A stretch of 64,000 bases of DNA, taken from the NCBI GenBank assembly GCA_021399435.1, contig JAJTUP010000008.1, positions 1,364,001 to 1,428,000 of the forward strand, written 5' to 3'. The notes beneath the pieces were generated by a model that was not told the DNA's origin, made no database searches, and saw only the letters and a program-made list of their open reading frames with translations. This document shows positions 1 to 64,000 of the stretch, piece after piece. Position 1 is the stretch's first letter; every line of letters begins with the position of its first letter. The position numbers and the translations under genes were made by a program. This stretch comes from Diaporthe sp. PMI_573. Lineage: Eukaryota > Ascomycota > Sordariomycetes > Diaporthales > Diaporthaceae.

Positions 1-802
1 CGTCCTCGAGTTCCGGTGAAATGGCCAGGGAGAAGGCGAAGGTGGAGCGCTACAGAAGCGACTTGCTGACGAAGCATCAATCATGGTTTGCCCACAGGGT
101 GGCATTCATGAATATGATGGACAGGGAGGCGGCTGCAAAATGAGCGCCAGCTTGGTTTGGAGCGGATTCTCAAGTGTACGGCAACATGTGTACTTGGGGG
201 TGGATGACTTGAGGCTTTCAACATTGATTTTGTTTCCACGATACCTAGCAGATACCCATCGGGGCTTCCCGTTTTATCAGCGGGTTGCCCTTGAGCTTTA
301 CTCTAGTAATTAACCAAGATAATAGTAGCTGAAGCAATTCGATCAATACTGTAGACAGAGCATTCTGTCTCGCCCCAAGACGACGTCACACCTGCATTCT
401 TCTGATTTCTGATCAGAGAATTTCGATTTGGTCTACTGCTGACAAGGTAGAGTTTCGGTCCTCATGATGCCTTCTTCGGGAATGAAGTCACAGACCAAAA
501 GCGTGTGCCGTGGAACACAATGTGGACTGATTGAGTGACAGAGATATCATCTTGTCTATTCCCACCACATCCAAGACTTCATATGAAAGAGAGTCCTGCA
601 GAAGTCGCAGGCAATATGTAAATATCTACATGAGAAGTGAAATCCGTCCGTGCCTCATAACGTAAAAAGCGTAAGGGGGTATCGTGTTAACTCAAAACCC
701 GCCCACCGTCCTTTGTCTACTGCTCTGCTCTGCCCTGCTCCGTTCTCTCCTCCTCCCCGGCGCCCGCGTGGGCCTGCCTCTCTTTTTGTTGTTTGTTTTC
801 TT
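1..802. other. Region without a supportable gene
   Basis: No reading frame here has homology or splice signals I can support. The right-hand part probably holds the 3' untranslated region of the minus-strand gene that stops at 803. A short frame at 83-313 has no recognisable features. Confidence 0.5.
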
Positions 803-3800
803 TCACAATGATCCGACTCCCCTCTCCTCGAGGCTCTCGTCCCACCCGCCCGTCTCGAGCAGCCACCCGCCGACGCGCTCCTTGACGTGCGTGACCCTGT
901 CGCCGAGGGCGCTCTTCCACTGGTCCTGCACGATACGGACCTTCTCCTGGAGGTCGTGCGTAAGCCTCCGGCCCTCCACCCTCTTGAACCCTTCGATCTC
1001 TTCCCTGCCGCGGCCGTCCTCCTCCATCACCCTCGCCTGCGCGGCGACCACAGCCTCCTTGACCTCGTGCAGCAGGCAGAACAGGTTCGTCTGCGACTCG
1101 ATGAACTGGTACGTCGACTTCTCCGAGTGCAGCACCAGGCTGAAGAAGTACTGCAGCGGGTGGTCGACGTAGCTCGGGTTCTCGACGATCTCGGCCTGGG
1201 GGATCTGGATGCGGAAGTCGGCGAGCGTGCGCCCGTCCCACTCTTCCTCGTGGTCCTCCTCGCCTCCCGGGCCCGGCCCGAGCGGCACCCGGTCCAGCAG
1301 CCGGCACAGCGGCGGCGCGATGTCCCAGAACGCAGACAGCTGCACCTCGACGCCGCGCACGACGTTCTCCTCCACGACGTCGTGGAACTCGCTCGTGCGC
1401 TGGAGCACCTCGCCGGCGAAGGCGAGGGCGCGCTTGCCCGCGTCCTCGGCGAAGAAGGCCGACGCGTGCGCCATCTTCTCCTCGTTGCCGGCCAGCCTGT
1501 ACGGCATGATGACCATCTCGCGGTACCGGTCGTTGCGGTCCGAGAGCAGGTCGTACACGGCGCGGTGCAGCAGCTCGCGCGCCTCGAAGATCCACTTGAG
1601 CAGCGTCAGCTTCTCCAGCAGCTCAGGGTGCTCGTCGCCCTCCTCCTGCGGCATGTTCGGGTTGGGCTCCCTCGTCTCCACGAAGAGCCGCGACCGGAGC
1701 TCATCGAAGAGGTGCGTGGCTTTCGTGATCCGCGACGTGAGGAGGTCGTTCAGCGGCACCACCACGTCGGTCTGGAAGCGCTCAAAGTCTTTCTTCTCAA
1801 GCTCCTTGGAGGTTTGCTTCTCGCTCTCACCCGAGTCTGCCTCGATCGCCGCGGCCTCGCTGTATGCCATTCGCCCCAAGCCAACTTCCTGCTGCAGGTT
1901 GGCGCGGAGGGCTTGTCGGCGCTTGGCTGCTGCTGTTTCGGCTTCATCGCGGAGAGCACGGCTGTCGCGATTGAAGCGATCCTTGGTCGCATCAACTTCG
2001 GAAAGATCGCTGACGCCGCGCACAGACGCACGGATCTCGGCGAGATCTGGGTGGTTGTTGTTCACGGCTGGGTGATGGCGAGGGTATGGCGGCGGAAGCG
2101 TGACCAGTCTGGAGATGTCAGAATAGTTCGGGTTTGGGGTGTTGGGTAGAGAAAGAGACTGCTGCTGCTTCGGAGTTCGCGTAGGCTGAGGGGTAAATTG
2201 TTGGTAGGTGTCATCAGGCTGCTGTTCATGCCAGCCTTGCTTCTCTGGTGGGTATTCGCTCGAATTTCCTCGCGCGCTGGACTCTCCTGGGCTGTCCAAC
2301 CACTGAAGAGCCTCGCGGGCTTCCTTGGGTACGCTCATGTACTTCGACTCCCTCTTCGACCTTTCCCATCTCGTTGATTCCCCAGAAGACGCAGACTCCC
2401 ACCAGCGGCTCGGGGGGCGGCCGCGCGAATCGCCGTCATGATTGTCGCTCACGCTCATGCTCAAAATTGGCGACAGTGTGGGCCGGTAGTCAGTGTTCCA
2501 GTTTGCATTGTTCGGTGGTGGACCAGTGGGCGACATTGGCACTGAGCTCGCCGGGGGAGGAGCTGTGCTCGATTCGCCTTGTTTCGAGGTCTCACCCTGG
2601 AACGCAGACCCTATCGAGCCGCGGTGCGACCTGCTAGGCAAGGATGATTGTGGAGTCCATTCGCTTCCCTGTGAGGTGGTTGATTCCCGCCTATTGACCA
2701 TGGGGCGGAACAGGTCTCGCGTCAAATCGAAGATTTCCGAGCCCATAGCGCCGATGGCTGCCGAGTATCGTTCTCTTCTGATCCTAGACTCGTTGACAAT
2801 GAAGTCGGCGAAGAGGCGGACTCTCTCTGCGTCATCAGCAGCTACTGCTTCCTCTTGGGCGAAAATCTGAAACCTCTCAACGGTCTCATGGCGGAACTGC
2901 TCGGGGTTCTGTTTGATCACCGAGTCCCTGTTTATGGTCTTCGAAGACTTTGGTGTTGACAGCACATGATCAAGTGTCATTCTCGCTTTAGAAGCCGATG
3001 CAGATCGGCTGTGAGGAGGTGGCGTTGGCAAGGCCTTTGGTGCGACTGACGACGAGGCCATGGCGGCCTGCTGGGACTCCAGGGGTCGTGGAGAAAATGG
3101 TGGCGTCGATATCTGCATACTTGATTTTACTCTTGCTGAATCAGGAGCTCGTGGCGTTGACCCGCTGCTCTCTTCCTCTTTGTCACCCAGCCCTGCGCTG
3201 CGTGGTGTGGTCTGAGAAAGCCCTGCACTTCTTGGCGTTCCCCTGCCGATGGTCATTTTCCTTGAGAGCCCGGCAGATGTAGGCGGAACAACAATATTAT
3301 CCATATTAGCAATCGACCCATCAATCGAGAGACGCGAGGACCTCGTCCGGCTTTCGTTGCGCCGTTCTCGCAGAGTCTTGTCACCTCGTACAGCGTTGTT
3401 CCTATTCAAAACAGCATTCGGGCTGTTTGAGGACTCGGGTTCTGGGCTATCATCAACCCTCCGGGCCGGATTCGGGCCAGTGGATGGGGCTCGTTGCCGC
3501 AGGGGCTCTTGGGGCCGGGTTTGAGGCTCAGGAGCAGTCCGTTCCTCATCCACCCAGTTGGCAGGTGTGGGTGGCACCGGCCCCAACGCTGTAACACCAC
3601 TCGGGGGCGGCCGCCTCGTCGGCGGTGATGCGACAGGATCATCCCCACTCCCACTGGTGAAGTTGCGGCTGGTACTTTGAGACCGAGACTGCGCAGGCGG
3701 AGGGCCAGGTGGCGGTGGTGGCAAGGGAAGACTCTGATTCCACCTAGTCTGTGAAGCTGATCTCGATCGTGCCGAGGTCGGTGTGTCGATTGCCCCAGTT

Positions 3801-4514
3801 GAGACTGCCCTTCGAGAGCCTGGAGGTAAGCCTTGAGGCGAGGCATCGCTACCATTCCGTGAGGGCAGGCCATGCGGAATCTGGATACTCAGGGGAGTCG
3901 GTCTCGAAGATGTGATTGAAAATGGGGGGCGGGTGCCTCCTCCAACTGAATCAGGGGAATGTGTTGTTTCCGGATCTCTTCTCCTCCCGAAAGATGGCAG
4001 GCCGAACCGCCTTTCCCGAGATGAGCCTCTGGCATTGGGAGGAGGCGGGAACGACTGGGTGCCTGCGGGCTCAGGTGAGGGACGATGTGGCGTAGGGAGG
4101 GGAGTCCGAGTCATAGACATGTTGGCAGCAGGAACCCCATCGAGATACATGCTAGTCGGCCTCTGGCTTCGCGGGGGAGAATACGGAGGAGGCGGAAGAG
4201 GAGAGCCTGCTTTCTCACATTAGCTCATTGGCAGTGGTCGTGGTTGATGGCGAGGATCAATCATTACCAGTGGACTCGGGAGAGCTCAACTGATGGCTCC
4301 TTTCGTGACCGGGGCCCGGCATTGGCGATGGCAGCCACTCCTGCGGGTTGTAAGGCTGGATTGCGCTCACTGGGGTCGGGGCATTGTGAGAGTTTGAGCT
4401 GAACGACATGGCGGAGATTGGGGTGTTGGCGTTGTGTGGGTAGGGGCCGAGAGATGAGGTCAACAAAGGGTTCAATCTCGGGCGGAGGGCCCTTGGATCG
4501 CGGTTGTCGCTCAT
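803..4514 (-). CDS. Large disordered protein with C-terminal helical region, function unknown
   Basis: Two-exon model, 1216 aa: exon 1 4514-4268, intron 4267-4207 (61 nt, GTAATG donor, GCTAAT branch, CAG acceptor), exon 2 4206-803. The splice joins frames cleanly (...ESTG/SPLPPPP...). I chose ATG 4514 because the frame upstream has only a GTG before it; more 5' exons are possible. The N-terminal two-thirds is rich in Pro, Ser, Arg and Gln and looks disordered. A conserved-looking segment near the middle (FAQEEAVAADDAERVRLFAD, then ESRIRRERY) and the last ~300 residues are predicted helical and coiled-coil-like, with many Leu, Glu and Arg (for example LLEKLTLLKWIFEARELLHR). I recognise no catalytic motif or named domain. 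It resembles conserved hypothetical proteins of filamentous fungi; a scaffold or cytoskeletal adaptor role would be pure inference. The gene is GC-rich, so long antisense frames overlap it. Confidence 0.8.
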
Positions 4515-7500
4515 GGCGACTGATGCGGCAGGGTGCGCCGGGACGGTTGGATCGTTGTCTATATACGGATGCGCATGGAACACAGGCGAGTGGCACGTGT
4601 CCGGGGCCGGTAGCGAAAGTGGACTGAGCCGCGCGAGGTTCTGGACAGGAACAGAAGTGAATCAGTCCCTTCCCCGGTACGGATTGGCCGGCGCAAGGCG
4701 TGCGTGCGATGTTCTCGGGAAGTGGTCCTCGAGAGCCCCACGTCCTTGGCAGGTGGTCCGTATTTGCTGTGCCGCCTGATGGCAACTCGGTCCACAGCAG
4801 ACAGTGCTGCGTTGGGATCACAGACTGAGCGGGTTGAGGTAGGGACAGAAACAACAGATCCAGCCCGCGAGTGAGGCGGCGGCGGCTGATTGTGTAAGGG
4901 TGTGGTGAAGTCCAAAGGCAGCAGGTACAATAGATTAAAAACAGGCGATTGCCCAAGCGGGTGGTTGACGATCGACAGTCCAAGGGTGTGCAGGGGCCCT
5001 GGTCTCTGGCCTCTGGTCTCCTGGGAGCGGTACCGAGGCGAAGAGTACACCGTACTGTTGTGTGGGCCCCTCCTTGTCAGTGGTCCCAATATCGGCCTGC
5101 ATAAGGGTTGCAGATGGCCCTTCGCTTGCCTCGTCCAGGGCCGGGCAACAGCGTACGCGTGTGTCAAATAAACTCTTGCAGAGGTTGAGGCGACCCGGTG
5201 AAGGGACCAGGTACTCAGCACTGTGGTAGACAAGAGAGCCGTGCAGGACCAGGTGGGTAGCGAAAGCAGCACAAAGCAGCACGACACCGAGCAGCCTACC
5301 GTCCTGTGTAATGTATGTCACGGGAAGGTCATGCAGGTTCCGGGTCGTGAGCCGGAAGGGGGGAAGGGCGAGGCGGCAGGCCGAGGAGCCAAGGCGAGAG
5401 ACGACGATGGCTGGAGCTGTCTTGTCTCGGCGTTGACGGCGCGATCGGAAGGCCGGCGGGGAGAGGCGCCACAGGTTGCAACTCGCTGCTACACTGTCAT
5501 GACCGCTACTTCGCGAGGTGACTCGCAGTCAGTCGGTTCAACGGCTCGCAAGGGGACGAGGACATGCCCGGGATTGGGTCTTGCAGGCCTGCCAAGTGCA
5601 TGCCAACATGCTTGTCGGGTCTATTCTTAGACCACCATCGCCAGGAGACATTGCCGTCTTATTCGCTGGTGGGTTGTGTGATGGGGACGATGCCGGCGCT
5701 TAAAAAACGTCCCATGTCTTGCTAGGCAGGCTAGGTCAACTCAGCACCACATGTGATTTGGTCCCGTCGGGGCGTTGGTCCCCCCTCCCGCCTTGCCCCT
5801 CCACCCTGCACACCACAGTATGTCCAACCCAGATAAGCTTAGTGGGTCTCGAAGCAGGGTCCAGAGCTTGGAGCTACCATCCCGGTCGGCCATGCTGCCG
5901 TAGCAATTTCAGCCCGCCTCAGCTCGGGGCTCCCAGGGCTTCTCTTCTCATCCACATGCCAGCTTCAACATGCACAGCCACACTACCACTAGGGACATAT
6001 GCAGGATATCACCCTGCGAGACGACTCTGCTCGGGAGTTCTGTCTTCCATATGCAGTGCGACTCCAGAGAGCCCAGAAAGCCCAATCAATATGCACTGCA
6101 CGCTGACGACACGATACCCGTCTCACCCATCAAAAAAAGAGCCAAGAGTCTCTAATACAGTGGAAGCTTCACAAAACGTCGTGGCCCGTCCCGCTCAGCA
6201 GGAACCTGGTACAGTAGCATCGCATTTTGTCGATTATCTACCCTGTCCCAGGAAACATGCTCGTACTGTAATATATAGCCACGGAACGCTCCTTTCCCGC
6301 TGCACGATGCCTCCCTAGCCCTGTGACCTCCAACGTCACTTCTCAGCACCTGCTGTACGCATCAGCAGCTTGCCTCTTGCTACCTACGCTCGCAGGCACG
6401 CAGGCACGCACTGTTCGTGCGGCCGCTTGCTATTTGTGGGCGCAAGTCAGCAGCATTTGTCCTTTTTGCGGGACCAGCTCCGACCTTGTCCCTCCAAGCA
6501 TAACGGGCCACCGTCCACAACAAGCTCGTGGGGTCGCTTGGACCCAGTCCCAAAAATAGGCAGATAGATTAAACATCAGTGTTCACAGTACACGGTGCAA
6601 CTCGGAAGACACCTTACCCAGCAATGGTCCACAACCAACACCCGATGGAGGATGGAGCATCGCGGTTGGCTCGTTCTGCCTTGACGCCTCCATCGTCCGC
6701 TCGGCATCAGGACCAATACAAACTGTCCAAGACACACAGTCGCGAACCTTGATCAAGAGCCAATCGAGCCGCGTTATGCACCAGTCAAAGCGGACGTTGC
6801 AGCTAAGCATTTGGTGCCATTTGCCCCGTGCGTCTGTCACCTGCAAACACGTACCGGCAGGGTGGACCCGAACGCCCGGCGGCCGAACCATCCGCTTGCA
6901 TCTTGGTGGCGTTTCTTTATATAGAACATCTGCAGTGTTGGGGACTGCTCCGCGCTCCTGTGGACGGGTGACTGCTTGGTTGGGCCTCATTCTAGGGAGC
7001 TCGAAATGTGTATGGGTGCCACCGTCCTGGCCATCAGCACCTGATTGATTGCAAAAAATGGTAGCCACTCGAAATCTGTCACTACATTCCAAGATTAGAA
7101 CCTGAGCGCTGGGAGACGGGAGAAAGATCGCAATTGGGATTCTTCTCCGGGAATACCATCCTTTCTTTGCATGGGGCGGTCGACTCCAGTACATCAAAGC
7201 TCGGCCAGTCAATATTGACACGGAAGCTTGTGTTCTTTTGCCTCCTGCTGTCCCACTCGGCTTTGCCTACTTCGCCTAAGCGCCTTCAATTGCATCTCGT
7301 CTTTCTCCCGGGCTTCAACATCTAACTTTGGCGCAAGTCATCTTTCGAATTCTCTCGGAGCAGGACATGAGGCTGACCTGAGTGGTCAATACCACCTCGC
7401 AGGAGAGGCCTATATTGGGATCACATCACTCCCTCCCAACGAGCCGATCGCTCTATAAATAGAACCTAATAAAGTGCGCCCTTTGTGATACGATACTCCT

Positions 7501-8091
7501 ACATCACGCATGCAACATCGGTTCCAGTTCGGAGGAAATATGAGATAGGCTGCCAGCCGAAAGAATCTGTATTACGCATGCGAGCAGTAAGTACACGTAT
7601 AGGTCAGACCAAGCTCGTAGAATAATGACCTAAATCATGGTCTCTATTTCAGTCTTGGTGCTTCGTGATCGATTCTTCCCAAGTTCCATTCCAATACTGT
7701 TTGTCCGGCATGAAGGAAAGCAATTAGTCATGGTGGAACAAACAGGTTTATCAGATTGTCAGCTATTCGGTCATACCCAGGTGTCTTAGTCTTGTAATTG
7801 TTAAGATTTCTTTCCAAATGATTTGGGATGAAAGTATTTAGACCACTTATATCATTACTGGTATTACTGCGCGGTTGTAGTTTGGAGTCTGATGCTTAAA
7901 CATCCTTTGCAAGTTGAATGGACAACGAGAATTTGCTAGCATTCTGCCTTTTCATCATACTGGTATTAGATGGATATCCAGAATCAGACAGCTATTTCCA
8001 TTTCTTCCTAGTAGTTTGGAATGTTTGAAGCTCTGCTAAGGTTCGACGCTGAGTTCCAGGCGAAGACAGTTGGTACCATAGGCGGTGGCTC
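4515..8091. other. Long intergenic region (3.6 kb), no gene seen
   Basis: It lies between the start of the large minus-strand gene and the AsnRS pseudogene. The overlapping frames here (up to about 240 aa on the minus strand at 4559-5287 and 6583-7221) run over each other in several phases, lack recognisable motifs, and have no splice-linked partners. The left part is GC-rich and could be a long promoter or leader of the minus-strand gene. The right part (about 7500-8050) is AT-rich. Confidence 0.45.
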
Positions 8092-8795
8092 ATGCCTGGC
8101 TCGCGCCAAGTGACATCGAAGGATCTCTACTGTGACTCACAATTCACCGGCAGACTCATTGCCATTTCCGCGTATACATCCGAGCAGGCAGCGAAAAGTT
8201 CTGAAGCGCAGCTCTCGCCTTTCTTGTGTCAAATTTTGCCCAAGTTACTCGACTGCGGACCATCCATATACATCGACGAAGAGCGGGGGGTTGATGGGAC
8301 GGATACCCAGGGCACCGAGGCTAGCCCCTTTCAAAGCTTGGCTCAAGCTTACCTGAAGCATGGATCCGACAACGAATATCGAGTCAAGAAGAAGGGCGAC
8401 GAGGAGTTCAAGCCCGCCGCTAAAGCAGCTTTGAAGAAAGCTGTCAACTATGCGGACGCCCAACGCAAGAAACGCGAGGCCGCGGCTAAACGAGCGGAAA
8501 AGGAGGAGCAAGAGACTACCGCTGTCGAGGCAGCACTAGCCGCGACCCAGAACATACACATAGCAGAAGATCCTGCTTTACCAAAGGCGACTTTGATCGA
8601 TATTGAAGAGACGGATCCCCAGGTTATAGGCCGGCTCCGTAAAACTCAAGACGAGCCACCGCAAAAGGGGGCAGCTCGGCGTGTGCGTGTACAGGGCCGA
8701 GTACACCGCGTGGCAAAGCAGGGAGGGCTCATGTTCGTAACTCTGCGGCGCGGCCTCAGCCTGATGCAGTGCCTCCTGTCTGGACAATTGACCAA

Positions 8796-8955
8796 GGTGA
8801 AGGACTCGTCGCCGCACGGCGCCTTTGCAATGATGCGGAAGTAGTCCGCATGCAGTTCCCGGCTACGTGGCGCATGGAGACCAGGCGGCACCTCCCACAG
8901 TTCGCCCGAAATTTCCATGGACGTCTCTCTTGCCAGGGTGAGCGCATCGTATGCC
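8796..8955 (-). other. 160-bp inverted segment inside the AsnRS pseudogene
   Basis: Plus-strand AsnRS homology stops after ...LSGQLTK (AAG ends at 8796) and resumes at NRAPEDGG (AAC at 8956). The missing ~53 residues (YDALTLARETSM, GELWEVPPG, ELHADYFRIIAKAP) are read on the minus strand from 8954 down to 8796. If the segment is flipped back, it joins both flanks in frame (LTK/AYDAL and DESFT/NRAPE). The breakpoints share only one G/C base; I see no flanking inverted repeat. Confidence 0.88.
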
Positions 8956-9255
8956 AACAGGGCTCCCGAGGACGGTGGCCCCAGCACTCTCCTCAACCTG
9001 CGTCACTTGGCCCTGCGCTATGACAAGGCTGCGGCTGTGATGTTCGTACGAGATGCTCTGGAGAACGCTTTCCATGTCTCCTACAGAGAGAAAAACATCA
9101 AGAAAGTCAGCCCTCCGGCTATCGTGCAGACCCAGGTGGAAGTTCGCGCCACGCTGTTCGCTTTCGAATATTATGGCGAGCAAGCCTTCTTGACACAATC
9201 AAGCCAGCTGTACTTGGAGACTGTTCTTCCATCACTTGATGATGTGTATTGCATT

Positions 9256-9291
9256 GAGAAGTCATTCAGGGCTGAGAAGTCATTCAGGGCT
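9256..9291 (+). repeat. Tandem 18-bp duplication in motif 2 of the AsnRS pseudogene
   Basis: The unit GAGAAGTCATTCAGGGCT occurs at 9256-9273 and again at 9274-9291, followed by GAGAAGTCACTC. It encodes EKSFRA twice, giving EKSFRAEKSFRAEKSLTR where the family has a single FRAEKSLTR. The two copies are identical, so the duplication is recent relative to the point changes elsewhere in the gene. Confidence 0.95.
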
Positions 9292-10150
9292 GAGAAGTCA
9301 CTCACTCGTTGTTATGTGAGTAATTCCCGATACTGTTTGTTTCGTCTCCCGGTCTGAATATCTTGGCCAAAGGAAGAATTATTTGTGTTTACTGCAATAT
9401 TGCTCATTCGACTCTTCATTCTGATCGATTCTCGGGCGCTGAGTACTCTCATATCGAGGCCGAACTAGACTTCATAACCTTCGATGACCTCCTCGATCAC
9501 ATTGAGCAAATCGTATGCCGCGTCATTGTCCTCGTTCTCGAGGACCCGTTTGCGAAGGACCGCATAAAGAAGTACAATCCAGAGTTCACCAAGCCTGCCC
9601 GCCCTTTTATGAGAATGCGATACTCAGACGCGATCAACTGGCTACGCGCAAGGGGCATCCAGACACCGGAGGGACAGGACCACGTCTTTGGGGACGACAT
9701 GTTGGTTCCCCTCCACTCTCTAGTGTGTCAAACAGCGCCCTAATTGAGAAGTCATATAGTGCGGAGGCTGCGGAACGCAAGATGACCGATGAGATCAACC
9801 GGCCCATACTGCTAACACACTTTCCCGTGGCTTTGAAAGCCTTCTACATGCAGCCTGACTCCGAGGACCCGCGTGTGACGGAATCCGTGGATCTCCTCAT
9901 GCCAGGCGTCGGAGAGGTCGTCTGAGGTAGTATGCGAATATGGGACCATGACGCGTTGCTTGCTGCATACAAGCGCGAGGGTATCAATCCCGCGGGCTAC
10001 TACTGGTACATTGACCAGCGCAAGTATGGGTCGTCGCCCCACGGAGGCTACGGTTTGGGCGAGGAAAGCTTTCTCGCTTGGCTCATGAAGCTTTGGACCG
10101 TCCGGGAAGCTTGTCTGTATTCCCGCTTCATGGGCAGATGCATACCGTAA

Positions 10151-11927
10151 GAAGGAGGGGATGCATGTGAATGCGACCTCAAGGCGCCCACCTCGACGCT
10201 TACATGCTCTAGGTTGATTGTCTATGGCTAGTTGTAATGGAAGGGCCTCGAGTTATGGGCGATGACGACGGGACGCTGCCCGCTGGTCATGATCATGGCG
10301 ATGATGCTGACTTTTGGCAGAGACTTATGGCGGAATATGACTCAGAGGGCCGAGCACATGGATGCAATCTGTGTTGGATCGCGAGTTGGAGTTGAGATAG
10401 GATGAAGAAGATCGCCTGGTGGCTGTACGCGGAGAGGTGTTTGCTCCGAACGCCTTCCTGGACACAGTATTTACCGACAATGATCGGCCAACACAAGACG
10501 AAAATATTTCAGCTATCAGCACGGCACTGGTGTAACCGCTCGCTGGAACATGCCACGGCTGCTGGGTAAACTCCAACCTGGAACAGGCCCGAGTTTTGTG
10601 AGAGCTCCCTGAAGATCCCCAATCAAGTATCCGCATGGGGATCCTGTACCTCCTTGGCCAAACGCCCCTCGCGTGTCCGGCCTGCCCCAGTATTCTGGGT
10701 CGTCCTGGGGCATATAACGGACGGCTTAGGATTTTCATTGAGGTGAAAGTGAGGACCGAGAACAGGAGTCTTGATGTCGTGTGAAGGTGACCCCAAATTC
10801 CAGGGGCAGTGACCGGCATACGTAGCTCGACGCCTCGGGCTTCGCTTTTGTGTTATGACCGCCAGATCCTCTTTGTTGTTGGGCTCGGAACGGTCCAGAT
10901 GTCAGGTTTGGCCGCTCTGCAGTTACGTAGCGTGTTGGTCAGTATAGGGGGGTGCAGGAACAAGTCAACAGCCTGATGAGGTGAACCAGAAGATCGTGCT
11001 GGAATATTCAGGGAGAAAGTTCTAAGAGTCTCCTGTGTACGGATGGGAATCAGGATACTGCATGTGCCACCCGAATGGGAGTGTCTTCTGGGAAGGGTCT
11101 TGCTTGGTCGGGGTAATCTTTTGCGGGCATTCCGTCCCATGTAGGACATTTCGTCCGACGCAGCACCTTTCGTCCAATGTGTTGTGCAAGACATCTAGAT
11201 CTCTCTGGTTTGCAGATTCATAGCTGTCAGAACTGTCAAAGGTTTGCCCGAAGAACAATCATTCCTCTGCTCCATTGGTGAACCGATATGAGTCCTATAT
11301 GAAATTCACATGTCTGATAGCCTAGCTGATGTAGAAAATATTCCCCAATTGTAACGCTTCTACGCCAGGTTTTGTTTGTCGCGAAGCAAACAAATATCAC
11401 CACCAGACCCTAATTTTTATGTGACCAGTCCCGTGCACGTCGCCTCAAAGCTCTGCAGAGGTGCTGAACAGGGAAAGGTCGGTGATAAATTGCCAACAAA
11501 CAGAAGATGATTACCATTTGATATCTCACATCTATCCAGAGGAAATCGAAGAACTCAAGTGCTCGTACCTTTCACATCCATCATCCCACAGGAAGATTTG
11601 ACCAGTAGGAAGCTGACAGTCAGCCCAAACAATTGAAGTCATAATTTGTTCCCACATTGTCCCAAGCCATGGTTTGCCACGAGGGATGTCCTGCATTTAT
11701 AGAGGGTGATTCTCTAGGGATCCATCCCATAGATTATGGGAAGGGTCACCTTCACTGGTGAGGTCGCCACGCTGTGGAGAAATGCAAAATGTACGTTCAG
11801 AGACCAATGACTTTCTTGTGGTATGTGAATATCAGTCTATCCTTCAGGGCTTGCCGGCGTTTCCCAGCGCTTGGGTGCTCGTATCATCGGCTTCTCCCCC
11901 TACTCGCAGATGCCAAACAGGTGCCTA
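10151..11927. other. Intergenic region with possible gene relics
   Basis: No intact gene. On the plus strand from ATG 10256 a 47-codon frame (starts MGDDDGTLPAGHDHG) ends in TGA. A second open stretch in another frame follows (DRLVAVRGEVFAPN...), which could be relics of one broken gene, but I cannot name a family. From about 11300 to 11830 the sequence is AT-rich and featureless. Confidence 0.35.
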
Positions 11928-12444
11928 CTAGGAGAAGTACCACTCCACTCTGATGAAGCCGTCGTCTCCACCAAGGACGCGCCGGAGCTCCTCGTCGGAT
12001 ATGCCCTGGAGGGACTTCTCGCCCGAATCGTCGTAAATGTAGTCGATGAACTGAAGCTTGGAGTTGATGAGATCCGCAAAGTCATGATCTTTACAGCACT
12101 GGATGATGGCGTTCCTGAGTGCCTGCTCGAATGTCTCCCTGTTGATGACAGCCAGGGCACCGAGATCGACCAACACATCTAGCTTCTCTATTTCACATCA
12201 GCTTCATGTCGCGGGGCCCCAAGTTAAGACTTCAAAATGCCTTTTTCCACAGTGCAGTGGGGCATGAGAAAGCATATACAGTGGCAAACTTACCGTAGCG
12301 GAAGCTCTCGTCGACCTCCATTGTCTTGGTGTCTCTAGAGCCCATGCAGTCGTGGCGTGCCAGCATTCGGATCGTGATATGCCTGTTTCCATCAGGCTCA
12401 TGAGAAATGCCTGTCTGAGAATCGTTTGTCTGCTCAGTAGACAT
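11928..12444 (-). CDS. Small acidic protein of unknown family, tandem copy 1
   Basis: Two exons: 12444-12294 and 12178-11928, intron 12293-12179 (115 nt, GTAAGT donor, GCTGATG branch, CTAG acceptor). The spliced protein is 133 aa. The junction reads ESFRY/DVLVDLGALAV and is in frame. It is acidic, with no signal peptide, no membrane segment and no cysteine pattern that I recognise. Its C-terminal third (SDEELRRVLGGDDGFIRVEW) matches the end of the neighbouring gene at 13739-14329 (DQGLQRVLAGGEGFVEVVW), and both genes have one intron at a comparable place. The homology at DNA level continues past the stop codon (a GATGCCAAACAGG block on the plus strand) and upstream of the start, so the two are tandem duplicates. 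A TATA-like element lies about 170 bp upstream (plus strand CTATATAG near 12612). Function unknown. Confidence 0.65.
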
Positions 12445-13738
12445 GTTGACTGCTTGTTCCTGTTATGCAGTATACTGTGGCGATGACGCTGACAGGTTCA
12501 GTCTGTAGAAAGAACGTTTAGAAAGCTAGAAGTTTTGGCTGGGGATGCACTCGCTAGCTTCGTATATGTTGTACTCCGGGGTAAAAACTAACCCCAATCA
12601 GCGAGAGACAGCCCTATATAGCAAATATCACTCAATTGTGGGCTGAATCTGGGTCACCAGTGCATTCCGCTCACAATGTTCCTCAATGTGCCTCATAGGC
12701 CTATAGCTGAGTCACTGAGTTCATTGACTCGCATTATGAGCCTAAAAAGATCAGACTGCTAAGTTGTGACCGAGAAATTGCTATTGTGCTTGTCTGTGAC
12801 ATCCAATGCACACGTGCTGCGATTTTTATGCCAACACAGACAGCCCCTGCGAGTATAAAAGTCTTGGCGTGCAAACAAACTATATTGAGAGGCCCAGGTA
12901 TCATGCATGAGACAGGAGGCTCAATCGAGATGACAAACAGAACAAATACTACTGAGAACCGTTCCTGGAGAGTGCATGACATCAGGATGCAAGGAACAAA
13001 TGGCACAAGTAGGCACCAAGTGTCCCAGCATAAACGGGCAAGATGCCTAGTGCCCTTGCATCCCGACATCAACAAACATAGGACAGCAAAAGGTCCCTGG
13101 AGGACACGAGGGTTGTAGATGCCGAGGGGTGCCATGTGTCGGTCAGTTTTTGGTAGTGAAGCTAGAGGGACAAGTGGATGGCAAGTATGGAGGACTAGAA
13201 GATTTTCTGGACAAGCTCTGAAGACGGCCTTGAGGTTCTTGCGCAGGCAATGAGGCACCTGGGTACCGCCAACCAAATGTGAGGTCCTGTTAGACAACAT
13301 CGTGATTGGTTGGAGGCACGCCCCGCGACTGCGAGTGAGGATTCCGTCCGTTGTAGAGTCTTTCGTCCCATTCCTTGTGAATGGTCTCGCCCGATCTGTA
13401 GAGGGTTTTGCAGCTTCCAGGGCAGTCAATGGATTCGCTGGAAAGAATTACTCCTTGCTTCATTGACACTGTGGGCAGGCTTGGGACGGTTCCAGAATTC
13501 GCCTGACCGAAAGCCTAGCCAGAATGAGATCTCATCTGAAAGGAGCATTCTCCTATGAGAGGTGCTGTCGTGCTATGCAAACAAACAAACAAAGAAGCGC
13601 ATGATCATGTAATCATTCCCGTTCACGTCAACTCCATTCATCAGAGTTTTCTAGGCAACACCCCCCCCCTTCAACAACCCCCAAACTTGACGCTGTCGTC
13701 GTGGTTTCCCTCTCCACTTGCAGATGCCAAACAGGCAC
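12445..13738. other. Spacer between the tandem paralogues
   Basis: It includes the upstream homology block of copy 1 (to about 12850). A minus-strand frame of about 188 codons (ATG near 13300 to 12734) contains three hydrophobic stretches but has no recognisable family, and its 3' end overlaps the duplicated upstream block, so I do not call it a gene. A nine-C run lies at 13661-13669. Confidence 0.4.
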
Positions 13739-14329
13739 CTAGAAGTCCCACACCACCTCGACGAAGCCTTCGCCTCCAGCAAGGACGCGTTGGAGACCCT
13801 GGTCTGGTATATCCAGGAGGGACAGAGGCACTCTATCCGGGTCGTAGTATACGTACTCAAAGGAAATGTATACGTAGGACACATCATCTTCGTGCTCTAG
13901 GCCGTGATAGCCACCCATCTCAATGATTTGATCAACCTCCTCCTCAAGGTCGTCAATGGAAATTCGAGCCAGATCGAGGATGACCTGCTCGTCCTGGTCG
14001 TCTACTGTGTGTCAGTTTCAAGCCGCGAAGCCCAAATTGATGCTTTCAAGGAGACTTCGAGGTGAAGAACAGCAGATGATTGCTGGCCTGGCGGTAGACT
14101 TACGGCAGACAAGATCCCCGTCGACCTCCTGTTGCTGCTCGTCAAATAGGCCTTGGCACCTGTTGTGAATGGTCTTGATTCTGACCATGACGGTGTAGGA
14201 CGTGTGTCTGGAGGGGATGAGTTTGATGGTGGATTCACCAGTAAAGCCGGTCTTGGGGTTGGTTTTCTGCATGGGCATTTTGAGGGAAGGTTTCTGGCCG
14301 TGTGGTATGCGTTGTGGGATGGAGATCAT
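13739..14329 (-). CDS. Small acidic protein of unknown family, tandem copy 2
   Basis: Two exons: 14329-14104 and 14004-13739, intron 14103-14005 (99 nt, GTAAGT donor, CAG acceptor). The spliced product is 163 aa; the join reads DGDLVC/LDDQDEQVILDL. An internal ATG at 14278 (MPMQKTNPK) is an alternative start. The second exon is very acidic (DDLEEEVDQIIEMGGYHGLE) and ends RVLAGGEGFVEVVWDF. It is the diverged duplicate of the gene at 11928-12444: same strand, same exon layout, similar C-terminus and similar 3' flank. The two proteins align only loosely over their first 100 residues, so they have diverged much faster in sequence than in architecture. There is no signal peptide or known domain, and function is unknown. 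Confidence 0.65.
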
Positions 14330-15883
14330 GAGTTTGTGTAAACAATGGTTGGAAGGTTGAAGTGCAAGGCCTGGCTAATCCAGCCATCAACACGGGAGAG
14401 CTTTAAAGGTTGGGTTGAGTAGCCCCTTCTCTGCCCAGCTGTCGTACCACTGGGTAGGAATTGAACCCGGCGCAGAGAGGAACGACCCTGCATGGAAAAC
14501 AAAATGCAGTTGCGAGCCGGGTCTTGATCACTGGAGCAATGCTCACAACATGCTTCCCAGGGACATGGACGAGTCACGACGGCGCTCCACCCGCCTTATG
14601 AGCCCAGGACGGCACGGCCTGTGATAGAGCTGTACCATTGTTTCTGTCTGACTGAATCCAGCACAACCACACTATGAGTTCTTCGCCAGACCAGACTGCC
14701 CCTACGAGTATTTCAATGTCTAATTAATATGGCCGTTGGACCATACATGTAATAATGGTATGTAGTGATTGTTGTAGCAGAGAGTACTTGCCCCCTCTGA
14801 TGAATGCTTCTTGGAAGAGGCAAAGCAACATTGAATGCAAGAATCTTCATAGGCTGCTTCTATAATGTACGTTGCATTTTGTGGTAGCATGCCTTTGGGC
14901 TGGGATATTTCAGTCATTACTCTAGAACTGAATTCAAAAGGACACTTGCTAAGACTGGCGGATACCAGCTATTACTCTAGAAGACTGTCAGAAATGATAC
15001 TCAAGTTTGGAAAAGTTGCTACTAAATGTGATATCCAGGATTAAACGGGCTGGGCTACCTATCATGATTTGTGTGTGCAGGTGCCCTTTTTGGGCACACG
15101 TGTGTTGGTGCCACCTCACAGCAGCTGTCCATGCCCGCTTCATGGATTACATGCTTCACCCAACAACTCCGAGCTTATCATAACTAACTGGATAGTAATT
15201 TTCCCGACTCTCAATCGCCTGATATCACCTTTCGTCCCATACTGCCTTTTGTTCCATCCTGTTCTTGGACAGGCAACTTGAGTCACTCGTCCTGGGCCGA
15301 GGCGCTTGCAGACGAGATAAACACAATTTCCTAACCCACAAGCCCATTGAATCCAGCAACCTTGCAAGGATTTGGGTCACATGTATTGACATGCCTGTTG
15401 GGTATGTGAGTAAGGTTCCACTTCTATCACCTTCATACAGTGTTACTTGACGGGCTGCAATGCAGTCCAATCTCTCACAAATGGACTCGTTCTTTTGAAT
15501 TGAAAAGCGTCGTACTATTAAAGTGAGTTGCTTGAGGCAAAGGAGTGATTCATGAGATTTCAATCGCACCTGCCACTTTTAACAAGTTCTTCGGTCTTAC
15601 CCATTCACCTGGAGGCCTTGATGCAAATTCGCTAGACCTGGACTGAATGCGCAAGACCCCTCCGCACTTGCCCAAGACTTAGCACCCAGGACTTGCCAAC
15701 CTCAACACTGAAAACGATTCGAGCCTGATCAAAGTCCAGGACTGGCCGATCAAAGTTGCCTTGCCTCATCTCGCCACCTAGACACGTCACCACACATTAC
15801 CCTTGTCAGCCTCAAGCACACACATCAGTTTTGAGTTCCTCATCCAAACTGACCAAGTGTTCCACGGTGTAGGAGTGGGAAAG
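14330..15883. other. Intergenic region, no gene seen
   Basis: The left 400 bp is the upstream homology block of tandem copy 2. The rest, to the 2EXR gene, contains only short unconnected frames. A TTTCGTCC-type motif occurs near 15228 and also near 11148, 11168 and 13358, possibly remnants of a dispersed repeat. Confidence 0.4.
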
Positions 15884-16816
15884 ATGGTGTTCCATCGATT
15901 TCAGCAGCTCCCAGTCGAGCTTCGCCTGCACATCTGGGAATGCGCCCTCGACGAAGCACTCCTCATCGACGGCCTCCTCACAGACAGACAGAAGCCAGTC
16001 TGTCACATGACACTACCCCAGGCCTCGCCCGAGTCGCCCGACCCTGACACCAAGCTAGCCACTTTTGAGGATGTCTCTCTAGGACACGTCTGCCGCGAGT
16101 CCCGGGAAGTTCTCCGCCGGTGCTGCGGCCGATTCAACAAAGCCCGCGACTACAATCCCTCGACTGACGTGATCTACATGGACAATTTCAATACCTTCAT
16201 CAATGTGCCCGGCAGCTTGCAGCTCGAGATCCGCCACATCGCCCTCCCGGCTGATTTCTGCTACAACATGTTGAGGATAGAAACTCCAACTCTCGGGCCG
16301 TCCAACGTCTTTGACCAGCTTGCTTTGCCTCGCGGACCGAGGCTCAACTGTCGCCTAAACTCCGATGCAGACTTCTTCTGCTTTACGTCGGCCTGCCTGC
16401 CCAAGCTCGAGAGTATCACGATCGTTCTTCCGCCTCTCGAGAAGAGTATGCCATACTACGCCGACCACTTCCCCGCAGTCATGCGACCTTCCTTCCTCAG
16501 AATCGTTCCCTACTCGGAGGTGCAGAGGATTCGAATCAGGGGCCGTCACACCTACACCTCGTGGTTAAGAGGATCTGCGAACACCAAGCGCCTACTCCTT
16601 GGACCATTTATCAAGGACTTCAACGAGGTTTGGGAGTACGAAGCGGACTTTGAGCTTGAACAAGACGATCCCCGCCGAGAAATCACGGTGCAGGCTGGGG
16701 TTCTCCAGTACCTCGAGGGACCTTTTGAGGGCAGGAGAAGGCTGTCTTCCATCTACAAAGAGGCAGAAGAGTTCGAGGAGAGCCAGCCTGCGGATCAAGG
16801 TGGTGCAGTTTCTTAA
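15884..16816 (+). CDS. 2EXR-domain protein
   Basis: Single exon, 310 aa from ATG 15884 (the frame is open further upstream but only with a TTG). The N-terminus FQQLPVELRLHIWECAL is the hallmark of the 2EXR domain found in large fungal families (F-x-x-LP-x-E-[IL]R-x-x-IW). It is followed at about residue 70 by a conserved VCRESREVLRRC segment. After that the protein has short beta-rich segments with no recognised motif. The 2EXR family is expanded in Pezizomycotina and its function is not established. The start of the domain resembles F-box proteins, but no SCF role is shown. It sits between the tandem duplicates and the RCC1 gene. A second 2EXR gene lies at 48389-49420. Confidence 0.85.
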   Translation: MVFHRFQQLPVELRLHIWECALDEALLIDGLLTDRQKPVCHMTLPQASPESPDPDTKLATFEDVSLGHVCRESREVLRRCCGRFNKARDYNPSTDVIYMDNFNTFINVPGSLQLEIRHIALPADFCYNMLRIETPTLGPSNVFDQLALPRGPRLNCRLNSDADFFCFTSACLPKLESITIVLPPLEKSMPYYADHFPAVMRPSFLRIVPYSEVQRIRIRGRHTYTSWLRGSANTKRLLLGPFIKDFNEVWEYEADFELEQDDPRREITVQAGVLQYLEGPFEGRRRLSSIYKEAEEFEESQPADQGGAVS

Positions 16817-17930
16817 GTGCACGGGACTTTCTCAGAGTCGTACAAGTGCCCTTTGGTGAGACCTACACCGACATTACCATTTCTTTCCAGGAAGCTAATT
16901 TCAGAAGGCCACATAATTGGTCACGCGTTACTGGAATTGTTGACGGCCAACCCGATCAAAGCGCAAGTTGAGCTGTCGGTGGGGTGGGCCTCCGTCAATT
17001 GCAGACGACCATCGACGGGCGGGCAAGCCAATTGAAGTTGTGCAAAGACAATAGACGCATTTGGTAGGGAGAGATACTTGCTTTTGTTCGAGGCTCGAGG
17101 GACACGCAGACAGCAGCGGCAGGGAGCGGAGGAAGCTAGGGGGAACTTGACGGACAGGCACAGCACACCGGCGATATTCTGCCATTCGAGTTTCCTGCGA
17201 CCAGTTTTGGGGTAGCTTCATGGGGAGAAATAGACCTGCATTCCCTCGTCTCAAAAGTACATATCTCGGCCTCACTGCCTGGAGAATTCGGTCTAGCTGA
17301 GTGCTGGCTCCCTGTTTCCCTGGCACACAGAACCTTTGATCAAAGGAAACAAACAATGTTGCAAGAGGATGTCCCTCCAAGCCATATCCATTATTCTGGA
17401 GTTGGATTAGGTGGCCTCGGAAGGAGCTACCCGGTGAAAGCCAGTAGTTTCAAGACTCGAGCTCGTTGAACTTGGTGAAGCTGTATTGTGAATGCATTGT
17501 GCTATTCACACAATGGATGAATAACCTGCATCCCAAGGTTTGGGATGCAATTGTGTCAAGGCACCTGAATAGGCCTCGATCAGACGTCATTGGCCAATTG
17601 GTGGGGCTAGCTGATACCTGGACAGGCGGACGCTTCCGGGCCCTGTCCTTGTTCCAAGTCCCTCGCTAGGCTTAAAACAGTGAGCTTCAGGCCGATCCAG
17701 GGTCGCGACGCCCTTTTGTTTTGTTACGCAACCGCACCCAGAGCGCCTCCAAGCTCCCAATTCCCATCTACCACTTCCCAACTGCTTACCTTCGACTCCC
17801 TTTCTTTCAACAACCAAATCACACGACACAGCCTACTCTTTTTGGTGGGAAACAAGCCATAACACAACGACCTACCATACCGTCAGTCCCCGATTCTGTC
17901 CCAGTCAAGGCGAATCACCGAGCACTTGAG
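16817..17930. other. Intergenic region upstream of RCC1 gene
   Basis: It holds the 3' flank of the 2EXR gene and the promoter and 5' leader of the RCC1 gene. The reading frame is open from about 17721 to the RCC1 start but has no ATG in frame until 17931. Other frames are short and unconnected. Confidence 0.45.
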
Positions 17931-20107
17931 ATGGCGCCGAAGAAGGGTGCGCCCAAGGCGGAGGCGGCCAGCACTTCCACCAGCCGCCCCAGCAAGAAGT
18001 CGGCCGCCACACCTGTAGCCCCCAAACCCAAGTTGACAGCCAGGAAAGCGGGCACCCCGAAGGCTCAGAAGAAAGACGCTACTGCGAAATCCGCGAAATC
18101 CGCGAAATCCGCGAGCGCCACCAAAGCAACACCTGCACCCTCGGATCGGCATATGTTGACGCCGTCATCTGTGAAGAAGGCCTCGAAGAAGGCAGCTACT
18201 GCGAATGCGCCGGGCATGATGTCGTCCACCAAGAAGCCCCAGAAGAATGCAGCCACTGCGAATGCCGCAGGTGCCGCCGCTCCTGAACCCAAAGTTGGCC
18301 CCCGGGGCCGGTCTACAATGCCAGACGACATACCGCCCGAAGCTCCGAAAGCCCAGAGGAAACATGTCACGGCAAAGACCGCAAGTACGTCCGCGACCAA
18401 AGCCACACCTGCCAACATCTCTCGAAAGCGCAGGTCGTCGTCCATTGAGGAGGAAGCCCCCGTCGCCACCGCCACTGCCTCCAAGAAGATCAGGACGGAC
18501 CCTGGCAGCTCGAAGCGAAAGGCTACCGCCGATGCCAACAAGAGAGCCCGAAAGGTCCGAAGAATGGACGAGCAAGAAGATGAAGACGACCAAGAGGATG
18601 ATGCCGTGGAGCCCGTGAAGCCCAGGCGCAAAGCGGCTGCCAAAAAGGCTGCTGCACCTGCCAAGAAGCCCGCAACCTCCAAGGTCCGAAAGGCCAAAAA
18701 GGAGCCGGCCGTCAAGCTTCAGGCTGGGGTTCAGATCAACTTTGCGCCAACCCAGCCCCTCGACATCTTTGTCTTTGGCTCGGGCGAGTCTGGCGAGCTC
18801 GGCCTGAGCAACAAGATGGTGGACGGCAAGAAGCCTGTCAACGTGAAGCGTCCCCGAATCCACCCGCTGTTGCCCGCCGAGAACGTCGGTGTGGTCCAGA
18901 TTGCCTGCGGCGGAATGCACTCTGTCGCCCTCACCAAGGACAACAAGATTCTTACCTGGGGCGTCAATGACCAGGGCGCCCTCGGTCGCGATACCACCTG
19001 GGACGGCGGGCTTCGTGACGCGGACGCCGAGGATAACGAGGACAATGGCCGTGGCTTCGAGTCCTTGAACCCTATCGAGTGCACTCCGACCGAGGTCGAC
19101 ACAAAGAACATTACCAACGGAACCAAGTTCGCCAAGGTCATCGCCAGTGACAGCGCCTCGTTTGCTTTGACCGAGGACGGTCGCATCTACGGATGGGGTA
19201 CATTCCGGGTGAGTCTCTTGCAAGTTCCCGTCTTGACAAGAAATTAGCTGACCGTATACAGTCCTCCGATGGTATTCTCGGCTTCACCAAAGATATCCTG
19301 GTGCAATATGAGCCTGTGCTCCTTCCGGACTCCAAGAAGATTGTGGACATTGCTGCCGGCAACAACCACGTTATGACTCTCGATAACAAGGGCAAGGTCG
19401 AGACCTGGGGCGCTCCTGAGATGAACCAGCTTGGTCGCCGCGTGGTCCAGCGCGACATGAAGGCATCTGCCCTGCGCCCTGGCGGCCTTTCATTCAAGCG
19501 AGGCATCAAGATTGCCAAGATCGCCTGCGGCTCCTATCACAGCTTCGCCATCGACGACCTTGGACGTCTATATGCCTGGGGCCTCAACAACTTTGGAGAG
19601 CTTGGTCTGCACGACGAGAACGTCGGCGAGGACGCGAACGCAGTCCTTGAGCCCACCCTCGTCGAGTCCCTTGCGGACTACAGCATAGGCGAGATCGCCG
19701 GCGGCGAGCACCACTCCGTCGCTTGCAGCGAGGACGGCAAGCTCCTGGTCTGGGGCCGCATTGACGGCAAGCAGACCGGCCTGACGGCGGACAAGTTCAA
19801 CCAAGACAACACTGTCTACGACGACCACGGGCAGGCCCGAATCCTGACGGTCCCCACGGTACACGAGGGCTTCGACAACGTCGTCTCGGTCGCCTGCGGG
19901 ATAGACAACTCCTTCGCTATTACCGAGGACGGCAAGGCCTATTCCTGGGGATTTTCGGCCAACTACCAGACCGGCCAGGGTGAGCAGGATGACGACGTCG
20001 AGGTCCCCACGCTGATTGACAACTCTGCTGTCCGCGACAGGAAAGTCCTGTCTGCCGGTGCTGGAGGACAGTTCTCCGTGCTGACAAGCATCCACCAGAA
20101 CGCCTGA
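17931..20107 (+). CDS. RCC1-type Ran guanine-nucleotide exchange factor
   Basis: Two exons, 17931-19208 and 19262-20107, with a 53-nt intron (GTGAGT...TACAG, phase 0); 707 aa. From about residue 276 to the end it is a seven-bladed RCC1 propeller: FGSGESGELG, ACGGMHSVALT, TWGVNDQGALGR, WGTF, AAGNNHVMTL, CGSYHSFAI, AWGLNNFGELG, GGEHHSVA, CGIDNSFAIT, SWGFSANYQTGQG. In yeasts the orthologue (Prp20/Srm1, Pim1) loads GTP on Ran at chromatin and so sets the Ran gradient for nuclear transport and spindle assembly. The first ~275 residues form a long Lys/Ala/Pro-rich tail with histone H1-like repeats (KSAKSAKSA near residue 53), basic clusters (KRARKVRR) and an acidic stretch (DEQEDEDDQEDD), probably for nuclear targeting and chromatin binding. 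The yeast protein is shorter mainly because it lacks this tail. ATG 17931 is the first in frame. Confidence 0.93.
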
Positions 20108-20539
20108 GTGCATTCTCATCGTTCCTATTCTTACTACGCGCCTGTCCGAGGTGCATCTGCGAGGATAACCGAAGGCTTCTTGTCATTTCGACTCTTATTG
20201 CACTTTTTGCCTAGTGGGAAAAAAAGAAACCATCTGGTTCTCTTCGCATTGTTTGAGTATTTAGCGGCAGCAGAATGATTTGGCCCACGCTGTGGGCATG
20301 GGCGTTTGCGTCTCGACTGTGACGCAGGGAAAGGGTCTCATTCTAGGGAACGGATTTGGCTACCACATTTGATGGTATATTCACGAAACGCCAAGGGAGG
20401 GTTCGGGAGGCAAACGGCAAGGAAGGAAAGGAAAGGACGATACCGTTCACGGCGTCCAGGCATGAATGATGAAGAATGGTCTACGTTGAGGCCAACAAGG
20501 GCCACTGCTGTCTAGAGTACAACTTGAGAATGGGACAGC
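20108..20539. other. Convergent 3' region between RCC1 and YIP1
   Basis: Short spacer between two convergent stop codons (20107 plus, 20540 minus). I see no gene; it should contain both 3' untranslated regions. Confidence 0.5.
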
Positions 20540-21664
20540 TCATGAAACACCGCCAGCCACGATTTTTGCCATGTTTCCACTGCCTCCTGATGTGTGTGTT
20601 AGTAAACCCGCTACCGTGCCTAAAGTAATGCTCTCATTGAGGGTGTAAGGGATCCATGATAGGGAGAAGACTGATGCTTACGACTGGAGAAGATGCTCAT
20701 GATACCAAAGCCCACGTAGAAGAGCGCCAGGGGGTATGCCACGAGGCCCCTCATGCCGCGCATCCTGCCCACGGCGCAGAAGATACCCGAGGCGCTGTAC
20801 GTGCACCACATGATGGCAGCGGAGGTCATGACGATACCGAGGGGCGTGTCCATGGGCATGACGATGCCCAGCAGGCTGGTGGCGGTCAGGGGCAGCAGGC
20901 AGTATCCCAGGACGGAGGCGCTGCGGAAGTAGGTGAGGGTGGAGGACAGCTCGTTTGGGTGCATGCCGCCGTGGGCCGAGGGGGGCTGGCCCGGCTGGTG
21001 GGAGCCGTAGGGCGTGGCCTGCGAGGCGTCGCCGGCGTCCTCGAGGGGCGTCATGAGCGAGATGATGAAGTGCAGCGATATCGAGCCCAGCGCGGCGAGA
21101 CCGTAGATGTAGCCGAAGTGCAGGTTGCCCGAGAAGAGGAGGAAGAAGCCGAACAGGCCCGCGAACAGGATCGGCCCGCCCAGGTCGCTGTCGTCCATCA
21201 GGTGCTGGTCGATGCGGCGGAAGGGGTTGAGCACGGCGAGCGTCTGAGAGGTGCGAAGAGAGAGAGGTTAGTTATTCGTTCTGCCATCAACTTCCAGGTC
21301 CACCACCGCCTCGGACACCGCACGAACGCACCTTGGCCTGAATGTGGTAGAAGTTGACGCCGAGCTCCTCGAGCAGCGGCGGCTCGCCCTCGTAGCCCTC
21401 GGTGGAGAAAGCGGCGATCCAGCCCGTCCTCAGCCCGCCCGACTCGCCCATGCGCCCCGAGACCCCCGCCGCGGGCGCGCCGAAGCCGTAGTTAGCAGCG
21501 CCGGGGGACACGCCATAGCCGCCGTATGACGCCTGTGACGATGTCGCGTGGCCCGAGACGTCGGCGGGTGCGTATTGTGTAGGGTAGAACTGGAGGTTCT
21601 GGGCGGACTGCGGGGCGTAGGCTGGGTTGCCCTGGGGCTGTGCCCCGTAGCCGAACTGGGACAT
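20540..21664 (-). CDS. YIP1: Yip1-family Golgi/ER membrane protein
   Basis: Three exons: 21664-21332, 21243-20682 and 20586-20540. Introns are 21331-21244 (88 nt) and 20681-20587 (95 nt, GTAAGC donor, perfect TACTAAC branch). The product is 313 aa. The N-terminal ~100 residues are Gly/Tyr/Gln/Pro-rich. Then comes the family signature, GWIAAFSTEGYEGEPPLLEE followed by LGVNFYHI, joined by splicing to TLAVLNPFRR. The C-terminal half has about five transmembrane helices (for example GPILFAGLFGFFLLFSG and CLLPLTATSLLGIVM). The last exon adds only GSGNMAKIVAGGVS after FSSR. Yip1/YIPF5 proteins bind Rab GTPases and act in ER-to-Golgi vesicle formation. ATG 21664 is preferred, since an in-frame TTG is all that lies upstream. 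It is divergent from PAM16. Confidence 0.92.
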
Positions 21665-22355
21665 GTTTTGAGGCCGGGCGACGATGTTGGCCGGGGGAAG
21701 CAAGAGATCGATCGGGGAGCTGTCGGCGACGATTCGAGCGGGACAGCGGCTCGCTGGTCGTATGTACGGTTCTAGATCCTAAGCAGAGCTCAATGTTGGA
21801 GATATACCAGTAAAGACAGATGCGTAGAGCTGTTTCGTGCGTGCAGGCGGGGGGGGGGGGAATCTGCGCTGTGATGTTAACGTTGTGTCGCGGTTGGATG
21901 AACAAATGCGAAATGATGCAGGCTTCCAAAATGTCCCTGGGTTCCGTCAGAGGGCCAGCTGGCTTTGGCGGGCATGAACAGCTGTTCCTTGTTACCCCAA
22001 TCACGTCCACTGCCGGAACAAGGCAGGAGCTCAGCTGCAGTTGGGGGCTCGCGGCAGGCAAGGCTGGTCGAAAATCAATCGACGGCCCGAGGATCGGCAA
22101 AATTTCCACTCCCTGTCGCCTCTGGGAACCAGACGCAGCGAGAGAGCTTGAGTCCGTCTTAGTTCCCGTCAGCGAATTTTCCTGAACCGCATTCCTGCCG
22201 TCGATGACACCACGACCCGACTTCTGAATATCACGTCTTTCTCGCACAGTCAAGACAAAAGCGACGTGTATTCTTAACGCATAACGAAGCGGGAGGACCG
22301 TCAGTACCGTGGTTTTCAGAGAGCCGACCAGCGCCGAGCCAGGTCGTCCTCCAAG
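21665..22355. promoter_or_regulatory. Divergent promoter region of YIP1 and PAM16
   Basis: The 691 bp between two divergent start codons must contain both promoters and leaders. It includes a 12-G run at 21849-21860 and GC-rich stretches. I cannot assign a specific factor site. Confidence 0.5.
21849..21860 (+). repeat. 12-G homopolymer tract
   Basis: A run of 12 G on the plus strand lies about 185 bp upstream of the YIP1 start (C-run on its coding strand). Similar tracts are seen elsewhere in the window, in noncoding DNA only. Confidence 0.9.
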
Positions 22356-22887
22356 ATGGTGAGCGCACGCAGCCTGAATCTGTCGCATGATGGATGTGAT
22401 GGCCGGTCCATCCTTTGGTCGTCGCGCATACGCAAAAAATGGCTGCCGCTAACATTCTACCATCTGCCAGGCTTACCGCCTCATAACCCAGGTCATATTC
22501 ATCGGCAGCCGAGTGGTCGGTCGAGCCTTCGCCGAAGCCTACAAGCAAGCCTCCGCCTCCTCGAGCTACCAAAGGGCACAACAAAAAGCAGGCAATGGTA
22601 CGGGCCGCGCCAACATCTCCTCAGGCATGACGCTGGAGGAGGCCGTCAAGATCCTCAACGTGAAACCACCACAGGGCGGAAAGGCCGACGTGGAGGAGAT
22701 CACGGAGCGTTTCAAGCGCCTGTTCGACGCCAACGATCCGCAGAAGGGCGGCAGCTTCTACCTGCAGAGCAAGATTTTAAGGGCGCGCGAGCGCATCGAG
22801 GCCGAGATTAAGCCCGCCCAGGAAAACATGGCCCACGAGCAAGAAGTGAAGGAGGGATGGAAGCCGAACATCTACAAGGACAAATGA
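22356..22887 (+). CDS. PAM16: Mitochondrial import motor subunit Pam16/Tim16
   Basis: Two exons: the first is only the start codon ATG 22356-22358. Then comes intron 22359-22470 (112 nt, GTGAGC donor, CGCTAAC branch, CCAG acceptor) and exon 2 22471-22887; 139 aa. The protein starts MAYRLITQVIFIGSRVVGRA and carries the degenerate J-like domain (MTLEEAVKILNV..., ITERFKRLFDANDP, GGSFYLQSKILRARERIE). Its DnaJ HPD motif is replaced by the usual non-stimulating sequence. Pam16 binds the J-protein Pam18 at the inner-membrane TIM23 channel and restrains its activation of mtHsp70. The length matches the family. Without the splice the N-terminal membrane-associated segment would lack a start, so the one-codon exon is well supported. 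Confidence 0.93.
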
Positions 22888-23471
22888 TGATGGAGGGGGC
22901 CCCGGGACGGCTGCGGGAGACCCGGAGTGCGGTCTAAAGGGCGTATAATGCGAGGCGGCCTTGATGATGCGCTCTGAGAAAGTGGCATTCACACATGGCC
23001 AGCTTACTCGCTCCGCGACAGTCACACGGTCCCTCGCCCATCAACGACGATTCCAGCCACACCTCGGCCCAATCTTCAACGGAGCAGGATAGTCGGAGAG
23101 GCCTTTCGGAGGCGAATGTGGGGACGCCCCTGCTTCCAACTTACCAGCGCCAGTGGACGCTCCGCTGGCATATGCTGCATATACCACACATCTTCACTCG
23201 ACATTGCAAGGCGTTTATTTGGGTGTGGGTTTCCGGCGCATTGCGAAGGGGTCGCTTTGCCGGCCCCCAGGGCAAGACAGTTGTGCTGTCAATGTGTCAT
23301 AGAATCTTGTGTATATTACGAGTCCCAGAGAGGCGGGTGCAGAAGCCGCGTCAAAATTCAGGCATCATCTAGCGGCATGTCCACACATGATCTATTTACG
23401 TGTGCGCGAAGCCATAGTGACCACCAACTATCCGCCGACGGTGCCCTTTTGTTCCCGGGAGACACATTATC
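22888..23471. other. Convergent spacer between PAM16 and NLR-like gene
   Basis: It contains the 3' flanks of two convergent genes. A plus-strand frame of 125 codons (22995-23372) lacks any recognisable feature and is not called. Confidence 0.45.
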
Positions 23472-26320
23472 CTACGGCCTTGCCGAGATACTTGGCTGGC
23501 CGAGTACGTCCTTCTTTCTGGACTTCTTGCTCGGCCAAATTCGCAGCACTCTTTCCCCAGAGAACACTGCCTTTCTCGACAAGCCCTTGAGGAACTTGAC
23601 TAGCTCGGGATCGACAGGTATATGAGGCTCATCAAGCGTCCCTGGTTGAGAATTCCTAGCCTCTTCCACATAAGCCAACAGCGAGTCCTGCTCTTGGTTG
23701 ACAATGTTTGGCCCATGACAGGTAACCTGGTGCTGTATGAAGTAGCGGAGCTGCAGAGACGCGGCGAAGGACAAGAAGGTCGTTCTCGATCGTTGACTGA
23801 ACTCAAAGCACAGGTCGGACCAATGTGGAAGATTTTGCCAGCCGAGGCGGTCGATCTGGATACTCATCACCCTGTCTAGCTCAAGCAGCAGTTTTGGAGA
23901 TGCTTGCTTCGTCATCTGCTCTGCTTCAAGCGCTCTGTACCCAGCGTAGAGAGCCATTGATCTGATTATGCCGACCGAATCCATGCTGTTATCGAACTTG
24001 AGTCTTTTCAGCGTGTGAATTGACGAGCTGAGTAAGGCGAGGGATGGCTCAAATGATGCGTCCTTCCAGTCTGCGATGTACTGGGACCACGTGTTTGGCT
24101 GGCTATTGTTCCTCCAGTCCGAGGTCAGCCTCTACACACGTCAAGGGGAAAGTGCCGGTCAAGGCATGTGAGGATTTTTGCAGAGAAGAGGGGGCATGGG
24201 AAACGTATGTCCCAGAATGAACGGGGTTAGGACGAACCGAAGAAACTCAACTGCTGAGCGGTGTATGAACCGGATAGTGTTTATGTGCTTGCTCCTGGTA
24301 TCGAAAGTGTCTGGACCATGTGCCAGCCACATGGTGTCCTGTGGCACCGCTTCCACGAAGCCCAAACACCGACTCTGTAGGATTCTCTCCATCGATTCAG
24401 TCGCCCAGGTTAATTCTTCTGGCGGAAGAGGTTCCATCGGTGTTTTCAGAACATCCGCCTCGCCTAGCTCAAATGCATAATGCAGTCCGAGCAGGCTCAA
24501 TTTCCATCTGTCTCGAGTCCCATGATAAGCAAGTTCCAACAATTTTGAGGTTTGGCGGCGGTACGAATCCGGAACCCGCTTCAGCATCATCTGGTAGAGC
24601 TCATCCAGGTCAGTTGGGAGGTTGCGCAGACGCAGCTGCAAGTCGGCAACACTATCTCTGTTCATGAGGCCTTCCAGTAGGCTCTGAACAACAAGGCGTA
24701 CCCAGAGGAAGACGCCTGCAGATGCTTCAACAATCTCTTCCATCAACGCTGTCGACTCCTCTGGATGAGACGTGAGAAGCCTCTGCATCCGGGAGTCATG
24801 TTGCATCTTGTCGTTCACGTAGAAACTGATGTCCTCGTGAGTGAGCTGATGGAGCCGCAGCCGCGCGCTGGCGGCGAATGCGTCCTCGAAAACGGCCCAA
24901 GGGCGGCTGGATATAACTGCCTTGACGTTCTCCCGCTGGCAGATGGCCTTGAGGATCTCGGCCAGGTCGCTCATCTCGGTGCTCACGGCGTCGTATTCGT
25001 CGAGCCCATCTATCGAGAGAAAGAAGCGTGCGTCAGGCGAGTGCTGGAAGATCCTATTCAGCGCCATCAACAGCTCGTTGCGGCTTGGTTCGAACGAGGC
25101 AGGCCGCTTCGATGATAATTGCATTGACTCAAAGCGCTCAGGGAACGCAATTTTGATGCGCTCCGTCTCCAGTGCGAGGTTCCGGGATCCAAGATGAGTG
25201 AAGAATCTCTGTTCCTCGTCCTGCCAAAATACGGGTTCAGGCTTTTGATGTGAGGTGCTCATCAGCGCGAGAACGAGAGACCTGAGCAATCCTATTTCCG
25301 ACTTTTGCATGTCTGTGCCGAGATAGTAGAAGTAGAAAGAAGCTTTGAATATTCTTCGTCCTGCCGCCCATTCCGCCAGGGCCTCGTCCAGCTTTGGGTC
25401 CGAGTTGATGTACTTCATGAGGGTGCTCTTCCCAGATCCAGCTTTCCCGGTGATCCAGTATGTTCCGCATCCTTTCTCACGAAATGGTTGAAATCATCCC
25501 AAGGTACTGCCTTCTCAGCTGGATTATCTTGGAACACCCATTCCAGAGTTCCCTTGTGAGGGGACCATATTCCTTGTTGTCGCTCCTCCATAGTCGGATA
25601 CCACAGCGAACTTCGAAACGCGCGGTCCATATTCCAAAGCAGGTTCTTGGAACTAGGTCCACTAAGAATGATGGGATCTTGGTCGCCGGGCTCGCCCTTG
25701 CCCAGGCTAGCCATAATCTCCTGATGCCGCCTCGCAGCTTGTCGGTCACTGTCCAACTGGGCAGAAAGGATGGCATCGAGACCGACTTGGCTCCCAAGGA
25801 ACGTCTTTGCGATTTCTCTCGTCTGTGCATCCAAAGCCATGAACGCCTCACAGGTCAAAGTTGACTGTGCATCCAATTTATCCCTCAGACTGACCACGAC
25901 GCGGAAGTTGAGCTCGTCACGAATGTTTTTTAGCCTCTGCTCTGCTTCATCTATCTCACGTTTCCGCAAGAGGGTAAAACCTGTCTTCTTGATGACGTTC
26001 AAAATTCCCAAGTCCTTGGGCCGAACCTTGTCCATGAGGTCAGAGACCTGTGACGCTGTCGTTACCGCCTTAGATGCGAGTCCGATGATCTCCATGTCGG
26101 CCTCATCGTGCTGAAGTTCCTTGCCAACTGAAGGATCCCCGATCGAGTCGCGAAGGCGCCCAGCTGTCTTTTGAAGATCCCTGCTTAGCAGGAATAGTTC
26201 ACCATGGCGTTCAGTGCTTCCCTTTTCCTTGATTTGCGTAGCAGTTGAGAGGACCTCGCCCGTGAAACTGATGACCGCGAAGATGTTGGCGACGAGACTT
26301 AATGCTGAGATTGGGTCCAT
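23472..26320 (-). pseudogene. NACHT NLR-like (STAND) gene with a frameshift before the P-loop
   Basis: The N-terminal part from ATG 26320 (MDPISALSLVANIFAVISFT...) resembles the HeLo-like N-terminal domain of fungal STAND proteins. The NACHT domain follows: P-loop TYWITGKAGSGKST (25455-25415), FFLSIDGLDEYD (Walker B), VKAVISSRPW, then helical regions (MEEIVEASAGVFLWVRLVVQ) and FIHRSAVEFLR. The first frame runs to 25415 but changes phase: FNHF lies in one frame and REKGCGTYWITGK in another, so one base appears lost at about 25478-25485. A second break is probably a real intron, 24237-24103 (135 nt, GTTCGT donor, CTGAC branch, AATAG acceptor), joining VEFLR to QPNTWSQYIADW in frame. The last exon ends at 23472 without ankyrin, WD or TPR repeats. 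Such proteins act in allorecognition and programmed cell death. If the frameshift is a base-calling error the gene is intact, at about 900 aa. Confidence 0.75.
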
Positions 26321-27752
26321 GGCTAGGAATCTTTGGAAGGATTCCGTCAGGCTGGGGTTGTTGGTATCGAGATGGAGTCAGTGTATCTGTCGTCGGCCAA
26401 AAGCCGCGCACACTTCCCAGACCAGAGTTTTAGGCCATGCTTGTAGAGGTGAGCGCGAGACTTGTGTATATCGTGGTTGGGTAAGGTAGAGAAGAGACTC
26501 GAATAAACTTCTTTGATGCTCATCCCAGTTGCTTTTCATCCAGAGGAGCGAGGTGGATGCCGGCAAAGCTCTGGCAACACGTCCCTCCGCCCGCGGCGCG
26601 GCATGAGAGTACTCACGTCTGGGGACTCGTAATGTCTGCTGCAGACAGTATGATAACTGCACTGCTGCCACTTGAGAAGGCTTTTTGAGGCCCTCAGGCT
26701 CGATAGTGGTGGTTTGGGCCGCTACACCATGGAAGAAAGGACAGCGGTAGCTGGAAAAATATAATCACGGCAGACTATGTGCTGAGCCCATCCACTAGTC
26801 CTGCAAGCAGCGCATAACTAGTATGTCGCCAGTCACAGCTGTGGGGCAGTGCTGCGACATGCTTCGGTGAGCTGAAAGCAGGGGTCCTGGATATCTGCGC
26901 AAGCAACTGGCTGACATGTTGGGGGGGGGGGGTTTCGCCGGCGATTATAGCCGTTACACCATCATACACCAAATCTCTAGCTTAGTGATATATTATTCTG
27001 TACAGCTTCTGATTATAAACGAGTGTGGTCAACCTCATGTCCAACCTGGCTGGAGATTGATAAACTGTTGTCAAAACGAAGGCACCTGGGCATCATTCGA
27101 GAGAGTAGGCGCCGTCTTTTGAGCGACAGCGATGGCGATCGCACCCCAAAGGTCGTATTCAGGTCTTGACTATAACTTCTAGAGGATATTTGGATCAAGG
27201 CAACTTCAAAGAATTCGTCACCAAAGTAAATTCGCAAAAGTATCTCAAGTTTCTGTGCAATGAGAAGGTCGTCGTGCACAATTGCAGAGTGAGACATTAC
27301 CCTCCATGTACCACCCGAGCAGGCAGTGAATAGGGGGCCAGCGAATGGGCTCCGTATGCTTATTTAAAAGAAATCGCCCCCTGAGCCCATTCTTCAAGTA
27401 ATTTATGTCCACATACGCCCACTTCGGATAGGTAAAGAAATCACACATTTGGCGAGTCCCACTCGTCCCTGTCACGAGCATCACCGGTGAGATGAGGCAC
27501 CCCGGAAAACATGTACCAACCGAGCAGATTTGTTGACTTGAAATCGCTTGGGCCAAAGCCAATGCCAGCAAACGCTGAAGTGTACAAGAACATGCACTAA
27601 CAATCAAGTTTCCATACAACAATCCCACTACAGTTACGTACCGAGTTATCGCGGGCTTGTAGAGATGGGTTCAAAATTTGATTCTTATTATTTCAGTATT
27701 AGTTCCCTAAGCCAGAGTAGGACCTGCTATCTGCGGGATGGATCAGGCCGCC
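26321..27752. other. Intergenic region, no gene seen
   Basis: Only short frames. Minus-strand fragments at 27013-27628 switch frame and match nothing I know. A 12-G run occurs at 26921-26932. Confidence 0.4.
26921..26932 (+). repeat. 12-G homopolymer tract
   Basis: A run of 12 G in noncoding DNA, equal in length to the one at 21849-21860. Confidence 0.9.
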
Positions 27753-29220
27753 TTAGTAGCGTTGTTGTGCCTGATAACTGTTCATTTCCTTGTCGACTCC
27801 CTTTGTCTTCTTCCCGCCAAAGAGCCGAAGCAGGAGCTTGATCCAGGTCTTGCAGTCCGCCACGAACTCCTGCACCTTGAGCGAGATAGCCAATAGAGCC
27901 ATGATGATGAAGGCGGCCCAGGACATCCACTTGAGCGTCGAGCTCGACTCGACGGTGATGTCGACAACTCCGACGCCGAGGCCCACGACGTACGCCACAA
28001 GACCAATGACCGTCAAAATGACGCTACCCAGCAGCAGGAAGAAGGCGGCGGCAGCGGCAATGACGCCGCACAGGCCGAAAATCTTGGAGTCCACGCTCTC
28101 GTGGTCCTTGAAGCTCGCGACGGTGACGGCGAGCAGGATGAGGAGCAGCAGGCAGGTGAAGAAGGCGGCGAGGGCGTACATGACGACGATGGGGATGAAG
28201 AGCAGGTTGACGGTCCAGGAGGAGAGCTCGGCGCCGGCCTTGTGGACCAGCCGGTCGACCGTGTTGACGCCGTTGTCGACGGGCTCGCGGATGGCGAGCT
28301 GGGCGCCCTCGGGCACGAAGAAGACGCCCAGGGCCTTGGCGAGCACCGCGCCGGGCTGGAAGCCGAAGATGGTGCCGTTGTTGGCGGTCTCGTTGAAGGA
28401 GCTCTCGCCTGATGAGAAGAGGCGGGTGCACGACACGGAGGTGGAATTTGAGTCGGTCGAATTCGCGCCCGCGAGGGTGGCGTTGCCGCCGCTGCAGTAC
28501 GTCGTCAGGTGAAGCGACATGGTCCTGGGGATGTCGATGTCCTCGAGAGCACTAGCGGCCTCCTGCAGCCACTTGTTCAGGGCGTCCTGGATGGTTCCGA
28601 GGACCTTCTCCATGAGGCCCATGACGGCGTTCTCGAGGTCGTCGAGCTTGTCGCCGATCTCGCCGATGATCTCGTCAGCCTTGGCCTCGGCGGCTGTGGC
28701 GACGGCCCCGGCCGCTGACTCGACTTTTGAGGCGGCGCCAGACGCAAAGGATTCGACCGAGTCCGCGGCATCACCGGCCTTATCTGCAACGCCGCTGACG
28801 AAGTCTCCGAAACCCCTTCGGGTCTTGGTGGCGTCTTGGCTGTCCACGAGGGTGATCTGTGGGGGGTTGAAGCGGGCGAAGTTGCTCATGTCTATCTACC
28901 AAAATGTTAGCACAGGAACCCAACCAGGTATTTCATGAATATTCTTCCATCCATCATCCATCACTTACTGTTATCAGCGAAAGGTCGCTGCTTCCATCGC
29001 CGTGCCTTCCGGCGGCGAGGATGATGATTGTGAGGACCAGCACGGCGATGGTGAGTGCTAGCGAAGCACCGAGCCGGACCATCCTGAAGATGAATCTTTT
29101 GGACTTGTCCGGGGACTTGGAATCTTGTGCTGGCTTTTCCGAGTAGGCCACTGCAGTTGATCCCTCTGAAGGCCTGCCGTAATAGGGCTGGTCACCCTGT
29201 CCTTGGTTCGTGTAGTCCAT
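27753..29220 (-). CDS. Four-TM SUR7/PalI-like membrane protein
   Basis: Two exons, 29220-28969 and 28895-27753; intron 28896-28968 (73 nt, GTAAGT donor, GCTAAC branch, GGTAG acceptor, phase 0); 464 aa. Layout: cytosolic N-terminus of about 45 residues, TM1 (LGASLALTIAVLVLTIIILA), then a long external loop. The loop has an amphipathic Ala/Glu/Lys-rich helix region (repeating DKAGDAADSVESFASGAASK-like units), several N-glycosylation sites (NAT, NST, NET, NGT) and paired Cys. Three more TMs follow between about residues 320 and 430, then a short basic cytosolic tail (GGKKTKG). TM1-loop-TM2-4 is the layout of SUR7/PalI proteins of cortical patches and pH sensing, but I do not see the full GxxxC signature, so the family call is tentative. 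Function in membrane organisation or stress sensing is inference. Confidence 0.7.
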
Positions 29221-30621
29221 TTTGAGGGTTGATAGACCGGCTATCCAAGCAGATGTGTACGTGTATTAAAAGATGGGGGTATCGAGAATGAAAGAGAAAA
29301 AAAAAAGAGTGCCGAAACGGAAAGATCGGTCTTTGGTCGGATGTCTAAAATGTGAAGTTGGACGAGGAAATACTCGAGAGAAATGAAGCAAAGATGTATG
29401 CCGGCAGAGGCGTGTAAGCCTTCTAATACCAAGGACGAACAGGAGGTTGAGAACACCCTTTGATGAGAAACCACCAACAAGCAAGTACTGAAACGGGCCA
29501 GACGTATTTGTAGAAGATGCAGGCTCGGGACCCCAAGCCAGAGATGAGGTCCTTTGGGGTCCCGAGGCCTCTTGAACAAAGACTCAAAGAAGCAGGACAA
29601 TGGGAGTGGCAGAAGGGCGAGACTGCAGCAGCTCACAGGACCATTGGCTCTCGTGTGCTCGGCCTAGAGTTGCAATACGCGCCAACTGGGGTCCGCCCAG
29701 GGCCCACCCGCCGCCGCGGCCCCACACCCAGGACACCCTGCAGCGCTTCTGGGGTCTCGGCCTCATGCCAAACACATTGTGGCCAATGGCACAATCGTTT
29801 CTGTTTCAATCCCGCGAGCCGCCCGCCAATCAACCGCCCGACGTGCCTGACTGTTCGCGCCCACCGCCTTGAAACAGACGACGATGTCGACGACGACTGT
29901 CACCAGACACTCGTTGGGCCACTCTGCCACTCCAGCCTCGACTTGCCAGCGGGCAGTGCACCTGCAGCTTTGGGTGCACCTGCAGCTTCAGGATCAAGGG
30001 GTACCCAGCATGACTGGCTGCGGTAGACTGTTCTTCTCGGGCAGTCAAGTCTGGGAGCCCAACAGAAGCAAGGAGAGCCCACATGGTGTTTCCATCTCGT
30101 CTACTCGCCTGGACAAAGGTAAAATAATCAGCTGTGCTAAGGGACCTAAGCATACAAAATTCCTACAAATCGGTATGGAGACTTGCTACCACCACGTCAT
30201 CGTCCTGTCTACGTACAGCCAGATTCACTGCTGGGTAGCACCAATGCCACACCCGTTGCATATAAGCTCTCTCACCCACACCATCAAAAGATCCTAGTCC
30301 TGGAACAGCTGCAATCATTTTCATTACAGAAATATATATGGCTATCTATACCGCGCCATTGAGGCTTCATGAGCAACCTTGTGCATACCCATATAATCCG
30401 AGTCCAGATTCCCTTCCCATCAGCCGCAATAGAACCAAACTCCTACCAAAATTGACTACCATATTTAGGGATTATATACGACTGGCAAACGCTCATTCTG
30501 CGCCATTTTGATCTTTCAACCTTGAGGTTCCAATATAACCACCCATCCCACCATGTACGCACTTACGCCATCGCTATAAACAACCATCGCGTACGACTTG
30601 ATGCCTAATCAGCCAACGCCC
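29221..30621. other. Intergenic region, no gene seen
   Basis: It contains the promoter of the SUR7-like gene and the 3' flank of the next gene. A 15-bp direct repeat lies at 29956-29988. No frame has supporting features. Confidence 0.45.
29956..29988 (+). repeat. Two copies of a 15-bp sequence at 18-bp period
   Basis: GTGCACCTGCAGCTT occurs at 29956-29970 and 29974-29988, in noncoding DNA. The meaning is unknown. Confidence 0.85.
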
Positions 30622-32142
30622 CTAAGGAAGATCCTCCTCCATCTGCCGCGCGAGCTTAGGAAACGCCAGCAGCACCTCGTCTTCGGGCGTCGAAAACACA
30701 AAGCTCTCGCGCCACGAAGTCCCCAGACCCCTCCCGTCGCCCCGGGAGAACGTGTAGGGCGGCGGCCGGGGGAAGTTGGCCAGCGTGCTGCGCAGGCCCG
30801 ACGCGTCGGTCGTCCCGCTGGCGCGCTGCGTCGCGGTTCCCGTGCCCCGCGATGTCCTCGCGCCGATCGTCACGTACTCGGCAAAGTCGAACGTCGCGTC
30901 GGAGCTGTACATGCTGCTGCTGTTGGTCGCTGTCATGCTTCTGCTTCTGCTTCCGCTCCCAGTCCCGGCTCCGGTGCCGGTGCCGCTCCTCCAGCCGGCC
31001 CTGCGGTCCGCTTGCTGAACGGGGACCGGCTGCTTGCGCGAAGGCGCCTGCCATGACCGGCTTCGGGCCAGCGTCGCCCTGCCCGCGAGCCTCAGCGGCC
31101 GGGGCAGCAGGACCGTGTCGCGGATGACGGGGTTGAGATAGTCTGACAGCCGGATGCTGGCCCTCGGCGTCACCGGGAGGCTGGGGTATCGGCTGACCAG
31201 GCGTCGGGACGGCCGGAAACATATCGGGACTTGTTCGGATGTGGTCGTGACGACTGACGGGTCTGTTATCTGAGGCGTATCGCTCGCAAAGCTCTCAGCG
31301 GCACTGGCGGTCTTGTCGTCTGAGCCGAACAGGCCCCCGTGGGCGACCATGCCGCGCTCCGCGTCGTCCATCGTGAAGCCCGAATCGGAGAGACTCGTGA
31401 ATCCTTCACTTTTTCGTATCCTCCGCCGTACACGCCTGTAGCAATACAGTGTAAGCACTGCCACCAGCAGGACGGCTCCGACTGTGCCGCCTGCGATGCC
31501 TCCCTTTTGCCCAGCGTCTGATATGGGAACCGAGTACCGTGCCATGGCAGCCGTCGGTGTCGGAGTTCCGGTACAATTGTCGGTGTCGACATAAACTGTA
31601 GTTGTCTCCCTTATCGTGGTCGTAAGACCTGAAGTCGCGGTGGCATTGCCCACTCCTCTGCGTAATTGCGTTCTCAAGAAGGGTGCTTCTGTGACTGTGC
31701 TGCTTGCTGCACCATCCTCCGCCAGCTCAATTGCTTGGAGGACCGTGGATGGTGTGGGAATCGCGGTGGGTCCGCTGGACGGTAGGAGTGTTGCAACCGT
31801 GGAGCTTGATATCACTTTGCTCGAATGTGCTGTTGGTGGGAGTGCTGCCTGTATAGGTAGCACATCTCGCAAAGGACTCCAAGTCTTCCTTTGGGTTCCA
31901 TCAAACGCGAGTTTGCTGCCTGTAAGGCGTTCTTCACCTCCACCTCTCCCTCCTTGTATCGTGTTCGGTTGAGGTGTGCTCCGACGGGATATCTTGAAGG
32001 ATAATAACGGATTGATTGTCACGCATACAGCCACATGAAGGCAGGCTGCGAAGGCGTAGAACACGCATGCGAGCAACATCGTGTGCCCACAGGCATTGTG
32101 TTGTATTGTGGTAGAAAGGTAACGGAGTGCTGAACGAGACAT
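30622..32142 (-). CDS. Single-pass membrane protein with Ser/Thr-rich ectodomain (sensor-like)
   Basis: Single exon, 506 aa from ATG 32142. A second ATG at residue 22 (MLLACVFYAFAACLHVAVCV) would start directly with a signal peptide and may be the true start. The ectodomain to about residue 210 is Ser/Thr/Pro-rich with NAT and NCT sites. One transmembrane helix (GGTVGAVLLVAVLTLYCY, about 214-235) is followed by a stop-transfer cluster (RRVRRRIRK). The cytosolic half is long, basic and Ser/Arg-rich, with proline motifs (FPRPPPYTFSRG) and an acidic C-terminus. This is the layout of fungal Mid2/Wsc-type cell-wall stress sensors, but there is no WSC or other named domain, so the role is inference. 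Confidence 0.75.
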   Translation of the reverse strand: MSRSALRYLSTTIQHNACGHTMLLACVFYAFAACLHVAVCVTINPLLSFKISRRSTPQPNTIQGGRGGGEERLTGSKLAFDGTQRKTWSPLRDVLPIQAALPPTAHSSKVISSSTVATLLPSSGPTAIPTPSTVLQAIELAEDGAASSTVTEAPFLRTQLRRGVGNATATSGLTTTIRETTTVYVDTDNCTGTPTPTAAMARYSVPISDAGQKGGIAGGTVGAVLLVAVLTLYCYRRVRRRIRKSEGFTSLSDSGFTMDDAERGMVAHGGLFGSDDKTASAAESFASDTPQITDPSVVTTTSEQVPICFRPSRRLVSRYPSLPVTPRASIRLSDYLNPVIRDTVLLPRPLRLAGRATLARSRSWQAPSRKQPVPVQQADRRAGWRSGTGTGAGTGSGSRSRSMTATNSSSMYSSDATFDFAEYVTIGARTSRGTGTATQRASGTTDASGLRSTLANFPRPPPYTFSRGDGRGLGTSWRESFVFSTPEDEVLLAFPKLARQMEEDLP

Positions 32143-34772
32143 ACGTGCCCGGTGGCGAACAATAGGTCTAAGGGAAACAGCATCGTGTCACAGATAACCA
32201 AGTGACATCTGCAGTCACAAATATGGCCGAGGTCTATGGTCAGACTTCATCGAGAAAATCAAACAAACTATCGTTCGAATATTGGGACGGAAACATACAG
32301 GTGGACTGTGTGGTGGTGTGAAGTAAACGGAACGGCCTCTCAAAGGCGCCGGCGGATCAGGCTTGAAAGAGAGATGCTAATTGCCGAATTAGCAACAGCG
32401 CTCGATCGAGGAACAACTTCTCCATGTGGGAACTTGATGGTGACAATGCAGACCTTCAGATCAACTTTAGGTTCTCGCAAGGTCCCAACGTCCATGTTCG
32501 CCTTGGCACTGGCCAGACACTCGTCTGTGCTTGACCCAGAGTTCGATGGCCCTGGTCCGGTTATGCAGCGTGTTGCCCAGCCTCCTCGATATCTTCAGCC
32601 GCACCGCTTCCCCGGGGCCCAGGAAACTTTATCGTGACAGCTGCAGCTGCGACACATTGTTGGGACAAGTTTGTCTCTGATTCACCGTCCCGGCGGAACC
32701 GCCTCTTTAACCAACAAAAGTGGTCTTCTGCACTGCAATCGCAGCCGGGGACTGGAAAGTTGTGTCACGCCCATCTGTCAAAGGGGACAATTACACTGGT
32801 GTCCTCCGCGGGATCTACTAAAGCAAACCTGAATGGCGCCAAAGCGCGTCTGGCGCTCGACTTGAGGCTACGTTCTGAGGGCGTAGCGGGGATATTTCTG
32901 AACCTGTGTTGTGTCAGATCCCATCACTGTCTGTGTTGATGCATGGTGCTCGCAAAGCACAGCTCGGCAGTGTGTAAGTCCCAATCCGGTCCAGCAGGTC
33001 CAGGGTTGGGGCAGTATGCTGGTCCGGGGGATATGAAACGATCGGTACCGTGGACATGAGCAGAGTTCAGGACTTCGGGGCGACGTCGAGAATAAATTCG
33101 GGTTCGTTCTTGGGGGCTGACTAAGTTATGGGCAGTCCATCATTGGGCCAGCCTGTATTCATCTCAACTTAATACTTCATCCTCATTTGACCATAAATGC
33201 ATGGAAGCAAAGGTTCCGGAAGTCTTCCCGATCGCGCTGGCGTCTTCATCAATATAAAGGTAGTGTCAATCATGCCGAGACCTAGGCAACGAGGACTCAA
33301 TCGCTTGTGATACTTGATTAAGCTTTCATGACCTCTGACATTGCCCATGTGTTGATGGCAGTTGTGGACCCTGTTCTGACGCGTAGCCTGCAAGCCCCTG
33401 GTGCTCTTGTTACACACTTGACTGGCCTTCGCGATACTGGCACCTCAGCATTTAGTCGACCGACGTTCCCGGCTGCTTCCCCCATGTCCGGACCGAGAGA
33501 CTTGACCTCTGGGGCTCGGTTTCGGGATCCACTGTACACTGACAGTGGAGCGTGCTGTGATGCTACGCTGCACATGTCATGGGGTTCTACATAGTTTAGA
33601 ACTCTGACCTCTCAAATACATCTGTATAAGCCTACTGCCATCTCTTAAGCTTTCGCGAGTCTCCATAGAGAACACTTGAACAAGTAGCGAGGCTGACTTT
33701 GTATCGTGAAGGCTTTCTTGTCTCCCTTCTGTTGCTGGATTCGAAGCAGAACAATTTCGCCAGATAAACTCAGTGACCTTACATCGGCAAGACGCCGGGC
33801 AAAAAAAAAATCGAGAACGCCGAATCGTACACTGTCACTGATGTTACAGGTCAATGGAATTCCAGTAGGGTTATTTATTGACTCTCATCTGAGGCCTGGG
33901 ACGTTCTTGACAAAGATTCAACCATGCCAACATTTGTCTCACTATTTGAGAGGTTCGTCTGCAGAACTAACTCTAAAAATCGGAAGCCTGAGCTGCTAAA
34001 ATGCTGTTCCCAGTTGGCGTCGGAAGCTGCCGAAAGTCGGAATGTTCCGCTCACAATCTTTTACGCATGAATTGTCACTCCTGCCACTTTCTCATTTACT
34101 GCTTTTGTCGAGGTATTAAATGATATCCAAGCACGGGAGACCCGAGGGTGTGGTAGAAGATGAAAATAGGAGTGTCGCATTCTGCCCACTCCGAATGAAA
34201 TCAAGGAGGCTTGGACTATTCTTGTCAGTTGTGACTTGACGATTGAAGTAGGCAGTGTTCCGGAGAAAATTTATGGACAAGGAAGCCACGATAAGGCTCC
34301 AACGCCGCAACTCATGAGTCGCCGCATGGTGGCGCCTCTGCTTTTCATGCAGTCCTCAGGGAGCCGAGATGTGATCCACAACATGGGTTGGAAATGGGCA
34401 GCATACTATTTGCTGCTAGCAACGGGAGCAAAGCCCCCTTTTCGTCTTCGCGTCCATGACGATGACACCCTGGGCATAGAGGATCTTCCGGCGACGCAAA
34501 GCTTGGCATTGTCCCCACGGGGCTGATCTATCATCTTCGGACAAACGACTGAATTTGTGCAAGGCTGTGGATCAATGTGACATGGATCACGGGGCCCAAC
34601 GGGCGAACGCCTTTGATGAAGGACGCCGTTGTTCATGGGTAGAAGCAGACTTGCCCTGGGGTATAAGTTGACATCTTCTCGGCCTTCTCTTGACTGCATC
34701 CTCATTTTCGTCACTGCTTCCTAGCTTTCGTTCATTACTTCTTCGCTAGACTTCCGCTGTAGATAATTCACC
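32143..34772. other. Intergenic region (2.6 kb), no gene seen
   Basis: Short frames only (the longest about 130 codons, at 32236-32637), with no motif or splice partner. The right end holds the promoter of the peroxygenase gene. Confidence 0.45.
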
Positions 34773-35563
34773 ATGCCTTCGTTCAAGTCTTTATACCTCG
34801 CCACGGCAGCTGCATTAATCCCCTTCAGCGCTGCCCTGGATGAGATGACATATCCCTTCCAACTGCCAACGGATACGGACGTCCGGGCTCCCTGCCCGGC
34901 CCTCAACGCCCTCGCTAACCACGGGCTTCTGCCCCGCGATGGCAAGGGCATCACCATCGAGGTGTTGGCCGACGCAGCGTACAAGGGCTTCACCGTCGCC
35001 AGTGACGCCACGCAGGTGTTCGGTAGCCTCGCCTTCCAGACGTCGACGACTGGCAACGCATCCACATTCAACCTGGACGACCTTAAGCAGCACAGCCCAC
35101 ATGTCCTCGAGCACGACGGGTCCATGTCGAGAAACGACTCTTACTGGGGTGACAACCTCTCATTCAACGACCAGGCGTGGGCAAGGACTCTGGCGAACTG
35201 GGGAGACAACGAGGTTATCACTGTAAGTTGGAGTCATCTAGGTTAGGTCCCGGGTTTATACTAACAATGTTCGATCCTTAGTTCGCCGTAGCCGCGGCCG
35301 AGAGAAACGCACGCTTTGAATACGGTGCGGCCACAAATCCCGAGTTCGACGCCGCCTCCGCCCAGACGACATCGCTGCTGGAGTACAGTCTAATTCTATC
35401 TGTGTTTGGGGATCTGGTCGAGGGCAACGGAAACGTCACGCTCATCAAGTACCTCTTCGAGAAGGAGAGGCTGCCGATTGAGCTTGGGTGGCAGCCACCT
35501 ACGTCTAATTTGACGATCGCCGGAGCACAGGCAATGGCGGGTAAGATAGCTGTACTGCTGTAA
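34773..35563 (+). CDS. Secreted heme-thiolate peroxidase/peroxygenase (short UPO)
   Basis: Two exons, 34773-35222 and 35282-35563; intron 35223-35281 (59 nt, GTAAGT...TTAG, phase 0); 243 aa. An N-terminal signal peptide (about residues 1-21) is followed by the PCP motif (Pro40-Cys41-Pro42), whose Cys is the proximal heme-iron ligand, within APCPALNALANHG and LPRDGKG. The EHD motif (113-115, VLEHDGSMSR) should place the Mg2+ ion at a heme propionate. The C-terminal part includes NWGDNEVIT/FAVAAAERNARFE and ends ELGWQPPTSNLTI... as in the family. EHD rather than EGD, and the length of about 240 aa, indicate the short (family I) group. These enzymes use H2O2 to oxygenate or halogenate small molecules, outside the cell. 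I cannot assign the acid-base residue with certainty. Confidence 0.9.
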
Positions 35564-36199
35564 GAAGGGTTGGAGGAGTCTTTGTCTCCTTTGCCCACAA
35601 TCAAATGGCGGATACTTGTTTACAAGACATAAATCGCATAATTAATAGATATCATGATACCCGCTCAGTGATCGGAGACCTTACTTTTATTCATATGAGA
35701 GTTCTCTAACAGCAGAGGCTAGCTGTTGAATACAAACGGACGAAACGTGAAGACCCGAGAGTGAACGATTCACAGGAGTGACTATATGGGATTCGAAAGG
35801 CTTGATGGTTTGTCAAAGTTTAACACAGTTCATTGGCATCCAAGGGTCTCCCGGCAGCACGTTGAATGTGACATTAACCTTATTTATGAGTACGACCTCA
35901 AGTAGGGTCAGCATGCTTGGTTTTTCGGTGTTTCCTCAAGATTCGAAGGCTCTCTGGTCATTTGACCTGCCCCCCTCCATATGGCAATAAAAGAGACTCT
36001 GCAATAGGGTGCGGATATGACATAAGTCACATGGACCGGAAGAGCAATATCATGGATATCGTAGTATGTCACTCAAAGTCAATACAACCCCTTTCCGAAA
36101 CACGCGTGTGATATCCTGCCAAACTTCCCTGCTCACGATTGACTTTCTCGCAATCCTTTTCCGAAACGCTCAAGTGGGGAACGCAGTCTCAGAGCCTTC
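35564..36199. other. Convergent spacer, no gene seen
   Basis: It lies between the stop codons of the peroxygenase and the DUF8021 gene; AT-rich, with short frames only. Confidence 0.5.
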
Positions 36200-36988
36200 C
36201 TACATGACAGTCAAGGTGTGCACAAATCTCAGTTTCCCCCCTTCGACTCGGAATTCATGACTATCCGGGTTGCCCACGAAACTCAAAAAGACGTCCACCT
36301 CCCCGAGTTCCTCATCGATGATGTACCTCCTGTTAGTCAAGTTGATGTTATTCGGCACGCCAACATTGCAGGAATCTGTGGCCGCCCCCTTGCCGGTGTA
36401 CGAGCCGCCTTCCAATCTGGCGCAGGGCGTGCCCCACGGCACAACCACGCTCTTGTCCCTAAAGTAGTCGAGGTACGCGTCGGCAGCTGCCTGGATGGTC
36501 TTCCTCGAGTCCCGGCTGGCGGCCGCGATAGGTCCCCAGGCTTCCCGCGATGCCCAGTACAGGGTGCCCGTGGCGTTGAAGAGCCAGTCACCTTGGTCTG
36601 TCACGATTGTGTCGATCTTGGAGATGAGGGGACCCTGCGGAGTCGTGGTGGTGTTGGACAGGTACAGCTGGGTGCCGATGACATACGGGTGCGAGTTGGC
36701 GACGATCAACTCGGAATACGAGGCGCACTGAGTTGTGTCGAGCGTGGTGCGGTTGTGGTCGATCTTCAAAGCCTGGCTGAGGATTCCGCTCGAGATGGTG
36801 GCGGCCTTGAAGTTTTCTCTGTAGTCGGTGCCATTGATAAGGCTAGATATTGGGGTCAAAGACCCAGATGTCTGTGCTGCTATGTAGCTGTTGGTCACAT
36901 TCTGAAGGGTAGCACGGTCGCAGGCTGCTGAAGCAGTCTGGATTGCACCTAGGAGCAGGGCCGCAATATGGAGGTAAGACCAAGCCAT
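36200..36988 (-). CDS. Secreted DUF8021-type protein
   Basis: Single exon, 262 aa from ATG 36988 (upstream only TTG is in frame). Signal peptide MAWSYLHIAALLLGAIQTASA, then CDRATLQNVTNSYIAAQTSG, ENFKAATISSGILSQALKI, HNRTTLDTTQCASYSELIVA and PYVIGTQL. I recognise this order from the fungal secreted family that I believe is listed as DUF8021. It has several N-glycosylation sites (NVT, NGT, NRT, NTT, NAT, NLT) and four Cys that could form two disulfides. The central part (WGPIAAASRDSRKTIQAAAD, YLDYFRDK) suggests an NTF2-like or SnoaL-like alpha/beta fold, but that is inference. The biochemical role is unknown. It is convergent with the peroxygenase gene. Confidence 0.8.
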   Translation of the reverse strand: MAWSYLHIAALLLGAIQTASAACDRATLQNVTNSYIAAQTSGSLTPISSLINGTDYRENFKAATISSGILSQALKIDHNRTTLDTTQCASYSELIVANSHPYVIGTQLYLSNTTTTPQGPLISKIDTIVTDQGDWLFNATGTLYWASREAWGPIAAASRDSRKTIQAAADAYLDYFRDKSVVVPWGTPCARLEGGSYTGKGAATDSCNVGVPNNINLTNRRYIIDEELGEVDVFLSFVGNPDSHEFRVEGGKLRFVHTLTVM

Positions 36989-38565
36989 GATTATGATATG
37001 TAAGTCAATAATTGGACAGCTGCCAACAACTGACAATCAATATCATGAGGAACTCCTCTGATTTATACCATTGAGAGCCAAAACAACTACCGGACTGACC
37101 TTGTTCGGCAATATCCATTCTGCTATGCTATAATCAAGCCTGTCGACTACAGTGCTCGGGGAGGTTTCTGGCTAAATGAGTGCGGGCACCTTTATGTAAC
37201 CGCAATATCAATAAATTTCGTTGCTTTTATTTGGAATCGGCAGTTCTCCGCAGCCATTCATACCCTGCTCTGGCATGACGATCGTCGCGAGTTTGGAGAT
37301 GTGATGTCCCCTAATTACAGCCAACCCAGAACGTTGAATATCTGGCTAGTCCTATCGCAGATGATTATGAGACGAACGGAAAATGTTTCCTGCTCTTGTC
37401 TGAACAAGACCGCTTGCAGATTATCATTGTGTTACTGCATCGTAGATCTGGCCTCCGACCTCCGCTCTACATGCCACTTCCGATTGGCCATCTCTGGACT
37501 GCGACGCTGGTGTACTTGTCACAATTACTGTCCTGCTATCACTTTTACTCTGTCGGCCTAGCTACTCTCGGGGCAGCCTTGTCGGTAAGAAATGTGGTCA
37601 GGCCTCACGGAGCATGCAGAGCAACTCACAAGCCCAGAAGCCTCGGAGACGGGAGGATCTTCCGCAGGCCCTTGTAGTCTTTGTGTACCCATTCATGTGT
37701 CGTGAGGACCTCGACGACCCCGTGTTGAACAAAGTGCAATATCCTGCAGCAAGTATTCCATAATTTCGGATGATATCCAGGCTGGCCTGGACATTTTGTC
37801 GGCACGTCTCGTTCGTCTCTTGTTGCACCTCCTTTTCGATCATTTCTATAAATGCCTGCCACTTTTTTTAGTCAAGCTTTGACATGCCAAATATGACTTC
37901 TTCAGGTTTCTCGATCTTTCCCTCGCTATCTTGCATTTTCCCACCGCTCGAATGGGCGTAAGTCCCGGCTGGCTTCCATTATGTTGGGTTGTGTCATGGA
38001 GAGAAATGTTGGACAACTGATTCCAGAGAGAATGATTTCGTATTCGTGAGCAGGGACTTTATAATCCTGAATCCCGCGCCCGAGGATGCTGCGCACTGTA
38101 GACTCCGTTGGACATGCAAGGTTCAGTCAGACAATTTACGACACAGATGGTTGGGTAGCTGTTGGCACGTGGTGTGGAATAAGACGGGGTCGGGGAGTTT
38201 TACTATTGTACAGAGTACGCGAAAAAGAAACGAGTATTATCGAAGCTAGACAACTGAAAACTAGTAGACAGGACATCCCACTGGGGTGCGATGACGAAGA
38301 TAAATCCGTGCCTAAGGAGAGAAACATATCTGACTAGCAGGCATGTATACCATTAACTAGCCCGTCCCATAGGTAGAGTATCTACCGATCTAGGTATCTT
38401 CCCATTGGAGCTCAACTCGACCCAATGAAGATTGTTGTGTATTTAGACTATCATTCAATGTCAAAATCCTCCTCAAAATGCTTGCATCCGTTGAAGGAAT
38501 ATGCCAGGTCCGTATCGCGTTCTAGGCCCTATATGCCGTCGCTCTGGCTAGTGCTGTGTCTACAC
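36989..38565. other. Intergenic region with a possible minus-strand relic
   Basis: No intact gene. On the minus strand, 37930-37600 shows protein-like stretches in two frames: KPEEVIFGMSKLD, stop, KKWQAFIEMIEKEVQQETNE, then a switch to LHFVQHGVVEVLTTHEWVHK. This could be an eroded gene, but I cannot name it. Confidence 0.3.
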
Positions 38566-39987
38566 TCATCGAGACCTTAAGTATCTGACTGCTAGAGCCC
38601 CAGTGACAGCGAAGAAGGCCATGAACCCAAGTGATTTGAATACAGGACTTTCCCGGTAGCTTCCATCCGCAGAGTCAACGAAGCTGCGGCTAATGAGACT
38701 ACTATCAAACAAGTAATCAGTGTCGTCGTTGAAAGTGTCAGACTGCCTCAAAAGAGTCTCTTGAACAGTCATGGCCATAGAAACATCCACCGAGGTCCAG
38801 TCATCATAGTAGCCAAAATACTTTGCTCGTCTCAACATATGCTTCCGAACTGCCCTGCCACCCTCTAGTCCTAGAGCTTGGAAAATTTCGTCTGAGTCGG
38901 CGCTGATCTCCGCTTGGTCAAAACTTCGGCAGTTTATCATGTGTGCCAGTGCGATCACGGCCACTTGGTTATCGCTCAAGCCGTAATTTGGCAAGAGTCT
39001 TGACAGCAGTTTGTGCTCTTCAGCTCCGAGGAGGCTCAAAAGGGCGAAAACACGATCTCGGCGGTCCTTGCACTGGGCACCTCGGTGCCGAAGGAGGAGA
39101 CTGTAGAGGGATGAGCCCTGCTCAGGAAACATGTGCCTGTTGCGCGCCAGGATGAGAGATGCTGCCCTGTATTGCTTCGCAGTGGTATCAAATGTCTCAT
39201 TGAAGTCTTTATTTATCGCTGTGCTGGTGCCATACGCCGTTCCGGTCTTAATTGTGAACATTTCGTAGAGACGGTCTGATTCGATGGTGTTATCGCTGCA
39301 GTAATAGTGTATTTCGCGTGCGCGGAGGAACTCCTGGATGACCCAGAAGCGTGACCAGTATGGCCTGTTCAGCAGGTCGTTAAGGTGATCATCCCAAAAG
39401 AAGGAACCATCTTCGAAGGTAATAATATTCCCATTGTCAAATTCTTCCTGACTTGGAAGCAAATCCTGAAGATATTGAGATATCGGCGCTAAGCCTAGCC
39501 ACAGAGAAACTACTTGGGCGTCGGAATAGGTTCTGTCCATCAGCCCGACCTGCTCAGACTTTTCTCGATCATTCTGTTGATTGATACATATTGCGTCAAC
39601 CCAGATCCAGTCCCATCCTGGCCGTACATTTTGTCGGGCTCGTGACAAATAGTACAAACAGGACAAGAGGTTTGGCCGAACGTGGAATAGCCTCCCATTG
39701 AGGCGGATAGTCTTTGTTGGTTGTTGGTCGCCCCAGGTGTACGAAACAGCTGTATAGCGCTGGGCAGACTTCCTTGAAACGTGGCTGATCTCGAAACGCA
39801 AATCATTGTAGTCGCGGGAATAGATGGGTCTGAGAAGTCGAAACTGCTGCGGCGTGAGAGGTGAATACTGATAGTCAACCTCCCAGACCTCCTCCATCGC
39901 AGCTGGGACGAGGGGAAATACAGTTGCTATGTTTGTGGTATCGACAGGCGCGTCAGCGAACCAAAAATGGAGTGGTGAACATTGCAT
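38566..39987 (-). CDS. Heterokaryon incompatibility (HET) domain protein
   Basis: Single exon, 473 aa from ATG 39987 (a second ATG at residue 31, MEEVWEVDYQYSPL, is possible). The HET domain occupies about residues 75-220 with its three blocks: RYTAVSYTWGD, WDWIWVDAICINQQNDREKS and MDRTYSDAQVVSLWLG. A less conserved helical region follows, with FEEDGSFFWDDHLNDLLNRPYW-like text typical of the family (RPYWSRFWVIQEF). The end has a hydrophobic segment (GFMAFFAVTGALAVRYLRS) that may be a membrane anchor. HET proteins carry a TIR-like fold and mediate cell death when unlike individuals fuse. The gene is isolated between intergenic stretches, as is common for HET genes. Its partner allele or trigger is unknown. 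Confidence 0.9.
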   Translation of the reverse strand: MQCSPLHFWFADAPVDTTNIATVFPLVPAAMEEVWEVDYQYSPLTPQQFRLLRPIYSRDYNDLRFEISHVSRKSAQRYTAVSYTWGDQQPTKTIRLNGRLFHVRPNLLSCLYYLSRARQNVRPGWDWIWVDAICINQQNDREKSEQVGLMDRTYSDAQVVSLWLGLAPISQYLQDLLPSQEEFDNGNIITFEDGSFFWDDHLNDLLNRPYWSRFWVIQEFLRAREIHYYCSDNTIESDRLYEMFTIKTGTAYGTSTAINKDFNETFDTTAKQYRAASLILARNRHMFPEQGSSLYSLLLRHRGAQCKDRRDRVFALLSLLGAEEHKLLSRLLPNYGLSDNQVAVIALAHMINCRSFDQAEISADSDEIFQALGLEGGRAVRKHMLRRAKYFGYYDDWTSVDVSMAMTVQETLLRQSDTFNDDTDYLFDSSLISRSFVDSADGSYRESPVFKSLGFMAFFAVTGALAVRYLRSR

Positions 39988-40888
39988 GATCGCGGGGTTT
40001 CTCCTTATGATCAGGGGTTTCTGGAGGAGGGTTTCACTGACACATTAAGCGAGCAAGTCACAACGCTTGCTTTCCTTCCAACGCGGGTCACACAAGGGTC
40101 GGGATTTCGTGCAGTGCTTATGTCTTGGGACTCTACAATTGTTCCAACTGACACAGTGCTTAGGGGCTTTTTAGTCCGGGGCAATTGATCATTCGGCGCA
40201 CCTGCGCGTGTTGCTGAGTCGATCAGTAGTTATGCTCCGTCAGCTACAGCAGTGCACACAGCAGTTTCAGTAACTACCACACGCTTGCCGAAGTATTAGA
40301 ATCCCCGAAAGCTCTTTGAATTACACGGCATTCTTCTGGAGCTGTGCTGTTGCAACACATTATTAAATATTCAACCAACATTTGAAAGTGGTGGACTCGG
40401 GGCTCCGTTTTAATAAAACTATGACGGCGAATATACTGACGAGTGTTCCGTCAACCTGGCGCCATTTCTCGTTGGTTTGGTCCGTTGCATGACCCTCAGA
40501 TGCTTCATAAGAGCGTTTGTCAAGAACTCCCTGTCAAACACTTTGGCATGAATGGCATAAATAGGATACAAAGTTATCGAAAAATCGTACAAGTAGAAGT
40601 CAATTAGTGCTGAATGTGAACGTGAACTGTCCATACTCAAAACCCTAAGACCAAGACAGGATGTAGTAAATATGTCGAAGCTTATATGTGATTGTTTCCA
40701 TCATACTTGATCCAAAGTCAAGGATATATTCTCGTATTACTTTGCATTCACATGTGATACACTTTTAACAATAATCTCCATATTGGTTCGTCGCTGAGAC
40801 CTTCGCTGCATTGAGCTTTGCCCAGGTGACGAACGTGCTGGGATATGATCTCAAACTCCAACAGGTAGCTTCGCCATCATATATTGAC
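39988..40888. other. Intergenic region, no gene seen
   Basis: AT-rich, with short frames only, between the HET gene start and the stop of the biotin-protein ligase gene. Confidence 0.5.
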
Positions 40889-43090
40889 CTATGTCTTCCT
40901 CTTCACTAAGCCCTTCCAGAAATCAAAGCTATTCTCATCACTCTGCAGCGTCCACACACGACCCGTAACCCTCCCATCGATACCAATCTCCTGCGCCCTC
41001 AACAACCCCCAATCCCTCGTGATGCCGACTACCCTCGCCCGCACCCCGCCCTCAGCCTCGAGCGTGACCTCCTGGCCCGAGTGCAGCCACGCGCCGTAGT
41101 ACCGCTCCTCCATCTCCCTGGTGAAACCAGCCCGGACGAACTCCCGGTACAGGGTCTCGAGCCGGGTGAGGATGCGAGCGAGCAGTCTCTCGATGCGGAA
41201 GGGCGGCAGGTTATTGCGCTCGGAGAACGCAGAGAGGATGTGTTCGAGCGAGGTCGTGGGCTTCCCGTTCGTGGTGTTGATGCCGATGCCCAACACCATC
41301 TGGTAGTTGCCGTTGCTGTACGCGCAGTTGGTCAGGATGCCGCCTATCTTGACGTAGTTGGGCTTCAGACCGTTCTGGCCGCCGGTGGTGGTGCTGTACG
41401 GGTCCGCCGGGTCCTGCGCGTAGATGTCGTTGGGCCACTTCAGCTTGACGGGCAGGTCGGCGTACGGACCCTTTGGATTGCCGTCGTAGCTGCGGACCGC
41501 CTCGGCGATGGCTATGGCGGCTAGGTACTGGATGAAGACCACGGGCCTGTTGGCGCTGATGTGCGCCGGGTGGTTGATGACGGTCGAGAAGATCATGCAG
41601 CCCGGCGGGGCGATCCACACGTTGGTGCCGCGCCCGCGGCCGGCGACCTGCGTCGTCGCCGCCAGGGTGAAGCCTGTCGGCAGCTTGGAGAGGAGCTTGG
41701 GGTTCTTCTCGAGTAGTGTGTTGGTGCTGGTGACGACCTCGCCGTACATGAGGGCGTCGCCCCACTCGTAGGATTCCGTCTCGCGGCGCCGGAATTCCTG
41801 GAGCGAAGCGTAGTAGTCGTGGTGGTTGAAATATGGCGTCTCTTTGGGCTCTGGCCAGGATGTCTCGTGCGGAACGATGGTCTTGAGCACCTTGTTGTAG
41901 TCGATGAGGCCGTCTATTCCAGTCGCCCTGGCGGGGTCGTATTTGGCTGCATTGCCGGCCTTGTCGTCGACGTGAGCTGATTGTAGTGCATCACGGAGCT
42001 CGTTTACAGACCAACGCGAGTCCGGATGCTCAATGTGGAAGGAGTCGTTGCCGTCCTTGATTATTTCCTCATTATTGTCGTCTCGGGTGATGATATCACT
42101 GAAGGAGGTGACAAGGCCGCCGGCGTCTTGAGGGTCGAGGGCTGAAAGGTGAAGTTTCGACAGGGACGGCACTGATGAGCCCTCGTGACTAACTTGGAGA
42201 CCGAGCTTGGTCAAGCAGGCTTTCAGGAAATTGGTCCGGTGGTCGTCGTCCTCGGCCAAGGACTTGATCAACTCATCATAGCCCTCGATGTCTGGGTGTG
42301 GTTCGAGGTTGACGGCTGCAAATTCCGGGTGAGGTCCGGTCAGGACGACACCTCCGTTCCCAAGTTTGCGATACACCACGGCAGCCTTCCCTGCACCCCC
42401 GTCTACGTCGAGGTCGTCTTCGAAGCTAGCCAGGACCTCCACGCCCTCGTCCTTCATCTCGGCAGCATCGACAAAGACGCCGCCGCCGTTGTAGTACGAC
42501 CGGAAGGTCTCGGGCGACTCGCCTGCGCCGGCAAGGGCGTCCTTGTGAACTCTGACCCTGACCGACCTCGCGCCGCTCTCACTGGCATACTTGAAACCCT
42601 TAAAGGCGCCGCCCCTGCAGGTGCCCGGAAAGAACTTGAGCTCTCGGCTGCCGATGACCTCCATGGCCTTGTCCGGGTTGCCGACCTCGAACTCGCAGCG
42701 GGCGCAGCCGTAGTAGCCGCCGGCGCAGAAGCCGAGGTAAGCACCGCCGAGGCGACGGACAAAGTCGGCGATGATGCGGTTGCCGGGGCCATTGAGCACG
42801 CGGCAGTAGTTGAGGTCTGCACCACCAGGGATGACGAGGAGGGCTGCAGTGGGCGGCCACGGCTCCTTGAGGAGGGCGGACTCGGTCAGGGCGATGACTG
42901 CATAGTTTGGGGAGAGCAGACGGCGCAGAGTGTAGATGCACTGCCTGACCGAGGCGACGGTTGTGCCGGTACCTGAGAACTATGTCAGCTCTAAGTTTAT
43001 GGGAAGACATTATTAGGCTGGTATATGAGATCAGGATGTGGGCGGCAGACCTGTGTAGACCAGGACATTCAATTTGCGTTGTGGTGCCAT
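40889..43090 (-). CDS. BPL1: Biotin--protein ligase
   Basis: Two exons, 43090-43051 and 42972-40889; intron 43050-42973 (78 nt, GTCTGC donor, AGCTGAC branch, CTCAG acceptor); 707 aa. The first exon encodes MAPQRKLNVLVYTG and splices to TGTTVASVRQCIYTLRRLL. The N-terminal half is the glutamine-amidotransferase-like BPL_N domain (VIPGGADL, FCAGGYYGC near residue 96). The catalytic domain has TSTNTLLE, the biotinyl-AMP loop GRGRGTNVW (about 457) and KWPNDIY (about 524), then VLGIGINTTN. The C-terminal BPL_C domain ends near GRVWTLQSDENSFDFW. It attaches biotin to lysines of acetyl-CoA carboxylase and pyruvate carboxylase using ATP. Length and two-domain form match fungal Bpl1. It is divergent from COA4, with 141 bp between start codons. 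Confidence 0.95.
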
Positions 43091-43231
43091 GGTGGGTTAC
43101 GGATTGGGCGAGACAGAATGAGTGACTGGTCCGGATGTTGAGAGTGAGGTCAATCGCTGCGGCCCCTACTTGTGGCACCACCAAAATTCGAGGCACTATT
43201 TCTCAACACATCCACATACTTGAGGGTCAAG
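43091..43231. promoter_or_regulatory. Compact divergent promoter of BPL1 and COA4
   Basis: Only 141 bp separate the two divergent start codons, so both promoters and leaders must lie here or overlap the neighbouring gene. I cannot assign individual factor sites. Confidence 0.5.
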
Positions 43232-43818
43232 ATGGGCAGCAACACGTCAAAAGAGGAGCCCAAGGCGTCCGTGGAACAGCCAGTGGAGGAAGACGATGAG
43301 CCGGACGAGTGGTGAGTCAAGTTTATCTTTTCAACGAGGCCTGCTGAGGCATTTCTTCAGACGAGGGCCAAGCCGTCCACCACTCGGACTTTTGGAATCT
43401 CGCGCCTTTCAACAGACGATCTTCATCCGCGGTCCATTTCCAACTGCCGTGAAGATGCCGCTAACATCCAGCCTTGCTGCAGGGACAAGCGCATCTTCAG
43501 CACCGGCTGTGCAGGTATTTAGAACCCGCCCAGTTCGGAAGCACATCCGGCAAGTCTCGTTTGTCCGTCAAGACTGACCCGGATGAACCACTGGCAGAGG
43601 AGAATATGAAGATGACCGACTGCTACTATGAGAAGAAGGACTGGAGACAGTGCAAAGACGAAGCAAGTCTCCACCTCGTATAATCACATAGAAGAGGCCA
43701 TCCACTAACCTAAATTCACGTTGTGCTGTTGCAGATGGAGACGTTCAAACGCTGTTGGAAAGCCCACGGCAATGACCAGAGGACCTCGACACAGGATGCA
43801 GGCAAGACTGCAAAATAA
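43232..43818 (+). CDS. COA4: Cytochrome c oxidase assembly factor Coa4 (twin CX9C)
   Basis: Four small exons: 43232-43311, 43483-43514, 43598-43662 and 43735-43818; 86 aa. Introns are 171, 83 and 72 nt; the third has a GC donor (GAA/GCAAGT) and a GCAG acceptor. The spliced protein has a short acidic N-terminus ending DEPDEWDKRIFSTG, then two CX9C motifs, Cys36/Cys46 and Cys56/Cys66 (CAEENMKMTDC and CKDEMETFKRC), with the linker YYEKKDWRQ. DEWDKRI, the DWR-x-C step and the spacing match Coa4/Cmc3. That protein is oxidised by Mia40 in the intermembrane space and helps cytochrome oxidase assembly. The start MGSNTS also fits an N-myristoylation consensus, which is unusual and unproven. The fit of all four exons to the family supports the non-canonical splice. 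Confidence 0.9.
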
Positions 43819-44183
43819 ATTCAGGCACGAATCAGGCTCCTAGATGTAAATAGTCCAATCTCCTCTCACAGCATAAAACTCCCTTGAAGCTGGCCAAACA
43901 TCAACACAAGAACATGCAACGGTGACCCAAAACGACAGGCAATTGAGGCCTTTCTCGCCACGAGAAGTCCATGATGGCGCATACCCCTGCAAGCGCTACA
44001 GCACTCTGGACCTCGGGACCCCTGCTGCCCGGCCACTGCAAACCCAGCCGCTGAACCCAAGCTCCCATGTCGCCTCCACCTGCGAACAACCTCCAAAAAG
44101 TTCCCAGCGTCTTGGGAGTCCCGTCTTCCTCCACATTTTGCATTGCCTGTCCACCAAAACCACAGCCTCCCCCCCCCAACACC
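43819..44183. other. Spacer between COA4 and MGM101
   Basis: 365 bp containing the 3' flank of COA4 and the promoter and leader of MGM101. The frame upstream of ATG 44184 is open but lacks an earlier ATG in a sensible context. Confidence 0.5.
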
Positions 44184-45257
44184 ATGACACGGATAATATC
44201 ATCGGCCATGCGCCCACTAAGGCTCAACGGCAGCCGGGGCCTTTGCCTTGCAGTCACAGCAGAGCCCACACATGCGCTGCCGTTCGAGGCACGCAGAGCC
44301 GCCACCACAAGCACCAGGTCCACGGCGACCCCAGCCTCGAAACCAGTACCGACGCAGACTCCCTATAAACGATCAGCGACGACGAGCACGACGACGGCAA
44401 GCAGGATTAACGGCAACAACTCTACAGCGAAGCCCAGCGCCTCCTCCCCAACCACGAAGAACATCAACACCCCCTTTGCCGAGTCCCAGACCAATCCAGT
44501 CCCCTCCGCCCCGTACGCGCGCCCGCAAGGCATGGGCGCCATCCCCGAGGCGCCCCCGGCAACCTTCTCACAGACGGCCAACGGCGGCTCAGGCGACCCG
44601 GCCTTCGGCGGCAACGGCATCGACTGGTCCAGCTCTTTTCATGGCTTGTCGACCATCCCCTTCTCGCCCGAGGTCGCCGCCGTGCTCATGAATCCCATCC
44701 CCTTCGAGGACGTCGAGATCAAGCCCGACGGAATCATATACCTGCCCGAGATCAAGTACCGCCGCATCCTGAACCAGGCGTTTGGCCCGGGCGGGTGGGG
44801 CATGGCGCCCCGTGGGGAGCTGATGGTCGGCGAGAAGATTGTTACGAGGGAGTATGCGCTGCTGGTGCACGGGCGGTGAGTTTTTTTGCCTTGCCTTTCC
44901 TCCCAATTCCCCAGGTTTTCCTTCAGTCCCATTGGGACACCCCGGAATTTCACGAGAGCCCGTGGACTAACGCTCCATCTCCCCACACTCAGATTCATAG
45001 CACAAGCACGCGGCGAGTGTCAATTCTTCGCCGACGACGGCATCGCCACCGCCGGCGAGGGCTGCAAATCCAACGCCCTGATGCGCTGCTGCAAGGACCT
45101 GGGAATCGCGTCCGAGCTGTGGGACCCGCGCTACATCCGCGACTTTAAGAAGAAGTGGGCCCAGGAGATCTGGGTTGAGCACGTCGTCACAAAGAAGAAG
45201 AGGCAGACATGGGTGCGCAAGGGGGACGACCCGGCCTATCCCTTCAAGAGGAGCTGA
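44184..45257 (+). CDS. MGM101: Mitochondrial genome maintenance protein Mgm101
   Basis: Two exons, 44184-44875 and 44993-45257; intron 44876-44992 (117 nt, GTGAGT...CTCAG, phase 2); 318 aa. The N-terminus is rich in Arg, Ser and Thr with no acids (MTRIISSAMRPLRLNG...), as expected for a mitochondrial presequence. About 100 residues of low-complexity Thr/Ser/Pro/Ala follow. The conserved core begins near IDWSSSFHGLSTIPF and includes FEDVEIKPDGIIYLPEIKY, LNQAFGPGGWGM, then after the splice FIAQARGECQFF, GEGCKSNALMRCCKDLGI and FKKKWAQEIWVEHV. Mgm101 is a Rad52-like single-strand annealing protein of the mtDNA nucleoid, needed for recombination and mtDNA maintenance. It is convergent with the REEP-family gene. 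Confidence 0.95.
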
Positions 45258-45735
45258 GTGAGGATGTTGCGTGGTATAAGCCTTTCAGGATGAGCATCTT
45301 GAGGAATTTTGCTATGGGCAGAGTATGGAAGAGCTGTCCGCAGGACTACTCTGCGCGCTGGAGATATAAGTGGCGACCCTTCGATATGTGGTACGTCGTC
45401 GGAAGATACCCTGCGCGAAGCGAGCCCACATAGAGAAGGATCTGAGAGACCAGAGTGTGGAATCTGGCTGGTCTTGTTTGTACAAATCAGACGATGCGAC
45501 GGAGCGGTAGACTGGGGCCTCCGATACACGCCCCTCTAGAGATGAAGCGGTAAAATCAGGAGAAGGCCACAGACGTGGTCAGTGTATAGCAAGCCTCAGA
45601 CCTGAGACCCGACAGTTGCAGGGTTGCCTTGTTAAAGTCTACCGGATGATCATGTAATACCATAACCCCGAATCCCTCTTCCTGTACAATAAAAAGACCC
45701 ACGAAACGCCACAAAATTTGGTAGCACAGGGCTGT
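45258..45735. other. Convergent spacer, no gene seen
   Basis: It lies between the stop codons of MGM101 and the REEP-family gene and holds both 3' untranslated regions. Confidence 0.5.
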
Positions 45736-46915
45736 CTACTCGGACTTGTTCTTCCCCGCGTCCGACGACGACGCGCTCCACTGCCAGGGCAGCCACGATC
45801 CGCCCGAGGGGGCCGGCGTCGCCTGTGCGGACTCCTGGGTGTTGTCCTCGGCGCCACTCTCGGCCTCGATCTTCTCAAAGTCGACCTCGCTACGGCTCTT
45901 GCTCAGACCGCCCGTGCTCTTCCCGCTAGACGACGTCGTCGGCCTCTCGGAGCTGCCGCTACCGGGCTGTAGCCCCTCAAGGCCGAGCTCCTGCTCGCTG
46001 GCCGGCGTCGCCGCTGCACCAGATTTCAGCTGCGCCGCCTCGCGGTCGAGCGCGCTGAGGACGTAGTTAAGCCGCTCGCGCTGCGCGGCGAGGAAGCTCA
46101 TCTTGTCGGCGTTGCCCTGGATGTTGGGCGGCACGAGCGTCCCCGACGCGGACAGGTCGCCTGTGGGGAACGCCCCGACGCCGGGCCCTCTCGACGCGGA
46201 GGCGGCCTTCCTGTCCGAGTCCGCCGTGTTGTTATCCGTGGTGACGACGGCGGCCGTGGCTGCGTTGACGGCTTTGGAGAGGAAGGTGTAGAAGTCCGGG
46301 CCCGTGGTGCTGCCGGCGTTACCGGACCACTGGGCCTGCGGGAGCTGGAACCTGTCGAGCAGGGCCTGGGTGTAGCTGCGCGGGCGCTGCGACGCGGGTA
46401 CGTTGCTCTCAGCCTGCTGGGCGGCTGGGTTGGGCGGCAGCCCGAGCACTTGGGTCCTAAAAGCCTCGATGGCGCGCTTGAGGTAGGCGATACCCGCGGC
46501 CTTCATCTTATCGTGGGTGTTGGCGATAAGCTCCTCGATCTGGGATTCATTGTCCTCTAGGTACGGGTGGATGTAGGTTGTGTATATGACGCGCGCGCCT
46601 TGGGTCTGGGGCAGCACGAGGTACAGGAGGAAGAGGAGGCGGATGTAGGAGTACAGCGGGATCCTGTGCAAAGGAGCTTGTTAGCATCTCCAGATCATTA
46701 CGATGGGTTCTGCGAGAGTCTTCCGGGGGAACGCACCACACGAGGAACCATTCTGTCCAGCTCTCAACCAGGAGGGCGCATGCCAGCACGACCCAGTACA
46801 TGAGCCATGGTGTGAGCTGGGCCGGGTCGGAGGTCTTGAGGGCCTTGTAGGAGGCGAAGAGGGGGAAGAGGAAGGAGGTGATGGACGACAGGAGTTTCGC
46901 GAATATGTCGAACAT
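45736..46915 (-). CDS. REEP/Yop1 (TB2/DP1/HVA22) family protein with long C-terminal tail
   Basis: Two exons, 46915-46737 and 46663-45736; intron 46736-46664 (73 nt, GTGCGT donor, GCTAAC branch, CACAG acceptor, phase 2); 368 aa. The start is ATG 46915 (MFDIFAKLLSSITSFLFPLF). The first ~130 residues are the TB2/DP1/HVA22 domain: two hairpins (LFPLFASYKALKTSD, TPWLMYWVVLACALLVESWTE) and, after the splice, IPLYSYIRLLFLLYLVLPQT and an amphipathic YIHPYLEDNESQIEELI segment. Such proteins curve ER tubules. The remaining ~230 residues are disordered and Ser/Ala/Pro-rich with acidic stretches. Canonical Yop1 is about 170-180 aa, so this is the longer paralogue type found in filamentous fungi, not Yop1 itself. 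A role beyond ER shaping is not indicated. Confidence 0.88.
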
Positions 46916-48388
46916 GGTCACTGATCATGAGCGCCAGTGGTGGGGCTATAGGTTGGTGTTGCAGATGCAAGTCGATGTCGAGGCAGGAGACGAAGGGGGG
47001 AGGATAGACAACAATTCAAAGGCAACCCCAAACGGATGGAGGGGCGCGTTCATGGGACGTGGGGCTCATCCACGGACCCGTCAGCGGCACGAGGACAAAG
47101 CAGCTGCCCTGGACCCTGCCTGCAGCTCGTGGAACGCGGGGGACGTGGGCCGCCTGAAGCCGCTTTTTTTACTGTTGTTTGCTGTGTTGTATGTTGATTC
47201 TGCTGTCCCTGACGAGCAATTTGTGCTATTGTCTCATTTCCAAACGGTCAGCACCCACGATCATGCTCTGTAGATGCTGCTGATTTCCATGCTTGCAGCT
47301 TCGCATCGTATGGCGCACGGATAACTATCGACTGGAAAGAGGAGGGGTCTCACCTGCATCCGGCGAATCCCACCAAGTGCGCGCCTGCCCGCCAGTGCCG
47401 TGAGCAATCGATAAGTCCCAAATACGTCATGCGTCGGGTGCTCGGCTCACCAGCAGGTCCGTTCGTCAAGACTGGACAGGGGTCTTAATTGCTTCTGTCA
47501 CCACGAGGACTGCGAGTCAAACTAAAGAGTCATGGAGTTTCGTGGACAAATCCCAACTCGAAGACTGCAACGCCGGCTGAGATTTTATGTCCAATCCTCT
47601 CATGAGGACAGATCTCCCCGGATATTATCCGTCCCTCTAGTGACGCGTCTCGTCACTGAGAGGAGTAGCGTCTGGTTCGGGTTCCTCACCAGGCACCGAG
47701 AAAATATCAATGACAACAGGCATCACATTCGCAAGTTGACGTGGCCTCCGAGCTTACTTACAAGGCAGCAATACTTACGTGTCTTTCTCTATGGTCGAGG
47801 GCGTGGTCATTAAGGGTAATGTTGTAGACTACCACTTGTACTCGTTAGAGCGTTTGACCTGTGCTGTACTCCATCATGATCCCATCTGGTATAGTATAGC
47901 AATTTGTGATTCAACACTAGGAGCATACTGCAGCAGGAGACGACTTGAGGTGGTATTGTGCAGTTTGGGTTATTGTCGTAACTGGTAGCGCCGTATGCCA
48001 CACCGGGACGCAAATCAAGGCGGTCTATCACTTAGAGAGGCCATGGCGACACTACACCGCGGCATCTTGCCTATGTCTTGATGTAGACATACATTTGTAG
48101 TTTTCTTGAGCACTGGCAAGGGACGATGCATTGAAACTCAATCTCTCCCCCAAAAAGGTCACGTGGGAGACCACACCTCTTCGAAGTTATAGCTCGAAAG
48201 ACACCGCGCTGAAGTGCAAGTATGCCCAGGTGTCTCAGTCGCTTGCTAGTTGGGAGAAAGCCACGTATTTGAAGTGTGAAACCCGTGCCCTCGGCTTTGC
48301 CCGTTTTGAAGAGAAGACCACGGGACATGATAATCTCCCATCAGGTCCGTCTTTCCCGCCTTTCCGACCTTTAACAAATGACCCGCAT
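46916..48388. other. Intergenic region, no gene seen
   Basis: It holds the promoter of the REEP-family gene on the left and the 3' flank of a 2EXR gene on the right. Short frames only. Confidence 0.45.
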
Positions 48389-49420
48389 TCAGCTTTGATT
48401 TGAGTCTCGATTTCGATCTCTATTCCGTTCTCGAGAAAGACATAACCTCCAAGCAATTCTATGTTGAGTACCCCACTCTGTGGTGATATGGTCTCCACTG
48501 TCTCTGAATGAAGGACTTTTGCAAAAGTCGACCGAGTCGGGAACTTGTCGAGTTATTGAAGGTCTCCGGCGCCAGCGGCATGGTAAGCCATCATTATCGA
48601 CCCCTCCTGGAAGGTCCGCCCATTTTCTGTGAAACTCTTCAATGCCATGGACACCCGTCTTCACATCTTTGGCTGGGATGTCGAACGTGAGGCTGCATTC
48701 TCCAAGAAGGTCGCACAGTAACCCGTCGCTGGGGTGATCGTGGAAGGGCTGCGCAAAGTGGACCGTGAGTCTGCCAGAGTGTTTGAAGAACCGTAGGATC
48801 GGGTGCTTGTAAAAAGGGCAGTCCCAGACTTTTCCCCAGGACAACAGCCACCGGACAGAGGCTGTTTCCTCGTTGTCAATTGCCATGACTGCGTTGGCCC
48901 CTTTTGGTTCCTGCCTGATCCATACTATTGCGGCGGCCTGGAAACTATCCACGGCGATGTTCTGGATCAAATTGAGACCGTCTAGGGCCTCCAAAGAGTA
49001 CGAAAGAGCTGCGAGGCCGCAAGGTCGATCGACAAGAAACACATCGTCGTCGGAGCTCCACCAAAAGCCGCCATTGTTCCCCTTCTTGAAGATGAAAGCA
49101 CCCCGTCGAAGTAAGAGATTTCGACTCTCCTGACAAATCTGTGAAAGGATAGGCTGCTTTGGTTTACCCACTAACGTGAGGCGCGCGTTCTCAACCCCGC
49201 CTTCGTGCTTGGTCCGCACGCTGAGAACTCTCCGACCGGGGAGCAGGAATTCCCAAATCATGTGGCGGATCTCGAGTGGGAACCCAAAGAGACTCATCGA
49301 CCCCTCTGCGCCGATGCTGACGCAGTGTTCGTGGTTTGAGTTGGAGGCTGCCATATCTCTAGCAGTCGAGGTTTCTCGAGCGCAACCAGGAGCTGCCGTA
49401 TCTGTATGGCCATCTGGCAT
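48389..49420 (-). CDS. 2EXR-domain protein
   Basis: Single-exon model, 343 aa from ATG 49420. After a 40-residue variable N-terminus the 2EXR signature reads MSLFGFPLEIRHMIWEFLLPGRRVLSV, given here in part (FGFPLEIRHMIWEFLLPG). It is followed by PILSQICQESRNLLLRRG, the second conserved block. The rest (LIQNIAVDSFQAA..., HSGRLTVHFAQPF) fits the usual beta-rich body. The C-terminus (SRERNRDRNRDSNQS) is repetitive and basic, and an unrecognised intron in the last 80 codons cannot be excluded. It belongs to the same broad family as the gene at 15884-16816, but the two are not close copies. Function unknown. Confidence 0.8.
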   Translation of the reverse strand: MPDGHTDTAAPGCARETSTARDMAASNSNHEHCVSIGAEGSMSLFGFPLEIRHMIWEFLLPGRRVLSVRTKHEGGVENARLTLVGKPKQPILSQICQESRNLLLRRGAFIFKKGNNGGFWWSSDDDVFLVDRPCGLAALSYSLEALDGLNLIQNIAVDSFQAAAIVWIRQEPKGANAVMAIDNEETASVRWLLSWGKVWDCPFYKHPILRFFKHSGRLTVHFAQPFHDHPSDGLLCDLLGECSLTFDIPAKDVKTGVHGIEEFHRKWADLPGGVDNDGLPCRWRRRPSITRQVPDSVDFCKSPSFRDSGDHITTEWGTQHRIAWRLCLSRERNRDRNRDSNQS

Positions 49421-49774
49421 GTTTGAATAAGCAGGTGTTCAGAGGCCTTGGTGTCTCAGTAAGATCGAGTATGAATTTTGATAAACAGCTCTTTGATGAT
49501 GATCACCTCTAGTGAACATTGTGCCCGGTCGATGGTAGACGGCATGCGGATCGTAGTGTAGATGGTTGCCTGCTTGACTTAACGCAGACCCCACAATAGT
49601 TAGTGATACTATTTAGCCCAAGTTTTGCAGGGTTTAAGGGGCTGCCTGAGATGAATTTGCCCAACTGGAAACCGGCCGTAAGCCGAGACGACCAGCACGA
49701 TTTGGCCGGTATATTCCGTTATCGATTTGCATGGCATCTTCATAAGAAATCCAAGCGACTTTTATCTTCGATGC
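49421..49774. other. Spacer between 2EXR and Zn2Cys6 genes
   Basis: 354 bp; I see nothing coding. It should hold the promoter of the 2EXR gene and the 3' flank of the Zn2Cys6 gene. Confidence 0.5.
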
Positions 49775-51386
49775 TCAACCCTCCCTTGCTTGAGCCTGAC
49801 TTTGCAACCACTTTCGAATCTGAAATGCTTCCTCCACAAAGACAGCCCCTTCGAAGTCTTTCTCATAGTCAACCAGAATAGCTTCTATCTCGCTAGCACG
49901 GTAAGAGTCCGGAGTTGATGCCAGTACCATCTTCAAGTAATCGGGCAGAAACGTGGCCCCATAAGGACGGTAGGGGGCACATTGATCAGCTAACAAGATG
50001 ATTTCGTCCACAAATCCTCGCGCATCCATCAATAGTTGAGCCTCACAATCCCAGTTGCGAAGGAGATGGTTAAAACACGACGCCAATCCGAGCAGGACGG
50101 CGAACCCCAAGCTGTAGTTGTAGCATAGCCTCATTGCAAGGGGGTCGGTACTTGTTGTCTTCGCGGCTGTTGTTGATTTTGAGAGTAGATGAGAGGCCCT
50201 AGGCATATTAGATCGAAGGATTCTGTACAGAGATCGCATGCGTTGAAGGTCCGGCTTCGGACTGCGGAGATATTCAGTCGCCTCTGCCAAAGTCCCAACC
50301 TCGAGGTCCACAAAGGATCCCGGTTGGTACCTCAGGGGGCGAGGGCTGGTCAAGGTCGCATTGACAGTCCAAAACCACGGCCCCAACTGGAAGTTTTCGT
50401 TGAACCAACTTGTATGGAGCTGCAGCACATGAGATTAGCTGAACGAGAAGGAAAATTTACGTGAAATCGAGAGAGACTAAGACGGGCAAACCCTTACCGC
50501 TATCTGGAGAAGACCATAAATGTATGCTGGATCGATCTCTTCTAGCCTGCCTTGAACAGCAGCATCACGAAATAGCTTTGAGAGCATTTCTCGGTGCCGA
50601 ATTGATTGTTCATCGTCAACCCAAGACTGTGAATGATGTCACTTTAGTCGCAACGGAGAGAGCTGGGCAAGCCTCGGAAGGCGTGAAGGGCACCTTTCAT
50701 TCATACCTGACAGATACACATAACCAAAACTGTTTTGAGCTTGATCCCATATTTGATAGAGGGATCATGTACCATTTTCATGATTTCTCTCAACGCCATG
50801 CCGTACTGGCTCCTACATATTACGTTAGTCCTGCTGCGGGTCCTGAAGTGATGCGTTCTGGAACATTCCAAAACATGAAAGACGGGGATCCGTAGAAGGA
50901 GAATAATGATACTGACAATGCGAAGACTTTGGAGTCATTATATTGGCGAGCTCTGTACAAGGACACCATCGCTGATACAGTAGCGTCAAGAGCTGGATCG
51001 GTGCCCAATTCGCTAGGAATGTCCGTGATTCCTTTGCCGCCAAAGGTACGAATGTCATATCTGATGTCCTCTATTCCCAGAATGTGAACCAAAGATGATA
51101 TCAACTTGCTGGTTTCGTTGCTTGGAATGACTTTCGGATGGGAGGTATGCGTGGTGTCCTGGTATGGTTTGAAGATCAAGCGCTGACGACCAACTCCGAC
51201 GCATGTAATGCTCAGACGCTTGCATCTTCCACATTTTGGCTTCTCCTCATCGCACTGTCACTTCATAATTAGTTTCGAGAATTTAAATAGACAGCATGCC
51301 CCGGTGTTGAAGTTTTTCTGATCTCTTACCCGCTTCTTCTGCCTTCGACAAGCTTCACAGCCGAGACTGGACGGAGTTCGTGCCAT
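49775..51386 (-). CDS. Zn2Cys6 fungal transcription factor
   Basis: Five exons: 51386-51330, 51254-50913, 50805-50707, 50626-50498 and 50419-49775; introns are 75-107 nt; 423 aa. The first exon (19 codons, MARTPSSLGCEACRRQKKR) splices to CDEEKPKCGRCKRLSITC, giving Cys10-x2-Cys13-x6-Cys20-x6-Cys27-x2-Cys30-x6-Cys37, a complete binuclear zinc cluster for DNA binding. The middle region (LGTDPALDATVSAMVSLYRA, YGMALREIMKMVHD, VLVMCICQ/SWVDDEQ) and the C-terminus (NYSLGFAVLLGLASCFNHLL) match the usual helical fungal-specific regulatory domain. All junctions are in frame; the exon 2/3 acceptor (GCCAG) is the least certain because AG alternatives lie close. The regulated pathway is unknown; there is no gene cluster beside it. 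Confidence 0.87.
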
Positions 51387-51543
51387 CAGCTGCAACTTCA
51401 AATAGTAGTATCCAATGAAATCACAAAGGGCTGGGTTTTCCCTCTATAGCTTCATTTCAATGACTTGTATCCAGTGAGAGCTCAAATGAAGAAGAAGCGA
51501 AGAGAGAATAGCCTGAAGCTCGTAGCATTATTGTAGAGATTTC

Positions 51544-51872
51544 TTACTCTATGTTACGCTGCCAAGTCTTGCAGCTCGTGTCTGGACCAACGGGTATGCC
51601 AACGTCAGCACAAATAATCTGCACAGCCTGTTTACTAATGTCTTGGTTTTTGAGAACGGCTGCTTGAGTCGATCCTATTAATAAGCAGTCACAACAGACG
51701 TTGTAAGGCCATTGGCCTGCTTACGTTTGCTCTCTTCATGATTTGCTTTCTCCATATTCGGAGGCCGATAAAAGAAACGACTGCGCTTAAACACAGTCAC
51801 TGCCTCATGGGCACCGCTCCGAGGCATAGTAGGGTCGGACTCCCTACACATGACGAAAGGCTTTGTGTTCAT
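51544..51872 (-). CDS. Small two-exon gene, function unknown
   Basis: Model: exon 51872-51725, intron 51724-51675 (50 nt, GTAAGC donor, TTAATAG acceptor), exon 51674-51544; 92 aa. The start ATG 51872 has a good context (CAAAATGA). The join reads NHEESKR/STQAAVLKNQDISKQAVQII. The protein is basic in its first half (FKRSRFFYRPPNMEKANHEE) and ends VGPDTSCKTWQRNIE. I recognise no family. The reasons to believe it are the clean splice joining two protein-like stretches and the start context. There may be additional 5' exons, since donor-like GTAAGT and GTCAGT sites lie between 51980 and 52070. It lies just upstream of the Zn2Cys6 gene on the same strand. Confidence 0.4.
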
Positions 51873-53501
51873 TTTGATTTCCTCGAATGTGCTGTCTCAT
51901 CTGTTGCCTGCGCGCAGGATTATCATGTAACAAATGGACTGCTTGGGGTTCCTCAGTCATGGAAAAAGTGTGCTGGGTAGGTCTTGTACTGACCTCGTTG
52001 TCGATATCGGCGACAGAATTCAAGTGCAATGAACCATCGCCGCATGCGATGTATGAGAACTTACAAATGCGTAGATCCCAATAGAACAAGCTCCAATGCT
52101 CTCATGATGCCCCTTTGTCTGCGAGACCGTTCCTTATTTCTCAAGGCCATGTGTTAAGTCATCGGATCTCGATTGAAAATGTCGAGCAAAGTCTTGAAAG
52201 GAATGTTTCGTTGTGGTTTCGATGATTTCCTTGCAAACACAATCATAGCGAGCTTCGCTTGAACTGTGGTTTATGCATGAGCCAGCTATGACAAGCCATG
52301 CTTTAGCATTCCTCCAGACAATAGGGCGTGAATCGGCATCATAGTCATGTCTCTCTTACTTAGGTAGCTTCAAAATAATCGAGCAAGCCCAAGCAGCCAT
52401 ACCAATCTACCAAGTCCGCCATTGTCGTAGGTTCTGGAGAGAAAAATAATTTCAATGTCGTGATCGATGTCCGCAAGATGAGAGACTTCAAATAGATTAA
52501 AAAGACTCGATATTTCGCTTCATAATTACAACTTATTGAGGTGAGGATCTCGTCTCTTTTCGATTCTCGCATTTTTATTTTGACCTGCTGCAACAATTCG
52601 TTATCGAAACATGCGTGAGGTTCGATGCTCCGGTGGAATTCTTTTATTTGTTATGTAGTAGCCCCAATGCCATGAATTGGGGTCCAAACCCAAACCTCGG
52701 AACACACGAAAGTCAGCGGATCACTCCGTGGTCGCCTGAGCATCTGTGGCTAAGCCACAGAGCGCACAATTTTCCCTAAAGAAGAAGGTGCCACAATAAG
52801 ACCTATATTCGCCAAGGGATTGCCAAGCGGCTATTTTCGTTCATTCCGATTACTTTCTTGCTCCTCATGAGTCTTTGCGTAAGCATACTAAGCATTGATG
52901 CTAGAAGAGACTTGTGAAACCCGACATCGAGCTTTGACTATTGAATTCTTCCCTACTTTTTCCTATCCTACTTCCCAAGCGTGCTATTTTCACCCAGTGA
53001 GAGAGTAAGGCGACCACACCTAGAGCTAGAATCGTACCCTTACGAGGCGGCTGAAGAATGCCACCACAAGAATCGTTACCGACGGTGTGGGTCAACTTCC
53101 ATATCCATGTCTGGGCAGACATAGAGCCACGCGAATCTTGTGGCATTGTGAATTGGTAATGGTGGGGGAGGGCGGGGTGGCTGCCTTGTGTTGGAATCCG
53201 ATTTCGAATTGACTGGACGATCTCACGTAGAGTCAGCCAGGAGCTGAATCTATCAAACAAGCTTCTGAGCCTGACATAAGTTGCCAATGTCTGGAAACGG
53301 ATAAATTGCGCGCTCGTGGCTTCTCAATAGATTTGTTATTCAAGTTGAGCAGTAGTATTAAAGGTCCTGAGGTTCCGGAGAAAAAAAGATACTACAGGTT
53401 ATATCATTCCAAACCAATATTACATCTTTCTCCCTCCCTCCATACTTCTAACTACATCTTGTGACTACTATATCCGTACCTCGTCTTCCAAGGTTGACAT
53501 C
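51873..53501. other. Intergenic region, no gene seen
   Basis: Only short frames. A minus-strand frame at 52360-52596 (ends GCLGLLDYFEAT) lacks support. The right end contains the promoter of the CE5 gene. Confidence 0.45.
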
Positions 53502-54493
53502 ATGTATCCTGCCACACTCTTGATAACTGCCACCATGTTGGCTGCCTCGGGCGTCTTAGGCCAAAACTCAACTGTGCAATGCGCCGCAGGCCTGAAAATG
53601 TTCGTCTCCCGCGGAACTGGCGAGGTTATGGGGGCCGGTGCAACCGGAGCACTGGTCGACGTCATTGCAGAACAGATCAACGGATCCGACATCGAGGCGA
53701 TTGAGTACCCAGCAAGCATGGAAGACCCTCTGTACTTCCTCTCTGTTGCGAACGGCACCGCTCTGGTAAAAGAGGCCATCACCACCTACGCTGCGGCATG
53801 TCCTGGGTCAAAAGTGGCAGTGTTTGGGTACTCTCAGGTGCGAAACTCTTGCCGACCTGGAGGTAGACACACAGGCTGATCGCGTGCTCCAGGGTGCTCA
53901 AATCAGTAGCAATGCTCTTTGCGGAACGCCGCCTGCCTGGGCAGTATTTGCTGTTCAAGACAGCATCCCCGACATTCTGGCATTCGCGCAGCCTCTGCCA
54001 GCAGACATCACCAAGAATGGCAAGCTATCCTCACTGATCAAATTTCAACAGTCGACCCTTGGCTAACAATCAAGGAATAATACTAGTGGTATCGGTTATC
54101 CTTTTCGGGGATCCCACCCACCGCGACGACGCTTCATACAACTATGGGAACGGCACAGGTAGCGGTATATTCTGGCGTCACGACATCAGCGCGTGCGAGG
54201 CTCTAGGCAGCCGAATCCGTGCGTACTGCGACGAAGGAGACCAATTCTGCGACGTTGGGCCCGAGATAAATGCTTTCACGCATGGGACCTACCTCGACAG
54301 ATACAGCAGCGACATTATTCGGTTCGTTGTCGACCAATACAACAGCCACGGCGCCTCGAATGCCTCGAACGGATCGGATGTAGCTGGATCTTCGCCAACC
54401 ACCGACCCTGTCACGGTCAGTGAGTCGGGTAGACATTCAGTCATGACAGTCCTGGTCGTGACAACGGCTTTGCTGGTGCTTGGGCTGATATAG
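53502..54493 (+). CDS. CE5 cutinase/acetylxylan esterase with GPI-type C-terminus
   Basis: Three exons: 53502-53837, 53893-54019 and 54087-54493; introns are 55 nt (GTGCGA...CCAG) and 67 nt (GC donor GCAAGC, CTAAC branch, CTAG acceptor); 289 aa. The signal peptide covers about residues 1-20. The first intron falls inside the nucleophile elbow GYSQ/G, so Ser111 is the catalytic serine. After the second splice (ITKN/VVSVILFGDPTH) the other triad members are Asp206 in YCDEGDQFCD and His220 in AFTHGTYLDR. Cys pairs match the CE5 fold. After a Ser/Thr/Asn-rich linker the C-terminus is hydrophobic (MTVLVVTTALLVLGLI), as for a GPI-anchor signal, so the enzyme may stay on the cell surface. Substrate (cutin or acetylxylan) cannot be told from sequence. 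Confidence 0.9.
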
Positions 54494-55268
54494 ATCCCAG
54501 GCAGATTGAAGTCTCGGGTTCGAGCTCACGGAGCACTAAGATGACGGGATTGTCGTTGAGGGGGGTCATTCGATAAATATGTAACACTTTGTACGGGTTG
54601 CCACATGTATTTTACTCTTGAACAAAGCATGGGGTGCGAATTATTTTGTTTTTATTGCGGCCACATAGAATTCCGTCTACCAGGGTGACTGCGTTTCCTT
54701 AGGTGATGGCCTAACGTGAGATGCCATTCTGACATCCCTATGACAACACTGAGTGTTGTGGTCAATGTGGACTCTCATCGGCTGCAGACAAGGTCTAGGC
54801 GATGGCAAGTGGCTCTGTTCACTGCTCCCGATTTTCCGACTGCGAATGCTCATTGAGCATTGTCCCTTCTGAAGTTTACCAGTCCACTCAATGAACGAGA
54901 TTCGGTGTTACTCCTCGTCCAGGGCCTTTTTCTCCTTTTCCTCCTTTCTCAAATGACGGTCGAATACGTCGTTTGCCCGTCATCATAAGTCCAAAGCCGT
55001 GGACTCCAATGACTTTTCCTGCTCCAACAGCGTGGCGGTGAATGGTGCTGACCGGCGATGATATGATTTGCCGGTGGTTTATATATCCCCCACGATCATG
55101 GGGCCACCCCACCCACAAGAGTGTGTGAAAGCATGTTGGTTGCTGTGTCGAAGGGCAGGGTGGTGACCAAAAGCTGGCAATACACAAAATGGTGTGAGTA
55201 CAGGGAGAGTAGGAAGGTTGGCCCATCCAGTCCCCGTCGGCTAGGACAGCCGTCGACAATTCAGTTCT
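54494..55268. other. Convergent spacer, no gene seen
   Basis: It lies between the stop codons of the CE5 esterase and the Cys-rich gene; I see nothing coding with support. Confidence 0.5.
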
Positions 55269-55732
55269 TTATTTCTTGGTGGTGAAGTCGATCTCGTTGG
55301 GGTTGTATCCACCATCAGCTGCCTTCTCGCAGGTACATGCGTCTAGACTTGGTCAGCCATCTGATGTGTGGCCTTGTTGTCCGCACAGGGGGTTAGACTC
55401 ACCAGCAGGTCTCGAGCCACAGGCACAGCTGTTGTCGGGCTTCACGTTCTCGGTGGAAGCCCGGTCACAGGTGCACTCGCCAGCGGGGCGGGCACGGCAT
55501 GAGCAGCGGGGGCCGGAGACGGTGTTCTCCTTGGAAGCCTTGTCGCAAGAGCAGTGCAGAGCCGACTGCTTGCCGCAGGAGCACTTGGCTTGCTGGGCTG
55601 TGGATTGTTTGTTAGGAAATGTCCATGGGATGAGATATCATTTGAGTGTGGAATCGTGAGTGTTGACTTACCACAGACACAGGTGTCGCCCTTGCCGCAG
55701 CAGGTGGAAGACTTGGCAACTTCGGTAGCCAT
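55269..55732 (-). CDS. Cysteine-rich metallothionein-like protein (DUF7871 type)
   Basis: Three exons: 55732-55672, 55597-55403 and 55342-55269; introns are 74 nt (GTAAGT...CACAG) and 60 nt (GTGAGT...TCTAG); 109 aa. The protein has 16 Cys, nearly all as C-x-C pairs at regular spacing: TCCGKGDTCVC, AKCSCGKQ, HCSCDKAS, RCSCRARPAGECTC, NSCACGSRPADACTC. The unit C-x-C-(D/E)KA or RARPA repeats, and the tail is NPNEIDFTTKK. I recognise it as the conserved small Cys-rich protein of filamentous fungi that I believe is listed as DUF7871. Metal binding (Cu, Zn) is inferred from the Cys pattern. There is no signal peptide, so it should be cytosolic. Confidence 0.85.
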
Positions 55733-56433
55733 TGTTGAGACGAGAGTGGTGAGATGGAGGGAAAGGGTGGATGGTTGTTTTGTTGTGTTGTTGTTTGGTG
55801 TGTATTGACAAAACTTAGGTAACGGAGGCTGAAGGTTGGCTTGATATTTGAAGAAGTGAATTGGCTGCTCAGGTTGATGCAAAGAAGTAAGCCGAGAAGG
55901 CAGGCCGACGTATTTGTATCAGACTGTCATGACAGGCAGTGGCCTTGCAAGTGGCCAGTGGGTGGACCGTTCTGCAGGGTCATGACCAGGCGGTGGGCCC
56001 ACGGCAGCCACAGCTGACATTCAGCTCAACTCTGGTTGGTCAGGCTCAAGCTTCTGCCAATCGGCTGGATTCCATCTCACAACATCGAGCCGTGCACCTT
56101 GGGTGAGCCATGACCTGACAGAGCCTCATCTCCTTGTCGTCCGGCTCATTGGTCGTGACGGATCCCAAACTGCATGACACAGCCATCAACGATGCTTTGC
56201 GGAGACACGCGACAGACTTTAACATCACACACCCGCAGCTTGCTCGAAATGTCTCGTGCTGCATCTCCATCCACCGTCATGCCCGGATCTCCTCCTGCAG
56301 GAATTCGAGGATGCGTCCACCGTGACACCAGAAGGGTGACTACCCTCCTCGGACCAAAGCGCGAACCAGTATGAGGAGGACTTGCTTGAGCTAAGCACGG
56401 CGCGTCTTTCATTTCTGATGTACTGCATTGGTC
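55733..56433. other. Spacer upstream of the Cys-rich gene
   Basis: It contains the promoter of the Cys-rich gene and the 3' flank of the methyltransferase gene. No gene supported. Confidence 0.45.
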
Positions 56434-57738
56434 TCAACGCAGCTTCCTGCGCTTTGGTGCAGACGGCGTAGATGATGCTCCGTCACCACCAGACGACTGC
56501 TCAGATTCCTTGCCGAACAGATAGATCTCAACAGTCTGGTCCTCCAACCCCAGCACAGGCAGCGGCTGGCAGGCATTCTCGAGTATTCTCCAGCCGTCGC
56601 TATCCATCAGGCCGAACAATGCCTTCTCGGATGAATGCCTCGGCTTCGTGGCCAGCATGACCCTAGGGCTTTTTCTTTCCTTGTCCATCGAGAGCCTGTG
56701 CAGCTTGGAGATAGTCTTGACCAGAGCAGACAGCATGTCTACATTGTACGTGCAGTCGCTGATGATGATAAGGTCCCAGCTCGACGCCTGTGCCTTGGGG
56801 CCAAATACGCCCGTCTTGCCCTCGTCCCAATCAAGACATTCGAAATCTGTGTCTACACTGGGCTTCTCTGTGGAGACGGCCTGCCTCTCCTTCTTCTCGC
56901 AGGCAATGTTCGCCAACGCGACTTCCTCGGCATCTGACAAGTCAGTCAAGAGAATACGGCTCGGTGACTGTGTGGAATCTTCAGGATCCCATGACGAAGA
57001 CAATCGTCGGGACAGGGTAGCCGCAAGCCCAACACCCAAGATCCCGATACCACATCCCAGCTCAATAACATTGAGAGGCCGCTCAGGCGTCACGGAGCAT
57101 AATAGATCTTTCAACAGTGGTGTCCTATCCCAAGTGTGTTTTGCTACCTCGCCCTGGCACATGTTCACGAGCACGCCAGTGGTGACCACACCAGCATCCC
57201 AGACATGGCGGTCGATGCTCTCGCCGATCCTCTCGTCCACGTCCAGAAAACCCCCTTCGGCAAGGGCGAGCCGTCTCGTAGACTCGAAGGTCTGCTGCCC
57301 GTCTGACGGCCAGGGGAACTCAGATTCCACGGCCATGATCCGGCCTTCTGCATCGAACGGGATGTCTGCGGCCTTGGGAGGGCTCTCGAGGTTGTGTGAG
57401 GCGACAATGCAAATGGTGGGCGCCGGTCTTGCCTGAGGCGACGACTCCTTGATGCTCTTGAAAACCTTGTCAGGCACTGGCAGGTCCAGCTTTATGATTC
57501 TCATGCCTTGCTTCCAGTAAACTCCACTCTTGCCGGCTTTCCGGGAAGTCAGGCAAAATGTTTGGTTTTGGTCATTGTCAGTGCCTGTTGAGGGAACCTC
57601 TGTGAGGAACACCGAGATGGGCACCGGATCATCTGGGCAGAGGAACGAGTCACCCAGATCTGTCGTTATGGCGAGGACAAGTTTCAATTTCCGCTGCTCA
57701 TCGAGGCTCGGTGGCCTCATAAGTCGGACGTAGTGCAT
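56434..57738 (-). CDS. Family-16 lysine methyltransferase (METTL21-like)
   Basis: Single exon, 434 aa from ATG 57738. A variable N-terminal half is followed by RHVWDAGVVTTGVLVNMCQ, the usual lead-in of methyltransferase family 16. Then come the SAM-binding glycine loop NVIELGCGIGILGVGLAA, the acidic strand ILLTDLSDAEE, and WDLIIISDCTYNVDMLSALV, the substrate-binding DxxY-like step of the family. The C-terminus PKRRKLR looks like a nuclear localisation signal. Family-16 enzymes (METTL21, EEF2KMT, yeast Efm and Rkm types) methylate lysines of elongation factors, Hsp70 or histones. The specific substrate cannot be assigned. It is longer than the ~250-aa core enzymes because of the N-terminal extension. 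Confidence 0.88.
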   Translation of the reverse strand: MHYVRLMRPPSLDEQRKLKLVLAITTDLGDSFLCPDDPVPISVFLTEVPSTGTDNDQNQTFCLTSRKAGKSGVYWKQGMRIIKLDLPVPDKVFKSIKESSPQARPAPTICIVASHNLESPPKAADIPFDAEGRIMAVESEFPWPSDGQQTFESTRRLALAEGGFLDVDERIGESIDRHVWDAGVVTTGVLVNMCQGEVAKHTWDRTPLLKDLLCSVTPERPLNVIELGCGIGILGVGLAATLSRRLSSSWDPEDSTQSPSRILLTDLSDAEEVALANIACEKKERQAVSTEKPSVDTDFECLDWDEGKTGVFGPKAQASSWDLIIISDCTYNVDMLSALVKTISKLHRLSMDKERKSPRVMLATKPRHSSEKALFGLMDSDGWRILENACQPLPVLGLEDQTVEIYLFGKESEQSSGGDGASSTPSAPKRRKLR

Positions 57739-58333
57739 GTCTTGGAAATATCTGGCAGGCCCTGTTTGTTGCGGGAGTTGTGGTCAAGCAGAGTTTAGGT
57801 TTTCGAGGTTGAGTTTAATTCCAAGATTTTTGGCCCGAAGCTTCAGTTCCTGGGCCCGACCGCACGGAAGCCCCGCTAAAACGTTCACCGGGCGGGCCGC
57901 TCCGGCTCTGGTTACAGGCGCCCACAGGACGTGGCAACAAACCCATCGGAGCGCGTTCGACTTGACACCCCAGAAGACTTGTATTGAGCGGGTCTTCATT
58001 GAATACTGTGGCTCGTAGATCGGATTCAAATACCAGAGTGATGTTTAGAACTGAGGTAAAGTATCGAACAGTCGCGGCGGCCGTTCGCGGCTCGGAGGTC
58101 GCCGTGGGTCCAACGCCGCTACGACGTCCTTCTACCGCCGACGTCCTGATATCAAGCCAGATTGGTGCCCGATATCGTCCTTTGGATGACACCTTGGACA
58201 TATAAGGTTCTCAAATACCACCTTCGTCCAAGGCGTTTGCTAGCCGTCATCCAACCTCAACCTTCCCTTCACGCCTCGTAACATCTCCCGCCCCTGCAGC
58301 AGCTCTCTTGGTGCCAGAACCACGCCGGACACC
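57739..58333. promoter_or_regulatory. Divergent promoter region of methyltransferase and deaminase genes
   Basis: 595 bp between two divergent start codons, so both promoters lie here. I see no specific site that I can name. Confidence 0.45.
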
Positions 58334-58984
58334 ATGACGGCCACTCACTCCCCCACAGAACTCCTGTCCGCTATCCTCACCGCCACCGAGAAGGAAATCA
58401 TACCCCTCACAGCAGAAGGTGTCAAGTCAGGATGCAAACTCTTCGGCGCCGCGATCCTAACGCAGCCGGGCCTCAAAGCCCACACAGTAGCAACCAACAA
58501 CGAGCCGGCTTCCCCACTGCTACACGGCGAGATCAACTGCATCCAGGAGTTCTACAAGAAGGACTCTGAAAGCCGGCCAGCCCCACGTGACTGCATCTTC
58601 TTCGCGACGCACGAGCCGTGCTCGCTGTGCCTCAGCGGGATCGCCTGGGGTGGCTTCCGGGAGTTCTACTACCTCTTCACGTACGAGGACTCGCGCGACC
58701 TGTTCGCGATCCCGTACGATATTGACATCCTCGAGGAGGTATTCCGCGTGCGGGCACCTGGCGACTCGGACGAGACCCTCGCCGCGCGTCCGCTATACAA
58801 CAGATCCAATAAGTTCTTTAAGGGCAGGAGCCTGGCGGAGTTGTTGGAGGGAGTTGAGGATCCGGGGGAGAGGGAGAGGTGGGCGGGTGAGATTGAGAGG
58901 GTTAAGAAGCTTTATAATGGCCTGTCGGATACTTATCAGGAGGGGAAGAAGAAGGGCATGGAGACTGCGAGTGTCTGGCAGTGA
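58334..58984 (+). CDS. CMP/dCMP-type zinc deaminase
   Basis: Single exon, 216 aa from ATG 58334. The zinc site of the cytidine deaminase superfamily is complete: His64-Gly-Glu66 (LLHGEINCIQEF) for one ligand and the proton shuttle, and Pro95-Cys96-x-x-Cys99 (HEPCSLCLSGI) for the two Cys ligands. Around these are VKSGCKLFGAAIL and VATNNEPASP upstream, and FREFYYLFTYEDSRDLFAIP downstream. The C-terminal ~60 residues are helical and charged (VKKLYNGLSDTYQEGKKKG). This resembles fungal proteins annotated as cytidine/deoxycytidylate deaminase family. The true substrate (free nucleoside, nucleotide, purine or another amine) is not determined by the motif. Cytosolic; no targeting signal. Confidence 0.9.
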   Translation: MTATHSPTELLSAILTATEKEIIPLTAEGVKSGCKLFGAAILTQPGLKAHTVATNNEPASPLLHGEINCIQEFYKKDSESRPAPRDCIFFATHEPCSLCLSGIAWGGFREFYYLFTYEDSRDLFAIPYDIDILEEVFRVRAPGDSDETLAARPLYNRSNKFFKGRSLAELLEGVEDPGERERWAGEIERVKKLYNGLSDTYQEGKKKGMETASVWQ

Positions 58985-61900
58985 GGGATGGAAACACAAA
59001 GTAACGGACCTTCTTCAATGTGCGTCCGCGGAATATGACAGAACGGGTCCTTCAAGAAGCTGATCTATGAAGAGTTTGAAAAACTTGTGGACGGTTGATA
59101 CGCGGTCTTCAAGCCGAACTGAGACAGACATGCACAATGACTTGCTTTGACTTCAAATGTTGCTCACAGATGGGATCAGGCGAATTGATACTAGCCAAGC
59201 TAGACGTCGTCAAACATTCTGATAGCTATGGAACGGTCATGCTTGATGATATTACCTTGCTGGCGTACATTTGTTCCACAAACACATTGTATCAATTGTC
59301 TGAGTTGTACAACTGCGCCGATGTGAAGTTGACTAGACTCTTTCTCAGGAAATAAAGTTATAGACCGAGCTACCCGAAGTACTAGTATGGCTTTAAGTAG
59401 GACAGGAGTATATTCAGCACATGATGCAATGGTTAGTTATCACATTAATACCCATGCCATATTCGCAAGAAGGTCAAGTAGGAGAAACTACCCTCTTGTA
59501 CTGCCTGGGCTTGACCATGTTGCGCTGCTACGATACAGGCGGATTCGCAGTCTTGCTCCAACGCCCGCCGTCTTTGTGCGGACCAGGCCCAAGCTTATGA
59601 TGGAGAATTCGGGCTGAATACGACTCGGTTACACCGCCATAGTCCAACGCACCACGTAGCAGCTCGCCCGACTGATGTATAGCACACCGCAGGATTTTCG
59701 TGTTAAGCGGTACAGCATGCCCTGAGCGGGGAGCTACACAGCATCATGAGACAGACATGCGGCTCTGTACAAGTGTGGGAGATGACTAGTAAGTCGACAG
59801 GGTCTACTCGGGTTAGACATCAATCCTGTGCTTCCACCGGTCAGCGCGAACATCTCGAGTGCCGATCCAAGCCTCTCGTAAGAACTGTGTTTTCTGGCCC
59901 AGCCGCCGCTATAAATCTAGATACGTGCCGTACACTTATGCGCGTCACTCTATGGTGTGCGGCCGGACATTCAGCCTGGCGTCGCTGGGCTACCGAAGTG
60001 GTACGAGTCTGAAGCCATGTCTCGATGATGAGGCTCTGTGGCTCACTACGAAAGTCTGGGGCGGTCAGGGCACTTCAGTCGGCAGGGCGATTACTCTAGT
60101 GTCAACCACCGTTCACTTCCCTAGACACAGAAATATCACCCGTGGTAACAGACAGAGGCTCATTTGGCCAGGACCGCCGCCTTCAATCACGCTTATCGCG
60201 GGGTTTCCAGCTACAGCACTAGGGGTTTATTTCAGCTCGAGGATACGCCAATGTCGATGTAATCATCCTTGTGACACAATCAGCAGGGAGGGGTGTGAGA
60301 AAAAAAAAGAAATACTCCTCGGGTATGCACCTACATCAGCATTGTGACACGGCATAGCGGACGGAAGGCATGCAATGTCTGCATGTAGGTACGCACGCCC
60401 CTCCAAGGCTCCTAGGCCGCGTGAAGGTCGCACGTTGTGCTGACTGCGGGACCTACTGTACTTCATCCTGCAAATCTGCAGGTGTGCCCCGAGGTGCCCT
60501 GGCCCATTGGCCCACGGGTTGATAGTCTGTCAGCCAAAGATAGGATGGTGCATGGTGTCACCCACCCAACCCCTCTCAGCCCCTGCGCCCTTGTTCCCAT
60601 ACTGTAATCCTCCTCGGATGGTTGCGGCACGGGTGTGGTACTGCTGGCCGTATATGGAAGTGCGGAGAGACAAGGGCGCCCTTGGGTAATAAGCCGTAGG
60701 ATTCTGCTTCGAGAAAGGATCGAAGGGCGGCAGAGACAGGGTGGTGTTGGTGTCTTTCCTCGTAGGTGTTCTTCCTGCCTGTTCGGCCCGTCTCTTACGC
60801 GACCTGCCTAGGTAGGCTGCCCGTCGAAAAGAAGGATTCAGGGTGTCGATATCGTATAAGCTGACTCATATGGAGCATCATCATCATCATCACCACCACC
60901 ACAACAAACACCATACAAGCACGAACGCATCGTGGAGAGACGTGAGCAGAAAAGTTGCTTGTTGAGATATGACTGCCTATATCACATGATGTAAAAAGTC
61001 AACTCAACCTCCAGCCTGCCCTAGAGTGCTGTGTGGAAGAGGAGAGGTGAGAAAGTAGACAGGTGACGAGCGACGAACGGACACCGGCGTGGCCCTAGCT
61101 CCCAGTGTCCCCAAGACCTCCCCCGCCGCGGGGCAAGCCATAGCTGATTGGGCCCGACCGCCAACCTTCTAAGCGCCTGGCGCCCACCCATCTCCCCAAT
61201 TCGGGCACTTTGCTCGTCCACCACTGCATTCTCTGCATGCTGCTGTGCGAAAAGGTGCGCCGGTGTGTAGCCAACTCTCATTGTCAATGTTGCAACCCTC
61301 GTGGCCTTCCACATGCCAGGGTTGTCGGGTCGGGATTTCCTCTCCTATTCGAGGAAACAACATCCGACAACAGGCTAACTGGTCAGTCACCTGGACGGCT
61401 GGACATCTGAGCATCTGAACATCTGCCTGCACTGGTCGAGTCTGCTAGCTCTGAGAAAAGATTCTGATGTCACCACCAATGGACTTCGAAGCCAGCCCGT
61501 TGGACATTTGTCCGACCACACCGGTTATGCGGTGCTGACTAGGGAGAAGGGAAGGGGTGCCCTCATCTGAGCAGCGACTGGGTGAGCGGCGGGAAGGCAA
61601 CCACATGATGATCATTGTCCATCATCCACCGTCGTGGTAGGGCTGACCTGAACCCCATCTAAATGCTCAGCACTGGGCTTGCAGAGTCCGCAGTCGCCGT
61701 AGCTCGTGCGTCATGCAGTGTCTTCCCTCACTCACTGTTACTCTGCCATCGCCTTCATCTAGGGGCTAAAGCGGGACATCTGGCCCCCAATTATAGAAAC
61801 TGCCCTCCTCGACTCCATCTCTTGTGCTCGCTTACCCCATGGCGCAGGCACGCACATGCAGTGGCCGTAAGCAAAGGGATCGCATCGCATCAAGGGGGGA

Positions 61901-64000
61901 GTGCATCTAGGACACAAAGTACCGCCGTGCTCTCTCACGAGAACCCACAGCCTCGAGCGAACCGGCTGCCATCGTGCTCCAAGACATCATGATGGACCTG
62001 TTGAGCCGCATAATAAACATGTATCAGATGCCATGCAAGTCGTCCAAGACAGCCTCGACAAGGGCAGCCCTACGGCCGGCCCATCAGCCGGCCACCGGGG
62101 CCCCAACCCTCGCCCATCAGACGCATGTTTCCGCCTCGTCTCTCAAGGGTCTCTTTCCAGGTGACTGGCAGGCCACATCTCGCGGGGCATTCTCAGATCC
62201 GGCCCCCCGTAAGGCTGCTGCTATCAGATGCAATGTTATACTAGTAGAGATAGGGTGTCGTCAGCCCTCGACACCCACCACATGCAAACGTGCCACAGAA
62301 ATGCCGGGGAATGTTGGACAGTGAGCTCTGTCTCGCCGGATCATCCTCCTATGCAGGCGCTTAATTTTGGATTTAGGCTTCAGACTACTAACCGGAGCCA
62401 GTGTCACAACGGGCCCCAAGAAACTTTTGCCTAGGCGCTGAGACCAATGATTCTTCACTCGCCTCCACCAACACCACTCAACACATGCACACACTTATAC
62501 ACCCACTGACACTATTAGCCTGCTGCTGCCATGGAGGATTCGTGGTGAACCGCCCTGCATCCGATCCTGCTGCACCAACAGCAATCCGCCTGGCGGTAGA
62601 GATAGCCTCAGCTCACGACGGCGCATCCGGTGACAAATTGAGGGCATAGATTTACTTTCTGCTACATGCGACGGAATCTCTTTAGCCGGCACGGGCGAGA
62701 GCGAACGCAGGGAGAGCCCGTGAACCAGGCGCAACGGGCACGGGAGACGGGCGATCCGGGCCCTTTTCGCCTGGTCTAGCTCGCTATTATGCATGCATCT
62801 CAATTTTCCCCCAGAAAGATTGACCATCCGTGAGAGCGTTTGGAATTTATTTGGTAGGTGAACCTTTGTGCAGATGACCCGGGTTTCCTCCTGCACACCC
62901 TCACGATATATTTTTTTATTCTCGCTTGCATCGAAGGAGCGCTGCTCACTTACCACCAGCCCACCAACCCACTGCATCCTCGCGGCGCAGCAGGGAGGTG
63001 TAAAGGGGAGCGGCGCGGCAAAATATGTTGGTGTGCATACATGACAGTGGTGTGGAAGTATCTGAGAAACAGTTTCAGAAGAGCACGTAGGGGGGAGGGG
63101 TGTAGCTGCGCTTACCTTACACCCCCATCCCTTTCCTTGTCCAGTCTCACCAGCCACAACCGGCATTGGCTTTGATATTCAGCACACTGTGCTCTATATT
63201 CTATAACTCAGTTTTCTTCTTCTTAAGAGACAATCGTGGCGGCTTCTTGTCAGTGCGAGGGAAACAAGAGACTGCTGTATGCAAGGGACCGTCACAGAGC
63301 CCACACCGAGCAGCGGGCTGGCCGCGTGGGTGCCCAGGTGCTCCTCGTTTCCCAGTCCGGGCCCTGCAGGCGTGGCGACACAGGGATAACAGCAACTGCA
63401 GTATGAACACAAGGCTCACTCACACTCACTCATTCTGACAGTATGCATGCAACAGCGAAACCTTATGTTGATATTGAATGACGTGTAATGCTTGGGCCCT
63501 GAGGCAGTGACGGAGGAACGCCGCGATGAGACGGTATGAGTATCCAAGTATGCCGGTCTTGCCGTCGAGATTGCCTTCTGCCGGTCGTGGCGATGATGAG
63601 ACCAGCCGAGGCTCGCGGACGAGAAGAACCGACGGAAGCTCGCTGGTAAAAGACGACATGTCTCAACAACAGGCCATCTCCCCTGAGACCACTGCTGCCG
63701 TGTCCCCTCACTCTCAGCTCCTCCTCGCATACGGACATACGCGAAAACCTAGTGCGGCCCGAATACGTCCTGCACAACATCGCAGCAACGATCAATAGCA
63801 CATAATAAGAGAGAGGGGGGGGGAAAAAGAATCATTGAATGGACATGGGTCAAGAAACATTAGAGCCTCAAAGGTCACCCATGCAACTGTATCTAGCGGT
63901 GACGCAGGACTTGGGACGAAAGGGACTGACCGACGCAGGCTCACGTTTCGTCTCGTCTCCCCTGGAGCAACTGCAGGGCTGAGGTTTAAGGGTTTCGAGC
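58985..64000. other. Gene-poor 5-kb right end, no gene seen
   Basis: I examined both strands. The longest frame (minus, 62495-63166, 223 codons) has no motif and overlaps other frames. None of the frames from 59095 on links to another by a convincing splice. A CAT/CAC microsatellite lies at about 60876-60903. The stretch may be promoter and leader for a gene beyond the window. Confidence 0.45.
60876..60903 (+). repeat. CAT/CAC trinucleotide microsatellite
   Basis: Consecutive CAT triplets (five) followed by CAC triplets, in noncoding DNA. Nothing else is attached to it. Confidence 0.85.

What the first reader, a model, noticed from the sequence alone, without database searches (positions are those of the whole stretch)
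8796..8955. In-gene microinversion of 160 bp in an asparaginyl-tRNA synthetase copy
AsnRS homology on the plus strand is interrupted exactly where the matching residues appear on the minus strand. Flipping 8796-8955 restores both junctions in frame, which is very unlikely by chance. Internal, perfectly delimited microinversions are rarely caught this fresh, and the breakpoints show no inverted repeat beyond one base, which points to end-joining rather than recombination between repeats.
Basis: partly seen in the sequence, partly recalled or inferred. Interest (0 to 1): 0.75.

Follow-up and report, generated by a model that had tools for sequence, protein, structure and literature searches.

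The report
Small inversion in a dead gene
In a fungus, a short stretch inside a second, broken copy of a protein-synthesis gene has been flipped end for end; the flip is real in the assembly and looks young, but it is one of several ordinary defects in a dying gene.

Summary
Window 8796-8955 is a clean, lossless inversion of 156-160 bp inside an asparaginyl-tRNA synthetase (AsnRS) gene. Read apart, the plus pieces and the minus piece fall on consecutive residues of relatives, with none lost or gained. All 6 of 6 near relatives that reach the segment, and a seventh more distant one (9 fetched of 74 hits), have the ordinary orientation; the nearest agrees with the window at 320 of 347 positions. 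So the flip is derived and young.

(1) The edges share 2 bp of inverted microhomology, not 1. (2) The gene is a pseudogene with other lesions: lost start Met, duplicated motif-2 stretch, in-frame TGA, motif-3 Arg lost. (3) End-joining is not shown; a replication template switch fits as well.

The genome, Diaporthe sp. PMI_573, has an intact AsnRS elsewhere. The window copy belongs to a separate second AsnRS lineage of filamentous ascomycetes, and some metagenome relatives look broken too. Assembly error cannot be excluded without reads. An ordinary kind of event, neatly preserved; I found no sign of function for the flip.

The parts
8257..8259 (+). Place where the 23 compared lineage members have the start Met; here Gly. 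The nearest upstream in-frame ATG, at 8092, adds an extension in which no Pfam family was found
   Evidence: (site invariant in 23); in the 8092-8841 frame the first Pfam match starts at residue 75
8251..8795 (+). Left part of the coding sequence: AsnRS N-terminal domain (PF20917) and first half of the anticodon-binding OB fold (PF01336 positions 1-42 of 75, below that family's cut-off)
8796..8955 (-). Inverted segment (equally 8797-8954 or 8798-8953): 53 residues after the first half of the OB fold, readable on the minus strand
8842..8844 (+). TAG stop that the inversion puts into the left reading frame
8956..9315 (+). Right part: start of the class II catalytic domain (PF00152)
9255..9304 (+). 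18-bp tandem duplication (2.8 copies) that repeats six residues (FRAEKS) over class II motif 2; absent from the 10 lineage members printed and from P0243-P0246
9316..9437 (+). Probable intron 1 (donor GTGAGT at 9316); predicted proteins of four metagenome relatives run into non-AsnRS letters at the same place. Acceptor unclear: no AG directly before the next conserved codon
9438..9700 (+). Next coding part of the catalytic domain
9701..9759 (+). Probable intron 2, 59 bp, GT...AG; leaving it out joins ...GDD to ...AEAAERK as in relatives
9760..9922 (+). Next coding part of the catalytic domain
9923..9925 (+). In-frame TGA where the 10 lineage members printed have Gly
9926..10147 (+). C-terminal part of the catalytic domain; the Arg invariant in 23 lineage members (class II motif 3) is Ser at 10067-10069

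Best explanation
The window holds a recently broken, intron-containing second AsnRS gene (not a retrocopy) of Diaporthe sp. PMI_573. Shown: a 156-160-bp segment lies inverted in place in the assembly, without loss or gain of residues, with 2 bp of inverted microhomology at its edges; near relatives have the ordinary orientation; the genome keeps an intact AsnRS of a different lineage. Inferred: the enzyme was dispensable because the other AsnRS covers charging of tRNA-Asn, so lesions accumulated neutrally, and one of them was this microinversion. It arose either by two nearby breaks rejoined the wrong way round by non-homologous end-joining, or by two replication template switches (MMBIR-like) using the 2-bp microhomology. 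I hold these two about equal. The inversion itself has no function: it puts a TAG into the reading frame and would leave at most a 250-residue product with the N-terminal domain and half an OB fold.
For: Piecewise contiguity and lossless junctions. Of 9 fetched near hits, 7 reach the segment and all 7 have the ordinary orientation: P0242-P0247 of the near clade and the more distant P0277; P0241 and P0275 end before it. Window and P0243 agree at 320 of 347 positions; the segment carries 2, 1 or 2 window-only changes in 53 sites with P0245, P0244 or P0135 as outgroup, so the flip is young. Intact AsnRS elsewhere in the genome, identical to the record named Diaporthe sp. PMI_573 on a contig of the same length. 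Other lesions. Constraint until recently: 12 of 215 sites invariant in 23 lineage members are changed, against 0-11 of 215-226 when each of the 23 is left out in turn. Longest exact inverted match between the 120-bp breakpoint zones 6 bp; random pairs reach 6 bp or more in 472 of 500.
Against: No reads were available, so an assembly error is not excluded. The mechanism is not resolved: lossless rejoining at both ends is unusual for end-joining (recalled), while the great-ape gold-standard template switches copy at most 128 nt and leave length unchanged in 5.5% of events (PMC7954356, passages), and the definite human-chimpanzee microinversions have inverted repeats of at least 3 nt (PMC8755829, abstract and passages). 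Three imperfect inverted pairs (10-15 nt, 80-91%) do have arms on either side of the segment, but 50 bp or more from its edges and unevenly placed; no chance control was run for these. Near relatives are unnamed metagenome predictions seen only as proteins and only up to intron 1; frameshifts there could be sequencing errors. Twelve changed invariant sites are only one more than the most diverged lineage member (11), so relaxed constraint is weakly shown by that count; the case for a pseudogene rests on the discrete lesions.
Confidence: 0.85

Rival explanations
1. Assembly or sequencing artefact: the segment was flipped by the assembler and the chromosome carries it in the ordinary orientation.
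For: No reads or independent assembly of this strain were available; the near-identical independent sequence P0241 stops before the segment and cannot confirm it.
Against: A contig of 1.74 Mb, no exact inverted match longer than 6 bp between the breakpoint zones to mislead an assembler, exact base-level joins, and other independent lesions in the same gene.
Confidence: 0.07
2. The inversion is functional: the truncated 250-residue product (AsnRS N-terminal domain plus half an OB fold) or an antisense transcript is selected for.
For: The upstream frame is open from an ATG at 8092 to the TAG at 8842 with the PF20917 domain over its cut-off; a near-identical metagenome sequence (P0241, 144 of 147 positions) was also predicted as a 200-residue N-terminal protein from the same start.
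Against: P0241 ends upstream of the flip, so the shared truncated frame does not depend on the inversion; no Pfam family was found in the extension upstream of the domain; the downstream catalytic part is still readable and carries separate lesions, as neutral decay predicts.
Confidence: 0.04
3. Still an active gene: splicing removes the inverted segment and the other defects and yields a working enzyme.
For: Two introns are recognisable, so the gene was spliced; no frameshift was seen inside the coding pieces.
Against: Skipping the segment would delete half the anticodon-binding fold; the start Met, the motif-3 Arg and an in-frame TGA in the catalytic domain are separate losses.
Confidence: 0.04

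Closest known systems
Microinversions between human and chimpanzee (Potapova et al. 2022, PMC8755829; abstract and passages seen)
   Same: Short in-place reverse-complement replacement, mostly with exact copying of the segment
   Different: Those are 17-33 nt and all flanked by inverted repeats of 3-75 nt; this one is 156-160 bp with 2 bp of inverted microhomology at its edges, inside a former coding sequence of a filamentous fungus
Template-switch spacer inversions in Saccharomyces cerevisiae genes (Abraham and Hazkani-Covo 2021, PMC8604942; abstract seen)
   Same: Local inversion within fungal coding DNA
   Different: Those lie between perfect inverted repeats and replace up to five neighbouring residues; here no such repeats adjoin the segment and the gene is broken
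Duplicated aminoacyl-tRNA synthetases (review PMC9437257; passages seen)
   Same: A second, diverged synthetase gene beside another one for the same amino acid
   Different: The word AsnRS does not occur in that main text; the function of this second AsnRS lineage is unknown and the window copy is dead
Second-lineage AsnRS proteins, e.g. P0121 Diplogelasinospora grovesii, P0122 Sarocladium strictum, P0135 Tolypocladium paradoxum
   Same: Same lineage as the window copy (100/100 support)
   Different: They have the ordinary orientation, start Met, single motif 2 and motif-3 Arg

Membership tests
Microinversion (in-place reverse complement of a short segment) | Segment reads as reverse complement of the orthologous segment with flanks in place | tested here: met
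Microinversion (in-place reverse complement of a short segment) | Derived state against close relatives | tested here: met
   at protein level: 7 of the 9 fetched hits (of 74) reach the segment, all 7 in the other orientation; 6 of them are in the near clade
Microinversion flanked by inverted repeats of 3 nt or more (as in PMC8755829) | Inverted repeats at the boundaries | tested here: not met
   2 bp only directly at the edges; longest exact match between 120-bp zones 6 bp, as expected by chance; imperfect pairs only 50 bp or more away
Microinversion (in-place reverse complement of a short segment) | Supported by raw reads | not testable with these tools
   no reads held
Non-processed pseudogene | Inactivating lesions relative to intact orthologues | tested here: met
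   start Met, inversion with TAG, motif-2 duplication, TGA, motif-3 Arg
Non-processed pseudogene | Introns retained | tested here: met
   59-bp GT-AG stretch whose removal matches relatives; intron 1 donor where relatives' predicted proteins also run into non-AsnRS letters; acceptor of intron 1 unclear
Non-processed pseudogene | No functional product | not testable with these tools
   no transcripts or proteins held
Cytosolic AsnRS (class IIb) | AsnRS N-terminal domain, OB fold, class II core | tested here: met
   PF20917 and PF00152 pieces over cut-off; OB fold PF01336 below cut-off (as also in intact P0121) and cut at position 42 of 75
Cytosolic AsnRS (class IIb) | Invariant motif-3 Arg and single motif 2 (motif names recalled) | tested here: not met
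   Ser at 10067-10069; six residues duplicated

The most novel reading that the evidence does not exclude
The window copy is a dead relic of a distinct second AsnRS lineage of filamentous ascomycetes that is gained by transfer or lost repeatedly and may serve something other than bulk translation, for example tolerance of an AsnRS inhibitor or a condition-specific role. The lineage holds Paecilomyces (Eurotiales) beside mostly Sordariomycetes, but at an unresolved fork, so transfer is not shown there; the tree rejects grouping the window copy with the Sordariales/Coniochaetales block (p = 0.005, group chosen after seeing the tree).
Probability: 0.15. Interest if true: 0.5.

Novelty: new member of a known kind. 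Interest (0 to 1): 0.22.

Why it matters
Lossless inversions of 100-200 bp lie between the microinversions of tens of bases and kilobase inversions, and are easily missed because they break alignments. A case with exact breakpoints, a near relative in the ordinary orientation and no adjoining repeats is a clean example for models of how such inversions form without repeats. The second AsnRS lineage, seemingly patchy and broken in several relatives, is a lead on why some fungi keep another AsnRS gene.

Tried and rejected
Rejected: a recent copy of the genome's own AsnRS. The intact gene (P0001) is 30-62% identical to the three pieces, has introns at other places (read; my splice matches P0001) and sits in another clade. 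Rejected: retrocopy, because introns are present. Judged unlikely: a repeat-mediated flip. No exact repeat at the edges stands out from chance; imperfect inverted pairs with arms on either side exist but lie 50 bp or more from the edges. Looked for other gene remains near the copy: 10 ORFs between 4.3 and 13.4 kb gave one Pfam hit at E up to 0.05, below its cut-off. Rfam (gathering threshold) and tRNA scans of the window were empty. The DNA of the near relatives was not fetched: the cap for metagenome scans is 0 and I did not try one, so orientation was read from predicted proteins.

Paper searches for a described second AsnRS lineage in fungi (15 of 1,779, 4 of 4 and 12 of 16 papers listed) and for fungal microinversions or intragenic inversions in pseudogenes (20 of 4,445, 20 of 7,976 and 15 of 2,058 listed) showed no title or abstract start on those subjects in filamentous fungi. 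Apart from the papers named in this report and one passage of PMC4392301 (a bacterial truncated AsnRS homologue, not relevant), only listings were seen, and the library lacks most subscription journals.

Full report
What was checked. The window is 64 kb of contig C196 (1,737,433 bp) of an 83.7-Mb genome in 217 contigs. The same genome's intact AsnRS, on contig C148, is 100% identical to the record 'asparaginyl-tRNA synthetase [Diaporthe sp. PMI_573]', whose contig has the same length, 772,209 bp, so I take the organism to be that fungus (Sordariomycetes, Diaporthales).

The inversion is there. Read without joining anything, window 8251-8793 on plus, 8796-8954 on minus and 8956-9315 on plus each match AsnRS, without stops. 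On P0122 the three pieces cover residues up to 177, 180-231 and from 232; residues 178 and 179 are the split codon and the first middle residue. On the nearest relative P0243 the middle piece matches 50 of 53 residues and the flanking residues adjoin it exactly. Nothing was lost or gained at either end. The longest exact inverted match between the two 120-bp breakpoint zones is 6 bp; 472 of 500 random pairs at that distance had 6 bp or more. Three imperfect inverted pairs (10-15 nt, 80-91%) have arms on either side of the segment, 50 bp or more from its edges; I ran no control for them and do not think they matter. The flip puts a TAG at 8842-8844 into the left frame and cuts the OB fold at profile position 42 of 75.

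The flip is derived and recent. A search with the 263-residue left ORF gave 74 hits; I fetched 9. Two (P0241, P0275) end before the segment. The other seven have it in the ordinary orientation: P0243-P0246 right through, P0247 through it with a frameshift just after, P0242 with a frameshift inside it, and the more distant P0277 through its first part. P0243 agrees with the window copy at 320 of 347 positions, and a quick tree puts window, P0241 and P0243 together (SH-aLRT 97), inside a clade of eight (99) with P0242 and P0244-P0247; P0277 lies outside, beside Tolypocladium. With P0245 as outgroup, 16 sites changed only in the window copy and 9 only in P0243, of 347; with P0244, 14 and 8 of 347; with P0135, 13 and 3 of 332. 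Of the 16, four come from misalignment at the duplicated stretch and three are the lost start and its two neighbours. In the segment the counts are 2 and 1, 1 and 2, and 2 and 0 of 53. P0243-P0246 are seen only up to intron 1, so 'intact' is known only that far.

The gene is a pseudogene. Besides the inversion, the start Met conserved in 23 lineage members is absent, an 18-bp tandem duplication repeats six residues across motif 2, an in-frame TGA stands where the 10 members printed have Gly, and the motif-3 Arg invariant in the 23 is Ser. Introns are retained: a 59-bp GT-AG stretch at 9701-9759 whose removal gives the relatives' sequence, and a donor at 9316 where the predicted proteins of P0243-P0246 also run into non-AsnRS letters. 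So it is not a retrocopy. Of 215 sites invariant in the 23 members (two of 25 dropped for odd C-termini), 12 are changed, the start Met among them; each member left out in turn shows 0-11 of 215-226. Decay is therefore recent, and that count alone would not prove it. The lost start is shared with P0241, which agrees with the window at 144 of 147 positions but ends earlier, so the gene may have been dead before it was flipped; this order is not proven, because P0241 does not reach the segment.

What the copy is. The tree of 59 rows (14 of the 120 proteins listed; 19 and 25 of the 120 listed; and the window copy) puts it in a lineage separate from the genome's own AsnRS with 100/100 support, though the bootstrap had not fully settled. 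In one search, 38 of the 120 listed proteins (62-73% identical) precede a drop to about 60%; only the 7,997 candidates sharing most words were scored. Named members are in Hypocreales, Sordariales, Coniochaetales, Xylariales, Xylogone and Paecilomyces (orders recalled); none of the named ones among the 120 is a Diaporthe, and many of the 120 are unnamed. Paecilomyces sits at an unresolved fork of the lineage, so its transfer is possible but not shown. Holding the window copy with six rows of the Sordariales/Coniochaetales block, two of them unnamed, costs 30 log-likelihood units, p-AU 0.005, with the group named after seeing the tree. Transfer or repeated loss could each explain this. I could not see gene neighbourhoods in other fungi, and I did not test which of these fungi also hold another AsnRS.

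How it arose. Repeat-mediated recombination is unlikely. Two breaks joined the wrong way round would explain the absence of repeats, but lossless joins at both ends are not typical (recalled). A double template switch or microhomology-mediated break-induced replication explains lossless copying. However, the great-ape gold-standard set copies at most 128 nt, with 5.5% of events leaving length unchanged (PMC7954356, passages), and the definite human-chimpanzee microinversions of 17-33 nt all have inverted repeats of at least 3 nt (PMC8755829, abstract and passages). I hold the two about equal.

Verdict. A correct and careful observation; an ordinary kind of event in a decaying, redundant gene. 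Its worth is as a clean, polarised example in a size range that is easy to miss, and as a pointer to a second AsnRS lineage. The open risk is an assembly error, which only reads can settle.

Noticed in passing
G000 contigs C8, C31, C157, C162, C193, C212 (loci L008-L013, L025-L036): Six copies of a class II synthetase gene; the one scanned (L013) joins tRNA-synt_2 to LPG_synthase_C (DUF2156), like the fungal ErdS described in PMC9437257 (passage). Five are 98.7-99.9% identical over 3.2-3.7 kb and one (C162) about 90%; C8 and C157 share about 9.7 kb at 99.6-99.9%, up to the end of contig C8. Looks like a recent segmental amplification.
   Followed up: partly
P0241, P0242, P0247 (metagenome relatives): Other close relatives of the window copy also look broken, in different ways (lost start and early end; frameshifts), suggesting repeated loss of this second AsnRS.
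   Followed up: partly
window 11889-12015 and 13703-13823: Two stretches 74% identical over 127 columns, similar as minus-strand protein too: possibly a tandem pair of small genes.
   Followed up: partly
window 4300-15700: Stretch around the dead gene in which the 10 ORFs tested (up to 13.4 kb) showed no clear Pfam domain; a 2EXR-family frame follows at 15782.
   Followed up: partly
P0123-P0130 (Paecilomyces): Eurotiales members in a lineage otherwise mostly from Sordariomycetes, at an unresolved fork: a possible horizontal transfer of the second AsnRS, not shown.
   Followed up: partly
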